A stretch of 64,000 nucleotides of DNA from Micromonospora sp. WMMD1102 (GTDB taxonomy: Bacteria > Actinomycetota > Actinomycetes > Mycobacteriales > Micromonosporaceae). The position numbers and the translations under genes were made by a program. Shown here one piece after another: positions 1-64,000 of the stretch. Position 1 is the stretch's first letter, and each line of letters starts with the position of its first letter. Location: positions 1,240,001 to 1,304,000 of the forward strand of contig NZ_JARUBN010000001.1 in NCBI RefSeq assembly GCF_029626265.1, written 5' to 3'. The notes beneath the pieces are model-generated. The model made no database searches. It was given only the letters and a program-made list of their open reading frames with translations, and was not told the origin of the DNA.

Positions 1-1
1 C

Positions 2-655
2 CTGGCCGCCAACGTCGAGCTGCCGGTCGGCGGTTGGCTGCTCCGCGACCCCGGTGCGGTCCGGGATCTGACCGGGTCGCTCGCCGAGGGGCTGCGCGGG
101 TACGTGGCACAGGTCCGCCGCCGGCTGCCCCGGGCCACGGTACTGCTGCAACTGGACGAGCCGGCGCTGCCCGCCGTACTGGCCGGGCGGATTCCGACCG
201 AGAGCGGGCTGGGGACGTACCGGCCGGTCGAGTCGGCGACGGCGACGGGGCTGCTCGGCAGTGTGGTGTCGGCGGTCGACGTGCCGGTCGTGCTGCACTG
301 CTGTGCCCCGGAGGTACCCCTGGAACTGGTCCGTTCCACCGGCGCGCTGGCGGTCGCGCTCGACCTGGCCCTGGTGGACCGCCTCGACCCGCTCGGCGAG
401 GCGATCGACGCCGGGCTCGGCCTCTTCGGCGGGGTCGCACCGACGCTGCCGCCGCCCGGCGGGCGCCGGCCGTCGTCGGCCCAGCTCGCCGACCGGGTAC
501 GCCAGCTCTGGGACCGGCTCGGCTTCCCGCGCGCCCGGCTGGCCGAGCAGGTGGTGGTGACCCCGGCCTGCGGGCTGGCCGGCGCCACCGACGAGTACGC
601 CCGGACCGTCCTCACCGCCTGCCGGGACGCCGGCCGCCGACTCGCCGAGGAGTAG
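2..655 (+). CDS. Methionine synthase (cobalamin-independent) C-terminal-domain protein, 5' partial
   Basis: The reading frame is open from the first bases of the window and ends with TAG at 653-655, so only the last ~217 residues are present. A LQLDEPALP segment followed by PTESGLGTY resembles the TIM-barrel domain of MetE-type methionine synthases as found in the short actinobacterial version upstream of ligA. That family transfers a methyl group to homocysteine, but the short form has no proven reaction. I do not see a zinc-binding His-x-Cys pair with certainty, although a CGLAGA segment near the end (about 570-585) could carry the final Cys. The gene name is withheld because the N-terminus is missing. 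Confidence 0.7.
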   Translation: MAANVELPVGGWLLRDPGAVRDLTGSLAEGLRGYVAQVRRRLPRATVLLQLDEPALPAVLAGRIPTESGLGTYRPVESATATGLLGSVVSAVDVPVVLHCCAPEVPLELVRSTGALAVALDLALVDRLDPLGEAIDAGLGLFGGVAPTLPPPGGRRPSSAQLADRVRQLWDRLGFPRARLAEQVVVTPACGLAGATDEYARTVLTACRDAGRRLAEE

Positions 656-690
656 GTTTTCCTGTCACAGTCCCAGGGCAGGATGGGCGC

Positions 691-1065
691 ATGATCGGTC
701 AACTGCGTTCCGTCGTCATCGACTGCCCGGACCCTCGGGCCCTGGCCACCTTCTATGCCGAGCTGCTCGGGTTGCCCGTCGACGACCGGAAGCTCGACGA
801 CGAGGACAGCTGGGTGGTGCTCGGCGGCGAGCCCGGCCAACAGCCCCGGCTCGCCTTCCAGAAGGCGGTCAACCTGCGGGAGCCTCGCTGGCCCGACCCG
901 AACCGGCCGCAGCAGTTCCATCTGGACGTCACCGTCGACGACGTCGAGGAGGCCGAGGCCAAGGCGCTGGCCCTGGGCGCCACCCGGCTGCCCGGCTCGG
1001 GCGAGGGCTTCCGGGTCTACGCCGATCCGGTCGGCCACCCGTTCTGCCTCTGCTGGGACGACTGA
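691..1065 (+). CDS. VOC-family (glyoxalase/dioxygenase fold) protein
   Basis: This 124-residue protein has the single-module vicinal-oxygen-chelate layout. It starts LRSVVIDCPDPRALATFY, has a central FHLDVTVDDV strand and ends with YADPVGHPFCL. His and Glu/Asp residues in these strands are the usual metal ligands of the fold. The ATG at 691 lies 8 bases after a purine-rich stretch (GGCAGGATGG) and gives the expected family length. A longer frame upstream exists but is not protein-like. The substrate cannot be told from sequence; relatives include lactoylglutathione lyases, antibiotic-binding proteins and pterin dehydratase-like proteins. It lies 35 bases after the methionine-synthase-type gene, on the same strand. 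Confidence 0.85.
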   Translation: MIGQLRSVVIDCPDPRALATFYAELLGLPVDDRKLDDEDSWVVLGGEPGQQPRLAFQKAVNLREPRWPDPNRPQQFHLDVTVDDVEEAEAKALALGATRLPGSGEGFRVYADPVGHPFCLCWDD

Positions 1066-1068
1066 CCG

Positions 1069-1187
1069 GCGCCGACCCGGCGCCACCCGAGGCTGGCCCG
1101 GCGCCGATCCGGCGCTGGTCGGAGGCTGGCCCGGCGCTGGCCCGGCGCTGGTCGGAGGCTGACCCGGCGCTGGTTCGGCGCTGGCCT
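1069..1187. repeat. Degenerate GC-rich tandem repeat
   Basis: The gap between the VOC gene and the next gene is filled with repeated GGCGCTGGTC/GGAGGCTGGCCC modules, giving about four imperfect copies of a roughly 30-base unit. It looks like slippage-generated low-complexity DNA. No hairpin or promoter is evident in it. Confidence 0.7.
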
Positions 1188-1247
1188 GACCTAGCGGCTT
1201 CGGGGAGCGGGTGGCGATGCGGGGGCGGCTCGGGGAGGATGGCCGCC

Positions 1248-2267
1248 ATGCATGATCAGGGTGCCGCGGCGGTCGCCGACCGGGCCTCGGGCTCGCTCTT
1301 CGGGCTGGCCTACGGTGACGCGCTCGGGGCACCGACCGAGTTCCTGCCGGTCGCCGAGATCCACCGGCGGTACGGCCCGACCGGCCCCCGCGAGCTGGTC
1401 GGGGAGCCGGCCCGGGTCACCGACGACACCCAGATGGCGCTGGCCGTCGGCCATGCGCTGCGCGAGGCCGGGCCGGTGGCCACCCCCGAGGTGCTGGAGC
1501 CGCTGCTCCGGGCGCGTTTCGTGGCCTGGGCGCGGAGTCCGGAGAACAATCGCGCGCCCGGGATGACCTGCCTGCGCGCCTGCGGCGGGCTGGCCGAGGG
1601 GCTGCGCTGGCAGGCGGCGACGATCGCCGGCTCGAAGGGATGCGGCGCCAACATGCGGGTCACCCCGGTCGGCCTGGTTCCCGGCTACGACCTGGACACG
1701 CTCGCCGGGATCGCCCAGTTGCAGGCCGGGCTGACCCACGGGCATCCGACCGGGCTGGCCGCGAGCGAGCTGACCGCGTACGCCGTCCGGGTGCTCCGGG
1801 ACGGCGCCGCGCTCGCCGAGCTGCCCGGCCTGCTCCGGGACCGGGCGCTGCGGCAGCGCACCGTCTACCGGGCGGACTGGCTCGGCGACCTGTGGCAGCG
1901 GCCGGGCGTCACCGACCCGGTCACCTTCGTCGCCCGGGGCTGGGACGAGTGCCTCGGCGCACTCGACGCGCTGGACGCGGCGCTGGCGGTCCCCGACCAC
2001 GGGACCGATCCGTGCGCGGCCACCGGTGCGGGCTGGATCGCCGAGGAGGCACTGGCCACCGCCCTGTTCTGCGCGATCCGGCACGCCGACGACCCGGTCT
2101 CGGCGCTGGCCCGGGGCGCCACCAGCTCCGGCGACTCGGACTCGATCGCCTGCCTGGCCGGCGCGTTCGTTGGCGCGGCGTACGGCACGACGGCCTGGCC
2201 CGCCGACTGGTCCGACCGGATCGAGTACGCCGACCAGCTCGCCGCCCTCGGCACCGCCTGGGACTGA
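1248..2267 (+). CDS. ADP-ribosylglycohydrolase family protein
   Basis: This protein belongs to the ADP-ribosyl-hydrolase (DraG/ARH) family, which removes ADP-ribose from proteins or small molecules using a binuclear magnesium centre. The sequence shows the family landmarks. GLAYGDALGAPTEF is at the N-terminus, followed by DDTQMALAVGHAL, whose Thr-Asp-Asp pattern binds metal. GDSDSIACLAGAFVGAAYG near the C-terminus supplies the second metal-binding Asp set. An ATG at 1239 is in frame, but GGGGAGG at 1232-1238 directly abuts it, whereas it is 9 bases from the ATG at 1248, so 1248 is preferred. It is transcribed toward ligA. Target specificity is not predictable here. Confidence 0.87.
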   Translation: MHDQGAAAVADRASGSLFGLAYGDALGAPTEFLPVAEIHRRYGPTGPRELVGEPARVTDDTQMALAVGHALREAGPVATPEVLEPLLRARFVAWARSPENNRAPGMTCLRACGGLAEGLRWQAATIAGSKGCGANMRVTPVGLVPGYDLDTLAGIAQLQAGLTHGHPTGLAASELTAYAVRVLRDGAALAELPGLLRDRALRQRTVYRADWLGDLWQRPGVTDPVTFVARGWDECLGALDALDAALAVPDHGTDPCAATGAGWIAEEALATALFCAIRHADDPVSALARGATSSGDSDSIACLAGAFVGAAYGTTAWPADWSDRIEYADQLAALGTAWD

Positions 2268-2286
2268 CCGCCGGTACGCCGGGCGG

Positions 2287-2368
2287 CCGGCGTTCCGGAC
2301 AGCCGGCGTTCCGGACAGCCGGCATGCCGGACAGCCCGGTGTTCCGGACAGCCCGGTGTTCCGGGCGG
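2287..2368. repeat. Five-copy 16-17 bp tandem repeat before ligA
   Basis: Two identical 16-base copies (CCGGCGTTCCGGACAG) are followed by one single-variant copy and two 17-base variants with CCCGGTG. The array lies just 5' of the ligA ribosome-binding site. Each unit contains the dyad TTCCGGAC-like core, so local hairpins are possible. Confidence 0.8.
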
Positions 2369-2395
2369 CCGGTGCGTCGGGGCGGGGCCGGTTAG

Positions 2396-4555
<2,160 letters not shown>

Positions 4556-4694
4556 TGATGGATCAATCAGCTCTGCGTAACAGAAGTCGTTGGGCAAGAT
4601 GCGCCGTATTTCAAGTTAGTCACGACTAGACCCGATTCGCGTCTGTCGCCTCCCGTCCGGCGCGGGTCAGGGCGTTTCATGGGAGGCACGTCGC

Positions 4695-6929
4695 GTGGCA
4701 GCCGCCACGCCCAGACCGAGAGGCTCGGGAGGTCACATGGAGGCCGCCGCGCTGCGGAACTCCGTTCCTCCAGATCGGACGACGCCGTTCTTCGGCTTCG
4801 TCTGGGCCGTCGTCGGGCTGGCCGTCGGGGTGTGTGCGGTGCCGCTGCTCGCCCTCCCCGCCGAGCTGCCCCGGCTGCCGCTGGCGTTCTGGCTGATGGC
4901 GGCCCTCGCGGTCAGCTTCGACGCCCGCCCGTTCAGCCCGCACGCCGAGCGGCGCAGCATGTCCGTCTTCCCGTCGATCTGCTTCACCTTCGCCATCACG
5001 CTGGAATGGGGGCCCGGCCCGGCCGTCGCGGTGCAGGCCGCCGCCGTACTCGTCTCCGGCTGGCGGATGCGGTACGCGTCCTGGCGCACGATCTTCAACA
5101 TCGCCCAGTACGCCTGCGCGCTCGTCGCCGCCGACGCGGTCGTCCGGCTCGTTCCCGGCGACGGGTTCGGGGCCACCGGTCGGCTCCGGCCGCTGGACGT
5201 ACTCGTCGCGGTCGGCGCGGCGGGCGCCTGGCTCACCGTCAACCACGGCCTGGTCGCCACCGCCGTCCGGTTGCGCTTCGGCGGCCGGTGGTGGACCCGG
5301 ATCCGGCAGGGCCTCGGATTCGAGCTGCTCGCCACCGGGTCACTGCTGCTGCTCGCCCCGGTGCTGGTCGCCGCCGCCCGGACCAGCCCGGCGCTGGTGC
5401 CGATGATGGTGCTGCCGCTCTACGCGGTCTCCCGGATGGCCCGGCTCTCCGCCGAGCGGGAACAGCTCGCCCGGCTGGACCCGCTGACCGGGCTGCCCAA
5501 CCGGGAGGCGCTGCGCGCCGAGGTCACCGAGCAGGTCGCGGCGCACGCCGAGCTGGCCGGCAAGCAGGCGCCCGGCCGCCACCTCGCCCTGCTGCTGCTC
5601 GACCTGGACCGCTTCAAGCACGTCAACGACGCCCTCGGGCACGCCGTCGGCGACCGGCTGCTGGTCGAGGTCGCCGGCCGGCTGGGCACCGTGGTACGCC
5701 CACCGGACGTGATCGCCCGGCTCGGCGGGGACGAGTTCGCCATCCTGGCCACCCGGCTCGACGGGGTGGCCGACGCCCGCCGGGTCGCCGACGCGGTGGT
5801 CGGGGAGCTGACCGACCCGGTACCGCTGGACGGGCTGCCGCTGGACGTCGGCGGCTCGATCGGGATCGCGCTCTATCCGGAGCACGGCGACGACTTCGCC
5901 ACCCTGATGCGGCACGCCGACGTGGCGATGTACGACGCGAAGCACCGGGGCGACCCGGTGGCGGTCTATGCCGCCGAGTCCGACCACAACTCGGCGGAGC
6001 GGCTCAGCCTCCTCGCCGACCTGCGCCGGGTGCTGGAGACCGGGGCCGACGACGCCGGCGAGATCACCCTCTACTACCAGCCGCAGATCGCGATCGCCAC
6101 CGGCGAGGTGGTCGGGGTGGAGGCGCTGCTGCGCTGGCGGCACCCCCGGCGCGGCATGGTCGACCCGGAGGAGTTGATCCGGGTCGCCGAGCAGAGTGCG
6201 GTGATGCGGCTGCTCACCCGCCGGGTCGTCGACGACGTGGTGGAGCAGCTCGCCAAGTGGTCCGCCGCCGGGCTGGACCTGCGGGCGGCGGTGAACGTCA
6301 GCGTCCGCGACCTGCACACCGGGGAGATCACCGACCAGATCGCGGAACGGCTCGCCCAGTACGGCGTACCGGCGTCCCGGATCCAGCTGGAGATGACCGA
6401 GGGTGCGCTGATGGCCGACCCGCGCCGGGTACTGGCCACCATCACCCGGCTGGACCGGATCGGGGTGGCCATCTCGATGGACGACTTCGGCACCGGGTAC
6501 TCCTCGATGCAGCACCTGCGGCGGCTGCCGCTGGCCGAGGTGAAGGTCGACCGCTCCTTCGTACTCGGGATGACGGCCGACGCCGACGACGCGGCGATCG
6601 TCCGGTCGGTGATCGAGCTGGCCGGTGCCCTGGGCCTGCGGGTCGTCGCCGAGGGGGTGGAGGACGAGCGGACCTGGCGGCTGCTGCACGAGGCCGGCTG
6701 CGACGTCGCGCAGGGGTGGTTCTTCGCCCGCCCGATGCCGGCGGAGGACCTGGTCACCTGGCTCGCCCGGTACCGCCCGGTCAGCCCCAGCACCCGGCTC
6801 GGCGACACCGGGCCGGCGGTCGCGTCCACCGGCCCGCCCGAGCCGGCCGCCGGAAAGGCGGCCACCGCCGACGCGGGGCCGGCCAGGGTCGACGCGGCGG
6901 CGGCCCGGCTGCATCCGAGCGTGGAGTGA
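4695..6929 (+). CDS. Membrane-anchored GGDEF/EAL cyclic-di-GMP enzyme
   Basis: The protein would make and/or break cyclic di-GMP at the membrane. About 240 N-terminal residues contain several hydrophobic helices of a sensory module. A canonical GGDEF domain follows, with DLDRFKHVND, GGDEF near residue 344 and an RPPD inhibitory site five residues before it. The EAL domain then has EALLRW near residue 475, NVSV, LEMTE, DDFGTGYSS near 596, KVDR and AEGVED. All phosphodiesterase catalytic residues are present, so both activities are plausible. The GTG at 4695 has GGGAGG eight bases upstream (4681-4686); the ATG at 4737 behind GGGAGG is an alternative. It follows ligA after a 139-base leader that probably holds its promoter. 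Confidence 0.93.
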   Translation: MAAATPRPRGSGGHMEAAALRNSVPPDRTTPFFGFVWAVVGLAVGVCAVPLLALPAELPRLPLAFWLMAALAVSFDARPFSPHAERRSMSVFPSICFTFAITLEWGPGPAVAVQAAAVLVSGWRMRYASWRTIFNIAQYACALVAADAVVRLVPGDGFGATGRLRPLDVLVAVGAAGAWLTVNHGLVATAVRLRFGGRWWTRIRQGLGFELLATGSLLLLAPVLVAAARTSPALVPMMVLPLYAVSRMARLSAEREQLARLDPLTGLPNREALRAEVTEQVAAHAELAGKQAPGRHLALLLLDLDRFKHVNDALGHAVGDRLLVEVAGRLGTVVRPPDVIARLGGDEFAILATRLDGVADARRVADAVVGELTDPVPLDGLPLDVGGSIGIALYPEHGDDFATLMRHADVAMYDAKHRGDPVAVYAAESDHNSAERLSLLADLRRVLETGADDAGEITLYYQPQIAIATGEVVGVEALLRWRHPRRGMVDPEELIRVAEQSAVMRLLTRRVVDDVVEQLAKWSAAGLDLRAAVNVSVRDLHTGEITDQIAERLAQYGVPASRIQLEMTEGALMADPRRVLATITRLDRIGVAISMDDFGTGYSSMQHLRRLPLAEVKVDRSFVLGMTADADDAAIVRSVIELAGALGLRVVAEGVEDERTWRLLHEAGCDVAQGWFFARPMPAEDLVTWLARYRPVSPSTRLGDTGPAVASTGPPEPAAGKAATADAGPARVDAAAARLHPSVE

Positions 6930-7096
6930 GCCGGGCCGGCCGGTGCCGAGGCGGCCGGGTCGCGCACCGGGGGAGTCGGGGGCGGCGCGGCTCGGGATGA
7001 CAAATAGACTCGCTCAGGTCACCGCGCGCGTGCCACGCTGCGCCGGGAAGTCGACGGCGGAAGCCGCGCACAGGTAACAGCATGAAGGGGGCACCG

Positions 7097-7438
7097 ATGT
7101 CCGCCATCTCCCGCGAGGAGGTCGCGCACCTGGCGCGGCTGTCGCGGCTCGCCGTCACCGAGGAGGAGCTGGACACCTTCGCCGGCCAGCTCGACGTGAT
7201 CCTCCAGGCCGTCGCGCGGGTCGGCGAGGTGGCCGCCGCGGACATCCCGCCCACCTCGCACTCGGTGCCGCTGACGAACGTGCTCCGCGAGGACGTGGTG
7301 GTGCCCGGCCTGACCCGGGCGGAGACGCTGGCCGGAGCGCCGGACAGCGAGGACGACCGGTTCCGGGTGCCGCGCATCATGGACCCCGACGAGCCGCCCA
7401 GCCCCCGTGGTGAGGGCCCGGCGGAAGGGAACGCGTGA
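7097..7438 (+). CDS. gatC: Aspartyl/glutamyl-tRNA amidotransferase subunit C
   Basis: GatC is the small clamp subunit that holds GatA and GatB together in the enzyme converting Asp-tRNA(Asn) or Glu-tRNA(Gln) to the amidated form. The 113-residue sequence begins [16 protein letters not shown], the standard GatC start, and ends with FRVPRIMD, the conserved C-terminal tail. An ATG at 7082 is in frame, but AAGGGGGC at 7085-7092 lies within that extension and is well placed as the ribosome-binding site for 7097. The stop codon overlaps the GTG of gatA (GTGA), so the two are translationally coupled. Confidence 0.95.
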
Positions 7439-8919
7439 CCACCATGGCCGAGCTGACCAGGATGACCGCGACCGAGATCGCGGCCCTCATCGCCTCCGGC
7501 GAGTCGTCCGCGGTCGAGGTGACCCGGGCCCACCTGGACCGGATCGCCGCGGTCGACGATCGGGTGCACGCCTTCCTGCACGTCGACGCCGACGGTGCGC
7601 TGGAGGCCGCCCGCGCGGTCGACGCGAAGCGGGCCGCCGGCGAGCAGCTGGGCCCGCTGGCCGGGGTACCGGTGGCGGTCAAGGACGTGCTCACCACCAA
7701 GGGCGTACCGACCACCGTCGGGTCGAAGATCCTCGAAGGCTGGCGCCCGCCGTACGACTCGACGATCGTGCGGCGGCTGCGGGCGGCCGGCACGGTGATG
7801 CTGGGCAAGACCAACATGGACGAGTTCGCGATGGGCTCCTCCACGGAATACTCGGCGTACGGGCCGACGGGCAACCCGTGGGACCTGGGGCGGATTCCGG
7901 GCGGCTCCGGCGGCGGCAGCGCGGCGGCACTGGCCGCGTACGAGGCGCCGCTGGCGATCGGTTCGGACACCGGTGGCTCGATCCGGCAGCCGGGCGCGGT
8001 GACCGGCACCGTCGGGGCGAAGCCGACCTACGGCGGCACCTCCCGGTACGGCCTGGTCGCGTTCTCCTCCTCACTGGACACCCCCGGCCCGTGCGCGCGT
8101 AACGTCCTGGACGCGGCGCTGCTGCACGAGGTGATCGGCGGGCACGACCCACGGGACTCCACCTCGGTCCCGGCGCCGGTGCCGGACGTGGTCGCCGCCG
8201 CCCGGGCCGGTGCCTCCGGCGACCTGACCGGGGTGAGGCTGGGCCTGGTCACCGAGTTCTCCGGCGAGGGCGCCGAGCCGGGCGTGGTCGCCGCGTTCCG
8301 GGACGCCGTCGACGCGCTGACCAAGCTCGGTGCCGAGGTCGTCGAGGTCTCCTGCCCGCACTTCCAGTACGCGCTGCCGGCCTACTACCTGATCGCGCCG
8401 AGCGAGTGCTCGTCGAACCTGGCCCGGTTCGACGGGGTGCGCTTCGGGCTGCGGGTCGGCGACGACGGCAACCGGGGGCTGGAGGAGGTCATGTCGCTGA
8501 CCCGGGACGCCGGCTTCGGCCCCGAGGTCAAGCGCCGGATCATGCTCGGGACGTACGCGCTCTCCTCCGGCTACTACGACGCCTACTACGGGCAGGCGCA
8601 GAAGGTGCGTACCCTGATCACCCGCGACTTCACCGCCGCGTTCGAGCAGGCCGACGTGCTGATCTCGCCGACCACGCCGTTCGTCGCGTTCCCGTTCGGC
8701 TCGCGGACGTCCGACCCCTACCAGATGTACCTGGCGGACCTCTTCACCATCCCGACAAACCTCTACGGCGGGCCGGGCATCTCGGTGCCGTGCGGGCTCT
8801 CCGACGGGTTGCCGGTGGGCTTGCAGATCATGGCGCCGACGATGGCGGACGACCGGATGTACCGGGTCAGCGCCGCGCTGGAGTCGGTGATCGGCACCCT
8901 CACCCCGCCGGCCCTCTAA
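7435..8919 (+). CDS. gatA: Aspartyl/glutamyl-tRNA amidotransferase subunit A
   Basis: GatA is the glutaminase/amidase subunit that releases ammonia from glutamine for tRNA-dependent amidation. The 494-residue protein carries the amidase signature: Lys83 in [11 protein letters not shown], the cis-Ser162 in [10 protein letters not shown] and the nucleophile Ser182 in [10 protein letters not shown], forming the Ser-cisSer-Lys triad. The GTG start overlaps the gatC stop by four bases; an in-frame ATG at 7444 is possible. Unusually, gatB does not follow directly. It lies 11.5 kb downstream at 20489, with accessory genes in between. Confidence 0.97.
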
Positions 8920-8928
8920 GTTGGGAGC

Positions 8929-10326
8929 ATGCTGACGAAAATCGAGATCGACGGGTTCAAGTCCTTCCGCGGCTTCGCGTTGGACGTGCCGCCGTTTCTC
9001 GTGATCATCGGCCGCAACGCCGCCGGAAAGTCGAACCCTTTCGACGCGATCCAATTCCTCAGCCGACTGGCCGGGGAGCCGGTGCTGGATGCCGCGCAGG
9101 CCATGCGTGGTGACCTTGTCGACCTCTTTCACCGGCACATCGACGGCAGCCAGGTCGGCCGAATGTCCTTCGCGGTGGAGGTGTTGCTCGACCGGTCCGT
9201 CACTGACGCCTTCGGTGACACGGCGGAGGTCAACCACTCCCGGCTGCGGTACGAGTTGACGATCGACCTCAGGTCGACCACCCAGAGCGGGACGAGGCGG
9301 CCCTACGTCGTCAGGGAGGCCGCCCGGCGCATCCGGCAGTCCGGCGACGGGTGGCTCAAGGCTCAGCCGGCCCAGCGCAGACGACTGGCGGTCTATAGCG
9401 GCGGCGCGGAAGATCTGCTGGAGACCGAACTCGACGAGCAGGGCCGGCCGTTGTTCAGCATTCGACAGCAGGGCAATCAGGGCCGGAAGCGCAAGCTGCC
9501 CGCAACGGCGGCGACCGCCACCGTGCTTTCGAGTCTCACGACGGCCACCGACTTCCCGCTGCTGTACGCGCTCAAGCGGGAGTTACAGTCCTGGCGCCTG
9601 CTGCATCTCGACCCGAGCGCGCTTCGGAATCCCGACTCGTACGACGATCCGGACGTGCTGTCGGCGAACGGGGCACATCTGGCCAACACCCTTCGCCGAT
9701 TGGCGGACGAGACCGGCACCGACGACCGGCCAGAGGGTGCGCTGAACGACCTGTCGGCCGATCTCGCGGCAGTCATCCCGGGCGTCATCGGAGTGCATCT
9801 GCGCGAGGACGAGGCCCGCCGGCAGCGGCAGGTCGAGGTTCTGACGCGGGAGGAGGCGCCGTTTTCGGCCCGGGTGGCGTCCGACGGTACGTTGCGCGCG
9901 ATGGCGCTGCTCGCCGCGCTCTACGATCCGCGCGGCGCGGGTCTGATCTGCTTCGAGGAGCCGGAGAACGGCATCTTTCCACAGCGGCTGGCGCAATTTG
10001 TCAAGTACCTGCGAAGCCTCGTCGCCCGGGCACTGGACGCCAAGCTGGAGGCCAGTGAAGCGGCTCTGACGCAGTTGCTGCTCAGTAGCCATTCACCGGC
10101 GATCCTGCGCGCCCTGGAACCGGTCGAGTTCGGGCTGCGCGGTGATGCGATCTTCATGGACGTCGTCACCCGGCTCCAGCGTGGCGAACCCCGTAGCCGG
10201 GTCACCCGGCACCGGGCGATCAGTGGAGTGCAGCATCTCGATAGCGACGACGTGCTCGACGTCGGTAAGGTGGTCAGTCCGTCGGAGATCGCCGAGTTCG
10301 AGGTGCAGGCGGAGCTGAACGGCTGA
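8929..10326 (+). CDS. AAA-family ATPase (AAA_21/OLD-like), possible defence ATPase
   Basis: This 465-residue protein is an ABC/SMC-type ATPase without a coiled-coil arm. It begins IEIDGFKSFRGF, with Walker A GRNAAGKS at residues 28-35 and Walker B with the catalytic Glu pair in LICFEEPENGIFP near residue 340. SSHSPAILRAL provides the H-loop. Such ATPases are paired with Toprim-like partners in several phage-defence systems (OLD/Gabija-, PARIS- and Rlo-type). Here the next gene begins with a Toprim-like SEGVTDDQF but is cut short, so the system is probably non-functional. The residue after GKSN is Pro where Leu is usual. The ATG is only 9 bases after the gatA stop, with GGGAG upstream. Assignment to a named defence system is not supported. 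Confidence 0.8.
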   Translation: MLTKIEIDGFKSFRGFALDVPPFLVIIGRNAAGKSNPFDAIQFLSRLAGEPVLDAAQAMRGDLVDLFHRHIDGSQVGRMSFAVEVLLDRSVTDAFGDTAEVNHSRLRYELTIDLRSTTQSGTRRPYVVREAARRIRQSGDGWLKAQPAQRRRLAVYSGGAEDLLETELDEQGRPLFSIRQQGNQGRKRKLPATAATATVLSSLTTATDFPLLYALKRELQSWRLLHLDPSALRNPDSYDDPDVLSANGAHLANTLRRLADETGTDDRPEGALNDLSADLAAVIPGVIGVHLREDEARRQRQVEVLTREEAPFSARVASDGTLRAMALLAALYDPRGAGLICFEEPENGIFPQRLAQFVKYLRSLVARALDAKLEASEAALTQLLLSSHSPAILRALEPVEFGLRGDAIFMDVVTRLQRGEPRSRVTRHRAISGVQHLDSDDVLDVGKVVSPSEIAEFEVQAELNG

Positions 10327-10495
10327 TGCGCTATCTCACCTCCGCGTTGGTCTCCGAGGGCGTGACCGACGACCAGTTCCTTCCGCGACTGCTCGGGCGG
10401 GCGTTGACGGAACTCTGCTGGGCGGAGTTCGCCGATCCGGTTGAGGTGGCGGACGTGCAGCCGCTACGGGATCGGAAGGGACCCTGCGCGCTGCC
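10326..10495 (+). pseudogene. 5' fragment of a Toprim-like (DUF4276/RloB-type) partner gene
   Basis: An ATG overlapping the end of the ATPase gene (CTGATGC) opens a frame of about 56 residues that looks like the start of a Toprim-type protein (TSALVSEGVTDDQFLPRLL). The Glu of the EG pair and the following Asp pattern match the first metal-binding element of such folds. After about position 10495 the frame runs into sequence that is the antisense of an XRE regulator, so the remainder was lost by deletion or rearrangement. The frame itself stays open to 10691. Family naming is tentative because only the first strand-helix is left. Confidence 0.6.
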
Positions 10496-10498
10496 AGA

Positions 10499-10684
10499 CG
10501 TGATCTGGATCAGCAGGTTCAGGTCGGTGAGGCGGAGGCCGGACTGTCCCAGTTCGAGCCGACTTATCTTGCTGGAGGCGGCGTCGATCGTCAGCGCTGC
10601 CTCGTCCTGGGTCTTGCCGGCGGCCTCACGAGCCCGCCGCAACGCGTTGCCGAGCCGTCGTCGCTGGATCGTCGGATTGACCAT
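10499..10684 (-). pseudogene. N-terminal fragment of an XRE-family regulator
   Basis: Starting at the ATG at 10684 on the minus strand, about 62 residues form a clean helix-turn-helix of the XRE class (ALRRAREAAGKTQDEAAL, then SSKISRLELGQSGLRLTDLN). At about 10498 the regulator sequence stops and the frame continues as antisense of the Toprim-like fragment. The usual C-terminal sensor domain (DUF5753-type, ~200 residues) is therefore absent. The fused frame could still make a 117-residue protein from this start, ending at 10331. It is divergent from the zinc-ribbon gene at 10861, a common pairing. Confidence 0.75.
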
Positions 10685-10766
10685 CGCCTGAGTATGAGTC
10701 CCGCAACTTCCGTTGGACGGGTCGCCGCGCCATTGTCCCAACCCGGGAAACTATCTGTACCACGAA

Positions 10767-10780
10767 TTTAGGATCCTAAA
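10767..10780. promoter_or_regulatory. Perfect 14-bp palindrome between XRE remnant and zinc-ribbon gene
   Basis: TTTAGGATCCTAAA is a perfect palindrome in otherwise GC-rich DNA. It lies in the 176-base divergent region between the XRE fragment and the zinc-ribbon gene. This is the position expected for the operator of the lost full-length regulator. The operator role is inferred from symmetry and position only. Confidence 0.5.
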
Positions 10781-10860
10781 ACGCAATAGCCAGGTTCTCC
10801 TCCGAGAGACGGGCTCGACCGACCGGTCGCGCGGACCCGGCGGACCGGTGAGGAGCAGCT

Positions 10861-11247
10861 GTGGCCGTACACGATCCGGTGGGACCGGACTGGATCTGCG
10901 CCGAGTGCGCCACGGACTGGCCCTGCCCGACCCGTCGACGCGAACTGCGCGCCGAGTTCGGCCCGCTGGGTGGATCGCTCGGGGCTTACCTCGGAAACGT
11001 ACTGGCGGTCGCGGCCGAGGACCTGCGACACGTACCCGCCGGCTGGCTGCACAACCGGTTCGTCGCCTGGCACCGACCCGAGGAAGCGGTGCCGTACACC
11101 TCGGTCGACATCCTGCTTCGCTCCGCCGCGCTGGCCGACGCGCACTCGCCCGACCGGGCCGGCCGCTGCCCTCGCTGCGGCGACTCGGAGCTGTGCTGGG
11201 TGCGCATCGACCCCGACGGGCCCGGGTTTCTGATTCCGCTGCCTTGA
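10861..11247 (+). CDS. Small zinc-binding protein next to an XRE regulator
   Basis: This 128-residue protein has an N-terminal WICAECATDWPCP motif (two CxxC-type pairs) and a C-terminal CPRCGDSELCW zinc-ribbon half. Similar small actinomycete proteins sit beside XRE/DUF5753 regulators and are sometimes mislabelled flavin reductases. I see no flavin-binding features. The GTG start has AGGAG at 10851-10855 five bases upstream. The stop codon overlaps the TTG start of the next gene (TTGA), indicating coupling. The function is unknown; a protein partner of the regulator is a reasonable guess. Confidence 0.75.
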   Translation: MAVHDPVGPDWICAECATDWPCPTRRRELRAEFGPLGGSLGAYLGNVLAVAAEDLRHVPAGWLHNRFVAWHRPEEAVPYTSVDILLRSAALADAHSPDRAGRCPRCGDSELCWVRIDPDGPGFLIPLP

Positions 11248-11501
11248 ACAGCCGACCCAAGTGCGGCGATCTGTTGCGGATCAGTGCGGCGGCGAGCGTG
11301 CAGTTCTCGGGTGACCGTGCGCTGCTGCTCCGAGTGGTGTCCGTTTGTGACAAGCCGACCTATCACGGCTGGATCTGGCTCACCGGCTACGTGCTGGATC
11401 GGCACGGGGAGGCGGTCGAGCGCCGCGAGATCTTCGTCCGGACGGCCGGGCTGCGGCAGGTACGTCCACCGACCAGCCGAGCAACGACCGTACCCAATTG
11501 A
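11244..11501 (+). CDS. Uncharacterised 85-residue protein coupled to the zinc-ribbon gene
   Basis: The frame starts at TTG 11244, overlapping the previous stop, and encodes RPKCGDLLRISAAASVQF then YHGWIWLTGYVLDRHGEAVE and a basic tail. This resembles short beta-rich proteins found next to XRE/zinc-ribbon pairs in Micromonosporaceae. No catalytic motif is visible. The TTG start and overlap suggest it is made only by translational coupling. Confidence 0.6.
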   Translation: MNSRPKCGDLLRISAAASVQFSGDRALLLRVVSVCDKPTYHGWIWLTGYVLDRHGEAVERREIFVRTAGLRQVRPPTSRATTVPN

Positions 11502-11654
11502 ACTGGTCGTCTGCCTCGGGAGCGGCAGCTGTGTCCAGCGCTGTCCAACCGGGTCCAGGATACCCGGCGCCGCCGCCGGACATCGACGACTCTCTCCTCC
11601 AACAGCCACGCCGGCGGGGGTCCGGCGCAGGCGTCTAGCGAGGAGGAAGCAGGC

Positions 11655-12740
11655 ATGAGAGTCCTAGCGAAGCGGGCCAGCCGGGCGGCATCGGTGGCGC
11701 TCGCCCTGGCGATGGCGGCAGTGCCCGCGCTGGTGCTGGGCCAGCCGGCCGGTGCGGCACCCGCACCGGGCCTGGACCCGGGCGCCACTGCCGAGGCGTG
11801 GGCGGCGGGCCGGGCGGCGTACGGGGCGGACGTCACCGAGCACCAGGCGATCGTGGCGTACTGGACGCCGGAGCGGATGCGGGCGGCCCGGCCCGTCGAG
11901 GAGTCGCCGGCCTACCGGCAGGCGGTCAGGCAGTACGTCGAGAGTGGACAGACGGCCCGCCGGACGGCACCCGACCGGGGCGCCCGGCTGACCATCCCGC
12001 CTGCCGCCGGTGAACTCGGCACCCCGGGCAGCGGCCCGGTGCCGGCGGCCCTGAACCCGAACTTCGCCGCCAACCACCCGACCGCGCGGACCAGCGGCAA
12101 GGTCTTCTTCACCATGGGCGGCGGGAACTTCGTCTGCTCCGGAACGGTGATCAACTCCGAGGGTCAGGACACGGTCTGGACCGCCGGGCACTGCACCCAC
12201 CCCGGCGGGCCGGGCGGCGCGCTGGCCACCAACTGGTCCTTCGTGCCCGCCTTCGACGACGACCTGGCCAACCCCCGGCCGTTCGGCACCTGGACCGCGG
12301 CCCGGCTGATCCCCGCACCGGGCTGGACCGCCAGCTCCAACTTCGGCGAGGACATGGCCGTGGCGATCATGAACACGCTCAACGGCCAGCACATCGTCAC
12401 CCGGCTCGGCGGGCAGGGCCTGGACGTCAACCGGGGCATGAACGTGGCGATCAACGCCTTCGGCTACCCGGCCGAGGCGCCCTTCGACGGCGGCAACCTG
12501 CTGCGCTGCTCCGGCAACTCCCAGCCGGAGTCGCCGGGAGCCACCCAGACCGTCCGGATCCCCTGCGACATGACCCGGGGCTCCAGCGGCGGCGGCTGGC
12601 TGCTCAACTGGGACGGCAACTTCGGCTTCCTGTACGGCGTCAACAGCCGGATCGACCGGATCGTCGGCCCGACGGTCATGATGTCGCCGTTCTTCGACAA
12701 CACCGCGCTGAACCTCTACAACCAGACCAGGAACCTCTGA
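11655..12740 (+). CDS. Secreted trypsin/V8-like serine endopeptidase
   Basis: This protein is an exported chymotrypsin-fold protease. A signal peptide (basic start, then VALALAMAAVPALVLG) ends around residue 30-35 at an Ala-rich site. A propeptide-like stretch follows to about residue 140. The catalytic triad is visible as His179 in TAGHC, Asp233 in EDMAVAI and Ser311 in GSSGGGW. The Ser in place of Asp two residues before GG is as seen in V8/glutamyl-endopeptidase relatives. Cysteines at the His loop and near the Ser loop may form disulfides. AGGAGGA at 11641 precedes the ATG. A strong hairpin follows the gene. The cleavage specificity is not certain. Confidence 0.9.
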   Translation: MRVLAKRASRAASVALALAMAAVPALVLGQPAGAAPAPGLDPGATAEAWAAGRAAYGADVTEHQAIVAYWTPERMRAARPVEESPAYRQAVRQYVESGQTARRTAPDRGARLTIPPAAGELGTPGSGPVPAALNPNFAANHPTARTSGKVFFTMGGGNFVCSGTVINSEGQDTVWTAGHCTHPGGPGGALATNWSFVPAFDDDLANPRPFGTWTAARLIPAPGWTASSNFGEDMAVAIMNTLNGQHIVTRLGGQGLDVNRGMNVAINAFGYPAEAPFDGGNLLRCSGNSQPESPGATQTVRIPCDMTRGSSGGGWLLNWDGNFGFLYGVNSRIDRIVGPTVMMSPFFDNTALNLYNQTRNL

Positions 12741-12765
12741 CCGTCGAGCGGATCGACAGCAACAA

Positions 12766-12812
12766 GGCGCTGTCCAGGGCGGGCCGGTGGAAGGCCCGCC
12801 CCGGACAGCGCC
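12766..12812. terminator. Bidirectional hairpin terminator
   Basis: GGCGCTGTCC and GGACAGCGCC form the outer stem, and GGGCGGGCC/GGCCCGCCC the inner stem, around a 7-base loop with a single A bulge. It lies between the convergent ends of the protease gene (12740) and the hydrolase gene (12817). There is no T-run, as is usual in high-GC actinomycetes. Confidence 0.85.
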
Positions 12813-12816
12813 GCCG

Positions 12817-13704
12817 CTATCGCGCCATCGCCGGCTGGCGCTGGGTGCGGCCGAGGAACTCCCGGATGTGCGCGGCGATCTCGTCGACGTGGGTCTCCAG
12901 GGCGAAGTGGCCGGTGTCGAGCAGGTGGATCTCGGCGTCCGGCAGATCCCGCCGGAAGGCCCGGGCGCCGTCCGGGCCGAAGATCGGGTCGTTGGCGCCC
13001 CAGACCGCGAGCAACGGCACCCGGGTCTGCCGGAAGCACTCCTGCGCGCGGGGATAGAGGTCGAGATTCGTCTGGTAGTCCCGGAAGAGCTGGAGCTGGT
13101 TCTCGTGGTTGCCGGGTCGGCCGAGGACCTCCATCGCGTGGTGCCAGGCGTCCGGGCTGACCAGGCTGACGTCCGGCACCCCGGTCTCGTACTGCGCCCG
13201 GACCTCCGCTTCGGTGAAGGCCCGCCGGGCGGCGGCCTCCTGCTCCGGTCCGGGATCGCTCGCGTACGCGAAGAGCGGCGCCCAGAACTCCTCGACGAAC
13301 CCCTCCTGGTAGGCGTTCCCGCTCTGGCTGATGATCGCCGAGATGCTCTCCGGCCGGCGCACCAGCAGGCGCAGCGCGATCGGCGCCCCGTAGTCCTGCA
13401 TGTAGATGGCGTACCGGCGGATGCCGAGCTGGTCCAGCAGCCCGACGGTGATATCGGCGAGCGCGTCGAACGTGTACGGGAACTCATCCAGGGGCGGTAC
13501 CGCGGAATAACCGAAGCCGATGTGGTCCGGCGCCACCACGTGGTAATCGCCGGCCAGCGCCGGGATCAGCTCCCGGAACATGTGCGAGCTGGTCGGGAAG
13601 CCGTGCAGCAGAACCAGCGGCGACGCATCCGGCGGGCCGGCCTCGCGGTAGAAGACCTCCATCCCGTCGACCGTCGCCGTCCGGTGGTGTACTCCGCCGA
13701 TCAT
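12817..13704 (-). CDS. Alpha/beta-fold hydrolase, haloalkane-dehalogenase/epoxide-hydrolase type
   Basis: The 295-residue protein has an HGFP oxyanion motif near residue 34. The nucleophile elbow is MQDYGAP, with Asp104 where most hydrolases have Ser. GANDP near residue 236 supplies the acid and GHFALE near 265 the catalytic His. An Asp nucleophile followed by an aromatic residue and Gly is characteristic of haloalkane dehalogenases and epoxide hydrolases (DWGG-like), giving an ester intermediate at Asp. Which of the two reactions it performs cannot be decided without checking halide-stabilising Trp or lid Tyr residues. GGGGGAG precedes the ATG. The phosphoesterase gene lies 235 bases upstream on the same strand. 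Confidence 0.85.
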   Translation of the reverse strand: MIGGVHHRTATVDGMEVFYREAGPPDASPLVLLHGFPTSSHMFRELIPALAGDYHVVAPDHIGFGYSAVPPLDEFPYTFDALADITVGLLDQLGIRRYAIYMQDYGAPIALRLLVRRPESISAIISQSGNAYQEGFVEEFWAPLFAYASDPGPEQEAAARRAFTEAEVRAQYETGVPDVSLVSPDAWHHAMEVLGRPGNHENQLQLFRDYQTNLDLYPRAQECFRQTRVPLLAVWGANDPIFGPDGARAFRRDLPDAEIHLLDTGHFALETHVDEIAAHIREFLGRTQRQPAMAR

Positions 13705-13939
13705 GTACTCCCCCGATCTGCCCCTTTCCTTTCATCCTGCCCGCAGCCGGGCGGTTTCCGGGCGGGTATCGACGCTGGCGGACGTACCCGGTCCGGGTGG
13801 CGGCAGCGGGAGCCGGCGCGCCGGCGGTGGCCCGGGGCTGCTGTTCGGCTGCGTCGGATCGGAGATCCGTAGACCGGCCGGTCAAGGCTGTCGATCGCTC
13901 AGCGGATCTTCCGGCGTCGGCCGGTGCGGCACCCGGCGT

Positions 13940-14776
13940 TCAGCACGGCTCGGGGAGTTCGTGGCCGGTGAGCAGCCGGGCACCCTCCAGCACCAGCGGC
14001 TGCCAGTGGGCCGCGCCGGTACGCCCGTGTTTCGGGTCGATCCCGGTGAAGACCCGACCGCCGACCCGCACCCGGACGTGCCGGGCGGTCCAGTCGGCGG
14101 TGGCCCGCTGGCGTACCCGGCCGGGGCACCGCCAGGTGTGGTCGGCGAAGCGTACGACCTGGGAGTGTCCGTGTACCTGGCCGAACGGCACGAAGCCGCC
14201 TCCGGCGTAGTGCTCCAACCACGGCTCGTGCAGCTCCCAGCCCGCCTCGGCCCAGAACGGCCCGGCCGCCCGGTCCACGCCGAACTCCCCGCCCCGGAAG
14301 ATCAGTGGCGGGCGGTCGTCCAGCAGCCGGGCCGCGAACGCGGCGGTCGACGGCTCGCCGAGCCGCCGCCAGGCGCCGACGGTCAACCCGGCGTGACTGA
14401 CCAGCAGATCCTCCCCGTCGGCCGCCCGGATCGCCACGGCCACCCGCAACCGGCCCGCCGCCCACCAGGAGCGGAGCAGCTCCACGTCGCCGTCGGCGAT
14501 CGGGTCTGGCCAGAACGGGGTGCCCCCGGGCAGGTACTGTGCCTCGTGGTTGCCGGCGAGTTGGATCCACCGCTCCGGCTGGTGGTCCAGATACCAGTCG
14601 ACAAGCTCCAGCACCGCGCCGCTGTCCGGGCCACGGTCGACGAGGTCACCGACCTGCACCACCGTGAGGTCGTCGGGCAGGTCGGGCCGGTCGGCTGGCA
14701 CGCCGAGCGTGCGCAGTGCTCCGCGTAGCTGGTCGGGATGCCCGCCGACGTCACCGACAACCGCTATCCGGCCCAT
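13940..14776 (-). CDS. Calcineurin-like metallophosphoesterase (Ser/Thr phosphatase type)
   Basis: The 278-residue protein shows the ordered metal-binding motifs of the family. These are GDVGGH near the start, GDLVDRGPDS, GNHE, a later SHAGL His and a HGHS motif. This layout matches PrpE/bis-tetraphosphatase-like phosphoesterases that act on phosphoproteins or Ap4A. The ATG at 14776 is preferred over the adjacent ATG at 14779 because GAGGAG is better spaced from it. It is divergent from the type VII cargo operon across 240 bases. The 235-base stretch 13705-13939 downstream holds nothing I recognise. Confidence 0.88.
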   Translation of the reverse strand: MGRIAVVGDVGGHPDQLRGALRTLGVPADRPDLPDDLTVVQVGDLVDRGPDSGAVLELVDWYLDHQPERWIQLAGNHEAQYLPGGTPFWPDPIADGDVELLRSWWAAGRLRVAVAIRAADGEDLLVSHAGLTVGAWRRLGEPSTAAFAARLLDDRPPLIFRGGEFGVDRAAGPFWAEAGWELHEPWLEHYAGGGFVPFGQVHGHSQVVRFADHTWRCPGRVRQRATADWTARHVRVRVGGRVFTGIDPKHGRTGAAHWQPLVLEGARLLTGHELPEPC

Positions 14777-15016
14777 CATCGCTCCTCGGTCGCCCGGTCT
14801 ACATCCGGCGAGCCTATCCGGGCGACCCGTGCTCCGCGACCCGCGATCGTCCATGCTGGACGGAGCCGGAAACCCGCCCGGACCGGTCGATCGGCCACGT
14901 CGGGTGTCGGTTCGGTGCCGGCCCGTGTCGGCCGGCGTGAAGCTCGACCGAATTGTTGCCGGGCCGGCGGGAGACGGGCCGGAGCGGACTGGAGTGATCT
15001 ACTAGGGTGCCTTGTC

Positions 15017-15334
15017 ATGACTGGCGGTTCAGGTGACGGGTTCACGGTAGACCCGACAGCGCTGGAGAGCTTCTCCAAGACCAGCTACGCCCGCGCGGAC
15101 GACTTCGACGAGATCCGTGGCCGGCTCCGGGACGGTGCCGTCGGCCGCTCCTCCTTCGGCATCATGCCCGCCTCGTTCACCCTCTACGAGCAGTACGAGA
15201 CGTGCCTGGACGAGTGCCTCCAGGCGCTCGCGGACGGGGTCGAGGTGATGGAGGTGATCGGTGACGCGATCATCGCCGAGCGGGACGCGTACCTGAACAG
15301 CGACGCCGCCGCGCAGGCCCGGTTCGGCGGCTGA
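15017..15334 (+). CDS. EspC-like type VII secretion target
   Basis: This 105-residue all-helical protein begins with FTVDPTALESFSKTSYARADD and contains GIMPASFTLYEQYETC. The FxVDPxAL start and the helical hairpin size match the ESX secretion-associated EspC/WXG100-like group. Such proteins are exported by the type VII apparatus or chaperone its cargo. It is the first gene of a five-gene operon running to 18074. No core secretion ATPase or membrane gene is present in the window. The ATG at 15017 gives the normal family start; the frame upstream is not coding-like. Confidence 0.75.
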   Translation: MTGGSGDGFTVDPTALESFSKTSYARADDFDEIRGRLRDGAVGRSSFGIMPASFTLYEQYETCLDECLQALADGVEVMEVIGDAIIAERDAYLNSDAAAQARFGG

Positions 15335-15396
15335 AGCCGGGTACGACCGCGTCCGCCGACGCGAGGCAGCACACCGCAGACCACGAAGGGGGCGCA

Positions 15397-16323
15397 ATGT
15401 CGACCGTCGCGCTCGAACGCAGCAAGACGTATTTCGAGCAGTTCGTCGGCTCCGTACCGGAGCCGCTCCAGGGGTTCACCCGGACGATGCTGACGCCGTT
15501 CGAGCAGCTGCTCGAACAGGTGGCCGGCGATCCCGACGACCTGATGCGGGGCGCCGAACGCTGCCTCGCCGCGTCGAACGACGTGCTCGGCATCGCGGCC
15601 CAGCAGCAGGCCGACCGGGCCCAGCTCCAACCGCCGGCCTGGGGCGGCAGCGCCCAGGAGGCGTTCCAGACCGGGCTGACGAACGTCGAGCAGACCGTCC
15701 GGCAGCTCGCCGAGGGCCTGGACGCGGCCAAGGAGGTGCTCGTCGAGGCGGCCAACGCGGCCGTCGACGCGTTCAACCTGCTCTGTGAGCTGATCTTCGA
15801 GTTCCTGACCGCCTTCCTGATCGAGGCGATCATCGCCGCCGCCGCGGCGTTCCTCAGCTTCGGCGCGTCGATCGCCGCGTTCATCGTACGCTGGCTGGCC
15901 CGGCTGGCGCTGACCCTGGGCCGGGGTGCCCGGATCGTCAGCAAGCTGGTCCGGATCCTGGTCAAGCTGGCCCGCAAGCTGGACGACGTCAAGGCGCTGC
16001 TCACCCGCTACCGTCAGCGGGTGATGGAGCTGCGCAAGCTGAAGAAGGAGTACGCCATCTGGAAGCAGCAGGGCCGCACCGCGCAGGGCCGGGCGATCCT
16101 GGCGGAGCACAGCCTCAAGGTCGGCGTGCCCCGGTTCGTCTTCAACCAGATCTCGCCGGTGAACCTGAGTGGCAAGGGCGGTGCGGTGCTGGACACCGCC
16201 GTCGGCATGCACGACATCTCGGACGGCCAGAAGGACCGCAACTACGCGACCGACGGCACGTACCGGCAGGACATCGGGCCGTACACCAAGAGCGTGCAGG
16301 ATCTGATCGACTCGGTGGGCTGA
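15397..16323 (+). CDS. WXG100-domain type VII cargo protein with hydrophobic helix
   Basis: The first ~120 residues form a WXG100-like helical hairpin with the turn PPAWGGSAQEAF near residue 85. A strongly hydrophobic Ala-rich segment follows (about residues 125-170), then a very basic amphipathic stretch rich in Lys/Arg. The C-terminal ~70 residues (VNLSGKGGAVLDTAVGMHDISDG onward) form a small domain I do not recognise. This arrangement of secretion domain, membrane-active helix and C-terminal module resembles polymorphic toxins or membrane effectors of type VII systems. No immunity gene is recognised with confidence. GAAGGGGGC precedes the ATG. Confidence 0.7.
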   Translation: MSTVALERSKTYFEQFVGSVPEPLQGFTRTMLTPFEQLLEQVAGDPDDLMRGAERCLAASNDVLGIAAQQQADRAQLQPPAWGGSAQEAFQTGLTNVEQTVRQLAEGLDAAKEVLVEAANAAVDAFNLLCELIFEFLTAFLIEAIIAAAAAFLSFGASIAAFIVRWLARLALTLGRGARIVSKLVRILVKLARKLDDVKALLTRYRQRVMELRKLKKEYAIWKQQGRTAQGRAILAEHSLKVGVPRFVFNQISPVNLSGKGGAVLDTAVGMHDISDGQKDRNYATDGTYRQDIGPYTKSVQDLIDSVG

Positions 16324-16384
16324 CCGGCCGCTGGACGGACCGGCCACCCGCCACGGCGGAGTGACGAGGGCAGGAGAGGACGAC

Positions 16385-16714
16385 GTGGCGGAATATCCCG
16401 CGCTGGATCGGCTGGAGCAGCTCGCGAGCGGCCTGGACGACCTCCAGTTCCAGATGAACCGGCGGATCGAGGAACTCCAGGCGCAGCCGGTGGAGCTGGA
16501 GAGCGAGACCGGTGCCGTGCGGGTGACGGTCGACCACGGCGGCCGGGTCGACCGGGTCGACATCACCTCCCGGGGGATGCGGTACAGCCCGGATCAGCTC
16601 GGCGCGGAGATCACCGGCACCATCCGGCGGGCGCAACGGGAGGCGACCCGGCGGTTGCAGGACTCCATGCGGGAGGTGCTGGGCAGCGCCGCCGACGACT
16701 ATCCGCTGGGCTGA
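16385..16714 (+). CDS. YbaB/EbfC-family protein
   Basis: The 109-residue protein has the YbaB/EbfC pattern: an N-terminal helix (LDRLEQLASGLDDLQFQM), a central VRVTVDHGGRVDRVDI sheet and a C-terminal helix. The fold binds DNA or nucleoid in some bacteria. In actinomycetes, divergent copies sit inside type VII cargo operons, where they are likely to act as secretion-linked partners. The GTG at 16385 is chosen because GGAGAGGA at 16373-16380 precedes it; a GTG at 16361 is in frame. Four bases separate it from the next gene. Confidence 0.78.
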   Translation: MAEYPALDRLEQLASGLDDLQFQMNRRIEELQAQPVELESETGAVRVTVDHGGRVDRVDITSRGMRYSPDQLGAEITGTIRRAQREATRRLQDSMREVLGSAADDYPLG

Positions 16715-16717
16715 GCC

Positions 16718-17335
16718 GTGCCGACCGACTACCGCCACCGATACGCCGACGCGGCCGGCAGCAAGCTCGAACCCGACGAGACGATCCTGGCGCTGACCGA
16801 GGCGAAACGGCCGCACGGCCTGGTGCCCGACCCGCCGCCCCGACCGCCGGAGCCCGCACCCGGCGACGGGGCGAAGGCGGCCGGGATGGGGCTGGCGAAC
16901 GCGGCGCTCAGCGGCATCGAGGCGATCGACAACATCGGCGGCGGGGGTCCGACCGACTGGCTGATCCGGCTGCTCTTCGGCCGGGCCGCGCGCGGCCGGC
17001 TCGACTCGGTCGCCGCCGACTACGTCCGGGCGGTACCCACCGACGACAAGCTGCTGGTGGTGGTCACCGACCGGCGCATCGTGGTGTTCCGGGTCGGCCG
17101 CAGCACCGACGTGCGGCCGTTCGGCGAGCCGGCCAGGCCGGTGGTGGCGGCGAAGCTGAAGCCGCTCTGGTCGGTGTCCCGGGCCGAGGTGACCGGCGCC
17201 CGTCGGCGCTGGCACCGGCTGCACGGTGCCCGGCTCCGGGTCGGCTTCCGGGACGGCTCCTGGCTGGAGTTGACCGGCCCGCTCTGCATGGGCCGGCAGC
17301 GGGCCGGCGAGCTGCGCGACGCCCTCGGCGGCTGA
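16718..17335 (+). CDS. Uncharacterised protein in the type VII cargo operon
   Basis: I do not recognise this 205-residue protein. It has a Pro-rich linker at residues 36-48 and a short hydrophobic stretch around GMGLANAALSGIEAI. Residues ~110-205 are beta-rich (KLLVVVTDRRIVVFRVG, then RLRVGFRDGSWLELTG) and resemble a PH-like/GRAM beta barrel. The GTG start follows the YbaB gene stop by three bases, so it is in the same operon. It could be a cytosolic binding partner for the secreted proteins. Confidence 0.7.
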   Translation: MPTDYRHRYADAAGSKLEPDETILALTEAKRPHGLVPDPPPRPPEPAPGDGAKAAGMGLANAALSGIEAIDNIGGGGPTDWLIRLLFGRAARGRLDSVAADYVRAVPTDDKLLVVVTDRRIVVFRVGRSTDVRPFGEPARPVVAAKLKPLWSVSRAEVTGARRRWHRLHGARLRVGFRDGSWLELTGPLCMGRQRAGELRDALGG

Positions 17336-17342
17336 ACCGACC

Positions 17343-18074
17343 ATGTCACGTTCGCCGCTCGACGACTGGCGCACGGCGTTCACCGCCGAGGCCCGGCGGC
17401 GTGGGCTGCCCCGCGCCGAGATCCGCGCGGCGCTGACCGAGGTCGAGGTGTACTGCGCGGATCCGGCGACGGACCCGGTCGAGGCGTTCGGCGAGCCGAT
17501 TGGGTACGCCACGGCACTCGCCGAGGGGCCGCGGCCGGCGGAACCGGACCGGGCCGGACCACGGTCACCCTGGCTGGGCGGTTTCGTCGCCGCCAGCACC
17601 CTGGTGGGGGTGATGGCGCTGCTCGCCGGGGTCGAGGCGGTCAGCGGGTACGGCACCGCGGACGTCACCGCCGGCCAGCTCGTCTCGGTACTCGCCGGGA
17701 TGGCCGGGATCGTCCTCGCCGTCGCGCTGCTGTTCCGGCCCGGGCGGGCGTACCGGCCGGCTCCGGACTGGCGGTTCGGGGTGGTCGGGGTGGTCGCGGT
17801 CGCCGTCACGGCGGTTCCGATGCTGCTCTGGCCACAGACGCTGCTTCGGCTGCCTGGCTGGCTGCTGCTCGGGATCGGCGTGATGCTGCTGCTGGCCGCC
17901 TGGTGGCCGCTCGTGTCCGGTCGGCTGCTTCCGTTCCGGCCTGCCACGCCGACCTCAGGCGCCGCGGCTGGCCGTCCGGACCGCCGTGTCCTGCTCGTTC
18001 GCTGGGGCCTGCCGGTCGGGCTGCTCTGCGTGCTGCTCGTAGCCGTCCTGCTCGCTGCTGCCGGCCCGGCCTGA
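17343..18074 (+). CDS. Four-helix membrane protein in the type VII cargo operon
   Basis: The first ~75 residues are soluble and resemble the short helical domain seen at the start of HAAS-type membrane proteins (WRTAFTAEARRRGLPRAEI). About five hydrophobic segments follow, between residues 80 and 243, including GGFVAASTLVGVMALLAG and VVGVVAVAVTAVPMLL. There is no catalytic motif. The gene is 7 bases after the previous one and is the last of the operon. It could anchor or sense, but this is not shown by sequence. Confidence 0.72.
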   Translation: MSRSPLDDWRTAFTAEARRRGLPRAEIRAALTEVEVYCADPATDPVEAFGEPIGYATALAEGPRPAEPDRAGPRSPWLGGFVAASTLVGVMALLAGVEAVSGYGTADVTAGQLVSVLAGMAGIVLAVALLFRPGRAYRPAPDWRFGVVGVVAVAVTAVPMLLWPQTLLRLPGWLLLGIGVMLLLAAWWPLVSGRLLPFRPATPTSGAAAGRPDRRVLLVRWGLPVGLLCVLLVAVLLAAAGPA

Positions 18075-18494
18075 GCCGCTCCGGCCTGAGCCGCCCCGGT
18101 CGTGCCCGGGATCTCCGGTGCTGCCGCCGGCCGGCTGCCACCGGTTCGAGCGGGGACTTCCGGTGCAGCGGTGCTACCACCAGGTCATCATGATGGCTCT
18201 GTGGTGTCACGCTCACGTGGCATATGCCTTTCCGCCGGGATCTCCCGGAGGCCGGCCCGGTACTTCGTCCGACGTAGGCGGTACTCCGGACGGGCAGCCG
18301 CAGGTGTCGGTCCTGGGCGGACGCCGGCCGCCGCCCCGGCCGCCTAGCGTCGGTCCCGTCGACCCGACAGTCCCGCGACGCGGACCCGACAGTCCCGCGA
18401 CGCGGACCCGACAGTCCCGCGACGCGGACCCGACAGTCCCGCGACGCGGACCCGACAGTCCCGCGACGCGGACGTGACCGAGGAGGAGGCCGAG
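18075..18494. other. 420-base non-coding stretch with repeat and possible promoter
   Basis: This spacer between the type VII operon and the kinase gene holds no convincing gene. It contains a CATCATGATG palindrome at about 18186-18195, GC-rich dyads around 18238-18262, a TAGCGT hexamer at about 18343 that could be a -10 box, and the five-copy repeat described separately. The kinase promoter presumably lies here. Confidence 0.55.
18361..18470. repeat. Five perfect tandem copies of a 22-bp unit
   Basis: The unit starts GACCCGACAGTCCCGCG and ends ACGCG. It repeats five times without a single difference at 18361, 18383, 18405, 18427 and 18449. A sixth copy breaks off after GAC. The array ends 24 bases before the kinase ATG and directly precedes its ribosome-binding site. 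The absence of mutations suggests recent expansion or strong selection. There are no spacers, so this is not a CRISPR array. Confidence 0.95.
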
Positions 18495-19730
18495 ATGACA
18501 GCGGCGATCCCGCACGCACCGGACCTGGCCCGGCCGGGGATCTGGTACACCCTCGCCCCGGTCGCCCTGACCGTGTTCGGCGTGCCGATCGGCACCGCCG
18601 TCGCGGGCGCCCCGATCACCTATCCGGGAACCCTGCCGCTGGCCACCTGGCTCGGCCTCCTCCTGCTGCTACGCCGCCGCTGGCCGGTGGCGGTACTGCT
18701 GGCCAGCCTGGCGGTGATCACCGCGTTCCGGGGCGCCGGGCTCACCGAGGCCGGCTGGACCTGGCCGGCGTCGGTGATCTTCTTCCTGCTGGCCGCCGAC
18801 GACACGCCCCGGCGGCACGGCCTGCGCTGGGCGGTCGGCGCCGGACTGTTCCAGTTGACCTTCGCGGTGAACTGGCACTGGACGGTCGAGGGCCAGGACG
18901 TGCAGCGGGCAATCGGGGAGGTCGGCGGCGAGGCGCTCGGGCTGGCCCTGACCATCGCGGTCGCGGTCGCGTTCCGCAACTGGCTGCGCTGGCGGACGGA
19001 ACTCGCCGCCGGGCTGGCCCGGGTCGAGCAGGAGCGGCGGCTGGAGGCGGAGCGCCGGAGCGCGGAGGAGCGGTTGCAGATCGCCCGCGAACTGCACGAC
19101 GTGGTGGCGCACACGCTTACCGTGGTGGGCGTGCAGTTGCGGGTGGTGGACGAGGCACTGGACGACTCGACCGACGACGCGCGGGCCGCGCTGCGTACCG
19201 CCCAGGAGGTCCGGGGAAAGGCGGTGGCCGACCTGCGGTCGCTCGTCGACGTGCTGCGCGCGCCGGCGGACCGGCCGGACCCGGGCGACGCGCTCCCGAC
19301 CCCGCGGACCGTCCCGACCCCGGAGACCGTCCCTGCTCCGCAGGCCGACCTGGACGGCCTGGCCGAACTCGCCGACCGGACCCGGGCCAGCGGTCTGGCG
19401 GTCGACCTCGACATCACCGGCGAGCCCGGCCGGGTCGCCGCGCCGGTGGCGATGGCCTGCTACCGGCTGATCCAGGAAGCCCTGACCAACACGGTGAAGC
19501 ACGCGGAGGCGCGGCGGGCGACGGTACGGTTGGCGGTCGATCCGGACGCTGTCCGGGTCGAGGTACGCGACGACGGCACCGGTCCCGCCCCGGCGGCGGT
19601 GCCCGGGCACGGTCTCACCGGGATGCGGGAACGGGTCGCCGCGCTCGGCGGCACCTTCGGCGCCGGTGCGGCCGACGGCGGTGGCTACGCGGTCCGCGCG
19701 ACCATTCCTGTGCCAGGCTTCCGGCCGTGA
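18495..19730 (+). CDS. Sensor histidine kinase, NarL/HisKA_3 type
   Basis: This is the membrane sensor of a two-component pair with the next gene. About 160 N-terminal residues form four to five transmembrane helices. A short coiled coil follows, then the HisKA_3 dimerisation domain with the phospho-acceptor His201 in ARELHDVVAHTL. The ATPase domain has an N-box in LIQEALTNTVKHAEA and GHGLTGMRERVAALGG at the end. The segment GDALPTPRTVPTPETVPAP (about 257-275) is a Pro/Thr repeat linker. The ATG at 18495 behind AGGAGGAGG at 18481-18489 is preferred to the GTG at 18474. The stimulus is unknown. Confidence 0.92.
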   Translation: MTAAIPHAPDLARPGIWYTLAPVALTVFGVPIGTAVAGAPITYPGTLPLATWLGLLLLLRRRWPVAVLLASLAVITAFRGAGLTEAGWTWPASVIFFLLAADDTPRRHGLRWAVGAGLFQLTFAVNWHWTVEGQDVQRAIGEVGGEALGLALTIAVAVAFRNWLRWRTELAAGLARVEQERRLEAERRSAEERLQIARELHDVVAHTLTVVGVQLRVVDEALDDSTDDARAALRTAQEVRGKAVADLRSLVDVLRAPADRPDPGDALPTPRTVPTPETVPAPQADLDGLAELADRTRASGLAVDLDITGEPGRVAAPVAMACYRLIQEALTNTVKHAEARRATVRLAVDPDAVRVEVRDDGTGPAPAAVPGHGLTGMRERVAALGGTFGAGAADGGGYAVRATIPVPGFRP

Positions 19731-20425
19731 CCATCAGCGTGCTGCTCGCCGACGACCAGGCTCTGGTGCGGGCCGGATTCCGCAGTCTGCTGCGCCGGGG
19801 CCGGGAGATCGAGGTGGTGGGCGAGGCGGCCAGCGGGGACGAGGCGGTGCGGCTGGCCCGGAGCCTGCGGCCGGACGTGGTGCTGATGGACATCCGGATG
19901 CCGGGACTGGACGGCCTCGCCGCCACCGAGCGGATCGTCACGGACCCGGCGACGGCCGGCTGCCGGGTCGTCATCCTGACCACCTTCGAGACCGACGAGT
20001 ACGTCTTCGCCGCGCTGCGGGCCGGAGCCAGCGGCTTCCTCACCAAGGAGATCGAGCCGGCCCAGCTCCGCCAGGCGGTCGGGATCGTCGCCGCCGGGGA
20101 GGCACTGCTCGCGCCGAGCGTCACCCGCCGGGTCATTGAGCAGTTCGCGCACCGGCCGGTGGCGGCGACCGACACCGCGGCCCGGCTGGCGGTGCTCACC
20201 GAACGGGAGCGCGAGGTGCTCCGGCTGGTCGCCACCGGGCTGTCCAACGAGCAGATCGCCGGGCGCCTCTTCATCAGCCCGCTGACCGTCAAGACCCACA
20301 TCAGCCGGGCGATCACCAAGCTCGGCGTCCGGGACCGGGTCCAGTTGGTGATCGTGGCGTACGAGACCGGCCTGGTCCGCCCCGGCGGCGAAACCCGGAA
20401 GAGCCCGGGTCGGTGCAACGACTAG
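19727..20425 (+). CDS. LuxR-family response regulator
   Basis: The protein is the DNA-binding partner of the upstream kinase, with its GTG start overlapping the kinase stop by four bases. The receiver domain has the DD pair at residues 9-10, phospho-acceptor Asp55 in LMDIRMPG, the conserved Thr in ILTTF and Lys in FLTKE. The C-terminal LuxR HTH begins LTEREREVLRLVATGLSNEQIAGRL and includes VKTHISRAITKLG. It should activate or repress transcription after phosphorylation. Likely targets are nearby but unproven. Confidence 0.95.
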   Translation: MTISVLLADDQALVRAGFRSLLRRGREIEVVGEAASGDEAVRLARSLRPDVVLMDIRMPGLDGLAATERIVTDPATAGCRVVILTTFETDEYVFAALRAGASGFLTKEIEPAQLRQAVGIVAAGEALLAPSVTRRVIEQFAHRPVAATDTAARLAVLTEREREVLRLVATGLSNEQIAGRLFISPLTVKTHISRAITKLGVRDRVQLVIVAYETGLVRPGGETRKSPGRCND

Positions 20426-20488
20426 GCTTGCAGGGTTCTGTCCGGATGCCGCCGGGGGGCCGGCTGCCGCCCGAGAGCTGGAGTCTTG

Positions 20489-22006
20489 ATGAGCACGACC
20501 GTCCTGCCCTCGTACGACGACGTCGTCGAGCGCTACGCCCCGGTGATCGGCCTGGAGACCCACGTCGAGCTGGGCACGAACACCAAGATGTTCTGCGGTT
20601 GCCCGACCGACTTCGGCGGCGAGCCGAACACCCGGGTCTGCCCGGTCTGCCTCGGCCTGCCGGGGTCGCTGCCGGTGGCCAACAAGGCCGCGATCGAGGC
20701 GACCATCCGGATCGGCCTCGCGCTGAACTGCTCGATCGCGCCGTGGAGCCGGTTCGCCCGGAAGAACTACTTCTATCCGGACATGCCGAAGAACTACCAG
20801 ATCAGCCAGTACGACGAGCCGCTCTGCGTGGACGGCTGGCTGGATGTGGAAATTGTCGGCGAGGATGGCCAGCCCGAGCTGTTCCGGATCGGCATCGAGC
20901 GGGTGCACCTGGAGGAGGACACCGGCAAGACGCTGCACGTCGGTGGCGCCACCGGGCGGATCCACGGTGCGACCGAGTCGCTTGTCGACTACAACCGGGC
21001 CGGCATCCCGCTTGTCGAGATCGTCACCAAGCCGATCCCGGGTACCGGCGCCGCGGCCCCGATCGTGGCCCGGGCGTACGTCACCGAGCTGCGCGACGTG
21101 ATCCGCTCGCTGGGCGTCTCCGACGTGCGGATGGAGGAGGGCTCGCTGCGCTGCGACGTGAACACGTCGCTGTCGCCGGCCGGCTCCGCCGAATGGGGCA
21201 CCCGGACGGAGACCAAGAACGTCAACTCGCTGCGCTCGGTGGAGCGGGCGGTCCGTTCCGAGATGCTGCGCCAGGCCGCCGTACTCGACTCGGGTGGCCG
21301 GATCGTCCAGGAGACCCGGCACTTCCACGAGGACACCGGGGACACCACGCCGGGCCGGTCCAAGGAGACCGCCACCGACTACCGTTACTTCCCGGAGCCC
21401 GACCTGGTGCCGCTGGCCCCGGACGCGGCCTGGGTCGCCGAGCTGAAGGCGGCGCTGCCGGAGCTGCCCCGGTTGCACCGGCGCCGGTTGCAGCAGGAGT
21501 GGGGGCTGAACGACCACGACATGCAGTCGGTGCTGAACGCCGGTGCGGTCGAGCTGATCGAGGAGACGGTGGCCGCCGGCACCACCCCGGCCGGCGCCCG
21601 GAAGTGGTGGCTGGGCGAGCTGTCCCGGCGGGCCAACGAGGCCGGTGTCGAGCTGGCCGCCGTGGGTGCCACCCCGGCCCAGGTGGCCGAGCTGCAGAAG
21701 CTTGTCGACGCGGGCAAGCTCAACGACAAGCTGGCCCGTACCGTGCTCGAGGCTGTGGTGGCCGGCGAGGGCTCGCCGAGCGAGATCATGGCTGCCCGGG
21801 GCCTGGAGGTGGTCTCCGACACCGGTGCGCTGACCGCCGCCGTGGACGAGGCGATCGCCGCCAACCCGGACATCGCGGCCAAGGTCCGGGACGGCAAGGT
21901 GGCCGCGGCCGGCGCCCTGGTCGGGGCGGTCATGAAGAGCACCCGGGGCGCGGACGCCAAGACCGTCCGCTCGCTGATCCTGTCCCGGCTCGGCGTCGAG
22001 GGCTGA
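20489..22006 (+). CDS. gatB: Aspartyl/glutamyl-tRNA amidotransferase subunit B
   Basis: GatB binds the mischarged tRNA and transfers ammonia to the phosphorylated Asp or Glu. The 505-residue protein has IGLETHVEL near the start and the zinc site CGCPTDFG ... CPVCLGLPG. The cradle motifs [13 protein letters not shown] and [13 protein letters not shown] are present, as is the C-terminal helical/YqeY tail that grips the tRNA. The ATG at 20489 is used; a TTG lies one codon earlier. It is separated from gatCA by 11.5 kb and from the response regulator by 63 bases. A strong hairpin follows. Confidence 0.97.
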
Positions 22007-22012
22007 GGTGTG

Positions 22013-22060
22013 AGGAAGGGCCCCCGCTACAACAGAAAACGATAAGCGGGGGCCCTTCCT
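22013..22060. terminator. Hairpin with 16-bp perfect stem after gatB, dispersed-repeat type
   Basis: AGGAAGGGCCCCCGCT (22013-22028) pairs perfectly with AGCGGGGGCCCTTCCT (22045-22060) around a 16-base A-rich loop. It lies between convergent genes (gatB and the phosphoesterase). The arms and the loop core (ACAGAA-N2-CGATA) recur in the hairpin at 31254-31303, so it belongs to a repeat family. Confidence 0.9.
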
Positions 22061-22089
22061 TACACCCCCGCCCCGGGCGACGGAGCGGG

Positions 22090-23736
22090 TCAGCCGGTGG
22101 GTGTCGGGCTGGCCGGAGTCGGCGCGCCGGGAGACGCCGGGGTCGGCGTACCCGGGCTCGGGGTGGCCGGGACCGGCGGCTCCGGCTCCTTGACGACGTG
22201 CCGCTCCAGGTTGACCTGGGCCTCGCCGGTGCCGCCGAGCATGATGTCGTCGTACGCCTGGAGTGCCCGCTGCTGGTCGAAGTAGAGCACCGACATCGCC
22301 AGCGGGGTCGGCTTGTCGCCCTCCAGCCCGCGCAGCCCCGCCCCGCCGGTGGAGCCCTGCACCTGGAGCTGGGTCCGCATCGCGCCCGGCACCTCCGGCA
22401 GCTCGCGCACCTCGCGGTGGTGGGTGTGCCCGCTGAGCACCAGCGGTACGACGCCGGAGAGCCCGTCCGCAGACGCCGGATCGTGTACCAGGGCGATGTC
22501 GACCGGCCTGTTGTAGGCCCGGACCGTCGCGGCGAGCTGCTTGCCGGCCCCGGCCACCTGGTCGACGGTCTGCGGCAGGCTGCCGGAACCGGCCGGCGAG
22601 GTCTCCTTGTCCGGGGTGAACCGGGGGTCGCTGATCCCGGCGATGGTCAGTCCGGCGACGTTGACGATCGCGTTGTCCAGCACGATCGCGTTCGGCTGCC
22701 GGCTGACGGCGGTGGCGGTGGCCGGCGAGTCGTGGTTGCCGCGGATGAAGACGTACGGCACCTTGAGCAGGCCGATGGAGCCGACGAAGGACGCCTCCGG
22801 CTCGCTGCCCCAGTCGGTCATGTCCCCGGTGTCGATCACCACGTTGATGTTGAACTGCTCGACCACGGTGCGGACCACCTGCCAGGCGGTCGGGTTCAGG
22901 TGCAGGTCGGAGACGTGCAGCACCCGTACGGTGCCCTGCTCCTGCTCGAAGATCGGCAGGGTGGAGACGGTGGTGTAGAGCTGGCTGACGTTGCCGACCA
23001 TCCGCTGGAGCTGGTCGGCGTACCGGCCGTAGTCGTCGGCGATCCGCCGGGCGTCACCGACGATCGCCGGGGCGTTCACCAGCAGCCCCTCGTAGCGGGG
23101 CTCCTCGATCGAGTCCGGCCGGAAGGTCAGCGCGGCGATGCCGAGGCTGCCGCCGGTGATCACCAGCGCCAGGCCGCCGGCCCAGGCCACCCGGCGGGTA
23201 CGCCGGAAGACCAGCGCAGCCAGGATCATGCTGGCCAGTACGGAGACCGCGACCGTGCGTACCCCGACCCGGATCACCCCGTTGGCGACGTCGCCGACGG
23301 CGGACTGGCTGGCCCGGCTGATGCTGGCCGGATCGTCGATCAGTGCCTCGGTGCGGCGCTGGTCGAGCGAGCCGAGCCGAACCGAGAGGTGTGCCGGGCC
23401 GGCGTGGCTGCTGAGCTGGAGCGCGCCGAGCGGCGGGATGGTGACCGTGGTGCCGCCGTCCACGGAGGGTGTGATCGCCATCTCGGCCCGGAACGGGCCG
23501 ATGTCGGTCTGCATCCGCCCGCCGAGCAGGACGCCGAGCACGATCCCGAGCACCGTGACGCCGATCACCGACACGGCCAGCCCGGCCCGGCGGCTCGGTC
23601 GCGATGTCAGGACAGCCCGGCCGCCCCGTACGGCGATCCGCCCGAAGCGCCACAGCGCCGCCGGGAACGGCACACGCCGAGCCGCCGGGGGCGGTGTGCC
23701 CCCGGCGGCTCCGGTGTCGTTCCTCCGCCTGTCCAT
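22090..23736 (-). CDS. Membrane-anchored calcineurin-like metallophosphoesterase
   Basis: The ~548-residue protein has a basic N-terminus, one transmembrane helix (LAVSVIGVTVLGIVLGVLLG), an extracytoplasmic ~90-residue domain, and two more helices around residues 160-205. The phosphoesterase domain has SDLHLNP, GDMTDWG, GNHDSP and GHTHH metal-binding motifs. The C-terminus is a Pro/Thr/Ser-rich tail of PTPASPG-type repeats, typical of exported wall-spanning linkers. The topology suggests the catalytic domain is outside or peripheral to the membrane. The ATG at 23736 is preferred over an in-frame TTG at 23742. The substrate is unknown. Confidence 0.9.
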   Translation of the reverse strand: MDRRRNDTGAAGGTPPPAARRVPFPAALWRFGRIAVRGGRAVLTSRPSRRAGLAVSVIGVTVLGIVLGVLLGGRMQTDIGPFRAEMAITPSVDGGTTVTIPPLGALQLSSHAGPAHLSVRLGSLDQRRTEALIDDPASISRASQSAVGDVANGVIRVGVRTVAVSVLASMILAALVFRRTRRVAWAGGLALVITGGSLGIAALTFRPDSIEEPRYEGLLVNAPAIVGDARRIADDYGRYADQLQRMVGNVSQLYTTVSTLPIFEQEQGTVRVLHVSDLHLNPTAWQVVRTVVEQFNINVVIDTGDMTDWGSEPEASFVGSIGLLKVPYVFIRGNHDSPATATAVSRQPNAIVLDNAIVNVAGLTIAGISDPRFTPDKETSPAGSGSLPQTVDQVAGAGKQLAATVRAYNRPVDIALVHDPASADGLSGVVPLVLSGHTHHREVRELPEVPGAMRTQLQVQGSTGGAGLRGLEGDKPTPLAMSVLYFDQQRALQAYDDIMLGGTGEAQVNLERHVVKEPEPPVPATPSPGTPTPASPGAPTPASPTPTG

Positions 23737-23919
23737 GCTCAATCATCACCTGCCCGAAGTGTCATCTTCAAAACCCGCCGCAGGTCCCGCCCATTTCCAC
23801 CGTGGGTATGAGTCCGCTCTCCCGCCCGCGGCGATCCCGGTGCCCCCCGTCCGAGGTCAAGCGGGTGGGCACCGGACGTCCGCCGGGACGTCCGACACCC
23901 GCCGGCTTCGCCGGGAGGC

Positions 23920-25149
23920 TCAGCTCTTGCCGGCCGCGCCGCCGGAGAAGACCAGCCGGAAGATCCGGTCGTCCTCGGGCGCCGGATCGCGCTTGCCGTC
24001 GTGGTTGGAGGTGGAGATCCACAACGAGCCGTCCGGCGCGGCGACCGCGGTCCTGAGCCGGCCGTACTCGCCGACCAGCAGGGGACGGGGCTGCCCGAGT
24101 ACGGTGCCGTTGGCGGTGAGTTCGACAAGCCAGAGCCGCATCCCCCGCAGGCAGGCCGCCACGAACACCCGGTCGATCATGGCCGCGCCGGAGCAGGACG
24201 CCTCGGCGGTGGTCCAGGTGACCAGCGGGTCGACGTACTTCTCCGCGTCGGTGTCCGTGCCGCGTCCCTCGACCTCGGGCCAGCCGTAGTTCTTGCCCGG
24301 TGTGATCAGGTTGATCTCGTCCCACCGGGTCTGGCCGAACTCGGTGGCGTAGAGCCGCTTGTCGGCGTCCCAGGCGATGCCCTGCACGTTGCGGTGTCCG
24401 TAGGACCAGACCAGGGAGTTCGGGTACGGGTTGCCCGGGGCCGGCTTGCCGGCCGGCGTCATCCGGAGGATCTTGCCACCGAGGCTCTTGAGGTCCTGGG
24501 AGAGGCCGCGCTCCGAGGCGTCCCCGGTGGTGGCGTAGAGGAAGCCGTCCGGGCCGAAGCCGAGCCGGCCGCCGTTGTGGATGCCGGAGAGCGGGATGCC
24601 GGTGACGATCGGCGTCGGCCTGGAGCCCAGGGTCAGCTTGGCGATCCGGTTGTCCCCGGACGTCGAGTAGTAGACGAAGACCGTCTCGTCCCGCTGGTAG
24701 TCCGGGGAGACGGCGATGCCCAGCAGGCCGCCCTCGCCGGCCGCGTCGACCTCGGCGAGGGTCTGCACCGTGCTGACCTTGAGCCCCTTCGTGTCGGACT
24801 CCGGCCCGACCTTGAGGATCTTGGCGCTGTCCCGCTCGGTCACCAGCGCGCCGCCGTCGGGCAGGAACGCGATGCCCCAGGGCACCCGCAGCCCGCTGGC
24901 CAGCACGGTTGCCGCTACCTGCTGCTCCGCGCCCCTCTGGCTGGGCGTGGTGGACGGGGTCGGGAACCGTGGCGGCTCGCCGGCCGGGTCCGGTTCCGGC
25001 TCGCCGAGGGCACAACCGCCGGTGAGGAGGACGGCCGCCGCGCAGAGCGCGACCGCCGCGCGCCGACGGCCGGGTCTGGGGTACGGACGAGCGCTCACCC
25101 GGACCAGGGTAGTCCGATCTCGTCCCGTACCGTCGGTTCGCTCGATCAT
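23920..25149 (-). CDS. Secreted sugar dehydrogenase-like lipoprotein (GDH/sorbosone type)
   Basis: This protein is an exported six-bladed beta-propeller of the soluble PQQ-dependent glucose/sorbosone dehydrogenase family. A basic N-terminus and hydrophobic helix end in a lipobox, LLTGGC, so it is likely lipid-anchored on the outer face of the membrane. The propeller begins VPWGIAFLPDGGALVTER and has GEGGLLGIAVSPDY, HNGGRLGFGPDG and YGHRNVQGIAWD, the His/Arg positions of the PQQ-type site. Activity is not certain because many members lack proven PQQ use. The GTG at 25098 would give a more usual signal-peptide length than the ATG at 25149, which has GGGAG upstream; the start is unresolved. Confidence 0.87.
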   Translation of the reverse strand: MIERTDGTGRDRTTLVRVSARPYPRPGRRRAAVALCAAAVLLTGGCALGEPEPDPAGEPPRFPTPSTTPSQRGAEQQVAATVLASGLRVPWGIAFLPDGGALVTERDSAKILKVGPESDTKGLKVSTVQTLAEVDAAGEGGLLGIAVSPDYQRDETVFVYYSTSGDNRIAKLTLGSRPTPIVTGIPLSGIHNGGRLGFGPDGFLYATTGDASERGLSQDLKSLGGKILRMTPAGKPAPGNPYPNSLVWSYGHRNVQGIAWDADKRLYATEFGQTRWDEINLITPGKNYGWPEVEGRGTDTDAEKYVDPLVTWTTAEASCSGAAMIDRVFVAACLRGMRLWLVELTANGTVLGQPRPLLVGEYGRLRTAVAAPDGSLWISTSNHDGKRDPAPEDDRIFRLVFSGGAAGKS

Positions 25150-25299
25150 TTCGCCGCTTCTCCCACAGTCCTCGCTGGCCGTCGCGCCGGACGAGCTGAC
25201 CGTGCCGGCGGGTCGACACCGCCGGACTCGACACCGCCTCGTCGTACCGGCCGATCCGTCAGCGGGACGAGTCCCGACACCCGGGGCCGGTTCCGCCCG

Positions 25300-25345
25300 C
25301 CCGCCCGCCGCCCGCCGCCCGCCGCCCGCCGCCCGCGCCCGCCAG
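25300..25345. repeat. CCCGCCG microsatellite
   Basis: A run of six to seven imperfect CCCGCCG units lies in the divergent gap between the sugar dehydrogenase and the hydroxyacid dehydrogenase. Such heptamer runs are prone to slippage. No function is evident. Confidence 0.8.
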
Positions 25346-25403
25346 CCGTCCACCAGCCGGCCGGCCGGTCGGGTTGCGTCGCCGGGGACTATCGTCGGCG
25401 TCC

Positions 25404-26330
25404 GTGAAGGTGTGGATACCCCATCCCGTCGGACTGGAGCTGCTCGGCGAGATCCCGGCCGGGGTCACCGTCGAGGTCGCCCCGACGCCGGAGCAGTTTC
25501 CGTCCGACCCGGCCGGCGTCCGGTTCTGGGTGCCGCCGTTCCTCGCCCAGACCGCCGCCGTGCCGATGGCCGCCAAGCTGCCCGACCTGCGGGTGGTGCA
25601 GCTCCTCTCGGCCGGGGCGGACGTCTGGGTCGGCCGGCTGCCCGAGCACGTCACCCTCTGCGACGGGCGCGGGGTGCACGACTCCTCCACCGCGGAGTGG
25701 GTGGTCGCGGCGACCCTGGCGTACCTGCGGTCGTTCCCGGTCTTCGCGCTCGCCCAGGCCCGCCACGAGTGGTCGTACGACCGGGTCAACCCCACCGACG
25801 AACTGGCCGGCAAGCGGGTACTCGTCGTCGGCGCCGGATCGATCGGAGCGGCCACCCGGGCCCGGCTGGCGCCGTTCGAGGTCGAGCTGACCATGGTCGC
25901 CCGGACCGCCCGTCCCGCCGAGGGGGTGTACGCGGTCGACGACCTGCCGGCGCTGCTGCCCGAGGCGGACGTGGTGGTGCTGCTGGTGCCGCTCACCGAC
26001 GCTACCCGGGGACTGGTCGACGCCGGGTTCCTCGCCGCGATGCGGGACGGCGCGCTGCTGGTCAACGCCGCCCGGGGGCCGGTGGTGGAAACCGAGGCGC
26101 TTGTCGCCGAGCTGGTGACCGGCCGGCTCTCGGCGGCGCTGGACGTCACCGAGCCGGAGCCGCTGCCGGCCGGGCACCCGCTCTGGGACCTGCCCAACGT
26201 GCTGCTCACCCCGCACGTCGGCGGCTCGGTACGCGGCCTGCTGCCCCGGGGCTACCGGCTGGCCGGCCAGCAGTTGCGCCGTTTCGTGGCCGGCGAGCCG
26301 CTGGTCAACGTGGTGGTCGACGGCTACTGA
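25404..26330 (+). CDS. D-isomer-specific 2-hydroxyacid dehydrogenase
   Basis: The 308-residue enzyme would interconvert a 2-hydroxyacid and 2-ketoacid with NAD(P)H. The nucleotide-binding motif is VVGAGSIG, near residue 140. The catalytic Arg is in NAARGPVV, the Glu in VTEPEPLPAGHPLW and the His in LTPHVGG, in the correct order. HDSSTAEWVVAATLAYLR is the conserved helix. The GTG start at 25404 gives MKVWIPHPVG; no strong ribosome-binding site is present, so the message may be leaderless or the start weak. Substrate is unknown; the family includes phosphoglycerate, lactate and glyoxylate enzymes. Confidence 0.9.
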   Translation: MKVWIPHPVGLELLGEIPAGVTVEVAPTPEQFPSDPAGVRFWVPPFLAQTAAVPMAAKLPDLRVVQLLSAGADVWVGRLPEHVTLCDGRGVHDSSTAEWVVAATLAYLRSFPVFALAQARHEWSYDRVNPTDELAGKRVLVVGAGSIGAATRARLAPFEVELTMVARTARPAEGVYAVDDLPALLPEADVVVLLVPLTDATRGLVDAGFLAAMRDGALLVNAARGPVVETEALVAELVTGRLSAALDVTEPEPLPAGHPLWDLPNVLLTPHVGGSVRGLLPRGYRLAGQQLRRFVAGEPLVNVVVDGY

Positions 26331-26397
26331 CCGGCAGCCGGGCCGGCCGGGTCGGCAGCCGACGGCTCCGGGCCGCCAGCCGGCCGACGCCCGTTCG

Positions 26398-26796
26398 TCA
26401 GTCGACGGTCGGGTCCGGGGTGCGGCGGGGCTCGTCGAGCGGCTGGCCGCTGGCGGCGACCAGACCGGGCAGGTCCGCGGCCCGGACCGCCGGCAGGGTC
26501 GCCGTACGGCCGTCGCGGAGTCGGACCACCGCCTGACCGCGCGGGTCGGGCGCCAGTTCCGCAACCTCCGACCAGGGGATCCACCGCTGTCCGAGCAGGG
26601 CCCGGATCCGTATCCCGGCCGGGCTGGCGTCGGTGCCGGCCCGCCACGCCCAGACGCCGATCGCCAACGGCACCAGGAGCAGCGGGAGGAGATACCAGCG
26701 GGCGGTGGCCAGCGGAAGGGCGCCGAGGAGCCCGAGGACGGCGGCCACCCAGATCGCCTGGCTGTGCCGGAAGCGCAGTGTGCCGGTCTTACCCAC
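26398..26796 (-). CDS. Small membrane protein with bacterial PH-like domain
   Basis: The ~132-residue protein has two adjacent transmembrane helices (AIWVAAVLGLLGALPLA and YLLPLLLVPLAIGVWAW). A beta-rich domain follows (PAGIRIRALLGQRWIPWSEV and a later RDGRTATLPAVRA), matching the bPH_6-type PH domain. Proteins of this kind are common single genes in actinomycetes with no proven role. The GTG at 26796 places the helices near the N-terminus; GAGGTG is about 12 bases upstream. Confidence 0.8.
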   Translation of the reverse strand: MGKTGTLRFRHSQAIWVAAVLGLLGALPLATARWYLLPLLLVPLAIGVWAWRAGTDASPAGIRIRALLGQRWIPWSEVAELAPDPRGQAVVRLRDGRTATLPAVRAADLPGLVAASGQPLDEPRRTPDPTVD

Positions 26797-27176
26797 CCGG
26801 CGATTTTCGCACCTCGGCCGGTCCGCCCGGCCGGGGGCCTCGGACCGGCCGGGCGGAGTGGGGTCGTCCGGCCGGTCGGAACCGCCAACCGGGCCGGGGT
26901 GGAGCGGCCTTGACCGGTTGGGGGAAGATTCGGCGAGCAACCGAGGTGGGAGATCCCTACCGGTGGACCCTCTCGACCTGCCCGGCGCGGGCGTGTGTCC
27001 CGGTCATCCGTCGTCGGGACCACGGGCCGTGGCGGGGAGGTGGACAGAGTCCGTCACGTAACCATGCCCCCGGCCGATCGTTGGGGGTTGATAGGACTCG
27101 TTTCGGCGGTTGCGCCGGAGCGGGCCCAGCCTGACCCGCACCACGTCCGTGCCCCCTCTGCAAAGGCATCCCCGCC
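26797..27176. other. 380-base divergent intergenic region
   Basis: No gene is supported here. A hairpin with an 11-bp stem (TCCGCCCGGCC at 26822-26832 with its complement at 26847-26857) stands near the PH gene. Downstream sequence is less structured and contains TTGACC at about 26909 and TTGATA at about 27088, either of which could be part of a promoter for the PAS-GGDEF-EAL gene. I could not find matching -10 boxes. Confidence 0.45.
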
Positions 27177-29822
27177 ATGTTCGTGGCGCACATCCCGGAT
27201 GGCCGAGCCCGCCGGCTGGTAGTCCGGAGCATCGAGATCGGCGTCCCGCTGCTCGCCGTGGGCGTCCTCCTCGCGGCTCACCTCGGCGCGCTGTCGCCCT
27301 ATCCCGCCATGGCGGTCGCCGTCGGCACGGCCGCCGCGCTGGCTGCCGCCCGGCTGGTCCGGCTGGCGGTCCGCCTGCACACCGGCGGCACCGGCTTCGG
27401 CCCGTGCCGGGGCGCCGGCTTCCTCGGCTTCGGCCTGGTCACCAGCGCGCTCTCCTCGCTCGCCCTCCTCCTGGCGCCGGCCGGCGCCAGGTCGATGGTG
27501 GCGCTCGGTGGTCTGGTGCTGGCGTTCGCCCTCTATCTGTTCGGCATGATGATGCTGCCCGGTGCCGCCAGCGCGGTGCGGGTACGGCTGCGCCGGGCGT
27601 TCGACGGGCTGAGCCTCGGCATCAGTCTCGCCTTCTCCGCCTGGGTGATCCCGCCGGCCCCGCTGCCGCCGCTCGCCCTGATCGCGGCGTTGCTCGCCGT
27701 CGTCGGCCTGCCGGTGGTCACCATCACCACGCTGCGGGCGTACCAGTACCGGCGGTCCGCCGCGCTCTGCGGCACCGGCGCCGGACTGGCGCTCTTCGGG
27801 CACTCGCTGATCACCGTGCTGCTCGGCTCCGGCGCGTCGGCCGGGGCGCTGCCGCTGCTCGCCGTCTCGCTGGTCGCCGGCCCGGCCCTGATCGCCGCCG
27901 GTGCCCGCCGAGCCAGGCCGCCGGGTCAGCCGCCTGCCGTCCCGGGCGAGCCGCAGACCACTCTCAGCGCCTATCCGCTGCTGACCATCCCGGCGATCCT
28001 GGCGACGCTCTCGGCGCTCTGGCACCTGGTCACCGTCGGCGCCTTCGACGCCACCTCCATCCTGCTCGGCCTGGCGGTGATCCCGACGCTCGTGGTCCGG
28101 GAGGTGCTGGTGATGCTGGACATCCGCCGGTACGCCAAGCGGCTGGCGACCCAGGAGGCGCACTTCCGTTCGCTGGTCTCCGGCGCCAACGACCTGACCA
28201 TGATCGTCGGTGCGGACCTGCTGATCCGCTGGCAGTCGCCGACCGCCGCCCGGCTCTTCGGGCTCTCCGACGCCGACGTGCTGGGCCGGGCGTTCCCGAA
28301 CCTGATGCACCCGGACGACGCCGCCGACGTCACCCGGGTGCTCACCGACGTGCTCGCCGGCCGCGAGGTGCCGAGCGGGCGTCCGCAACTTGTCACCGCC
28401 CGGCTGCGTGACGGGCACGGCAGCTGGCGGGACACCGAGTCCACGGTCAGCGACCAGCGGGCGGTGCCCGAGGTCGCCGCGCTCGTGGTGCACGTCCGGG
28501 ACGTCAGCGAACGGCAGCGGCTGGAACGCAAGCTCAACGAGCTGGCCTTCACCGACGAACTCACCGGGCTGGCCAACCGCCGGGAACTGATGCGGACCAT
28601 CGTCACCCAGCGGGCGGTGCCGGGGCACACCGGCGCGCTGCTGGTCATCGACCTGCACGGGATGTCCGGGATCAACGACGCGCACGGGCGGCAGATGGGC
28701 GACGCCGTACTCGCCGAGGCGGGGCGGCGGCTGAGGTCCGGGGTGGGCAGTGCCGACGTGGTGGCCCGGCTGGGCGGGGACGAGTTCGCGGTGGTGACCG
28801 TGGACCGGCCGGTACTGGCGTACGCGACGGGGACCCGGCTGCTGACCGCACTGACCGCGCCGTACCCGATGCCCGGTGCGGTGCTGCATCTCGGCACCAG
28901 CATCGGGCTGGCCGACCTCTCGGGTGGCGACGGTGTCGACGACGTACTCCGCCGGGCCGACCTGGCCCGGCTGCGCGCCCGGCAGCTCGGCCGCAACCGC
29001 GTCGAGTGGTACGACGACGAGTTGGAGGAGCAGTTCACCCGCCGGCTCGACCTGGAACGCGAACTGCCCGGTGCGGTACGCCGGGGCGAGCTGGACCTGG
29101 TCTTCCAGCCGGTGCTCGACCTCGACGACCAGCAGCCGGTCGGCACCGAGGCGCTGCTGCGCTGGCGGAACCCGGCACTCGGCACCGTGCTGCCGGCCGA
29201 ACTCCTGCCGGTGGCCGAGGACCTGATGCTGCTGGAGGAGCTGGCCCGCTGGGTGTTGGACAGCGCATGCCGACAGCTCGCCGCCTGGTCGCAGCGGCCC
29301 CGCCCGCTCTGGATGTCGATCAACATCTCGTCCCGGGAGCTGATCGCGCCCGACTTCGTCAGCTGGGTGGGCACCTCGCTGGCCGAGCACCGGGTCGAGC
29401 CGGACCGGCTGGTGGTGGAGATCGTCGAGCCTCGGGGCGCCGTCGACGTGCCGGCGGTGGTGACCCAGCTCGCCGGGCTGCGGGCGCTCGGCGTACGGAC
29501 CGCGCTTGACGACTTCGGCAGCGGTCAGGCGTCGCTGGCCCAGCTCCGCCGGCTGCCGGTCGACTTCCTCAAGGTGGACCGGACCCTGGTCACCGAGGGC
29601 GGCACCCGGGAGGGCGAGCACAAGCCCTTCATCGACGTACTCGTCAGTCTCGGCAAGCGGTTCGGTCTGGAGATCATCGCCGAGGGGCTGGAGACGGCGG
29701 AGCAGGTGGAGCAGGCCCGCCGGGCGGGCTGCAAACTCGGCCAGGGGTACGCGTTGTCCCGACCCGCCCCGGCGGAGCGGGTCGAGGCGTACCTGGAAGA
29801 GTTTCCCAGCCCGTCCCGCTGA
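27177..29822 (+). CDS. Membrane PAS-GGDEF-EAL cyclic-di-GMP protein
   Basis: The 881-residue protein has about 300 N-terminal residues of eight to nine transmembrane helices and a PAS domain at about 320-440 (LVSGANDLTMIVGADLLIRW). A GGDEF domain follows with the signature near residue 533, then an EAL domain (EALLRW near 657, INISS, DDFGSG, KVDR, AEGLET, GQGY). The phosphodiesterase residues are complete. The GGDEF domain is partly degenerate: DLHGMSGIND replaces DLDxFKxxND, and the inhibitory RxxD is replaced by GSAD. The protein may therefore act mainly as a phosphodiesterase. The ATG has only AAAGG as a weak ribosome-binding site. Confidence 0.93.
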   Translation: MFVAHIPDGRARRLVVRSIEIGVPLLAVGVLLAAHLGALSPYPAMAVAVGTAAALAAARLVRLAVRLHTGGTGFGPCRGAGFLGFGLVTSALSSLALLLAPAGARSMVALGGLVLAFALYLFGMMMLPGAASAVRVRLRRAFDGLSLGISLAFSAWVIPPAPLPPLALIAALLAVVGLPVVTITTLRAYQYRRSAALCGTGAGLALFGHSLITVLLGSGASAGALPLLAVSLVAGPALIAAGARRARPPGQPPAVPGEPQTTLSAYPLLTIPAILATLSALWHLVTVGAFDATSILLGLAVIPTLVVREVLVMLDIRRYAKRLATQEAHFRSLVSGANDLTMIVGADLLIRWQSPTAARLFGLSDADVLGRAFPNLMHPDDAADVTRVLTDVLAGREVPSGRPQLVTARLRDGHGSWRDTESTVSDQRAVPEVAALVVHVRDVSERQRLERKLNELAFTDELTGLANRRELMRTIVTQRAVPGHTGALLVIDLHGMSGINDAHGRQMGDAVLAEAGRRLRSGVGSADVVARLGGDEFAVVTVDRPVLAYATGTRLLTALTAPYPMPGAVLHLGTSIGLADLSGGDGVDDVLRRADLARLRARQLGRNRVEWYDDELEEQFTRRLDLERELPGAVRRGELDLVFQPVLDLDDQQPVGTEALLRWRNPALGTVLPAELLPVAEDLMLLEELARWVLDSACRQLAAWSQRPRPLWMSINISSRELIAPDFVSWVGTSLAEHRVEPDRLVVEIVEPRGAVDVPAVVTQLAGLRALGVRTALDDFGSGQASLAQLRRLPVDFLKVDRTLVTEGGTREGEHKPFIDVLVSLGKRFGLEIIAEGLETAEQVEQARRAGCKLGQGYALSRPAPAERVEAYLEEFPSPSR

Positions 29823-29869
29823 CCCCAGCCCGTGTCCCGTTGACCCCCCCGTCCGCGACCGGCCCGGCC

Positions 29870-29913
29870 TAGCGCGTCGGGCCCCGTCGGGTAGCGCGTC
29901 GGGCCCCGTCGGG
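29870..29913. repeat. Two perfect tandem copies of a 22-bp unit
   Basis: TAGCGCGTCGGGCCCCGTCG followed by GG occurs at 29870-29891 and again immediately at 29892-29913, between the convergent ends of the cyclic-di-GMP gene and glyA. Each copy holds a GGGCCCC core that can pair with itself. It may serve as part of a terminator. Confidence 0.85.
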
Positions 29914-29915
29914 CG

Positions 29916-31184
29916 TCAGCCGGCCGTGTAGCCCGGCATCGGGTACGCCGCCAGCAGGTCCCGGACCTCACCGGCGATCCGGTCCAGCGTCGCCTCGTCG
30001 TCCTTGACCGCCGCGCTCACCGCCTCGTCCATCCAGGCCGCCACCTGCGGCATCTGCTCCTCGGTCAGCCCCCGGGTGGTCAGCGCGGGGGTGCCGAGCC
30101 GGATGCCGGAGGGGTCGAACGGCTTGCGCGGGTCGTACGGCACGGTGTTGTAGTTCAGCTCGATGCCGGCCCGGTCCAGCGCCTGTGCTGCCGGCTTGCC
30201 GGCGATGCCCTTGCCGGTCAGGTCGGCCAGGATCAGGTGGTTGTCGGTGCCGCCGGAGGAGAGCGTGAAGTCCCGCTCGACGAGTGCCGCCGCCAGCGCC
30301 CTGGCGTTCGCGACGACCTGGTGGGCGTACCGGCGGAAATCCTCGGTGCCGGCCTCCCGCAGCGCGACCGCGATCCCGGCGGTGGTGTGGTTGTGCGGGC
30401 CTCCCTGGAGGCCGGGGAAGACGGCCTTGTCGACCGCGGCGGCGTGCTCGGCGGTTGTCATGATCATGGCGCCGCGCGGGCCGCGCAGGGTCTTGTGCGT
30501 GGTGGTGGTGATCACGTCGGCGTGCCCGACCGGCGACGGGTGGGCACCACCGGCGACCAGGCCGGCGATGTGCGCGATGTCGGCGACCAGCACCGCGCCG
30601 ACCTCGCGGGCGATCTCGGCGAAGCCGGCGAAGTCGATGGTGCGCGGCACGGCGGTACCGCCGCAGAAGATCAGCTTGGGGCGCTCCCGCCGGGCCAGGT
30701 CGCGGACCTCGTCCAGGTCGATCCTGCCGGTCTGCGCCGAGACGCCGTAGCGGACCGGGTTGAACCACTTGCCGGTGGCCGAGACCGACCAACCGTGCGT
30801 CAGGTGGCCGCCCATCGGCAGCGCCATCCCCAGCACGGTGTCGCCGGGGGAGAGGAACGCCAGGTAGACGGCGAGGTTGGCCGGGGAGCCGGAGTACGGC
30901 TGCACGTTGGCGTGCGCGACCCCGAAGAGTTCCCGGGCCCGGGTCACCGCGAGCGTCTCGATCGGGTCGACGAACTGCTGGCCCTCGTAGTAGCGGCGGC
31001 CGGGGTAACCCTCCGAGTATTTGTTCGTCAGCACCGTGCCGCTGGCTTCGAGTACCGCGGTCGAGACGTAGTTCTCGGAGGCGATCATCCGCAGTTTGTC
31101 GTGCTGCCGGGTCGCCTCGGACTCGATCAGCGTCGCCAACTCCGGGTCGGCGGCGGTCAGGCTGGGAATCGCTGGTACGTGCAC
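29916..31184 (-). CDS. glyA: Serine hydroxymethyltransferase
   Basis: This PLP enzyme converts serine and tetrahydrofolate to glycine and methylene-tetrahydrofolate in one-carbon metabolism. The 422-residue protein has ASENYVS and YYEGQQFVD near the start. PYSGSPANLAVY precedes the folate/PLP site, followed by DIAHIAGLV and the PLP lysine in TTTTHKTLRGPRG. All are canonical. The substitution CGGTAVPR for the more usual CGGSAYPR suggests it could be a second, divergent SHMT copy of actinomycetes. AGGAGG precedes the GTG start. Confidence 0.95.
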   Translation of the reverse strand: MHVPAIPSLTAADPELATLIESEATRQHDKLRMIASENYVSTAVLEASGTVLTNKYSEGYPGRRYYEGQQFVDPIETLAVTRARELFGVAHANVQPYSGSPANLAVYLAFLSPGDTVLGMALPMGGHLTHGWSVSATGKWFNPVRYGVSAQTGRIDLDEVRDLARRERPKLIFCGGTAVPRTIDFAGFAEIAREVGAVLVADIAHIAGLVAGGAHPSPVGHADVITTTTHKTLRGPRGAMIMTTAEHAAAVDKAVFPGLQGGPHNHTTAGIAVALREAGTEDFRRYAHQVVANARALAAALVERDFTLSSGGTDNHLILADLTGKGIAGKPAAQALDRAGIELNYNTVPYDPRKPFDPSGIRLGTPALTTRGLTEEQMPQVAAWMDEAVSAAVKDDEATLDRIAGEVRDLLAAYPMPGYTAG

Positions 31185-31253
31185 GGTGGTTGTCCTCCTG
31201 GCTGGTCCATGCCTGCGCGGCCGATGCTATCGCTAGCCCGGCGCCACACCTGC

Positions 31254-31303
31254 AAGGAAGGGGCCCTTCCTATACAGAATCCGATAGGAAGGGCCCCTTC
31301 CTT
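31254..31303. terminator. Hairpin with 19-bp perfect stem after the LacI gene, dispersed-repeat type
   Basis: AAGGAAGGGGCCCTTCCTA (31254-31272) pairs perfectly with 31285-31303 around a 12-base loop. It overlaps the stop codon of the LacI gene (31302-31304) and would terminate its message before glyA. Arms and loop core (ACAGAA-N2-CGATA) match the hairpin after gatB. Confidence 0.9.
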
Positions 31304-32315
31304 ACATCCGCGGTGGCGCGGTGCTGCCGCGCGGGATCAGGTGCGCGGTCTCGTCCTGGAAGTCGCCGAGCGGCTGCCCGGCGATCGCGGCCAACAGTCG
31401 ACTCGCGGCGTGCGCCCCGTACGCCGGGATGTCCCGGTGCAGCGCGGTCAGCGACGGGTGGACGAGTTGGCAGAGCGGCGAGTCGTCCCAGGCCACGATG
31501 GAGACGTCGACGGGGACGGCCAGCCCCATCTCCTGGGCCACGGCGAGACCGGCGATGGCCATCACGTCGTTGTCGTACACGATCGCGGTCGGCCGGTCGG
31601 CGGAGCTGAGCAGGCGTCGGGTGGCCCGGGCGCCCTCTTCGCCGCTGTAGTCGGACGAGACGGTGACCGTACGCTTCAGACCGAGCCGGCGGGAGACGGC
31701 GCCGAACGTCTCGGTGCGGATCTCGGTGTGCCGCAGGCCGGGCAGGCCGCCGATCCGGGCGATCTGCCGGTGGCCGAGTGCGACGAGGTATTCGAGCACC
31801 TCGGTCAGGGCCGCCGACTCGTCGGACCAGACGTGGTCGAGCCCGCCGCCGCCCGGTCCGCCGATCACCACCGCCGGCAGGCGCAGCTCCTCGAGCACCG
31901 GCACCCGGCGGTCGTCGACCCGCAGGTCGCAGACGAAGACGCCGTCCACCCGCCGCTCGCCCCACCAGCGTCGGTAGACCGCGATCTCGGCCTCCGGGCT
32001 GGCCACCACCTGGAGGGTCAGCGCGTACGACCGGGCGGAGAGTTCCGCCTCCACCCCGCTGATCAGCTCCATGAAGAACGGTTCGACGCCGAGGATCCGG
32101 GCCGGCCGGCAGAGCGCCAGCCCGACCGCGTTGGCGGTGGCTCCGGAGAGCGCCCGTGCGGCGCTGTTCGGGTTGAAGCCGATCTCCCGGGCGATGGCGA
32201 GAATGCGTTGCCGGGTGGCGTCCGAGACGCCGGGCTGTCCGTTCAGGGCGTAGGAGACCGCTCCCTTGGAAACGCCTGCCCGGCGGGCCACGTCCGCGAT
32301 TGTCGGCCGTTTCAC
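31302..32315 (-). CDS. LacI-family transcriptional regulator
   Basis: The 337-residue repressor-type protein has the N-terminal LacI HTH (PTIADVARRAGVSKGAVSYA) with the hinge NSAARALSG. A periplasmic-binding-type sugar sensor domain follows. It is divergent from the beta-mannosidase gene, so it most likely controls that gene in response to a mannose-containing sugar. Candidate operators lie in the 397-base spacer. The GTG start has AAGGAG six bases upstream. Confidence 0.93.
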   Translation of the reverse strand: MKRPTIADVARRAGVSKGAVSYALNGQPGVSDATRQRILAIAREIGFNPNSAARALSGATANAVGLALCRPARILGVEPFFMELISGVEAELSARSYALTLQVVASPEAEIAVYRRWWGERRVDGVFVCDLRVDDRRVPVLEELRLPAVVIGGPGGGGLDHVWSDESAALTEVLEYLVALGHRQIARIGGLPGLRHTEIRTETFGAVSRRLGLKRTVTVSSDYSGEEGARATRRLLSSADRPTAIVYDNDVMAIAGLAVAQEMGLAVPVDVSIVAWDDSPLCQLVHPSLTALHRDIPAYGAHAASRLLAAIAGQPLGDFQDETAHLIPRGSTAPPRM

Positions 32316-32426
32316 CGGCGCTCCTTCGTCTGCGACGACCCGAGCTCGGGTGGGCCGGTCGGGTTACCTGCGCGCTGTGTCGTGCCGTCGCGCGGGCCGG
32401 GGAGGCTCGTGCAGGTCACGGGAGGA

Positions 32427-32441
32427 ACTTTTCCGGTTAAG
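32427..32441. promoter_or_regulatory. Candidate LacI-family operator 1
   Basis: ACTTTTCCGGTTAAG has the CG-centred partial dyad usual for LacI-type operators and matches the second site at 32541-32555 in 13 of 15 positions. It lies about 112 bases upstream of the LacI gene start. The role is inferred. Confidence 0.45.
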
Positions 32442-32505
32442 CATAGCGATCCGGGGTTGCCGCCCGGAGATCGACCGTCGGGCATTCGAGCCGATTTGGC
32501 GGTCG

Positions 32506-32534
32506 TTGACAGCGCCGAGAGGCGCCCGTACGGT
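32506..32534 (+). promoter_or_regulatory. Sigma-70-type promoter for the beta-mannosidase gene
   Basis: TTGACA at 32506-32511 and TACGGT at 32529-32534 are separated by exactly 17 bases. Transcription would start around 32541, giving a leader of about 170 bases. The candidate operator at 32541-32555 covers the start point. Confidence 0.7.
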
Positions 32535-32540
32535 GACTTT

Positions 32541-32555
32541 ACTTATCCGGTTCAG
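32541..32555. promoter_or_regulatory. Candidate LacI-family operator 2 at the transcription start
   Basis: ACTTATCCGGTTCAG closely matches the site at 32427-32441 and lies right at the predicted start point. A repressor bound here would block the beta-mannosidase promoter. This is inferred from position and similarity. Confidence 0.5.
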
Positions 32556-32630
32556 TTGATATCTCTCGATGTCTCCGATGGGCTTCCCGGTGCGGCGGCG
32601 ACGCTCTCCACCAGGGAGTTCACGCCGAGG

Positions 32631-32691
32631 TCGTGGTCGGTCGCGACCTGACGAAATCCGGTCGTGGTCGGTCGCGAGCCGAGAAATCCGG
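32631..32691. repeat. Two degenerate ~30-bp direct repeats upstream of the beta-mannosidase start
   Basis: TCGTGGTCGGTCGCGA followed by a GAAATCCGG tail occurs at 32631-32661 and 32662-32691, with a third decayed start at 32692. They occupy the leader of the beta-mannosidase message. Confidence 0.7.
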
Positions 32692-32712
32692 TCGTGACCC
32701 GAGGAATTTGAG

Positions 32713-35247
32713 GTGCCCGTGACGTCCTGGCAGAGCCTGCACGACGGTTGGTCGCTGACCGCGGTCGGCGACCCGGAGATCCCGGCGGCGGTCGCGTCGG
32801 CCCGGATTCCGGCCACCGTGCCCGGCTGCGTGCACACCGACCTGCTCGCCGCCGGACTGATCCCGGACCCCTATCTCGACCAGCACGAACTCGAACTGGG
32901 CTGGATCGGCCACACCGACTGGTGCTACGAAACCACGTTCCACTGGCCCGGCGACGGTGAGGGGGCGGGAGAGGGGAAGCGGGAGGGAAAAGACGGCGGT
33001 GAGCGGGTCGAGCTGGTCTGTGCCGGCCTCGACACGGTGGCGACGGTCACCCTCAACGGCGTCGAGCTGGGGCGCACCGCCAACATGCACCGCGGCTACT
33101 CCTTCGACGTCCGGCCGGTGCTGCGGGTCGGTGCGAACGTGCTGCGGGTGCGGTTCGACTCGGCGTACCGGTATGCCGAGGCGGAGCAGCGGCGGCTCGG
33201 CGCGCGCCCGAAGGCGTACCCGACGCCGTTCAACTTCATCCGCAAGATGGCCTGCAACTTCGGCTGGGACTGGGGACCGGAGCTGGTCACCGCCGGGATC
33301 TGGCAGGAGATCGGGCTGCGCACCTGGCGGACCGCGCGGCTGGCCGAGGTCCGCCCGCAGGTCACCGTCGCCGGCACCGAGGGCCGGGTCAGGGTACGCG
33401 TCGACGTCGACCTCGCCGACGACCGGACCGCCGCCGCCGGACCGCTCACCGTCCGGGCGGCCGTGGCCGGCGAGGTCGCCGAGGTCGTGCTGGCACCCGG
33501 GCAGCGCACCGCCGAGCTGACCGTCACCGTCGCCGACCCCGAACTGTGGTGGCCCCGGGGGTACGGCGACCAACCGCGCTATCCGCTCACCGTCACCCTG
33601 CACGCCGCCGACGGCGAGCTGGACACCTGGCAGCGGCAGATCGGCTTCCGCTCGGTACGCCTGGAGACCGGCACCGACGAGCACGGCTCGGCGTTCACCG
33701 TCGTCGTCAACGACCTGCCGATCTTCGCCCGGGGTGTCAACTGGATCCCGGACGACTGCTTCCCGCACCGGGTGACCCGGCAGCGCTACGCCGAACGCCT
33801 CCGCCAGGCCAGCGACGCGGGCGTCAACTTCCTGCGTGTCTGGGGCGGCGGCCGGTACGAGTCCGAGGACTTCTACGACCTCGCCGACGAGCTGGGCCTG
33901 CTGGTCGGGCAGGACTTCCTCTTCTCCTGTGCCGCCTATCCGGAGGAGGAGCCGTTCCGCACCGAGGTACGCGCCGAGGCGGCCGAGCAGATCGTCCGGC
34001 TGGCCAGCCATCCGAGCCTGGTGCTCTGGTTCGGCAACAACGAGAACATCTGGGGCTGGCACGACTGGGGTTGGCAGCAGGAGCTGGCCGACCGGAGCTG
34101 GGGGGCCGGCTACTACTTCGAGCTGCTGCCCGGCCTGCTGGCCGAGCTGGACCCGACCCGCCCGTACTGGCCGGGCAGCCCGTGGTCGGGGCGGCCGGAG
34201 ATCCACCCGAACGACCCGGCACACGGCAGCATGCACATCTGGACGGTGTGGAACCAGATCGACTACACGCACTACCGGGACTACCTGCCCCGGTTCGTCG
34301 CCGAGTTCGGCTGGCAGGGCCCGGCCAGCTACGCCACGCTGCGCCGGGCGATCTCCGATCCGGCCGGGCTGGCCGTGGACTCGGCCGCGATGGCGCACCG
34401 GCAGAAGGCCGGCGACGGCCAGCTCAAACTGGCCCGGGGGCTGGCGGCACACCTGCCGGCACCGCGCGACTTCGACGACTGGCACTACCTGACCCAGCTC
34501 AACCAGGCGCGGGCGATGAGCGTCGGGGTGGAGCACCTGCGGTCGTACCGGCCGATCTGCATGGGCAGCGTCGTCTGGCAGCTCAACGACTGCTGGCCGG
34601 TCACCTCGTGGGCCGCCGTCGACGGCGACGGCCGCCGCAAACCCCTCTGGTACGCGCTGCGCCGCGCCTACGCCGACCGGCTGCTGACGATCCAGCCGAG
34701 GCAGGGCGGGCTGGCCCTGGTGGCCGTCAACGACGGCGGTGCACCCTGGACCGGTCGGGTGGACGTGACCCGGCTGACCCTGGCCGGCGAGCCGAGGGGC
34801 AAGGCGTCGGTCGAGTTGTCGGTGCCGCCGTACTCGCAGATGCGCTGGACGCTGCCGGCGGACGTCGCCAGCTCCGACGATCCGCGCGCCGAGCTGCTGG
34901 TCGCCGATCCCGGAGGGGGCGGCGGGGGCGGCGGGGGCGGCGGACGGAGCTTCTGGTTCTTCGCCGAGGACCACGAGTTGGCGTACCCGCCGGCCGGTTA
35001 CGACGCCACCGTCGAACCCACCCCGGACGGGGTACGGGTCCGGGTGACCGCCCGGACGATCCTGCGCGACCTGGTGCTCGCCCCGGACCGGCTCGATCCG
35101 GCGGCCGAGGTGGACGAGGCACTTGTCACGCTGCTGCCGGGGGAGTCGACGACGTTCACCGTGCGGTCCGGGGTGCCGCTGGACCCAACGGCGCTCACCA
35201 CCCGTCCGGTACTCCGTTGTGTAAACGACATGGTGCCGGGTTCCTGA
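32713..35247 (+). CDS. Glycoside hydrolase family 2 beta-mannosidase
   Basis: The enzyme removes terminal beta-D-mannose from oligosaccharides. The 844-residue protein has a jelly-roll N-domain (GWIGHTDWCYETTF), immunoglobulin-like domains and a TIM barrel. The acid/base is Glu444 in WFGNNENIW and the nucleophile Glu531 in FVAEFGWQG. A charged Gly/Lys/Glu linker at about residues 81-95 and a run of eleven Gly at about 735-745 are low-complexity insertions. There is no signal peptide, so it is cytosolic and acts on imported sugars. The GTG start has GAGGA eight bases upstream. The LacI regulator is divergent. Confidence 0.92.
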   Translation: MPVTSWQSLHDGWSLTAVGDPEIPAAVASARIPATVPGCVHTDLLAAGLIPDPYLDQHELELGWIGHTDWCYETTFHWPGDGEGAGEGKREGKDGGERVELVCAGLDTVATVTLNGVELGRTANMHRGYSFDVRPVLRVGANVLRVRFDSAYRYAEAEQRRLGARPKAYPTPFNFIRKMACNFGWDWGPELVTAGIWQEIGLRTWRTARLAEVRPQVTVAGTEGRVRVRVDVDLADDRTAAAGPLTVRAAVAGEVAEVVLAPGQRTAELTVTVADPELWWPRGYGDQPRYPLTVTLHAADGELDTWQRQIGFRSVRLETGTDEHGSAFTVVVNDLPIFARGVNWIPDDCFPHRVTRQRYAERLRQASDAGVNFLRVWGGGRYESEDFYDLADELGLLVGQDFLFSCAAYPEEEPFRTEVRAEAAEQIVRLASHPSLVLWFGNNENIWGWHDWGWQQELADRSWGAGYYFELLPGLLAELDPTRPYWPGSPWSGRPEIHPNDPAHGSMHIWTVWNQIDYTHYRDYLPRFVAEFGWQGPASYATLRRAISDPAGLAVDSAAMAHRQKAGDGQLKLARGLAAHLPAPRDFDDWHYLTQLNQARAMSVGVEHLRSYRPICMGSVVWQLNDCWPVTSWAAVDGDGRRKPLWYALRRAYADRLLTIQPRQGGLALVAVNDGGAPWTGRVDVTRLTLAGEPRGKASVELSVPPYSQMRWTLPADVASSDDPRAELLVADPGGGGGGGGGGGRSFWFFAEDHELAYPPAGYDATVEPTPDGVRVRVTARTILRDLVLAPDRLDPAAEVDEALVTLLPGESTTFTVRSGVPLDPTALTTRPVLRCVNDMVPGS

Positions 35248-35456
35248 GCCGGTCGGGGTGCCGGTCCGCGACGCCGACCGGTGCCCGGATGGCCCGGTAA
35301 GGCGTCGCGGGACGCGACCTGCCTCGGCGGATCCGTTCGGGGTGGGCGTGGTTGCTTCGCTTCCAGCGTCGCGTGCCGGTGGCAGACCGTGTCAGGCATG
35401 GAGGCGCCGGACCGAAGGGAACACGACGATGACTGTCGTCCCTTCGCCCTCCACCT

Positions 35457-35927
35457 GTGGGTGAGGGCGAGCAGACCAGGCTGGTGGCCTGGAGTCATGA
35501 GTTGCGCCGCGTTCACGGACGACTTCGCGAAGCGCTGCGCGTCACCCAGCAGGCCCTGGCCGACGGCGAGCCGGCCGAACCGGCGACCAGAGAGCTGTTG
35601 CTGTTCTGCCACGGGTTCTGCGCCGCCCTGGACGCGCATCACGAGGGCGAGGACCGGGACCTGTTTCCGGCGATCGCGGAGCGGCATCCCGAGTTGCGGG
35701 AGACGCTTCGCCAACTGCGGCAGGACCATTCGATGATCGGGCACCTGCTGGCCGGCCTCCGGGCCGCAGTCGACCGGGCCGCCCCGCAGGCAGAATTGGA
35801 GCGGCACCTGGAGGGCGTGGCGGCGATCATGGAGTCGCACTTCAGGTACGAGGAACGCCAGCTTCTGACGGTGCTGGAGAGCCTGGCGCTGGACGCCGAT
35901 CCCGACGTGGTGCTGGGCCCACTGTGA
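35457..35927 (+). CDS. Hemerythrin-like (HHE) domain protein
   Basis: This 156-residue four-helix protein has the spaced His/Glu pattern of the HHE cation-binding domain. SHELRRVH, DAHHEGEDRDLFP, LRQDHSMIGHLL and ESHFRYEERQLL are all visible, supplying ligands for a di-iron centre. Related proteins sense or bind oxygen or nitric oxide. The GTG at 35457 has no obvious ribosome-binding site, and a GTG nine codons later is possible. The 209 bases before it hold no recognised feature. Confidence 0.82.
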   Translation: MGEGEQTRLVAWSHELRRVHGRLREALRVTQQALADGEPAEPATRELLLFCHGFCAALDAHHEGEDRDLFPAIAERHPELRETLRQLRQDHSMIGHLLAGLRAAVDRAAPQAELERHLEGVAAIMESHFRYEERQLLTVLESLALDADPDVVLGPL

Positions 35928-35929
35928 CC

Positions 35930-36226
35930 GGCGACCCGGACGTCAGACGCTTCCGCTCCGCTGCCAGGGCGCCAATCCGCCTCTCCGGAACAGGCCCACC
36001 AGAGCAGGCACGCCGGTGGCCAGTAGGTGAGCCCGGCGATCGCGAAATACCAGGGTCGCCATCCTTCGACGAGACCGTCGTACCCGTGGCTGACGGCCCA
36101 GTCGTGCACGGCCCAGGCCCATACCGCGTAGCCGACCCACAGAGCGAGAGACCAGCAGATGCGGGTAAGCCGGCTCGGCCCCCGGTCGCGCCACCGGGAC
36201 AGCGCATCGGCCACCTGGGAGAGCAC
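35930..36226 (-). pseudogene. Possible small Trp-rich membrane protein, probably decayed
   Basis: From a GTG at 36226, about 95 residues on the minus strand contain hydrophobic Trp-rich helices (LALWVGYAVWAWAVHDWAV and YFAIAGLTYWPPACLLWWA). After that the frame runs antisense through the hemerythrin gene to 35639, which is unlikely for a real gene. A frame one base away stops at 35943. This looks like a small membrane protein gene that has lost its end by frameshift. Confidence is low. Confidence 0.3.
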
Positions 36227-36672
36227 CAGCCGATGATCCCACTACGGTCACAGCGGCGAAGCCGTGTGGCGTGGCATCGGCGTCGCTGGGTGGACGGCCC
36301 GGCTGAACAGATTAGCGGCCCGGCGGCGGGGTGGGGATGGTCGGTGCGGAGACTGTCGAGCTGGGTGCACAGGCGGGGCAGCTCGACAGTCTCCCCGGCG
36401 ACAATCCCCCCGCACCCGACCCGGCGTCAGATCACCGGCTCGGAACTGCCTGGAAGCACCGGGTCACCCGATCAACCTGCAAAGACAGCCAGGAGCGACT
36501 GACGATCTCAGTTGCCTCGGCGAGTAGCGCGTCGAGGTCCTCGTCTGTCGTCACCTCGTCGGTGGGCACCTTGTACGCGGCGACCTTGATCACGACACGT
36601 TACGGAAGAGACACCCGGCGTGGCGTTAGATTGATAGCATTCGTGCTTTCGGGGATCGGCGCATGGAGTGAC
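36227..36672. other. 446-base region with a gene remnant
   Basis: No intact gene is supported. The right half contains a minus-strand coding fragment related to the gene at 42775-43203 (separate entry). The remainder has no recognisable coding pattern. Confidence 0.6.
36492..36593 (-). pseudogene. C-terminal fragment homologous to the gene at 42775-43203
   Basis: On the minus strand this stretch encodes AAYKVPTDEVTTDEDLDALL followed by AEATEIVSRS. The gene at 42775-43203 ends with VTYKVLTDGKITDDELDALL followed by AEANAIASRS. The match is clear at both protein and DNA level. The rest of the gene is absent here and no stop follows the SRS end. It is a relic of a second copy in the same orientation, 6.2 kb away. 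Confidence 0.75.
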
Positions 36673-36969
36673 ATGAGCCAACTTGAGGTCAACCCGCCTG
36701 AGCTGCGGAATCTGGGGACCCGGGTCGGGCAGCAGGGTGACACGTTGACGCGCGCGGTGGCCGATTCGGGATCGCAGTTGGTCCCGGCCGGGGCGAAAGG
36801 CTCGCCGTGGGCGTTGCTGGCCCAGGCGGACCGGACCGCCACCGGATGGTCGGACTACCTGCGGGGCCTGGCCAAGCGGGTCAACGAGACGGGGCGGTCG
36901 CTGGTCGAGGCGGCCAGCCTTTACGCGGCCTCGGACGAGCGGGCCGCGGGTCGGCTCGGTCCTCGGTGA
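36673..36969 (+). CDS. WXG100/EspC-like type VII secretion target
   Basis: The 98-residue helical protein begins LEVNPPELRNLGTRVGQQ and ends with WSDYLRGLAKRVNETGRSLV and a YAASDERAAG tail. This matches the two-helix type VII secretion partner pattern. Its stop overlaps the GTG of the next gene (GTGA), so it is made together with the DUF1023 hydrolase and is probably its export partner. A GGAG element precedes the ATG. Confidence 0.72.
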   Translation: MSQLEVNPPELRNLGTRVGQQGDTLTRAVADSGSQLVPAGAKGSPWALLAQADRTATGWSDYLRGLAKRVNETGRSLVEAASLYAASDERAAGRLGPR

Positions 36970-38600
36970 GCGTCACCTGGCAGGCGCTGCTCGCCGTCGA
37001 CGTCGGGCCGGTCCGGCAGGCGGCGCCGGTCTGGGACAAGCTCGCCGCCACCCTCGAGGACCAGGCCGACGGGATGGCCGCCAACGCCAGGACGCTGCCG
37101 GAGGTGTGGCCGTCCGGGCCGGCGTCGGAGTCCGCGGCGAAGCACCTGGACGGGATGCGCGGCGAGCTGGACAACGCGTACGTGCCGATGTCGAGCATCG
37201 CGCAGGCGCTGGCCGAGTGGGCCGACGGCATCTCGGAGCTGAAGGGTCAGGCCCGGGCCCTGATCGACGACGCGGAACGGCTGAACATCACGATCGCCGC
37301 CGACGGCACGATCAGCATGAACGAGGGCTCCGCCAACGCGTCCACCGCGCAGAGCATGAACTCGGTCGTGCACGTCCGCGACGGCATCCTGCAACGCGCG
37401 GCGGAGCTGGACGGCCGGCTGGCCGGCGTCCTCGCGCAGAACACCGCGACAGCCGCGGGCACGCCGGCGGCGTTCGTCGACCCGAAGACCATCCCGGCCC
37501 GCGGCACCGACCCGGTCGACGTCAAGCGTTGGTGGGACTCACTCACACCGGAACAACAGCGTTATCTGATTATGAACAACTTCGAGCAGATCGGCTGGCT
37601 CGACGGGGTTCCGGCCGCCAGTCGCGACATCGCCAACCGGCTCGCGCTCGACCATGCGCAGGAGACCAGCCAGGCCAGCCTCGACCAGACGAAGGCCCGG
37701 CAGGACCAGATCCGCGGCATGATCGAGCAGGGGCGCATCTGGGAGCTGTATCCCGACGCCAGCGACCCGATGACCGCCGCCGAGACCGAGCTGATGCGTC
37801 TGGACGGTCAGCGGTCCGACCTGGAGGGCAAACTCAAGGGCCTGACCGCGATCGACAACCGGCTCGAGGACACCAACCTGCCCCGGGCGTACCTCCTGGG
37901 GGTCTCCACCGAGGGTGACGGCAGGGCGATCGTGTCGGTAGGCAATCCCGACCTCGCCGACAACGTCCTGACCTACGTGCCCGGCACCGGCAGCGACCTG
38001 TCCAAGGTCGGCGGCGACATCGAGCGGGCCAACCGGATGGCCAGCGACGCGAACGCCGCCGACCGCTCGGCGACGACCGCGGCGGTCTTCTGGCTCGGCT
38101 ACGACGCGCCGGACAGCATCCCGCAGGCCGGGCAGAGCGGGTTCGCCGAGGACGGTGGCAGAGACCTCGGCAGCTTCCAGACCGGGCTGCGCGCCACCCA
38201 CGAGGGCGACAGCCCGTCCCGCAACACCGTGCTCGGACACAGCTACGGCTCCACGGTGATCGGACACGGTGCGATGAGCAGCAGCATCAGCGCGGACGCG
38301 CTGGTCTTCGTGGGCTCGCCCGGAGTCGACGTCAACAACGCCGACGAGCTGACCGGCGTGCATCCCAGCCAGGTGTACGCCACCCGGGCCGAGCACGACA
38401 TGATCGCCCGCATCCCCGACTGGGACATCATCCACGGAAACGATCCGACCCGGGACGACTTCGGCGCCAACGTCTTCGCCAGCGACCCCGGCGACCCCGA
38501 GGACGAGGGCGCGACCCACTCGAAATACTGGGACCATGGGAACATTTCGCGCAGAAACATCGCGTACGTTGCCACCGGCCAGCCCGAGAAGCTGACGTGA
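36966..38600 (+). CDS. DUF1023 alpha/beta hydrolase, type VII cargo-like
   Basis: The ~544-residue protein has an N-terminal helical half (to about residue 310) resembling WXG-type secretion domains. It includes the charged helix QASLDQTKARQDQIRGMIEQ. The C-terminal hydrolase domain has the nucleophile Ser426 in GHSYGST, a later Asp and a C-terminal His around HSKYWDHGN. DUF1023 proteins are lipase/esterase-like and are often exported by type VII systems. The GTG start overlaps the previous stop. It overlaps the lipoprotein gene start by four bases, forming a three-gene operon. Confidence 0.82.
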   Translation: MSVTWQALLAVDVGPVRQAAPVWDKLAATLEDQADGMAANARTLPEVWPSGPASESAAKHLDGMRGELDNAYVPMSSIAQALAEWADGISELKGQARALIDDAERLNITIAADGTISMNEGSANASTAQSMNSVVHVRDGILQRAAELDGRLAGVLAQNTATAAGTPAAFVDPKTIPARGTDPVDVKRWWDSLTPEQQRYLIMNNFEQIGWLDGVPAASRDIANRLALDHAQETSQASLDQTKARQDQIRGMIEQGRIWELYPDASDPMTAAETELMRLDGQRSDLEGKLKGLTAIDNRLEDTNLPRAYLLGVSTEGDGRAIVSVGNPDLADNVLTYVPGTGSDLSKVGGDIERANRMASDANAADRSATTAAVFWLGYDAPDSIPQAGQSGFAEDGGRDLGSFQTGLRATHEGDSPSRNTVLGHSYGSTVIGHGAMSSSISADALVFVGSPGVDVNNADELTGVHPSQVYATRAEHDMIARIPDWDIIHGNDPTRDDFGANVFASDPGDPEDEGATHSKYWDHGNISRRNIAYVATGQPEKLT

Positions 38601-39115
38601 TCATGAGGCGAGCGACAGCGACCGTGCTGCTCACGGCGACGAGCATGGTTCTCGCCGCGTGCATGGGAGAGGGAAACGACGTGCAGCCCACCGAGACCCA
38701 GGCCACCGCCGTCGAACGGGTGGAGAAGCTCATCCAGGACGCGAAGGCGCAACTGCCCGCCGGCACCACCCTCGACGACGAGTACCGCAGCAACGAGGCC
38801 GCCTGCGACGATCCCACCGACAACGGCCCCGCCGGACGGATCTTCGTCGAGCACCGCTACTCGATCGTCTCGTCGGACAACCACGGCCGCTGGAAGAGTG
38901 ACCTGGTGATACCGCCACTGGTCGCGTACTGGCAGCAGCAGGGCTTCCGGGTCAGACACGACCTGCGGGACCAGCCAGACCCCCGGTACACAGTGGAGAA
39001 TTCGGACGGCTATCGCGCCACCATCGAAGGCTTCGACCGGGGCAGCTCCTACGACTTCTATCTCACCGTGGGCTCACCCTGCATCTGGCAGAACGGCACG
39101 CCGAACCCGCAGTAG
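38597..39115 (+). CDS. Small lipoprotein of the DUF1023 operon
   Basis: The 172-residue protein has a signal peptide with lipobox LAAC (residues ~18-21) and a mature part of about 150 residues with no known domain. It includes two Cys (EAACDD and SPCIWQ) that may pair. Position in the operon suggests an envelope partner or inhibitor of the secreted hydrolase. The GTG start overlaps the hydrolase stop (GTGA); ATG 38603 is an alternative. Confidence 0.75.
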   Translation: MIMRRATATVLLTATSMVLAACMGEGNDVQPTETQATAVERVEKLIQDAKAQLPAGTTLDDEYRSNEAACDDPTDNGPAGRIFVEHRYSIVSSDNHGRWKSDLVIPPLVAYWQQQGFRVRHDLRDQPDPRYTVENSDGYRATIEGFDRGSSYDFYLTVGSPCIWQNGTPNPQ

Positions 39116-39299
39116 GCCACCACCGGCTCCGGCGCGCTCGTCGAGGCGATCGGGCCACCCCCATCGGATGATCTGCCGCCTCCGCCACACCGTCCAGGTC
39201 GGAACATTACGCCGCAACGGGGGAGCCGAGACGGGCCATCGGGGAAGTGATCGCCGGTAATGTTCGGTGAGCCCGTCGTTAGGGGAGGCGATCCGGCGA

Positions 39300-40466
39300 G
39301 TGAGTGTGGCACCTTCGATCCAGCAGCTCGGCGACTACCGGCTCATCCGCCTCCTCGGGGCGGGTGGAATGGGTGATGTCTACTTTGGTGTCTCGCCGAC
39401 CGCGGACCGTGTCGCGGTGAAGGTGATCAAACAGCATCTGCTCGCCGATTCGACGATCCGGAAGCGGTTCGCGGCCGAGGTGGAGAGCCTGCGGGTCGTC
39501 TGGGGATCGCGGGTCGCCCGCCTCGAGGCCGCTGACCCGCTCGGCGACCCGGCCTGGCTGGCGGTCGAGTACGTGCCCGGTTCGACCTTGTCGCAGTACG
39601 TCGAGCAGCGCGAGCCGCTGCCGCTGCCGCTGGTGGCGATGATCGGAGCGATGCTCGCCGACGGGCTGGACCGGGTGCACCAGGCCGGTCTGCTGCACCG
39701 GGATCTGAAGCCGCACAACATCATTCTCGGTCGGGACGGGCCGGTGCTGATCGACTTCGGCTTGGCGGTGCTCACCGAACGGGGCGATTATCTGACCGAC
39801 CCGGGCGCGATCGTCGGTACTCCGCACTACATGTCGCCGGAGCGGATCAGGGGCGAACGGGACCAGGCAGTCGGTCCGGACATCTACGGACTCGCCGCGA
39901 CCCTGGTCTTCGCGCTCACCGGGCGCAACCTCTATTCCGCCGCCGGTGGGATGCACGGGTTGATTCTCCAGATCACCGACCCGGACGTGCTGCCGGATTT
40001 CTCCGGGGTCCCGGTCGAGGTGGTGCCGTTGCTCGGCGCGATGCTGGCGCACGATCCGTCCGCCCGGCCCAGCCTGTCAGTGGTACGCACCCGGTTGCTG
40101 GCGATCGCCACCTCCGGTGGGATACCCGTGATCGAGATGCGGCGCCGGGTGGGGGAGCTGACCTTCGACGGCAGCAACGAGATCATGGTGCCACCGGAGT
40201 TCACCGACCCGATCCAGGACCCGGAGGACAGCACCGCGGGCGGCGGCAGCGATGACGGTGATGTCGACGATCGCGTAGTGGTCGACGGCGACGCCGGCAG
40301 CCGTGCGGATGGCGGGGGCGGGCCGGAGACCCGGGTCGACCCGAACCCGCCCGGGCGACTACCGACGACGCTGGTGGACCCAGACCCGCCGGACCGGCAA
40401 CGGGCAGAGGTGGGCTGGCTGACCGACCAACTGCGCCGGCAGTACGCCCGACGCGGCACCCTGTGA
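39300..40466 (+). CDS. Soluble eukaryotic-type Ser/Thr protein kinase
   Basis: All kinase motifs are present: the glycine loop GAGGMGDVYFG, Lys41 in VAVKVIK, catalytic Asp135 in HRDLKPHN, DFG Asp152 and a MSPERI activation-segment end. After residue ~285 there is a low-complexity acidic/Gly/Pro tail with two similar VDPNPPGR / VDPDPPDR elements. There is no transmembrane helix, unlike PknB-type kinases. The GTG at 39300 is chosen because GGGGAGG at 39282-39288 is upstream; GTG 39267 and 39306 are in frame. It stands between the type VII operon and the helicase stub, so it may signal for either. Confidence 0.88.
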   Translation: MSVAPSIQQLGDYRLIRLLGAGGMGDVYFGVSPTADRVAVKVIKQHLLADSTIRKRFAAEVESLRVVWGSRVARLEAADPLGDPAWLAVEYVPGSTLSQYVEQREPLPLPLVAMIGAMLADGLDRVHQAGLLHRDLKPHNIILGRDGPVLIDFGLAVLTERGDYLTDPGAIVGTPHYMSPERIRGERDQAVGPDIYGLAATLVFALTGRNLYSAAGGMHGLILQITDPDVLPDFSGVPVEVVPLLGAMLAHDPSARPSLSVVRTRLLAIATSGGIPVIEMRRRVGELTFDGSNEIMVPPEFTDPIQDPEDSTAGGGSDDGDVDDRVVVDGDAGSRADGGGGPETRVDPNPPGRLPTTLVDPDPPDRQRAEVGWLTDQLRRQYARRGTL

Positions 40467-40541
40467 CCTGCCTGGCTCGACCGGAGTCGCTGCAATCCCT
40501 CGACAACCGAAGACCCCTCCCGCGAAGGACGCCCCCACCCC

Positions 40542-40982
40542 ATGACGCCTCCGCCCGCCTTTCCGGCAGCCGATTCCCAGTACGCGCCCGGCTCGCGCAT
40601 CCTGGTCCGGGACGAGGAATGGCTGGTCCGGACCGCCAGACCGGTCCGGGACGGCGTGATGATGGTGAAGGCCGTCGGGGTTTCCGAGTTCGTCCAGGAC
40701 GTCGAGGCGACGTTCTCCACCGAGCTGGAGACGGTCCAGGCGATGGTGCCGGAGGAGACCAGGCTGGTCCAGGACACCTCGGCACGGTTCCGGCGCAGCC
40801 GACTGTTCCTGGAGGCGGTGCTCCGGCGTACCCCGTTGGCGCAGTCGGAGCGCGGTCTGGCGCTGGCCGACCGGTTCCTGCTCGACCCGTTGACCTATCA
40901 GCAGCGGCCGGCGGAGCTGGCGTTGGCTGGGTTGCGGCCCCAGATCCTGTACTCAGCTCGAGATTCGCTGGAGGGAGCATGA
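40542..40982 (+). pseudogene. N-terminal stub of a SNF2/RapA-type helicase (DrmD-like)
   Basis: The 146-residue frame looks like the N-terminus of actinobacterial SNF2/RapA-type helicases such as DISARM DrmD. YAPGSRILVRDEEWLVR is followed by GVSEFV, then ETRLVQDTSARFRRSRLFLE and DPLTYQQRPAELAL. In full-length proteins the next segment is PRxLIADxVGLGKT, the Walker A region. Here it changes to PQILYSARDSLEGA and stops. The ATPase core of ~800 or more residues is therefore missing. The break coincides with the fall in GC content at about 40950. Assignment to DrmD rather than another SNF2 helicase is tentative. Confidence 0.65.
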
Positions 40983-41578
40983 ACGAGAATTCAGGCCTAC
41001 CCGAATTCTGGGAGGAGTTTTGTTCTCTAGGGCAGGAAGTTGACTACTTTGTGACCGCCCGGCTGTTTGACGGGACGCCTGCGGCGTGGCCTCTTGAACT
41101 CAACTACATCAAATGGCGGCATCTCGTTGCAAGCGAACTCGGCGTCGACCCGATGGCGGTCCAGCTAGTCGGAAGCGCCCGTCTGGGCTATTCGCTAAAC
41201 CCGAGGAAGAATTTCAGGAAGTTCCATGCAAGCTCGGACTTGGATATCGCGGTGATCTCACCGGAACTATTCGATCGAGCGTGGAGCGAGCTTCGAGAAA
41301 TAATTGATGACGAAATCTTCGCCAAGAATAAAACCTATCTCCGGAAGCTGGTGTTCGAAGAATGCATCGCCCTTGACGTAGTACTGCCTCGGCTGTCCTT
41401 CGGTGAGCGGTGGTCGCGGTCGAGAGACAGCTTCGTCCAAGACCTCGGGGAGACCTTTATAAACTGTGAAGTCAATTATCGACTATACCGCAATCACAAG
41501 TCGCTCAGAATCTATCAGGTGAAAAGTGTAGGAATCGCGCGAGATCGCGCGATTGAGGAGGGCGTGCATCGTGGCTGA
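40979..41578 (+). CDS. Polymerase-beta-type nucleotidyltransferase domain protein
   Basis: This 199-residue protein has the core nucleotidyltransferase signature. GS is at residues 65-66 in LVGSARLGYS, the SDLDIAV motif gives Asp87 and Asp89, and a third Asp133 lies in ALDVVLP. Such a triad transfers NMP to a protein, RNA or small molecule; MNT-type antitoxins and CD-NTases share the fold. No HEPN motif (Rx4-6H) is obvious. It overlaps the helicase stub stop (ATGA) and has GAGGGAG upstream. It also overlaps the DUF262 gene by 8 bases, so the two are coupled. Its codons are far richer in A and T than its neighbours, indicating transfer. The target is unknown. Confidence 0.72.
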   Translation: MNENSGLPEFWEEFCSLGQEVDYFVTARLFDGTPAAWPLELNYIKWRHLVASELGVDPMAVQLVGSARLGYSLNPRKNFRKFHASSDLDIAVISPELFDRAWSELREIIDDEIFAKNKTYLRKLVFEECIALDVVLPRLSFGERWSRSRDSFVQDLGETFINCEVNYRLYRNHKSLRIYQVKSVGIARDRAIEEGVHRG

Positions 41579-42683
41579 TCACGGGCTGAAGTTCGAGATT
41601 GAGTCAAAAACGGTAGCGGAGTTCCGGTCGCTGGACAAGTCCGGCGAGCTGATCCTCCGGCCTGAATACCAGCGTAAGGCCGTCTGGCCGGAACGTGCCA
41701 AGGTTTCTTTGATGGAGACCATCCTCCTCGGATATCCGATCCCGGAGATCTACCTCGCTTACGAAACGTCGCCCGAAGGGGAACAAACAGCTTCCGTCGT
41801 TGACGGCCAGCAGCGCCTCACCGCCTTGCTTGAGTTTATAAACAACAAATTTCCGCTGGATGGGCTAGAGGACGAAAAGCTGATCCAGAAGTTCGAGGGA
41901 AAGCTTTTCAAGGAACTTCCCGACGATGTGCGTCAAGAGTTCTTTCAATATCGCTTTCCGATTCGGCGCCTATCGAACCTTGCCGATCAGTTTGTGCGCG
42001 CAGTCTTCGCCCGAGTCAACAGGGTAAATATGGTGCTGACAGATCAAGAGCTCCGGAATGCCCTGTTGCCTGGCCCCTTCAACGAATTCCTCAAGGATTG
42101 TGTAGCCCACCCAATAAGTGTGGTTTCCGGAGTTTTCAGTGGTGAACGACGTAAACGAGGCGGTGACCTAGAGTTCTATGCTGAGGTCTTTGGCACCTGC
42201 ATCTTCGGGCTGTCCAACAAAAAGACCGAACTCGACGAACGCTATGATAAAATTTCCGAAGATTTCGAAGATTACCAGGATCGTTCAGTAGAGTTCCTTG
42301 CGTTACTGACGTTCCTTAGAAATACGCTCAAGTGGGGCGGCCGAACCAGATGGTCGAACATCGTCGATATGTTTACGCTGCTGCATGTTTCTTGGGAGCT
42401 ACGCGAGAAGCTCTGTAGTGCTGACTCGGTCCGGGCCGAGCAGATTCGGGAACTTCTGGATCTGTTTCAGCGCGCAGTTTCAGCCAGGAAGCGCAAGGGC
42501 GAGGACGAAGAGAGTGTCAGCCTCTCTGCATCGCTTTCGGGCACGCTCGAAATGGCGGTCGAGCAGGTTGATGAAGCTATCGAAGGGTATATGTCGGGTA
42601 TCCGCAACTCGTCCGACTTGGGGTCACGCCGAATTCGCTCCCGGCACCTGAGATCCATAGTTTCGAAGAAGCTCGAGAGCTGA
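41571..42683 (+). CDS. DUF262 (ParB/Srx-type) protein
   Basis: The 370-residue protein begins with the DUF262 core: PEYQRKAVWP at 31-40, the LLGYPIPEIYL segment and the catalytic-type DGQQR motif at 78-82. DUF262 domains bind or hydrolyse nucleotides or DNA and form the GmrS half of GmrSD type IV restriction enzymes, and are found in other defence genes. No DUF1524/HNH motif is visible in the C-terminal half, which is helical. GAGGAGG at 41556-41562 precedes the GTG at 41571. It is coupled to the nucleotidyltransferase and has similarly low GC. I infer a two-protein defence or toxin-antitoxin unit. Confidence 0.83.
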   Translation: MADHGLKFEIESKTVAEFRSLDKSGELILRPEYQRKAVWPERAKVSLMETILLGYPIPEIYLAYETSPEGEQTASVVDGQQRLTALLEFINNKFPLDGLEDEKLIQKFEGKLFKELPDDVRQEFFQYRFPIRRLSNLADQFVRAVFARVNRVNMVLTDQELRNALLPGPFNEFLKDCVAHPISVVSGVFSGERRKRGGDLEFYAEVFGTCIFGLSNKKTELDERYDKISEDFEDYQDRSVEFLALLTFLRNTLKWGGRTRWSNIVDMFTLLHVSWELREKLCSADSVRAEQIRELLDLFQRAVSARKRKGEDEESVSLSASLSGTLEMAVEQVDEAIEGYMSGIRNSSDLGSRRIRSRHLRSIVSKKLES

Positions 42684-42774
42684 CCGAACTGTTCCGTCTA
42701 AGCCTAGGGATGAAACTGCTGGAGCACTACCGTCACCGTTCGGTGTGAGCCAGTTCAAACTCCTGGGGGCGGAC

Positions 42775-43203
42775 CTAGGAACGACTCGCGATCGCATTTG
42801 CCTCGGCGAGCAGCGCGTCAAGTTCGTCGTCTGTGATCTTTCCGTCGGTCAGCACCTTGTAGGTGACCGCAGCCTGGATCTTTCCGATCGAACTCGGCTC
42901 GATGTTGTAGTCGGCGTCCGGGTCGATGTTGGCTCTGATGAGCGCCTCCGCGTCCTGAGCATCGATAGTGGGGGCATCGTCTGCCAGACCGGCCCGGAGG
43001 TCTGCGACGAACCTGATCACCTCTGCTGACGTTGCGTTCTCCCCGAAGCGTCGATCGACGGCAAGGAAGAAGAGCGCAGCCAGGAACCGAGGAAACCCGT
43101 CCCAACCCTCAGCGTCCAGTTGCGCTTCGATCCTCTCGTTGGCCTCGTTGTCACCCCTGACCAGGGTCCGGATGTAGGCTGCAAGCTCAGGTTTGGTCGT
43201 CAT
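42775..43203 (-). CDS. Uncharacterised acidic helical protein, last gene of a three-gene operon
   Basis: The 142-residue protein starts MTTKPELAAYIRTLVRG, contains FPRFLAALFFLAVDRRFGE and ends DDELDALLAEANAIASRS. I do not recognise a named family. The pattern is all-helical with acidic loops. The ATG at 43203 lies inside the end of the upstream gene, an overlap of 17 bases. A fragment of a second copy lies at 36492-36593. It is convergent with the DUF262 gene 91 bases away. Confidence 0.72.
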   Translation of the reverse strand: MTTKPELAAYIRTLVRGDNEANERIEAQLDAEGWDGFPRFLAALFFLAVDRRFGENATSAEVIRFVADLRAGLADDAPTIDAQDAEALIRANIDPDADYNIEPSSIGKIQAAVTYKVLTDGKITDDELDALLAEANAIASRS

Positions 43204-43836
43204 CTCTCGTTTTCTCTCGCTGCTTCCTGACGCTGTTCCAAACCGACTTGGCCGCGACGGCAACCGCGCCAGTGGCCATGATGGCTGCTGTCACGGGGTT
43301 GTCGATCTGTGGGCGTTCCTGCGACTGAGGCGGTTTCGGGGGAGCCGTGCCGGCAGATGTCGTCCCCGAGGGGCCGTGCTGCTGCCGAAAGTACTTCAGG
43401 ACCGCCTTCCCGCCATCCTCGACCTGCTTCAAAGTGGACTCGTGGTCCTCGGCCTTCTGCATCTGCTTGCGCCAGATGATGTCTGCTTTGCGTCCCCGTC
43501 GTCCAGCTTCGTCCAGGAGACGTTCATCCGAGGGCATCTCGGTGTCCTGCACCTCGTCGTCCGACGCTGAGCCAGGGGCAATTCGGTTCGAATATGCGGC
43601 GAAGCGTGCTCTGGCCTCCGTCAACAGGCGGGCTGTCCTGGCAGCCTTCTCGCTGGCCGTCCGGATGTCGGTGATCGCTTCATGCATCTGGGGATGGTCA
43701 CAGCCCGATGCTCGGAGTACCGCTGGCGAGCCTGTTTGGCGTCGGCTTCGGCGCGCATCGCGGTGACCGCCGTGGCGGCGAGTCGTTCCCGCACCGCTTG
43801 CAGTTCGGCCACGATGTCGGCGATGGAGCTGGTCAT
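43187..43836 (-). pseudogene. Coiled-coil protein gene with a probable frameshift
   Basis: From the ATG at 43836 about 42 residues read as a regular coiled coil (TSSIADIVAELQAVRERLAA). The coding character then moves to another frame, which carries on from about 43705 with GCDHPQMHEAITDIRTASEK and runs to 43187. The second part is a Lys/Glu-rich helix, a Pro-rich linker and a hydrophobic AAIMATGAVAVAAKSVW segment. One base appears to be missing near 43705-43712. The protein may be lost, or made by frameshifting. The gene overlaps both neighbours, so it is part of one operon. Confidence 0.6.
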
Positions 43837-44093
43837 CCGAGCGTCGCGAGGTAGGCATCGGCGTGCTCAACTGCCGCGTCGATGCGGCGTACAGTCAGGT
43901 CGACCTCTCGGCCGAAGTCCTCCAGAATCTTCAAGCCGGCCTGGGCGTCGTCATCCTGGCTGTCGTGCACGGTGAGACGGGCGAGCTGTTCTGCCTCAGC
44001 GGCCTCTGTGCCCACCGTGACCAGGATTTTCTTGGCTTCCTCTGCAGCCAGAGATCCCTGGCGGATCGTCCGCTTGACCTCGTCGATGTTCAC
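43833..44093 (-). CDS. Small helical protein, first gene of the coiled-coil operon
   Basis: The 86-residue all-helical protein begins NIDEVKRTIRQGSLAAEEAK and has ILEDFGREVDLTVRRIDAAV near the end. It has no known domain, but size and heptad spacing suggest it packs with the next coiled-coil product. The GTG at 44093 has AGGGGCG upstream. Its stop overlaps the next ATG (ATGA). Confidence 0.65.
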   Translation of the reverse strand: MNIDEVKRTIRQGSLAAEEAKKILVTVGTEAAEAEQLARLTVHDSQDDDAQAGLKILEDFGREVDLTVRRIDAAVEHADAYLATLG

Positions 44094-44396
44094 AGCATCG
44101 CCCCTGATCAGGCCAGCACGCTTGCACACGCACGGGCGGCGCTCGCGCTGCCCCGGACAAGGGCGATGGGCTGTGCGTGTATGCTTTCGGCTCCCTCGGC
44201 CCTGGGCATTCGGTGTCCTCCCCGGTCGCCAGACGACGGCGGTGCGCGCAGACACGCGGGAGGTGTCGGGTTACCGCCGCGTGGTCGATCGAACACTAAC
44301 CGAAGGGACCGGCGAGAGCAGCCCCGGAAACGGAGGTCTCATTGCCTGAAAGACGACGGACGCAGTCCCCTGGCCAGGATTCCGGGCCGCTGTTGG
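44094..44396. other. 303-base spacer between the coiled-coil operon and the DUF397 gene
   Basis: No gene is supported. The part nearest 44094 carries the ribosome-binding site of the operon. The operon promoter is expected here; a CATACA-like -10 hexamer lies on the minus strand around 44177 but has no clear -35 partner. Confidence 0.4.
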
Positions 44397-44597
44397 TCAG
44401 CGCTGGCCGGGCAGGAGGGTGGCGACGAAGCCGGACCAGGCTGGGCCGGTGAAGGCGAGGATCGGTCCGCCGAGGTCCTTCGAGTCGCGTACGGCCACAG
44501 CCCCGCCCGCGTACCGCACCTCGACGCAGGCGGCGTTGTTCGCACTGCGGGACGACTTGAACCAGTCCTGTTCAGGAGTGTGCTCGATGGGGGTCAC
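44397..44597 (-). CDS. DUF397 protein
   Basis: The 66-residue protein has the DUF397 pattern FKSSRSANNAACVEVRYAGG followed by VAVRDSKDLGGPILAF. Such proteins are encoded next to XRE/DUF5753 regulators in actinomycetes and modulate them, as seen for WhiJ-type regulators in development. The GTG start overlaps the regulator stop (GTGA), so the two are coupled. Confidence 0.93.
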   Translation of the reverse strand: MTPIEHTPEQDWFKSSRSANNAACVEVRYAGGAVAVRDSKDLGGPILAFTGPAWSGFVATLLPGQR

Positions 44598-45505
44598 GTC
44601 ATCTCCTTGGCGATCCGCCGGATCAACGCCAGCGACTCGTCCGAGCTTAACGCGCGCTCCAGCGTCTCCTCGAAGGTGACCACGTAGTCGGCCACCCGGC
44701 CCGACTGGTCGATGATGTCACTGGAGGTCAGGATCTCCTGCCAGACCAGCTCGGGCAGCCGAGGCGAGGGGAAGGAGAGGATCTGGAACGGTCCACCGAG
44801 CGCGGGATAGGCGCCTGCGGTGAACGGCACGATCCTGATCTGGATCTGCTCCGGCCGCTTGGTGACCAGCGTGGCGAGATGTTGGAGCTGGTCCCGCATC
44901 ACAGCCGGTCCGCCGACTTGCTGCCGAAGCACACCCTCGCCGAGCACGGCGATGAGGGTGAGCGGGTTATCCCCGGTCAGTCGCGTCTGCCGAGCCATCC
45001 GGACCGCAATCCGCCGGTTGACCTCGGTGAGCCGAACGTAGGTGTTGCCGCCACGCATGATCGCGCGGGCGTACGCCTCGGTCTGCAACAGGCCGTCGAT
45101 TACGTCGCTCTGGTAGCTGCGGACATGGTCAGCGCCGGCTTCGTAGCCGAGGAACCGGAGGAACTCGGCGGGGAAGAGCTGAGAATACTGGTGCCACCAG
45201 GCACGCTTGGTCGACGATTCCCGTAGCTGCTCAAGCTCTGCCGCGTCGTCGGGCTCGATCTCGTAGACCTGCACGAGCTGGGCCAGGCGGTCGGCGGGCA
45301 GCTTGACCTTGCCTGCCTCCACACCCGACACGTACGCCTGGGCGATGCCCGTGGCCCGACCCGCAGCCACGGCCGTCATGCCCAGTTCCTCGCGGCGCTC
45401 GCGCAACCGGAGTCCGAGCTCCCACGCCTGCACGGTCGGCGACTCCAGCGGGCTTGGCTTCGCCCGACGGGACTTCGACGCCCCCGACGACTTGGCGCTC
45501 ACCAT
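44594..45505 (-). CDS. XRE-family regulator with DUF5753 sensor domain
   Basis: The 303-residue protein has an N-terminal helix-turn-helix (LRERREELGMTAVAAGRATG, then AYVSGVEAGKVKLPADRL). The ~190-residue DUF5753 domain begins around FLRFLGYEAGADHVRSYQS and includes PGLLQTE-like DGLLQTEAYARAI. It pairs with DUF397. AAGGAGG directly precedes the ATG at 45505. A TACTAT -10-like box lies at 45534-45539 on this strand. GAGGATGA direct repeats further upstream (about 45553-45580) could be its binding sites. Confidence 0.92.
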   Translation of the reverse strand: MVSAKSSGASKSRRAKPSPLESPTVQAWELGLRLRERREELGMTAVAAGRATGIAQAYVSGVEAGKVKLPADRLAQLVQVYEIEPDDAAELEQLRESSTKRAWWHQYSQLFPAEFLRFLGYEAGADHVRSYQSDVIDGLLQTEAYARAIMRGGNTYVRLTEVNRRIAVRMARQTRLTGDNPLTLIAVLGEGVLRQQVGGPAVMRDQLQHLATLVTKRPEQIQIRIVPFTAGAYPALGGPFQILSFPSPRLPELVWQEILTSSDIIDQSGRVADYVVTFEETLERALSSDESLALIRRIAKEMT

Positions 45506-45850
45506 GACTCCTCCTTCGAGAACGCTGAGGAAGATAGTACGGGAAACCCGCCAACTCATCCTCTTGATATAAACGCGATCATCCTCAATGCTAGTCACTA
45601 CAGGTCAGTGACCACTTGGTAACGCAACTGTCCCTGAGATTGCTTGTCGATTCTGGAGTCGCTTCACCTGGGCGGGGCGGCCAGCTCAAACGAGTTGTCC
45701 GTCCCGGCTTCTGAGTCACGCCCTGCTGCCGTATGTGTAGCCGCGCCTGCGGCGGTGGGGCGGGGTGGCCGCGGTCTGGGGTAGGGCAACCCGAAGGTCG
45801 GGCTGGGGCCACCCACCCACGTCCTGTTTCCGAGAGGCTGGTGAGAGGTC
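45506..45850. other. 345-base divergent region between the XRE gene and the DivIVA gene
   Basis: No gene is supported. The left end is AT-richer than average and holds the XRE promoter (minus-strand TACTAT at 45534-45539) and two GAGGATGA copies. The right end contains the GAGAGG ribosome-binding site of the DivIVA gene. The middle has G-rich runs (GGGGCGGGGTGG around 45757). Confidence 0.5.
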
Positions 45851-46177
45851 ATGCGTGCTCTGCTTCGATGGTTGTTCCGGCAGAAGGCCCGGGAGGGGCA
45901 GCCGCTACGGCGGCTCAGCTCGGCGTACCGGTCGGTGGCGTACCGGCCGTTGTGGCCATCGCAGGTGCGGCTGCGCCGGTTCACCCCGGTCGGCTTCGGT
46001 CGGCGGGGAGTCGATCCGGCCGAGGTGTCGGAGTTCCTTGACCAGGTCGCCGGTGACCTGGCCAGGGCGTACGCCGAATTGGCCAGCGCCCGGGAGCAGA
46101 ACGCCCGGATCAAGGACGCGTTGCGGCGGTGGCAGTCCCGGCAGGTGTCGACGGCGCACGGGTTGGCCCGGCGCTGA
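45851..46177 (+). CDS. DivIVA-domain protein
   Basis: The 108-residue protein has a basic N-terminus and then a DivIVA start (RRFTPVGFGRRGVDPAEVSE) that folds as a short crossed loop on the membrane and a coiled coil. The following helix is AYAELASAREQNARIKDALR. It lacks the long tail of Wag31, so it is a small variant. Its stop overlaps the ATG of the next gene (TGATG), indicating a coupled partner. Confidence 0.85.
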   Translation: MRALLRWLFRQKAREGQPLRRLSSAYRSVAYRPLWPSQVRLRRFTPVGFGRRGVDPAEVSEFLDQVAGDLARAYAELASAREQNARIKDALRRWQSRQVSTAHGLARR

Positions 46178-48390
46178 TGGCCGGACCCTCGGTGGTGCAG
46201 TGCCGGTCGTGTGACGGCCTCTCCTTCACCCTCGACCCGTGCCGCTGCACCTACGGCGGCAACCGCCTCCTGGTCGCCGAAAGCGACAGCGAGTCGGCCC
46301 GACGGTCGGCGGGGGAGGCGTACCAGGACTGCCTGGAGTGTCAGGGCGTCGGCACGGTCGGCCGGCCCTGCCATGACTGCGGGCAGACCGGGCGGCGCCG
46401 AGCCCAACTCGTCCTCACGATGGCAAACCTGGACACCGGGGCGGTGGCCTCGGCGAACGTCGTACCCGGGGTGGTGGAACCCGCGCCCTGGCCCGGCGAC
46501 GGCGGTGGGAGCTGGCATCTGCCGCTCGCCCCGCTGCTCCGCGACCTGGCCGCCGCCGTCGGTGTCGGCGCCGGCTCGTGGACGGACGTCCGCCAGCCCG
46601 GTGACCCGGACGGCCCGCTCGTCTTCCTGCCCCGCGCCTGGCGTCCGGAGCACTCGGCGACGGTCCGGGAGGTGCTGGAGGCCGAGGCGATCGCCGGGGA
46701 GAGCACCGACGCGTGGCGGCTCTATCTCGGCCGGTCAACGGTCGCGCCGCCGCGGGAGGCGCCGGCCGAGCTGGGCCGGCTCTGCCGGCTGGCCGACCTG
46801 CTCTGCCTGGATCTGGTGGTCGAGGCCCGCCGCCTGATCGCCACGGCCGGGCTGACCTGGGCGATCCGCTTCGAGGTGCCGGGCGGGCCGGTGCCGTCCG
46901 AGGCCCGGGGCTATGCCGACGACCTGACCACCGCGATCGGCACCACGACAGTCCTCGACGCCTGCGACGGGCTGGAGGAGCGCGGCCAGACCGCCCCCGC
47001 CCACCATGTGACCCTCGGACAGCCGCCACCCGACCCACCCACGATCGACCTGGACCAGCTCGAACGGCGGATCCTCGCCGACTGTCTCGACCTGGCCACC
47101 GGCGACCCGACCGCCGGGGCGCAGGCGATCTGGCGGGACGGCCGCTGGTGGCACACCAGCCTGCGTACCGCCGGGACCTCGGAAACCCTCACCGAGTGGT
47201 CGACCGGGCAGATCTACAGCCGGCGTGCGACGAAGCTGCGCCGGGGCTGGCAGCCGCCGGCACCGTCGTGGCAGGACTCGCCCATCCCGTACGTCGACTG
47301 CTCCGACTGCGACCCGCACAGTCGACTCCGCCGCTGCGACTGTCGACTCGGCACCGACCGGGCCGATCCTGACTGCCCGAAGTGTGCCGGCTCCGGGCGC
47401 AGCCCGTCACTGCTGCGCTGCTACACCTGCCGGGGCACCCGCCGGCTCCACTCCGAGGCGGCGATCACGATCACCGACCTCGCCGGCCGGGTCGTACACC
47501 TCAGTTGGCGCAGCGACGCGGCCGGCTGGCGTACCGGTGAATTCGCCTGGCGGGACGACCCCGCCGACCACCAGTCCGATCGCGCCGGATCCGGCGGCGA
47601 CGGCCGGGTCCGGCCGGTGGGGGAGGAGACCTGGCGGACCGGCAATCAGGTGCCGGCACCGCAGGTGGCAACCCACCCCGGCGGCAAGCCGCTGCACCAG
47701 CTTCCCGACCACTTCCGGCTCGCCGGCTGGGCCGACCACTTCGGCGTACGCCCGGAGGACCTGGTCGAACTCGACGGCGGCGGCAGCCTCGACCACAGTC
47801 TCCGGGACGGCACCGTCACCCTGCACCGGCCCGACGCCGACCCGCTCACCGAATATCTGCGCTGGGCCGCCCGGGGCCGACCCGGCGGCCGGCTCCTCGT
47901 GCTGGCCCGCCGGCCCGACGTGCCGCCGCTGGCCGACCTGGTCCGGCTCGTCCTCGGGCTGCGCCTGACGGTCACGATCACCCTCGTCGACCACATCCGC
48001 AATGCCGGCGACCTGCGCCTCATCCAGGGCGAGAGCTGGGACGTCACAATCGACCCCCTCGGCCGGCTGCCCACACCGGCCGACCCGCCCACCTATTCCA
48101 CCCCGGAAGCCGCGACCGCGCACTGCCTCGAATATCTCGAACTCGCCATCGCCGGCAACGTCCCCGACAACCCCGACCAGCAGATCCCGGTGCCGCAGAC
48201 CCCGACCCCGATCGCGGTCGACGACCCGATTCCACTACTCCGCCGGCTCGCCCGCCATCACCCCGGGCAGTCGGTAGCCGTCCACTACGACGGCACAACC
48301 TGCCACATCTGGCTCCGCGAACGCGACGACGTACGCCAGCTCGCCACCGCGCCCACCCTCCCCGCCGCCATCGGCGCCCTCGGTCTCTGA
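46177..48390 (+). CDS. Large uncharacterised protein with DnaJ-type zinc-finger clusters
   Basis: I do not recognise a named family for this 737-residue protein. The N-terminus has CRSCDG, CRC, CLECQGVGTV and CHDCGQTG clusters, in the CxxCxGxG style of the DnaJ central zinc domain. A second cluster at about 370-430 has CSDCD, CDC, CPKCAGSG and CYTCRGT. Between and after these are alpha/beta segments with no catalytic motif I can name. The C-terminal third ends with a small beta-rich domain. It is coupled to the DivIVA gene, so it may act at the cell pole or septum. Metal binding is very likely, chaperone activity is not shown. Confidence 0.7.
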   Translation: MAGPSVVQCRSCDGLSFTLDPCRCTYGGNRLLVAESDSESARRSAGEAYQDCLECQGVGTVGRPCHDCGQTGRRRAQLVLTMANLDTGAVASANVVPGVVEPAPWPGDGGGSWHLPLAPLLRDLAAAVGVGAGSWTDVRQPGDPDGPLVFLPRAWRPEHSATVREVLEAEAIAGESTDAWRLYLGRSTVAPPREAPAELGRLCRLADLLCLDLVVEARRLIATAGLTWAIRFEVPGGPVPSEARGYADDLTTAIGTTTVLDACDGLEERGQTAPAHHVTLGQPPPDPPTIDLDQLERRILADCLDLATGDPTAGAQAIWRDGRWWHTSLRTAGTSETLTEWSTGQIYSRRATKLRRGWQPPAPSWQDSPIPYVDCSDCDPHSRLRRCDCRLGTDRADPDCPKCAGSGRSPSLLRCYTCRGTRRLHSEAAITITDLAGRVVHLSWRSDAAGWRTGEFAWRDDPADHQSDRAGSGGDGRVRPVGEETWRTGNQVPAPQVATHPGGKPLHQLPDHFRLAGWADHFGVRPEDLVELDGGGSLDHSLRDGTVTLHRPDADPLTEYLRWAARGRPGGRLLVLARRPDVPPLADLVRLVLGLRLTVTITLVDHIRNAGDLRLIQGESWDVTIDPLGRLPTPADPPTYSTPEAATAHCLEYLELAIAGNVPDNPDQQIPVPQTPTPIAVDDPIPLLRRLARHHPGQSVAVHYDGTTCHIWLRERDDVRQLATAPTLPAAIGALGL

Positions 48391-48400
48391 TCGATCATCT

Positions 48401-48718
48401 GTGCCGGCAACCGCATTGGCGGCCACTGGAGCCGGCCTATCGGCTAACCTCGGCCCCGCAGCGGAAGTGGCACCGCTCGCGGTGTGGACCGACTGGGACG
48501 GCAACCACATCACCTCGGCGGCGAACTGTGAGGCGCGCCGCCAATATATCGCCAGGACATACAACATCAGCTTGAGCAATCTGCGATGCCAGAGGCGGAA
48601 TGTCGGTCTGCCGCCCTGCACGCTCTGGCGTTGGATTCTCCAGGTCAGGTCGGTGGACTCGCTCGCTCGCCCGCACGATCCGGTGACGGTCGCCGCTCCG
48701 GCCGCAGCGCTATGCTGA
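48401..48718 (+). CDS. Small protein with possible signal sequence
   Basis: The 105-residue frame from GTG 48401 begins with an Ala-rich stretch (ATALAATGAGLSANLGPA) that resembles a signal h-region but lacks a basic start. Three Cys in the mature part (SAANCEARR, LRCQRRN and PPCTLWRW) could form disulfides. It starts 10 bases after the zinc-finger gene and ends 3 bases before the next GTG. I cannot assign a function. Confidence 0.45.
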   Translation: MPATALAATGAGLSANLGPAAEVAPLAVWTDWDGNHITSAANCEARRQYIARTYNISLSNLRCQRRNVGLPPCTLWRWILQVRSVDSLARPHDPVTVAAPAAALC

Positions 48719-48721
48719 GCC

Positions 48722-49477
48722 GTGCCCACCGAGTCTGACGAATACTCGCCCTGGTTGTCCCTCGTCCTGGAAGAGGGGAAACCGGGGTGGGCGGCAGGCC
48801 GTTTCGTCCACGCCAGTGGCCAGCCGTTTCTGGCGCCAACTGACGAAGACGCGGACGGTTCGGTGGGAGTCCCGCTCATATTCGACGGCGCCCGCCCCGA
48901 CATCGCAGAAGTCGGAAATCGATGGGTCACCGTGACGGGCGTCCTGCGGGACCAGCGCCTGCATGTCAGCACCCTTGCCCTTGGGGGTGCCGGATCGGCC
49001 TCCCCGGCAGCGGCAGAGATGACTGGTCGTGGTGACAATTCGGCTCGGCAGAGCCGGTCTGTTGAGCAGAAGGCGCCGGCCGAGCGTGAGTTTCAGCTGG
49101 ACCGGCGGCTCCCGGCCGAGACACTGTTGATCGAGCGAGGGCTCCTGGTCGACGCGTGGACCGAGGAGGCTACGGGACGGCGGATCGCACTGGCCACGGA
49201 TCCCGAACCGGTCCGGGACGCGTTGCAGCCACACTATCCGAATTCGATCGAGGTGGTCCCCAGCCGGTGGGACCTGCGATATCTCGACGGTATCCGATCG
49301 CAGGTGCCGGACGAGATCCTGCTGGCCTTCGGCAATTCGGTGGGAAAGATTCACCAACTACGTTTGGCGATGACCCTGCTGCACCTCCCGGCGGCGGTGG
49401 CGCGACGGCTGGCCGGCTACCCGGCCGACGCACTCGACGTCCGGGTGCTCGTCCAGCCGGCGCCCGGGACCGGCTGA
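48722..49477 (+). CDS. Uncharacterised protein
   Basis: The 251-residue frame has good coding character and no recognised domain. A beta-rich N-terminal part (WVTVTGVLRDQRLHVSTLAL) resembles an OB-like fold. After a charged linker around residues 90-125 it has an alpha/beta C-terminal part (ETLLIERGLLVDAWTEEATG). It follows the small protein with 3 bases between them and may be part of the same operon. Confidence 0.6.
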   Translation: MPTESDEYSPWLSLVLEEGKPGWAAGRFVHASGQPFLAPTDEDADGSVGVPLIFDGARPDIAEVGNRWVTVTGVLRDQRLHVSTLALGGAGSASPAAAEMTGRGDNSARQSRSVEQKAPAEREFQLDRRLPAETLLIERGLLVDAWTEEATGRRIALATDPEPVRDALQPHYPNSIEVVPSRWDLRYLDGIRSQVPDEILLAFGNSVGKIHQLRLAMTLLHLPAAVARRLAGYPADALDVRVLVQPAPGTG

Positions 49478-49581
49478 CCGGCGGGGCCCCGTCTTCATGC
49501 AGCGACAACGAAGCGACCCCGGCGCCCTGGACGGCCGGGACGGCCCGGCCGTGCTCGGCCGGCTCTCCCGCGAGTTGTTCG

Positions 49582-50148
49582 GTGGCTGACGACCAGGTCT
49601 TCCGGAGCGCACCGAGCATCCCGGACGAGGACCAGCCGTTCGCCCTGCGTCGCAGGGCGCTCGTGTGGGTGCTGGCTCTGCAACCCGTCGTCTGGCTGGG
49701 CATTCTGTCGCCGCTGTGCATCCCGGCCGTCAGTCCGTCCGGGGTGCCGTGGACGCTGCTGGTCCTGGTCCTGCCCTTCCTGATCGTGGTGCTGTTCGCA
49801 ATCCTGCGCGTCATCTCCAGGGTGACCGGCATCTGGCTCGCCGCCGACCCTGGCGGGGTCTGGGTGCGGGCGCGGAGTCGTGCCGGTACGGACGCCTTCG
49901 CGGTCCGGGTGCCGTGGGACCACGTCGAGTCGATTTTCGCGATCCAGACCAGTCGTACGGGCATCTCGGGCGGACCCTGGACGCTTGTGGTCCGGGTGAA
50001 GCACCTGCCTGCCACGCTGCGCCTGCCCGACCAGCAGAGGGCTGACCGGGCGACGTTCGCGGTGAGCACCTGGCTGTCGAACTACTCCGCGCGGGAAGCC
50101 ATCGAGATACTGGCTCGAATCGCCGCCGAGCGCGCACCGGTCGGCTGA
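49582..50148 (+). CDS. Small membrane protein with PH-like C-terminal domain
   Basis: The 188-residue protein has two transmembrane helices (ALVWVLALQPVVWLGILSPL and TLLVLVLPFLIVVLFAIL). A beta-rich domain follows, starting TGIWLAADPGGVWVRARS, with VPWDHVESIFAIQT and PWTLVVRVKHL. It resembles the PH-like membrane proteins common in actinomycetes. The GTG at 49582 is the best start. Confidence 0.62.
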   Translation: MADDQVFRSAPSIPDEDQPFALRRRALVWVLALQPVVWLGILSPLCIPAVSPSGVPWTLLVLVLPFLIVVLFAILRVISRVTGIWLAADPGGVWVRARSRAGTDAFAVRVPWDHVESIFAIQTSRTGISGGPWTLVVRVKHLPATLRLPDQQRADRATFAVSTWLSNYSAREAIEILARIAAERAPVG

Positions 50149-50790
50149 CCGCCCGCGCCGGAAGCCGTCCGCGTCACCTGGTTAGCTGCGGATCAGGTCC
50201 CGGAATTGTCGAAAATTGTCCACGTCGGCTGGCTGCACTGGGTCCGGGTTGAAGCGGACGGCGGCGCGGCGGATCTGGTTGGGTACGGTCACTGCTCCGG
50301 GCGGCCGGCCGATTTCCCGGGTGCGGCGTCCGGGCATCAGGAACGTGAGCTGATTGTGGGGCAGTTGGCCACGTGGGAGGCTCAACCGACGGGTCGGCGG
50401 CGATCGCCGTACCCACCCGGGAGTTCGCGGCCGAGGTCGCGATCCGGCTGGAGGCGGACGGCAGTCCGGCAGTGGAGATCGGCCCGGACGGGCGATCCGT
50501 CCCGACGATCTGCACGTCGGCACCATGCACCGGTCCACGGGTCTGGAGTACCAGCGGGTGATCATCGCCGGGGGCGCCGACGGATCGGTGTCAGGCAGGC
50601 GATCGCCGCGTTCACCGACGAAAGTGATAAATCGTCGATATAGGAGCTGAGCACCACCCAACGCTACAATTTCGACGAACAGCGACGTTCCCCCTCCACA
50701 GCCCGATCAGCGGAGCCCGGAATCGGACCTGCGCCGGCCCGGCAACCACGCCTTCGCCGCCATCGAGCCGGCGGAGCCGGAGGAGGCAGC
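50149..50790. other. 642-base degenerate region before the SulP gene
   Basis: No intact gene is supported. It contains the helicase relic described separately at 50376-50600. A minus-strand frame ending at 50182 (ADVDNFRQFRDLIRS) could be the last residues of another lost gene. The SulP gene ribosome-binding site (GGAGGAGG) lies at the right end. Confidence 0.6.
50376..50600 (+). pseudogene. Relic of a UvrD/Rep-type helicase C-terminus
   Basis: One frame gives AIAVPTREFAAEVAIRLEAD followed by GSPAVEIGPDG. The next frame, from about 50506, gives DLHVGTMHRSTGLEYQRVII. Together these match the region of superfamily 1 helicases that ends with the conserved VGTMHRxKGLE (motif V-VI) sequence. A frameshift near 50505 joins them, and no ATPase core precedes them, so this is a dead fragment. 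It cannot be linked to a specific system. Confidence 0.6.
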
Positions 50791-53154
50791 ATGTCGCCCA
50801 CCTCGATCCGTCCGGCCGACGCGGCGTACCGGCGCCCGGCCGACGCGGCGCACCGGCTCCGCTCGTGGGTCCGTGGCGACCTGCGGTACGACCTGCCGGC
50901 CTCGCTCGTCGTCTTCCTGGTCGCCGTGCCGCTGTCGCTCGGCATCGCCGCCGCCTCCGACGCCCCGGTCGCCGCCGGCCTGATCGCGGCAGTGGTCGGT
51001 GGAATCCTCGCCGGGCTGTTCGGCGGATCGGCACTCCAGGTCACCGGTCCGGCCGCCGGCCTGACCGTGGTGGTCGCGGAACTGGTCGGCCGGTTCGGCT
51101 GGGCGGCCACCTGCGCGATCACCGTGGCGGCCGGGTTGTTGCAGGTCGCCTTCGGGCTGTGCCGGATCGCCCGGACCGCGCTCGCCCTCTCACCCGCGAT
51201 CGTGCACGGGATGCTGGCCGGCATCGGCGTCACGATCGTGCTCGGCCAACTGCACGTACTACTCGGTGGCGAGCCCGGCAGCACGCCGATCCGCAACCTG
51301 CTCGACCTGCCCGCCCAGCTGGCGACCCGGCACGACCACGCGACCCTGATCGGGCTGACCGTGATCGGGTTGCTGGTGCTCTGGCCCCGGCTGCCGGGCC
51401 CGGTCCGCCGGATTCCCGGCCCGCTCGTCGCCGTCACCCTGGCCACCCTCGCCGCCGTGGTCTGGAACGACGTCGATCTGGCCCGGGTGCAGATGCCCGG
51501 CTCGCTGCTGAACGCCGTACACCTGCCGGAGCTGCCCGACCGGGACTGGCCGGCGGTGGCCGCGGCGGTGCTGACCGTCGCCGTGATCGCCAGCGTGGAG
51601 AGCCTGCTCTCGGCCACCGCCGTCGACCGGCTGGCCGCCGACCGGGCCGCCCGGGGCGAGCGCCCGACCACCCCGACGAACCTGGACCGGGAGATGATCG
51701 GGCAGGGGCTGGCGAACAGCGTCTCCGGGCTGCTCGGCGGGCTGCCGGTCACCGGCGTCATCGTGCGCAGCTCCACCAACGTCGGTGCGGGCGCCCGGAC
51801 CCGGGGCTCGGCGGTACTGCACGGGGTCTGGGTGCTGCTCTTCGCCGTACTGCTTGTGGTGCTCGTCGAGCGGATCCCGATGGCGGCGCTCGCCGGTCTG
51901 CTCGTCGTGGTGGGCCTGCAACTGGTGAAGATCTCCGACATCAAGCGGGTACGCCGGCACCGCGAACTCGCCGTCTACGTCGCGACCGCCCTCGGCGTGG
52001 TGGTCACCAACCTGCTGGAGGGAGTACTCGTCGGGCTCGTCCTGGCGGTGGTGCTGATCCTCCGCCGGGTGGTCTGGGCCAGGGTGCACGCCGAGCGGGT
52101 ACGGGCCGGTCCGGCCGGTCGGGAGCACTGGTCCGTACACGTCGAGGGGACGCTCAGCTTCCTGGCCGTCCCGAGGCTGGCCATGGTCCTCGGACGGGTG
52201 CCGCCGGGCAGCACCGTCGACCTGGAACTGGTCACCGACTTCCTGGACCACGCGGCCTTCGACCACCTCGACGGGTGGGTACGCCAGCACGAGACCACCG
52301 GCGGGCGGGTGCGGCTCGACGAGGTCGGCCCGGCGGCCCTGCGCGGCGACCAGCCCCGGCCGTCCCGGCGGATCCACGCCCTGGTGCCGCCGCGCTGGTT
52401 CTCGCCGTGGTCCAGTTGGCAGGCCCGGCATCCGGACGGGTCCGGCGAGCCGAACCACACCGACCAGGCCGGTGCGCCGCACGCCGCACTCCGGCCGTTG
52501 CACGTCGGAGTACGCGAATACCACCGTCGCTCGGCGGCCCGGCTGCGGCCCTTCCTGACCGAGCTGGACGGCCGGCACGCCCCGCACAGTCTCTTCCTCA
52601 CCTGTGCCGACGCCCGGATCCTGCCCAACGTGATCACCAGCAGCGGACCGGGGGACCTCTTCACGGTCCGCAACATCGGCAACCTGATGCCCGCCGACCA
52701 CTCGGCGGAGTCCTCGGTGGCGGCGGCCGTGTCGTACGCCGTCGAGGTGCTCCGGGTGCCGGCGCTGCTGGTCTGCGGGCACTCGGGCTGCGGGGCCATG
52801 CAGGGGCTGCTCGGCGGTCGCGCCGAGGAGGAGAGCCATCTCGGGCGGTGGCTGCGCTGGGGGCGGCCGAGCCTCTCGGCGTGGCGGGCCGGGGACGCCG
52901 TCGGGGTGGCCGCCGCCGAGGACGGTCGGGCCGAGGTCGACCAGCTGGCGATGGTGAACGTCGCCCGCCAGGTGGCGGTGCTCCGGGAGTTCCTCGCCGC
53001 CCGGGGTGTGGAGCCGGGGCGGGTGTCGGTGCAGGGTCTCTTCTTCGACATCCCGACCGGCCTGCTGCTGGTCCTGGACGAGCGGCGGCAGCGGTTCACC
53101 TCGCCGCCGGAGCAGGAGTTGGAGAGCACCGGCGTCGGCTTCGTCCGCCCGTAG
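50791..53154 (+). CDS. SulP-family anion transporter fused to beta-carbonic anhydrase
   Basis: The 787-residue protein has a SulP membrane domain with about 10-12 helices (residues ~30-430, including GLFGGSALQVTGPAAGLTVV). A linker resembles a STAS domain (~430-510). A beta-carbonic anhydrase follows from about 565. The enzyme ligands are Cys605 and Asp607 in TCADAR, His664 and Cys667 in CGHSGCG. The pairing suggests bicarbonate uptake coupled to CO2/HCO3- conversion. Fusions of this kind are known in bacteria. The ATG has GGAGGAGG upstream. Confidence 0.93.
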   Translation: MSPTSIRPADAAYRRPADAAHRLRSWVRGDLRYDLPASLVVFLVAVPLSLGIAAASDAPVAAGLIAAVVGGILAGLFGGSALQVTGPAAGLTVVVAELVGRFGWAATCAITVAAGLLQVAFGLCRIARTALALSPAIVHGMLAGIGVTIVLGQLHVLLGGEPGSTPIRNLLDLPAQLATRHDHATLIGLTVIGLLVLWPRLPGPVRRIPGPLVAVTLATLAAVVWNDVDLARVQMPGSLLNAVHLPELPDRDWPAVAAAVLTVAVIASVESLLSATAVDRLAADRAARGERPTTPTNLDREMIGQGLANSVSGLLGGLPVTGVIVRSSTNVGAGARTRGSAVLHGVWVLLFAVLLVVLVERIPMAALAGLLVVVGLQLVKISDIKRVRRHRELAVYVATALGVVVTNLLEGVLVGLVLAVVLILRRVVWARVHAERVRAGPAGREHWSVHVEGTLSFLAVPRLAMVLGRVPPGSTVDLELVTDFLDHAAFDHLDGWVRQHETTGGRVRLDEVGPAALRGDQPRPSRRIHALVPPRWFSPWSSWQARHPDGSGEPNHTDQAGAPHAALRPLHVGVREYHRRSAARLRPFLTELDGRHAPHSLFLTCADARILPNVITSSGPGDLFTVRNIGNLMPADHSAESSVAAAVSYAVEVLRVPALLVCGHSGCGAMQGLLGGRAEEESHLGRWLRWGRPSLSAWRAGDAVGVAAAEDGRAEVDQLAMVNVARQVAVLREFLAARGVEPGRVSVQGLFFDIPTGLLLVLDERRQRFTSPPEQELESTGVGFVRP

Positions 53155-53190
53155 CAAGGACGATCCACTTCGGACGGGACGCCGGCTGAA

Positions 53191-56100
53191 TCAGCCCGCC
53201 GGCTGGCGGTGCCGGCCGTGTGCCCGGGACCAGAGCGAACCCCAGCCGCCGTCGGGCAGCCACGACGACGGCAGCAGCAGCCCGTGCGCGGCGATCCGGT
53301 CCCAGAACCCGTCGGGTACGCCACCCAGCTCGATCGCGTCGGGCCAGCCGGACTGCCAGCTCCCGTCCTTGAGCGACGACTGCGGAAAGCCGGGCACCCG
53401 AACCCGGCGGCGTGGCACCACGACGGCGACGTCGGCGGTGCACGGCCGGTCGTCGGGAGGCCCGGTCCGGAGGCCGCCCCAGGAGGTCACCGCCAGCGCG
53501 GCGGCCCGGATCAGTCCGAGGTGCGGTCGGGCCCGTACCGCTTCGGCCAGCTCGGCGGCGTCCTGACGGAGCAGCGTACCCAGCGCGGCGCGCACCCGCA
53601 GCGCGACCAGGTCCGTGGTCCGGGCGACGCTGACCTGCCCGAGCCGGGCCAGCGGCCGGAGCGCCCCGGGTAGGGGAGCGTCGACCAGCAGCGGGGCGAG
53701 CCGGTCCGGCGGACCGTTCCCCAGCTCCCCGGGCGGCCCGCCGGGTCGCCGGGGCGGGCCGGCGGTCCCGTCCGCCGACTCGTCACCGCCGGCCGCCGCC
53801 TGCTCGATGAGCGGGGCGGTGGCCAGCTGCGGTGCCGGCACGCCGGCCGGTGCGGCTCGGGCACAGTCCACTGTGCTGGGCGGCGGTCCGCCGGTGGGCG
53901 GTGCGGTCAGCGTCCGCACCGCGCGGGCCAGTGGCCGCTCCCCGCTCGCCTCCCAGAGCGCGACCAGGCCGGGCCCGCCGGGGTCGGCCAGAGTGAGCCG
54001 GCAGGCTCGGGCGACGCCGGCCGGGGTGGCCCGGCGCAGCGCGGTGAGCGCGTCGTGCGGATCCGCCGCCGGACCGGGCGGCGCACCGGCCAGTCGGGTC
54101 GCCAGGACCGCCAGCACTTCGGCCGCCCGTACCGCCGCCGGCTCGGCGAGCGTCGCCGCCGCCAGTTCGTCGAGCGGGCGCCCGAGGTCGCGCAGCACCC
54201 GCACGGCGGGGCGGCGCCGGGTGGTCCGGGCCGGCCGGTCCGGGGCGCTCTCGTCGTGCCGGACCGACCGGCGCGGCCGGGCGACGGCGCCTTCGGGTGG
54301 GGCGAGGGTGGCCAGCCACCGCCCGGTCCGGCGGAGCAGTTCGGGCTCCGGGTCCTCGTTGAACCGGGCCTTGATCTCCGCCAGCCGCCAGCCACGGGCC
54401 GTCGGCCGCAGCTCCGCGTTGACCAGCATCCGACCGTCCGGTGCGCGCAGGGCGATCAGCACACTGCGCCCCCGGGTGGCGTCCTCGGCGTAGTGCGGGC
54501 CGGCGATGCAGTTGCCCATGTAATGCGACCAGTCCGCCAGCTGCCGGGCAGTCCGGGCCACCTCGATCCGGGCGTCGGTGCCGGGCAGCACCGTACCGTC
54601 GTACCGCTCGACCGGCGCCGGCACGGCGAAGGTACCGGTCAGCGCGGTGGCGATGGTGGCGCCGTCGACCAGCCCCGCGACGAGGTCCGGCCAGCTCCGA
54701 CACCGGGGCGGGACCTTCGCGCCGAAGTCCACCAACTGCGCGGCGGCGGCCACGGCGAGCGGGATCGACTCCGGCCGGGGCACCAGTGGCTCGTCCGGCG
54801 GTGCCGGATCGGCGTCGACGTCCGGGGCGGCGTGCCGGTATGCGGAGAGTACCGCCTGCCGGTGGCCGTTGAGCCGGGCCAGCGCGTCGGCGAGTTCGGC
54901 GCACCAGAGCAGGTCGCCGATGGCCTCGACCTCGGCCGCCGGAGTGCCCGCCGCGGCCCGCAGCCGTTCGGCCAGCGGCGGGAAGGGCGGTTCCGCGCTC
55001 GTCGTCGCGTCGTGGTTGGCGACGCCGAGGAACGGCTGCTGGTCCCAGCTGTCGACCCGGTCCGGCGACAGATAGCCGACCCGGTTGCGCCAGTCGGCCA
55101 GCGATCCGCGAGCCCAGGCCGCGAGTTGTCCGCGCAGCGACACCGAGTCCTGCCAGCCGAGCGTGCTGACGAGTCGGTCGGCTGCCGCCAGCGTGACCCG
55201 GCAGTAGTCACCGGCCCGCGCCAACCGCTGCCGGACGTGGCTCGCCCCGGCGGCGTCCAGCGGCGCACCGGGCCGGCTCCGGGCGAGGATGTCCCGCAGG
55301 TACGAGCCCGGGCGGGCCGGCAGGCCCGCGAGGCCGGGGATCCGCCGAGCCGACAACGACGCCTCCTGCCGGGACCATTCGGCGAGAGCCGCCTCGATTT
55401 CGTGCCGGTGTGCCGCCAGGGCGGCGTCGAGGCCACTGTCGACCACGCTCACCGCGACCCGGGCCAGCACGGTCGCCGCCAGCGCGTCCCGGAGCACCCG
55501 GTCCGCCGCCGTCAGCCAGTAACCGGCCGACGGCTGCCAGCGGGCGGCCCGCAGCACCGTCGGCTCCGGGCCCAGCTCCCAGCGCAACTGTCCGGCCAGC
55601 TCGTCGTCCTCGTATTGCCGGTAGCGGGCGGCCAGGTCCGCGGTGCGCTCCTGCCGCGCCTGCGAGGCGCGCAGCCGCTCGCGGCGCAGCCGGGTCGTGC
55701 CGTGCGCGCAGACCTGCTGCCAGAGGTCGGTCAGCAGCGCCACCCGGCGCGGCCGTGGGACGTCCCGGAGCAGCCGGGACAACTGCCCGCCCAGCACCGA
55801 GGGCAACCCGTTCGGGAACGGGTCGACCGCCTCCGGCGCCCGCAGTTCGAGCAGCCGGACCAGCTGTTCCGGCCCGAGTACGTCGCTGGCGGCGACGGCG
55901 AGGCGCAGCGCCGGCCAGCGGCCCTCGTCGATCACCGCCTGTGCGGCGGCGCCGAGCGGCTTCGTCGCGTCCGGACCGAAGAGCGCGACGAGTACGGCCC
56001 GCCGGTCGCCGAGCCGGCCGGCCACCCCCGGCACCATCAGGGCGGCGAGTACGGCGTCCCGGCGGTCTCCGGCGGCTCCCTCGGTGCGGGCCGACCGGAA

Positions 56101-56367
56101 GCCGTACCCGAGGCCGACGCCGGCCCCGGCGACCAGCGGGCCACCGGCGGCGACCAGCCGGGCCAGTTCCCGGACCGCCTGCTCGACGGCGTCCGTGCCG
56201 GCGGAACGCGGGCCGAGCGCGACCGGGCTGCCGGGATCCGGCTCCGCGCCGAGACCGACGGCCCGGCCCGCCGGGTCGAGAACCCAGACCCGCTGGCCCG
56301 TCCCGGCGACCACCCCGCCCGCGAGCCGCACCGTCACGAGTTCATGATGCTGCCGCTGTCCAGCCAT
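53191..56367 (-). CDS. Large PcfJ-like domain protein
   Basis: The ~1058-residue protein is mostly helical, with DinG/TPR-like Ala/Arg/Leu-rich character. At residues ~600-670 it has a PcfJ-like core: SHYMGNCIAGPHYAEDATRG, then VLIALRAPDGRMLVNAELRP and LAEIKARFNEDP. PcfJ domains are known mainly from conjugative plasmids and phage, with unknown biochemical role. A Pro/Gly-rich linker lies near residues 870-890. No Walker motif is visible. The gene is divergent from nudC, with starts 54-63 bases apart and no good ribosome-binding site at the ATG 56367. It is convergent with SulP. Confidence 0.65.
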   Translation of the reverse strand: MAGQRQHHELVTVRLAGGVVAGTGQRVWVLDPAGRAVGLGAEPDPGSPVALGPRSAGTDAVEQAVRELARLVAAGGPLVAGAGVGLGYGFRSARTEGAAGDRRDAVLAALMVPGVAGRLGDRRAVLVALFGPDATKPLGAAAQAVIDEGRWPALRLAVAASDVLGPEQLVRLLELRAPEAVDPFPNGLPSVLGGQLSRLLRDVPRPRRVALLTDLWQQVCAHGTTRLRRERLRASQARQERTADLAARYRQYEDDELAGQLRWELGPEPTVLRAARWQPSAGYWLTAADRVLRDALAATVLARVAVSVVDSGLDAALAAHRHEIEAALAEWSRQEASLSARRIPGLAGLPARPGSYLRDILARSRPGAPLDAAGASHVRQRLARAGDYCRVTLAAADRLVSTLGWQDSVSLRGQLAAWARGSLADWRNRVGYLSPDRVDSWDQQPFLGVANHDATTSAEPPFPPLAERLRAAAGTPAAEVEAIGDLLWCAELADALARLNGHRQAVLSAYRHAAPDVDADPAPPDEPLVPRPESIPLAVAAAAQLVDFGAKVPPRCRSWPDLVAGLVDGATIATALTGTFAVPAPVERYDGTVLPGTDARIEVARTARQLADWSHYMGNCIAGPHYAEDATRGRSVLIALRAPDGRMLVNAELRPTARGWRLAEIKARFNEDPEPELLRRTGRWLATLAPPEGAVARPRRSVRHDESAPDRPARTTRRRPAVRVLRDLGRPLDELAAATLAEPAAVRAAEVLAVLATRLAGAPPGPAADPHDALTALRRATPAGVARACRLTLADPGGPGLVALWEASGERPLARAVRTLTAPPTGGPPPSTVDCARAAPAGVPAPQLATAPLIEQAAAGGDESADGTAGPPRRPGGPPGELGNGPPDRLAPLLVDAPLPGALRPLARLGQVSVARTTDLVALRVRAALGTLLRQDAAELAEAVRARPHLGLIRAAALAVTSWGGLRTGPPDDRPCTADVAVVVPRRRVRVPGFPQSSLKDGSWQSGWPDAIELGGVPDGFWDRIAAHGLLLPSSWLPDGGWGSLWSRAHGRHRQPAG

Positions 56368-56410
56368 TTGCGCCGCCGGAGGCCGCCGGCGCCGGACCGA
56401 CGGGCCTACG

Positions 56411-57520
56411 ATGCTGATCATGTCTGCTGTGCCGCGAGGTCGGCCCGTTCCGCCCACCGACGAGACCGCCGAGGCTGCCGGTGTCGGACGCTCCGCGGGC
56501 GGAGCCGGCGAGGCCGCCGAGGGTGTCGGACGCTTCGGCGGCGGGGCCGGTGTCGGACGCTTCGCCGGTGGGACCGGGGCCGGTGCCGGACGGTTCGGCG
56601 GGGGCGTCGTCGCGGCGTACGCGGGCGGGGCGCTCGACCGCGCGGCCGGGCTGCGCCGGGACCCCGAGAGTCTGCGCCGGTTGTTCGACAGCGACCGGGC
56701 CGAGGTGCTGCCGCTGTGGCGGGACCGCTGCCTGGTGGTGCGTGACGTGGTGCCCCGGCTGACCGGCGGCGGTCGGCGCCGGCTGCCGGCCGGGCTCGAC
56801 GAGCCGGTCTTCCTCGGGCTCGACGGCGACCGGCCGGTCTTCGCGGTGGACCTCAGCGAGCTTGCCGAGGAGGAGGCGCTCGGCACGGTCGGCGCGGACC
56901 GGACCGTGGACGTACGCCGGCTGGTACAGCGGCTGGACCCGGCCGAGGCCGCGCTGCTCGGGTACGCCCGGGCTCTCTGCCACTGGCACCGCAACCAGCG
57001 GTTCTGCGGGGCGTGCGGCAGCCCGGCCCGACCCGTCGACGGCGGTGCGGCCCGGCGGTGCGGCGGCTGCGGTGTGCTCCACTTCCCCCGGATCAGCCCA
57101 GCGGTGATCATGCTGGTGGAGCTGCCCGGACCGCCGGCCCGCTGCCTGCTGGCCCGGCATGCTGGTGCGGACGAGGACTCGTTCTCGCTGCTGGCCGGCT
57201 TTCTGGAGGTCGGGGAGAGCCTGGAGGACGCGGTCCGGCGGGAGGTGGCCGAGGAGGCCGGGATCGCCGTCGACGCGGTGCGGTACTTCGCCTCCCAGCC
57301 GTGGCCGTTCCCGGCCGGCCTGATGGTGGGCTTCCTCGCCACCGCCCACGACGCGACCACCACCGTCGACGGCGAGGAGTTGCTGGAGACCCGGTGGTTC
57401 AGCCGGGCGGACCTGCGCCAGCGGCGGGCGGCGCGTGGCCGGCTCGGCAACCCGGACTCGATCGACCGGCTGCTGCTGGAGGCATGGCTGGACGCGGGCC
57501 TGGAAGCTGGTGACGGGTAA
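56411..57520 (+). CDS. nudC: NADH pyrophosphatase (NudC-type Nudix hydrolase)
   Basis: NudC cleaves NAD(H) to NMN(H) and AMP and removes NAD caps from RNA. The 369-residue protein has a zinc ribbon (CGACGSPARP ... CGGCG) near residues 200-220, the Nudix box GFLEVGESLEDAVRREVAEE and the NudC-specific SQPWPFPAG. Residues 20-62 are an unusual Gly-rich repeat (four VGRFGGGAG-like units) not found in most NudC proteins. ATG 56411 and 56420 are both possible; neither has a clear ribosome-binding site, and the DNA also holds the PcfJ-like gene's start region. Zinc ligands and catalytic Glu residues are intact. Confidence 0.92.
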   Translation: MLIMSAVPRGRPVPPTDETAEAAGVGRSAGGAGEAAEGVGRFGGGAGVGRFAGGTGAGAGRFGGGVVAAYAGGALDRAAGLRRDPESLRRLFDSDRAEVLPLWRDRCLVVRDVVPRLTGGGRRRLPAGLDEPVFLGLDGDRPVFAVDLSELAEEEALGTVGADRTVDVRRLVQRLDPAEAALLGYARALCHWHRNQRFCGACGSPARPVDGGAARRCGGCGVLHFPRISPAVIMLVELPGPPARCLLARHAGADEDSFSLLAGFLEVGESLEDAVRREVAEEAGIAVDAVRYFASQPWPFPAGLMVGFLATAHDATTTVDGEELLETRWFSRADLRQRRAARGRLGNPDSIDRLLLEAWLDAGLEAGDG

Positions 57521-57590
57521 TTCGCCGACCGGATTGATCGACACTGCTACGCTCCCCGCCGATGATCACTGACAACGGGGGTTTTCACCG

Positions 57591-58070
57591 ATGACTGTTG
57601 GATTTGTCCGTACCGGGCTCGTGACTCTCTCCCTGGCCGCCGTCGCCGTACTCGGCACCGCCTGCCAGCCGGCGAAGCCGAGCACCGAGGCGGCCGGTAC
57701 GCCGACCGCCGCCCCGAGCACGGCCGCGCCGAGCCCGACTGCCGCCGCGCCGAACACCAGGGAGGTCTGCGCGGCGGTCACCGACATCTTCGTGGACGGC
57801 AGCGTCAAGATCGCCGACGATTCGGTGAAGGCGATCGAGAAGCAGTTGAGCGTGGCGCAGCAGGCGAAGCAGCTCAAGACCACGCTCGCCGGCCTGGCCG
57901 ACCAGTTGGAGGCCGAGGCAGCCAAGGCGACCGACCCGGAGGTCAAGGCCCTGGTCGAGGAGATCGTCGCCGACATCGAGTCCGGCGCGAAGGCCAAGGA
58001 CCCGGTGAAGTACCTCCAGAGCGACTTCGTGAAGGTCGGCACGAAGATCGACAAGGAGTGCACCGCCTGA
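57591..58070 (+). CDS. Small lipoprotein with helical body
   Basis: The 159-residue protein has a signal peptide with lipobox LGTAC, then a Thr/Ala/Pro linker (residues ~27-52) and an all-helical mature part with two Cys (REVCAAV and KECTA at the end). It is a common type of actinomycete lipoprotein, function unknown. It is transcribed after nudC with a 70-base gap. Confidence 0.82.
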   Translation: MTVGFVRTGLVTLSLAAVAVLGTACQPAKPSTEAAGTPTAAPSTAAPSPTAAAPNTREVCAAVTDIFVDGSVKIADDSVKAIEKQLSVAQQAKQLKTTLAGLADQLEAEAAKATDPEVKALVEEIVADIESGAKAKDPVKYLQSDFVKVGTKIDKECTA

Positions 58071-58114
58071 CCGGACGCTCGTGACGGGCGTCTGTCGCTG
58101 ACGTCCGCCTGCCG

Positions 58115-58210
58115 TGACGCCCGCTCGTCGTGACGCCCGCCTGCCGTGACGCCCGCTCGTCGTGACGCCCGCCTGCCGTGACGCCCGCTCGTCGTGACGC
58201 CCGCCTGCCG
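58115..58210. repeat. Three tandem copies of a 32-bp unit made of two 16-bp halves
   Basis: TGACGCCCGCTCGTCG and TGACGCCCGCCTGCCG alternate three times, so the array is six related 16-base modules. Shorter decayed modules precede it from about 58082. It lies between the lipoprotein gene and the DinB-fold gene. Each module can be read as a TGACG half-site, but no regulator is known. Confidence 0.92.
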
Positions 58211-58321
58211 GGGGCAGCTCGTCGTGGGGACGGCGGGCGGGCGGGGCGAGCGGGCATGATGGGCGGGTGTCGCGCCGGCCGATCGGGTGCCGGCGACGTA
58301 CGACCTGGGAGACAGGAAGAC

Positions 58322-59113
58322 ATGGCCACTTCTGCCGACACGCCGATCGCCGCCCTCCGCTCGGGCCACGACGAACTCGCGGCGCTGGTCCGCGACCTCG
58401 GTCCGACCGACCTGACCCGGCCCTCCGGGGCCAGCGAGTGGCAGGTGTCGCAGGTGCTCAGTCATCTCGGCAGCGGCGCCGAGATCAACGAGGCGACCCT
58501 CAACGTGGCGCTGGGCGACGGCCCCGGGCTGGACGCCGACTTCAACAAGCAGGTCTGGGCCCGCTGGGACGCGATGAGCCCGATCGAGCACGCCGAAGGG
58601 TTCCTGGAGGCCAACCGGCGGCTCGTCGAGCGGTACGAGTCGCTGGACGCGGCGACCCGGAGCAGCCTGCGCATCGATCTCGGTTTCCTGCCCGAGCCGG
58701 TCGACCTGGCGACCGCGGCCGCGATGCGGCTCAGCGAGTTCGCCCTGCACGAGTGGGACGTGGAGGTCGCCTTCAACCGGTACGCGACGGTGGCGCCAGC
58801 GGCGGTTCCGTTGCTGCTCGACCGGCTCGACGGCCTGCTCGGCTGGATCGGCCGGCCGGAGGCGGTCGGCGAGCGGCCGGTGGAGCTGGCGCTGCGGCTG
58901 ACCGACCCGGACCGGTCCCTGGGGTTGCGGCTGACCGACCGGGTCGAGCTGGTGGAGCTGCCGGAGGAGCCGGCCGGGGAGATCTCGGGTCCGGCCGAGG
59001 CGTTCCTGCGGCTGGCCGCCGGCCGGCTGGCGCCGGAGCACACCCCCGACACGATGACCGTGACCGGCCGGCTCGGCCTGGCCGACCTGCGTCAGGTCTT
59101 TCCCGGCTACTGA
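58322..59113 (+). CDS. Mycothiol-dependent isomerase-like (MDMPI/DinB-fold) protein
   Basis: The 263-residue protein has the DinB four-helix N-terminal domain with a metal-binding His in VLSHLGSGAE and the LHEWDV motif. A C-terminal MDMPI-type domain follows. The family includes mycothiol-dependent maleylpyruvate isomerase and other thiol transferases. Substrate not predictable. The ATG 58322 follows GGAGACAGGAAG. Confidence 0.88.
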   Translation: MATSADTPIAALRSGHDELAALVRDLGPTDLTRPSGASEWQVSQVLSHLGSGAEINEATLNVALGDGPGLDADFNKQVWARWDAMSPIEHAEGFLEANRRLVERYESLDAATRSSLRIDLGFLPEPVDLATAAAMRLSEFALHEWDVEVAFNRYATVAPAAVPLLLDRLDGLLGWIGRPEAVGERPVELALRLTDPDRSLGLRLTDRVELVELPEEPAGEISGPAEAFLRLAAGRLAPEHTPDTMTVTGRLGLADLRQVFPGY

Positions 59114-59140
59114 CCGGTCCACCGGCCCGTCCGGTCGATG

Positions 59141-59180
59141 CTTGACAGCGACCGTCAAGTGCTTGACGATTGATGTCAAG
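59141..59180. promoter_or_regulatory. Twin perfect operators and overlapping promoter
   Basis: CTTGAC-N7-GTCAAG occurs twice as a perfect inverted repeat, at 59141-59159 and 59162-59180, 21 bases apart (two helical turns). TTGACA inside the first copy at 59142-59147 and GACGAT at 59165-59170, with a 17-base spacer, form a plausible promoter. The HTH gene starts 14 bases later. Binding by the HTH protein would block it, so autoregulation is likely. Confidence 0.85.
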
Positions 59181-59193
59181 TGAGGAGGGTGGC

Positions 59194-59664
59194 GTGCCAC
59201 CGACGCGTGACGAACTGGTCGGGCAACTGCTCCGGACGATGGACATCCGGTTACTCGATCCCCTGGAGATCCTGCTCGACGGGGACGACGTGGTCGACGC
59301 GCTGCGCACGGTGGTGCGGGTCCGGGCCGAGGACTGGGCGCACCGGCTGCTCGACGGTGCCGACCGGGAGGCGGTCGGCACCGCGATGCGGATCGTCTCG
59401 ACGCTCTATCCCGGTGACAATCCGTTCGAGCCGCCGCTCGACTGGTGGCGCAGCCCGCTGGGTCAGATCGTCGCGCGGCGGGTCGGTCATCCGACCGCCG
59501 ACGCGGTGACGTACGCGGTGGCCGGCGCGATGCTCGGGATCACCCGGCAGGGGGTCCACGACCTGGTCAACCGGGGCAAGCTGGTCCGTCATCCGGAAGG
59601 TGGTGTGCTGCCCTCCTCGGTCCGAGACCGACTACTGAGCGAAGGGCGACCCCGCCGTGACTGA
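59194..59664 (+). CDS. Small HTH DNA-binding protein, probable autoregulator
   Basis: The 156-residue protein has a helical N-terminal half and a C-terminal helix-turn-helix (GAMLGITRQGVHDLVNRGKL) followed by a wing-like VLPSSVRDRL, resembling MerR-type heads. It is likely to bind the twin operators just upstream. The GTG at 59194 with GAGGAGGG at 59182-59189 is preferred to in-frame starts at 59170 and 59173. The stop overlaps the next gene by 8 bases, so it is coupled to the hydrolase. Confidence 0.8.
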   Translation: MPPTRDELVGQLLRTMDIRLLDPLEILLDGDDVVDALRTVVRVRAEDWAHRLLDGADREAVGTAMRIVSTLYPGDNPFEPPLDWWRSPLGQIVARRVGHPTADAVTYAVAGAMLGITRQGVHDLVNRGKLVRHPEGGVLPSSVRDRLLSEGRPRRD

Positions 59665-60703
59665 CCTGCCCCACGACCGCGAGGCGACCACCCACGACCG
59701 CGAGGCGACCACCCGAGACCGCGAGAGAACGATCGGAAGCCGCGAGAGCACCATCGAGAGCCGCGAGACGACCATCGGAAGCCGCGAGACGACGATCGAG
59801 TCCGGCCCGGTGCCGATCGTCGCCCGGGACCACGGCGGCTCCGGCCACCCGATGTTGCTGCTGCACGGCGCGGGCGGCAACCTCGTGCAGCTGGCCGGAC
59901 TGGCCGGGGAACTGCGCTCGACATACCGGGTGGTGACGGTGGACCTGCGCGGACACGGGCGTTCCGGCGACGGCCCGTGGAAGTGGGACGAGGTGCTCGA
60001 CGACCTCGCCGCCGTCGCCGACGGCCTGGGGCTGGACCGACCGGCGGTGGTCGGCGTCTCTCTCGGCGGGATGCTGGCCAGCCTCTGGGCGGCCCGGCAC
60101 CCGGACTGCCCCGGGGCGGTCAGCCTGGACGGCAACACGCCGCCGAGCCGCCCCGACGACCTCGCCGGGCTGGAGCCGGAGCGGGCCGCCGCCGAACTCG
60201 ACCGGCTGGCCCAGGTCTTCGACCGGATGTCCGCCGGGATGGCCCAGCCGCTGACCCCGGAACAGGTGGCGGCGGCGGTCGCCGGACAGCGCGCCGAGGC
60301 CCGGCGGTACGGCGCCGACGAGGAGCTCTGGGAGGAGGGCTTCCGGCGTAACATGGTGCCGGCCGAGGCCGGGACGAGCCGGTCGCGTCTGCTGCCGGCG
60401 CTGGTCGGGGAGCTGCGCGCGACCATCGCGTCGGTGGACCTGATCCCGGTCTACCGGGACGTCCGCTGCCCGCTGCTGCTGGTGCTGGCCACCGAGGACC
60501 TGCCGGAACAGCGCCCGTTCCACGACCTCTACGCCGCACACCGGCGCCGGAACCTGGAGCGGTTGGCGACGGTACGGGACAACCCGTGGTTGGACGTGGT
60601 CCCACTCGACGGCGCCAGCCACGCCATGGTGGTCGAGCGCCCGCGCGAGCTGGCCGAGCTGATCCGGACGTTCCTGTCCAGGAGGACCGCGCCGTCCAGC
60701 TAG
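59657..60703 (+). CDS. Alpha/beta hydrolase with repetitive N-terminus
   Basis: The ~348-residue protein has a LLLHGAGGN oxyanion motif, the nucleophile elbow GVSLGGM and a catalytic His in GASHAM. Substrate is unknown. The first ~50 residues consist of seven-residue repeats (HDREATT, then SRETTIG-type), encoded by 21-base DNA repeats, and form a charged helix not usual for the family. It is coupled to the HTH gene and so is likely under the twin operators. Confidence 0.85.
   Translation: MTDLPHDREATTHDREATTRDRERTIGSRESTIESRETTIGSRETTIESGPVPIVARDHGGSGHPMLLLHGAGGNLVQLAGLAGELRSTYRVVTVDLRGHGRSGDGPWKWDEVLDDLAAVADGLGLDRPAVVGVSLGGMLASLWAARHPDCPGAVSLDGNTPPSRPDDLAGLEPERAAAELDRLAQVFDRMSAGMAQPLTPEQVAAAVAGQRAEARRYGADEELWEEGFRRNMVPAEAGTSRSRLLPALVGELRATIASVDLIPVYRDVRCPLLLVLATEDLPEQRPFHDLYAAHRRRNLERLATVRDNPWLDVVPLDGASHAMVVERPRELAELIRTFLSRRTAPSS
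59675..59806. repeat. 21-bp coding tandem repeats
   Basis: The DNA encoding residues 7-49 of the hydrolase repeats every 21 bases (seven codons). The first two units are nearly identical and the rest differ. The unit keeps the reading frame, so copy number could change without breaking the gene. Confidence 0.8.
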
Positions 60704-60749
60704 GACGCTCCCGTCCGGGTAGGACGTCCCGTCCCACCCGACCGCCCCC

Positions 60750-60787
60750 TTGCGCTGAGTGCCACTTGTTCTAGTAGAATACGAACA
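60750..60787 (+). promoter_or_regulatory. Promoter of a probably leaderless GntR gene, with operator
   Basis: TAGAAT at 60775-60780 is a good -10 box and ends only 6 bases before the ATG at 60787. Transcription would start at the A of the start codon. TTGCGC at 60750 is a weak -35. TGTTC (60767-60771) and GAACA (60783-60787) form an inverted repeat across the -10 box, a likely autoregulation site. Confidence 0.65.
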
Positions 60788-61155
60788 TGTTGTTTCGGGT
60801 GGTGCCAGCCAGCGGCGTACCGCTGGCCGAGCAGATTGCCGGCAGTGTGCGCCGGGCGCTGGCGGACGGCGCACTGAGCCGGGGAGACCGGCTACCGGCG
60901 GCACGGGAGCTCGCCGGCACGCTCGACGTGAACATGCACACCGTGCTCCGGGCGTACGCGGCGCTCCGCGAGGAGGGGCTGATCGAGCTGCGTCGGGGCC
61001 GGGGCGCGGTGGTGACCGGTACGGTCCCGCACGAGCGGGCCCGGGTGATCGAGTCGGTACGGGAGCTGGTGACCGTTGCCCGCCGGGCCGGAGTGGGGCT
61101 GGACGAGGCCCTCGGCCTGGTGCGACAGCAGTATTCGAGAGAGGTGAGCGCATGA
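60787..61155 (+). CDS. GntR-family regulator, YtrA type
   Basis: The 122-residue protein has the GntR winged HTH (PLAEQIAGSVRRALADGALS, then AARELAGTLDVNMHTVLRAY) and a short helical tail instead of a large effector domain, as in the YtrA subfamily that controls ABC transporters and membrane genes. The stop overlaps the next gene (ATGA). No ribosome-binding site is present, in agreement with a leaderless message. Confidence 0.92.
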   Translation: MLFRVVPASGVPLAEQIAGSVRRALADGALSRGDRLPAARELAGTLDVNMHTVLRAYAALREEGLIELRRGRGAVVTGTVPHERARVIESVRELVTVARRAGVGLDEALGLVRQQYSREVSA

Positions 61156-62273
61156 GGAGCGGTGTCCGGTGGGCGGTCGGCAGCGCACTGCTGCCCGCTG
61201 CCCTGGTCGGCGGCCCGGTGGCGGTGACCCTGGCCTGGTGGGACCGGCTTCCGGCAAGCCTGCCCAACTCCGGCGGTGTCGGTGACCGGCCGATGGAGTC
61301 GACGATCGGGGTCGGCGCCCTGGCCGGGCTGCTGCTCGGCGCCGCGCTCACCGTCTGGATGGCCGGGCTGCTGGCGCTGGCGCTGAGTCGCCGGATCTCC
61401 GGCATCGGCGGCTACTGGCTGCGGCTCGGCGCCCAGGTCGCGGTGAACGGCACCGCCGCGGCGGCCGGCACGGTACTGCTGATGATGCTCGGCGCCGCAC
61501 TGGACGCGCCGACCGCCGCCGACGTACGCCTCGGCTGGGGCTACTTCGCCGCGCTGCTGGCGCTGCCGATGGTGGCGGCGGCGGCCGCCGGGCTGCTGGC
61601 GTACCTGCTGGCCGGTGCGCCCCCGACCGCGACCGGCAGCGGATCCGCGACCCGGGTCCGCACCGTGGCCGGCCGGGAGCCGGCGCACCCGGCGGTCGCG
61701 CCCAGCGATTCGAACGTCGCGATGCCGGCCGCCGCGATGCCGGCCGCCGCGATGCCGGCCGCCGCGATGCCGGCCGCCGCGATGCCGGCCGCCGCGATGT
61801 CGGCCGCAGCCGATGAGGAGCGGCTGCTCTGGTGGGAGCAGCGGGAGCTGCGCCCGATGTTCTGGCTGGCCGGTGCGCTCGCGCTGACCGGTGCGCTGAT
61901 GGTCGCCGTGCTGGTGCCGCTGGTCGGGGTCGTCGGCTGGTCCGGGCTGGCCCCGGCGGTGTCCGCCCTGGCCGTGCTGCCCTTCACCCGCTACCGGCTG
62001 GTCATCGACGGTGAGGCGGTCCGGGTGGCGATCGGCCCGCTGCGACGGCGGGTGCCGATCGCCGCGATCGCCGCCGCCGAGCCCGGGCACCTGGCGACGG
62101 AGGACTGGCTGCTCCGGGGGATGTTGCAGGGCGCTTCCGCCCCGGAGTTGCCGCTGCTGCCGGGCCCGGCGCTGGCACTGCGGCTGACCGACGGCAGCCA
62201 CCGGCTGGTCACCTGCCGGGACGTGCCGACCGCGGTGGCGATGGTGAACACCCTGCGGGCCCGGCGCGCCTGA
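61152..62273 (+). CDS. Membrane protein with DUF1648-like N-terminus, regulated by GntR
   Basis: The 373-residue protein has an N-terminal helix and WWDRLPASLPNSGG (resembling the DUF1648 PxxxPxxfxxxG motif). Several helices follow to about residue 155, then a loop with five perfect MPAAA repeats (~191-215), two more helices and a C-terminal PH-like domain. Overlap with the GntR gene indicates an operon, with the GntR protein likely controlling both. The transported or sensed molecule is unknown. Confidence 0.82.
   Translation: MRSGVRWAVGSALLPAALVGGPVAVTLAWWDRLPASLPNSGGVGDRPMESTIGVGALAGLLLGAALTVWMAGLLALALSRRISGIGGYWLRLGAQVAVNGTAAAAGTVLLMMLGAALDAPTAADVRLGWGYFAALLALPMVAAAAAGLLAYLLAGAPPTATGSGSATRVRTVAGREPAHPAVAPSDSNVAMPAAAMPAAAMPAAAMPAAAMPAAAMSAAADEERLLWWEQRELRPMFWLAGALALTGALMVAVLVPLVGVVGWSGLAPAVSALAVLPFTRYRLVIDGEAVRVAIGPLRRRVPIAAIAAAEPGHLATEDWLLRGMLQGASAPELPLLPGPALALRLTDGSHRLVTCRDVPTAVAMVNTLRARRA
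61722..61796. repeat. Five perfect copies of a 15-bp coding unit
   Basis: ATGCCGGCCGCCGCG repeats five times without change, encoding MPAAA five times, followed by one variant (ATGTCGGCCGCA). It is in frame and lies in a loop between membrane segments. Confidence 0.95.
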
Positions 62274-62280
62274 CGGAACG

Positions 62281-62322
62281 GTGCGCGCGGGTCACCCGAC
62301 GACCGGGGCGACCCGCGCGCAC
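62281..62322. terminator. Bidirectional hairpin terminator
   Basis: GTGCGCGCGGGTC (62281-62293) pairs perfectly with GACCCGCGCGCAC (62310-62322) around a 16-base loop, between the convergent ends of the membrane protein gene and ilvD. Confidence 0.88.
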
Positions 62323-62330
62323 CGCGTCGC

Positions 62331-64000
62331 TCACTCCGGAACGCGCCGGTAGGCGCCGTCGCTGGCCGAGGTCGCCATCAAGGCGTACGCGCGCAGCGCC
62401 GCGGAGACCGGCCGCTCCCGGTCGATCGGCGTGTAGGGCCGTTCCCGCTTCTCCTGCGCGATCCGGCGGGCTTGGAGCACCTCGGCCGACACCGCCAGCT
62501 CGATGTTCCGGTTCGGGATGTCGATGACGATCTCGTCGCCGGGCTCGACGAGCGCGATCAGCCCGCCGCCGGCCGCCTCGGGGGAGACGTGCCCGATGGA
62601 GAGCCCGGAGGTGCCGCCGGAGAACCGGCCGTCGGTGATCAGGGCACACTCCCGGCCCAGGCCGCGTCCCTTGAGGAACGAGGTGGGATAGAGCATCTCC
62701 TGCATCCCGGGCCCGCCCTTCGGGCCCTCGTAGCGGATCACCACCACGTCACCGGCGACGACCTGCTTGCCGAGGATGGCGTCGACGGCGGCCTCCTGCG
62801 ACTCGAAGACCTTGGCCGGGCCCCGGAAGGTGAGGCACTCGGCCGGCACCCCGGCGGTCTTCACCACCGCGCCGTCCGGGGCGAGGTTGCCGTGCAGGAT
62901 CGCCAGCCCGCCATCTGCGGTGTACGCGTGCTCCCGGTCCCGGATGCACCCCTCGGCCGCGTCGGTGTCCAGTTTGGACCAGCGGTTGTCGGTGGAGAAC
63001 GGCTCGGTGGTGCGTACCCCGCCCGGGGCGGCGTGGAACAGCTCGATCGCCTCCGGGCTGGCCTTGCCGCCCCGGATGTCCCAGTCGGCCAGCCAGCCGT
63101 CCAGGTCGGTCGAGTGCACCGCGTGCACGTCCCGGCGCAGCAGGCCGGCCCGGTCCAGTTCGCCGAGGATCGCCGGGATGCCGCCGGCCCGGTGCACGTC
63201 CTCCATGTGGTATTTCGGGGAGTTCGGGGCGACCTTGGCCAGGCAGGGCACCCGGCGGGAGATCTCGTCGATGTCGGCGACACCGAAGTCGAGTTCCGCC
63301 TCGCGGGCCGCGGCGAGCAGGTGCAGCACGGTGTTCGTGGAGCCGCCCATCGCCACGTCGAGGGCGACCGCGTTCTCGAACGCGGCCCGGGAGGCGATCG
63401 CGCGGGGCAGCACCGAGGCGTCGTTCCCGGAGTACCAGCGGTTGGCGATCTCCACGACGAGCCGGCCGGCCCGCTCGAAGAGCGCCTTGCGGGCGGCGTG
63501 GGTGGCCAGCACCGAGCCGTTGCCCGGCAGCGCCAGCCCGATCGCCTCGGTGAGGCAGTTCATCGAGTTGGCGGTGAACATGCCGGAGCAGGAGCCGCAG
63601 GTGGGGCAGGCGGAGCGTTCGATCGCGCCGAGCTGGTCGTCGGTGACCGCGTCGTTCGATGAGGCGATCATCGCGTCGATCAGGTCGATCTTGTCGTGCA
63701 CGATCCCCTCGATCGCCACCGTCTTGCCGGCCTCCATCGGGCCGCCGGAGACGAAGACGGTCGGGATGTCCAGCCGGAGCGCGGCGAGCAGCATCCCCGG
63801 AGTGATCTTGTCGCAGTTGGAGATGCAGACCAGGGCGTCGGCGCAGTGCGCGTTGACCATGTATTCGACGGCGTCGGCGATCAGCTCCCGGCTGGGCAGC
63901 GAGTAGAGCATCCCGCCGTGCCCCATCGCGATGCCGTCGTCGACGGCGATGGTGTTGAACTCCCGGCCGACCCCGCCGGCGTCGGCCACCGCGTCCGCGA
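62331..64000 (-). CDS. ilvD: Dihydroxy-acid dehydratase, 5' end beyond window
   Basis: IlvD removes water from dihydroxy-acids in valine, leucine and isoleucine synthesis, using an iron-sulfur cluster. More than 553 residues are present with the N-terminus cut off by the window edge. Cluster-binding Cys lie in [11 protein letters not shown] and [28 protein letters not shown] near the C-terminus is also canonical. The last residues are YRRVPE. It ends just past a terminator shared with the convergent membrane gene. Confidence 0.96.

Follow-up and report, generated by a model that had tools for sequence, protein, structure and literature searches.

A two-gene unit, made up of a minimal nucleotidyltransferase-like (NTase) gene and a DUF262/GmrS-like gene, was found in a window of 64,000 nucleotides from Micromonospora sp. 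WMMD1102 (contig NZ_JARUBN010000001.1, positions 1,240,001 to 1,304,000), and the pair proved to be real, co-inherited and widespread. It is very probably a defence module, a role deduced from its context, namely adjoining methyltransferase genes, a P2-prophage hotspot and the site of a DrmD-like helicase. The DUF262 half is already known; its coupling with the NTase is apparently undescribed. A sequence-only reading of the window had proposed a candidate undescribed defence or toxin-antitoxin system, which is supported.

The locus and its insertion site

The coupling of the two genes was confirmed, with an overlap of eight bases at 41571-41578 and a purine run resembling a ribosome-binding site before each (Table 1). 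The GTG start of the DUF262 gene is common to its close homologues (M[A/T]DHGLKF). The pair had been described as richer in A and T than its surroundings; its G+C content is indeed 53.4% against 71.8% for the window, whose minimum falls there. The low G+C goes with the pair, because a drop of this kind, of 10 to 22 points below the surroundings, is also seen in ten relatives from the actinobacteria (L009-L016, L018, L019). In comparisons with four relatives (L009-L012) the NTase gene has dN/dS values of 0.05-0.10 and the DUF262 gene of 0.07-0.13, the synonymous sites being saturated against L014; both genes are under purifying selection. A chance or decaying pair of open reading frames was excluded by the homologues, the constant gene order and the low dN/dS. 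The Rfam scan around the locus gave no match.

Table 1. Coordinates of features in the window (first eleven rows) and in other loci.
Feature	Position	Strand	Remarks
tRNA-Ser, predicted	26288..26386	+	anticodon ACT
Direct repeat, left copy	36491..36575		85 bases
Stub of DrmD-like SNF2/DEAD helicase gene	40542..40982	+	about 137 codons homologous, last about 10 foreign
GGAGGG, likely ribosome-binding site of NTase gene	40970..40975	+	sequence reading
NTase gene (P0001)	40979..41578	+	ATG start, 199 aa, minimal nucleotidyltransferase-like, GSx3G...SDxDxA
AGGAGG, likely ribosome-binding site of DUF262 gene	41556..41561	+	sequence reading
DUF262/GmrS-like gene (P0082)	41571..42683	+	GTG start, 370 aa, QR...DGQQR...FxRxN
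Right flank, common to G401 of the same genus	42749..46000		93% identity, no pair at this place in G401
Direct repeat, right copy	42777..42861		85 bases
Small genes in right flank	42775..43263, 43187..43870	-
Gene of 753-aa protein	46129..48390	+	repeated CxxC pairs
RelA/SpoT-like gene, L162	497..1528	-	FEVQxxT...THDxVYK
RelA/SpoT-like gene, L163	318..1373	-	FEVQxxT...THDxVYK
RelA/SpoT-like gene, L101	331..1332	-	FEVQxxT...THDxVYK
L006, window genome	G000:C1:7698299-7698739		DUF262 with downstream HEPN-like (RNSIAH) gene
L007, window genome	G000:C8:17379-17819		DUF262 with downstream HEPN-like (RNSIAH) gene
L108, Aliarcobacter plasmid pM830MA	7818..10477		distant NTase, DUF4365 gene next

The stop codon of the helicase stub overlaps the NTase start (ATGA). 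The stub corresponds to the N-termini of open frames 951 and 1020 aa long that belong to genomes G398 and G400 of the same genus (88 and 84% identity), and DNA homology to both stops at window position 40949, leaving 30 bases up to the NTase start; the suggestion that the pair sits on a severed helicase gene was thus borne out. The helicase of G400 matches the PADLOC DrmD model (E 5e-84), and its gene precedes a type IIG/DrmMI-like gene of 1636 aa; the window segment 43530-44092, beyond the pair, matches DNA past the G400 methyltransferase gene with 73% identity. Two other genomes of the genus (G401 and G396) contain the outer flanks on both sides and lack the segment of about 36.5-42.7 kb with the kinase, helicase and pair; no NTase or DUF262 match was found in the stretches of them that were examined. 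In the window, an 85-base direct repeat, 80% identical between its copies, bounds a segment of about 6.3 kb that carries the kinase, the helicase stub and the pair. From the segment missing in G401 and G396 and the restriction-type genes in G400, the pair is judged to occupy a variable cassette site that holds restriction-type genes in relatives.

Two observations were made elsewhere in the window. The 753-aa protein with CxxC pairs is conserved beside the same site in genomes of the genus and gave no PADLOC match, and the predicted tRNA-Ser carries an unusual anticodon.

Distribution and co-inheritance of the pair

The search with the NTase protein gave 80 NTases including the query, the 79 further homologues being at E<=1e-3, and that with the DUF262 protein gave 385 proteins, 120 of them among the matches listed. 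Profile scans for the NTase yielded at least 80 genome loci and 5 loci on viral contigs, from several bacterial phyla and one Lokiarchaeote; the total of at least 85 is not a census. A DUF262 frame lies downstream on the same strand in 82 of the 85 listed loci; its start, according to the mechanical gene calls used for the relatives, ranges from 157 bases ahead of the NTase end to 383 bases past it. In L039 and L064 this frame is in two parts. A DUF262 tail follows a truncated NTase in L017, the contig ends inside the DUF262 gene in L027, and L087 is the sole listed locus with an NTase and no DUF262. One fusion cluster (P0199) was also found. Confinement of the pair to a single genome was ruled out by these scans.

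The NTase is present in 4 of 396 genomes of the phylum and in 10 of 300 genomes of the window's family (Micromonosporaceae), and it is paired in every one of them, so that the search of other genomes, which had been proposed as a check, came out in favour of the pair. The only other match in the 300 genomes was a 45-residue NTase fragment on another contig of G552 (L151), unpaired in the stretch examined. That DUF262 genes occur mostly without the NTase is true of the DUF262 superfamily and not of the window's subfamily: the ten best DUF262 matches in the 300 family genomes (288-377 bits) are the same ten paired loci, and the matches below them score 232, 210, then 126 bits and lower. Superfamily matches at E<=1e-20 were found in 44 of these genomes at 49 places; 30 DUF262 places were examined in the family, 10 being paired and 20 not, where unpaired means that no partner lies within about 1.5 kb, and the two others of the window's own genome are unpaired.

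The distances between the NTases and those between the DUF262 proteins correlate with r 0.935 over the 79 loci retained after score thresholds. The phyla are intermixed in the DUF262 tree, a quick tree with long branches flagged, which suggests transfer of the pair as a unit between lineages. It is carried by the plasmids pA84-3 of Cronobacter (6.2 kb, no annotated methyltransferase) and pTHAF3_a of Pseudoalteromonas. Among 5,426 genomes of E. coli it was found in one, strain 1500, at NZ_CP040269.1 3286-4880, with 32% G+C in a stretch otherwise of 53%, flanked by the replication endonuclease gene and the portal gene of a P2-family prophage. This gpA-gpQ interval is described as a hotspot of anti-phage systems in the available part of PMC9122126. 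This prophage copy is directly testable in laboratory strains.

The two proteins, their neighbours and the possible mechanism

The window DUF262 protein matches PF03235 (E 1.7e-22), and DUF1524, the His-Me/HNH nuclease domain, was not found in the nine window proteins scanned with Pfam, the pair included; the description of a DUF262 head with no HNH partner domain therefore holds. Its model consists of a ParB/Srx-like N-domain and an all-helical C-domain, with no HNH, and in the C-domain no recognisable nuclease motif or fold emerged from Pfam, the conserved-motif check or the model. The predicted structure is that of a GmrS/BrxU-like protein lacking the HNH nuclease; the structural alignments with BrxU and SspE gave an rmsd above 11 A over about 295 residues. 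In an alignment of 67 members (A4, from 63 of the 85 listed loci and four database proteins) the D, G, second Q and R of DGQQR are present in all and the first Q in 66, and Tyr340 is near-invariant (66/67).

All 67 members match the PADLOC models NsnA (best E 6e-43; window protein 1.4e-39) and PD-T4-2_A (best E 3e-26), and an ABC-type ATPase next to the pair in L039 weakly matches NsnB over a stretch of 28 residues (E 9.6e-4). The pair might on these grounds be a divergent Menshen or PD-T4-2 system of which another component was overlooked. PADLOC includes a PD-T4-2_B model, but neither this nor NsnB or NsnC was matched by the 74 NTases and seven window proteins, the pair among them, and such an origin is highly improbable.

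A conserved C-terminal extension of about 130 aa (NxRGDxRxWF, alignment A5) was observed in six Bacteroidota-type DUF262 proteins (L061, L077, L079, L081, L082, L093), one of them from a viral contig; at all six loci a C5 methyltransferase gene, or in L082 a fragment of one, lies within 150 bp. A B3-like DNA-binding identity of the extension received no support from Pfam (two of the six scanned) or from the PDB sequence search.

The NTase of the window carries GS65-66, D87, D89 and D133. The full triad ascribed to it is thus present in the window protein and is not a property of the family, in which position 133 is D or E in 41 of 74 members and K or R in 27; the residue sits in a helix of the model. 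Canonical NTase catalysis is uncertain because this third acid is not conserved. G65, S66, G70, S86, D87, D89 and A91 are invariant in the alignment (A3, 74 members from 70 of the 85 listed loci and four database proteins), an invariance that is partly built in because the scans used the patterns SDxDIA or VGSA..LGY; the NTases found without patterns, three from plasmids and one from E. coli, also have GS and SDxD. Structure prediction, suggested earlier for both proteins, supports a GmrS-like architecture for the DUF262 protein and weakly supports an NTase fold for P0001: among the families in the VIA-align list the best VIA Z was 4.1, tied with an unrelated baseplate protein (4.0), the first row was an MNT antitoxin, and Foldseek gave no match to a PDB structure at E<=1e-3. 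The NCBIfam MntA model is weakly matched by 12 of the 74 NTases. The AbiEii/MenT Pfam models match neither P0001 (E<=1) nor the 74 members (E<=0.1), these NTases matching Pfam poorly in general. Each PADLOC cyclase model matches at most two of the 74 (best E 0.0085) and none matches P0001. No convincing PADLOC match was obtained for the NTase half among the 74 members. Three NTase queries gave no match in phage records. Most NTase genes of the family are annotated as hypothetical proteins.

A DNA methyltransferase gene adjoins 36 of the 85 listed loci, as counted with motifs and with home-made HMMs whose source clusters include the counted genes themselves. In 32 loci a C5-cytosine methyltransferase lies within 150 bp, and its gene is upstream on the same strand in 29, divergent in two and downstream in one; Pfam confirmed PF00145 in both of the genes scanned (L077, L088). 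PF01555 methyltransferases lie within 500 bp in four loci, and the three scanned were confirmed; Vsr lies within 3 kb in 10. The C5 label undergoes at least seven changes on the DUF262 tree, and C5 and DUF262 distances correlate with 0.92 over 30 loci. By the same test no methyltransferase adjoins the other 49 loci, including all ten examined loci of the window's clade; in L009 a type I-like N6 methyltransferase gene lies about 0.5 kb upstream of the pair. No methyltransferase was found among the nine Pfam-scanned window proteins and no PF00145 in the whole genome, which has three PF01555 matches elsewhere. Some pairs have housekeeping-type neighbours, such as IDH (L018), polA (L076), FimV (L066) and a monooxygenase (L067).

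The linked cytosine methyltransferases, together with the loss of the third NTase acid in many members and the match of 63 of the 67 DUF262 proteins to a PADLOC model labelled type II restriction enzyme (best E 1.4e-18), could point to a two-subunit restriction nuclease, in which the ParB/Srx-like domain of DUF262 would cut or nick DNA and the NTase-fold protein would be a non-catalytic DNA- or NTP-binding specificity subunit. The older view of GmrS as the endonuclease (PMC4619093) and the nicking cited for ParB/Srx (PMC12839542), both in the available parts of these sources, are in line with it. This is nevertheless rather unlikely, since all 74 NTases (partly by retrieval) and the four found without patterns have retained GS and SDxD, and the helical C-domain of DUF262 shows no recognisable nuclease motif or fold.

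Related DUF262 genes of lower score were found next to other genes. RelA/SpoT-like genes lie downstream in L162, L163 and L101; the match is weak for single sequences and significant only as a three-sequence profile, which hit GTP pyrophosphokinases (best E 6.5e-4) and the RelA/SpoT-family structures 7ztb/9erv (E 7e-3), so that these loci represent a possible DUF262-alarmone-synthetase defence pair. Four others (L103, L104, L105 and L006 of the window's own genome) adjoin a gene with RNxIAH, which from the motif alone we take to be the signature of a HEPN RNase; a PDB search with these HEPN-like partners gave no match. The DUF262 proteins of L101 and L103-L105 form long branches near the window's clade in the quick tree, which does not contain L162 and L163. 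Since the DUF262 proteins of L006 and L007 are identical, contig 8, which carries L007, could be either a plasmid copy or a duplicate from the assembly. Operons that combine HEPN and ParB genes are reported in the available part of PMC3710099.

Since the sensor stays the same while its toxin-type neighbours differ, the NTase is the likeliest effector, and the chances that it is the catalytic one are evenly balanced; that DUF262 serves as a DNA/NTP sensor is likely. Counting against an effector, the distant NTase of L108 has no DUF262 match and adjoins a nuclease-like DUF4365 gene (PADLOC Aga_REase, E 1e-10), so that the NTase could be a regulatory part. Genes for a TIR-domain protein and a phospholipase D-like protein are also near L108.

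MntA silences HepT by nucleotidylation, and by analogy DUF262 could be a toxin and the NTase its antitoxin. The NTase gene comes first and overlaps the second, Tyr340 is near-invariant, an MNT antitoxin heads the VIA-align rows with weak MntA matches in the family, and one pair is on a 6.2 kb plasmid; all of this would suit a toxin-antitoxin system. Its probability is nonetheless low, because adjoining methyltransferases are unexpected for a plain toxin-antitoxin pair, the HEPN-like and RelA/SpoT-like genes place the toxin on the partner side, and DUF262 in GmrSD, BrxU and SspE is an NTPase/sensor that binds NTP and regulates a nuclease, according to the available parts of PMC10952713 and PMC12137116.

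The reading preferred here, which may equally well prove right or wrong, is that of a GmrSD-like anti-invader module with the NTase in place of the HNH nuclease. DUF262 would bind NTP via QR/DGQQR/FxRxN and inspect DNA. The linked methyltransferases suggest that self DNA is marked in those lineages, where DUF262 would respond to unmethylated DNA. The window's lineage has no linked methyltransferase and its genome is without a C5-cytosine methyltransferase; there, the likelier trigger is modified DNA or some other signal of an invader. Once this is recognised, the NTase would be released or activated and would transfer nucleotides to a target, either a protein of host or phage or the tRNA 3' end, and thereby stop the infection, probably by growth arrest. 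Several observations count against this reading: 49 of the listed loci, and the Cronobacter plasmid by its annotation, have no adjacent methyltransferase; some pairs have housekeeping-type neighbours; the third NTase acid varies; the fold matches of the NTase are weak; the rmsd to BrxU and SspE is high; and GmrS/ParB/Srx proteins may nick DNA by themselves.

It is tempting to speculate further, with belief leaning slightly against it, that DUF262 proteins inspect DNA in general and can be combined with one executioner or another, be it an HNH nuclease, a HEPN-like RNase, a RelA/SpoT-like alarmone synthetase or a minimal NTase, and that here the NTase kills: an immunity akin to restriction-modification, in which methylation marks self in some lineages and foreign DNA triggers nucleotide transfer and not cutting. 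If true, methylation-based self/non-self marking would be tied to an enzyme other than a DNA-cutting one, restriction-modification would be linked to abortive, nucleotide-transfer-based immunity, and a gene family left mostly as hypothetical would be explained.

Comparison with known systems

In agreement with the sequence-only reading, which knew of no named system consisting of these two genes alone, PADLOC matched no complete system and none was met in the literature searched. The pair is not described in the titles and abstract beginnings of literature on DUF262/COG1479 with nucleotidyltransferases in antiphage and restriction-modification contexts, a scope outside which the 2025 Menshen survey PMC12065111 lies, nor in the available parts of PMC12704722, PMC10952713, PMC3710099, PMC12409362, PMC4619093, PMC12707154, PMC9519451, PMC12137116, PMC8565348, PMC12839542 and PMC9122126. 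No CBASS Cap effector was found among seven window proteins, save the HTH protein 44594-45598, which shows a weak likeness to capH (E 0.0022).

With the type IV systems GmrSD and BrxU (DUF262 and DUF1524) the pair has in common a DUF262 with DGQQR; it differs in the lack of DUF1524/HNH, in its NTase-like partner and in the often linked cytosine methyltransferase. DUF1524 also sets it apart from SspE, a phosphorothioate-sensing DUF262-DUF1524 protein. Its DUF262 resembles NsnA of Menshen (NsnABC) and PD-T4-2_A, and the NTase stands where those systems have NsnB/NsnC or PD-T4-2_B. Unlike HEPN-MNT (type VII) toxin-antitoxin systems, the partner is DUF262 and not HEPN (84 of the 85 listed loci, two of them partial), and the NTase, at 199 aa, is longer than the MNT chains in the VIA-align list (100-147 aa). 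The upstream C5 gene on the same strand and the nearby Vsr recall type II restriction-modification, from which the pair differs in having no restriction endonuclease fold recognised by Pfam or as a conserved motif and, in the window copy, no methyltransferase. TgvAB/GrwAB of V. cholerae is likewise a two-protein DUF262-based defence requiring both proteins, but there both carry DUF262 and one DUF1524, as given in the available parts of PMC12409362 and PMC12137116. The pair is thus best placed as a variant of DUF262-based defence, set apart from GmrSD, Menshen, PD-T4-2, CBASS, MenAT and HEPN-MNT.
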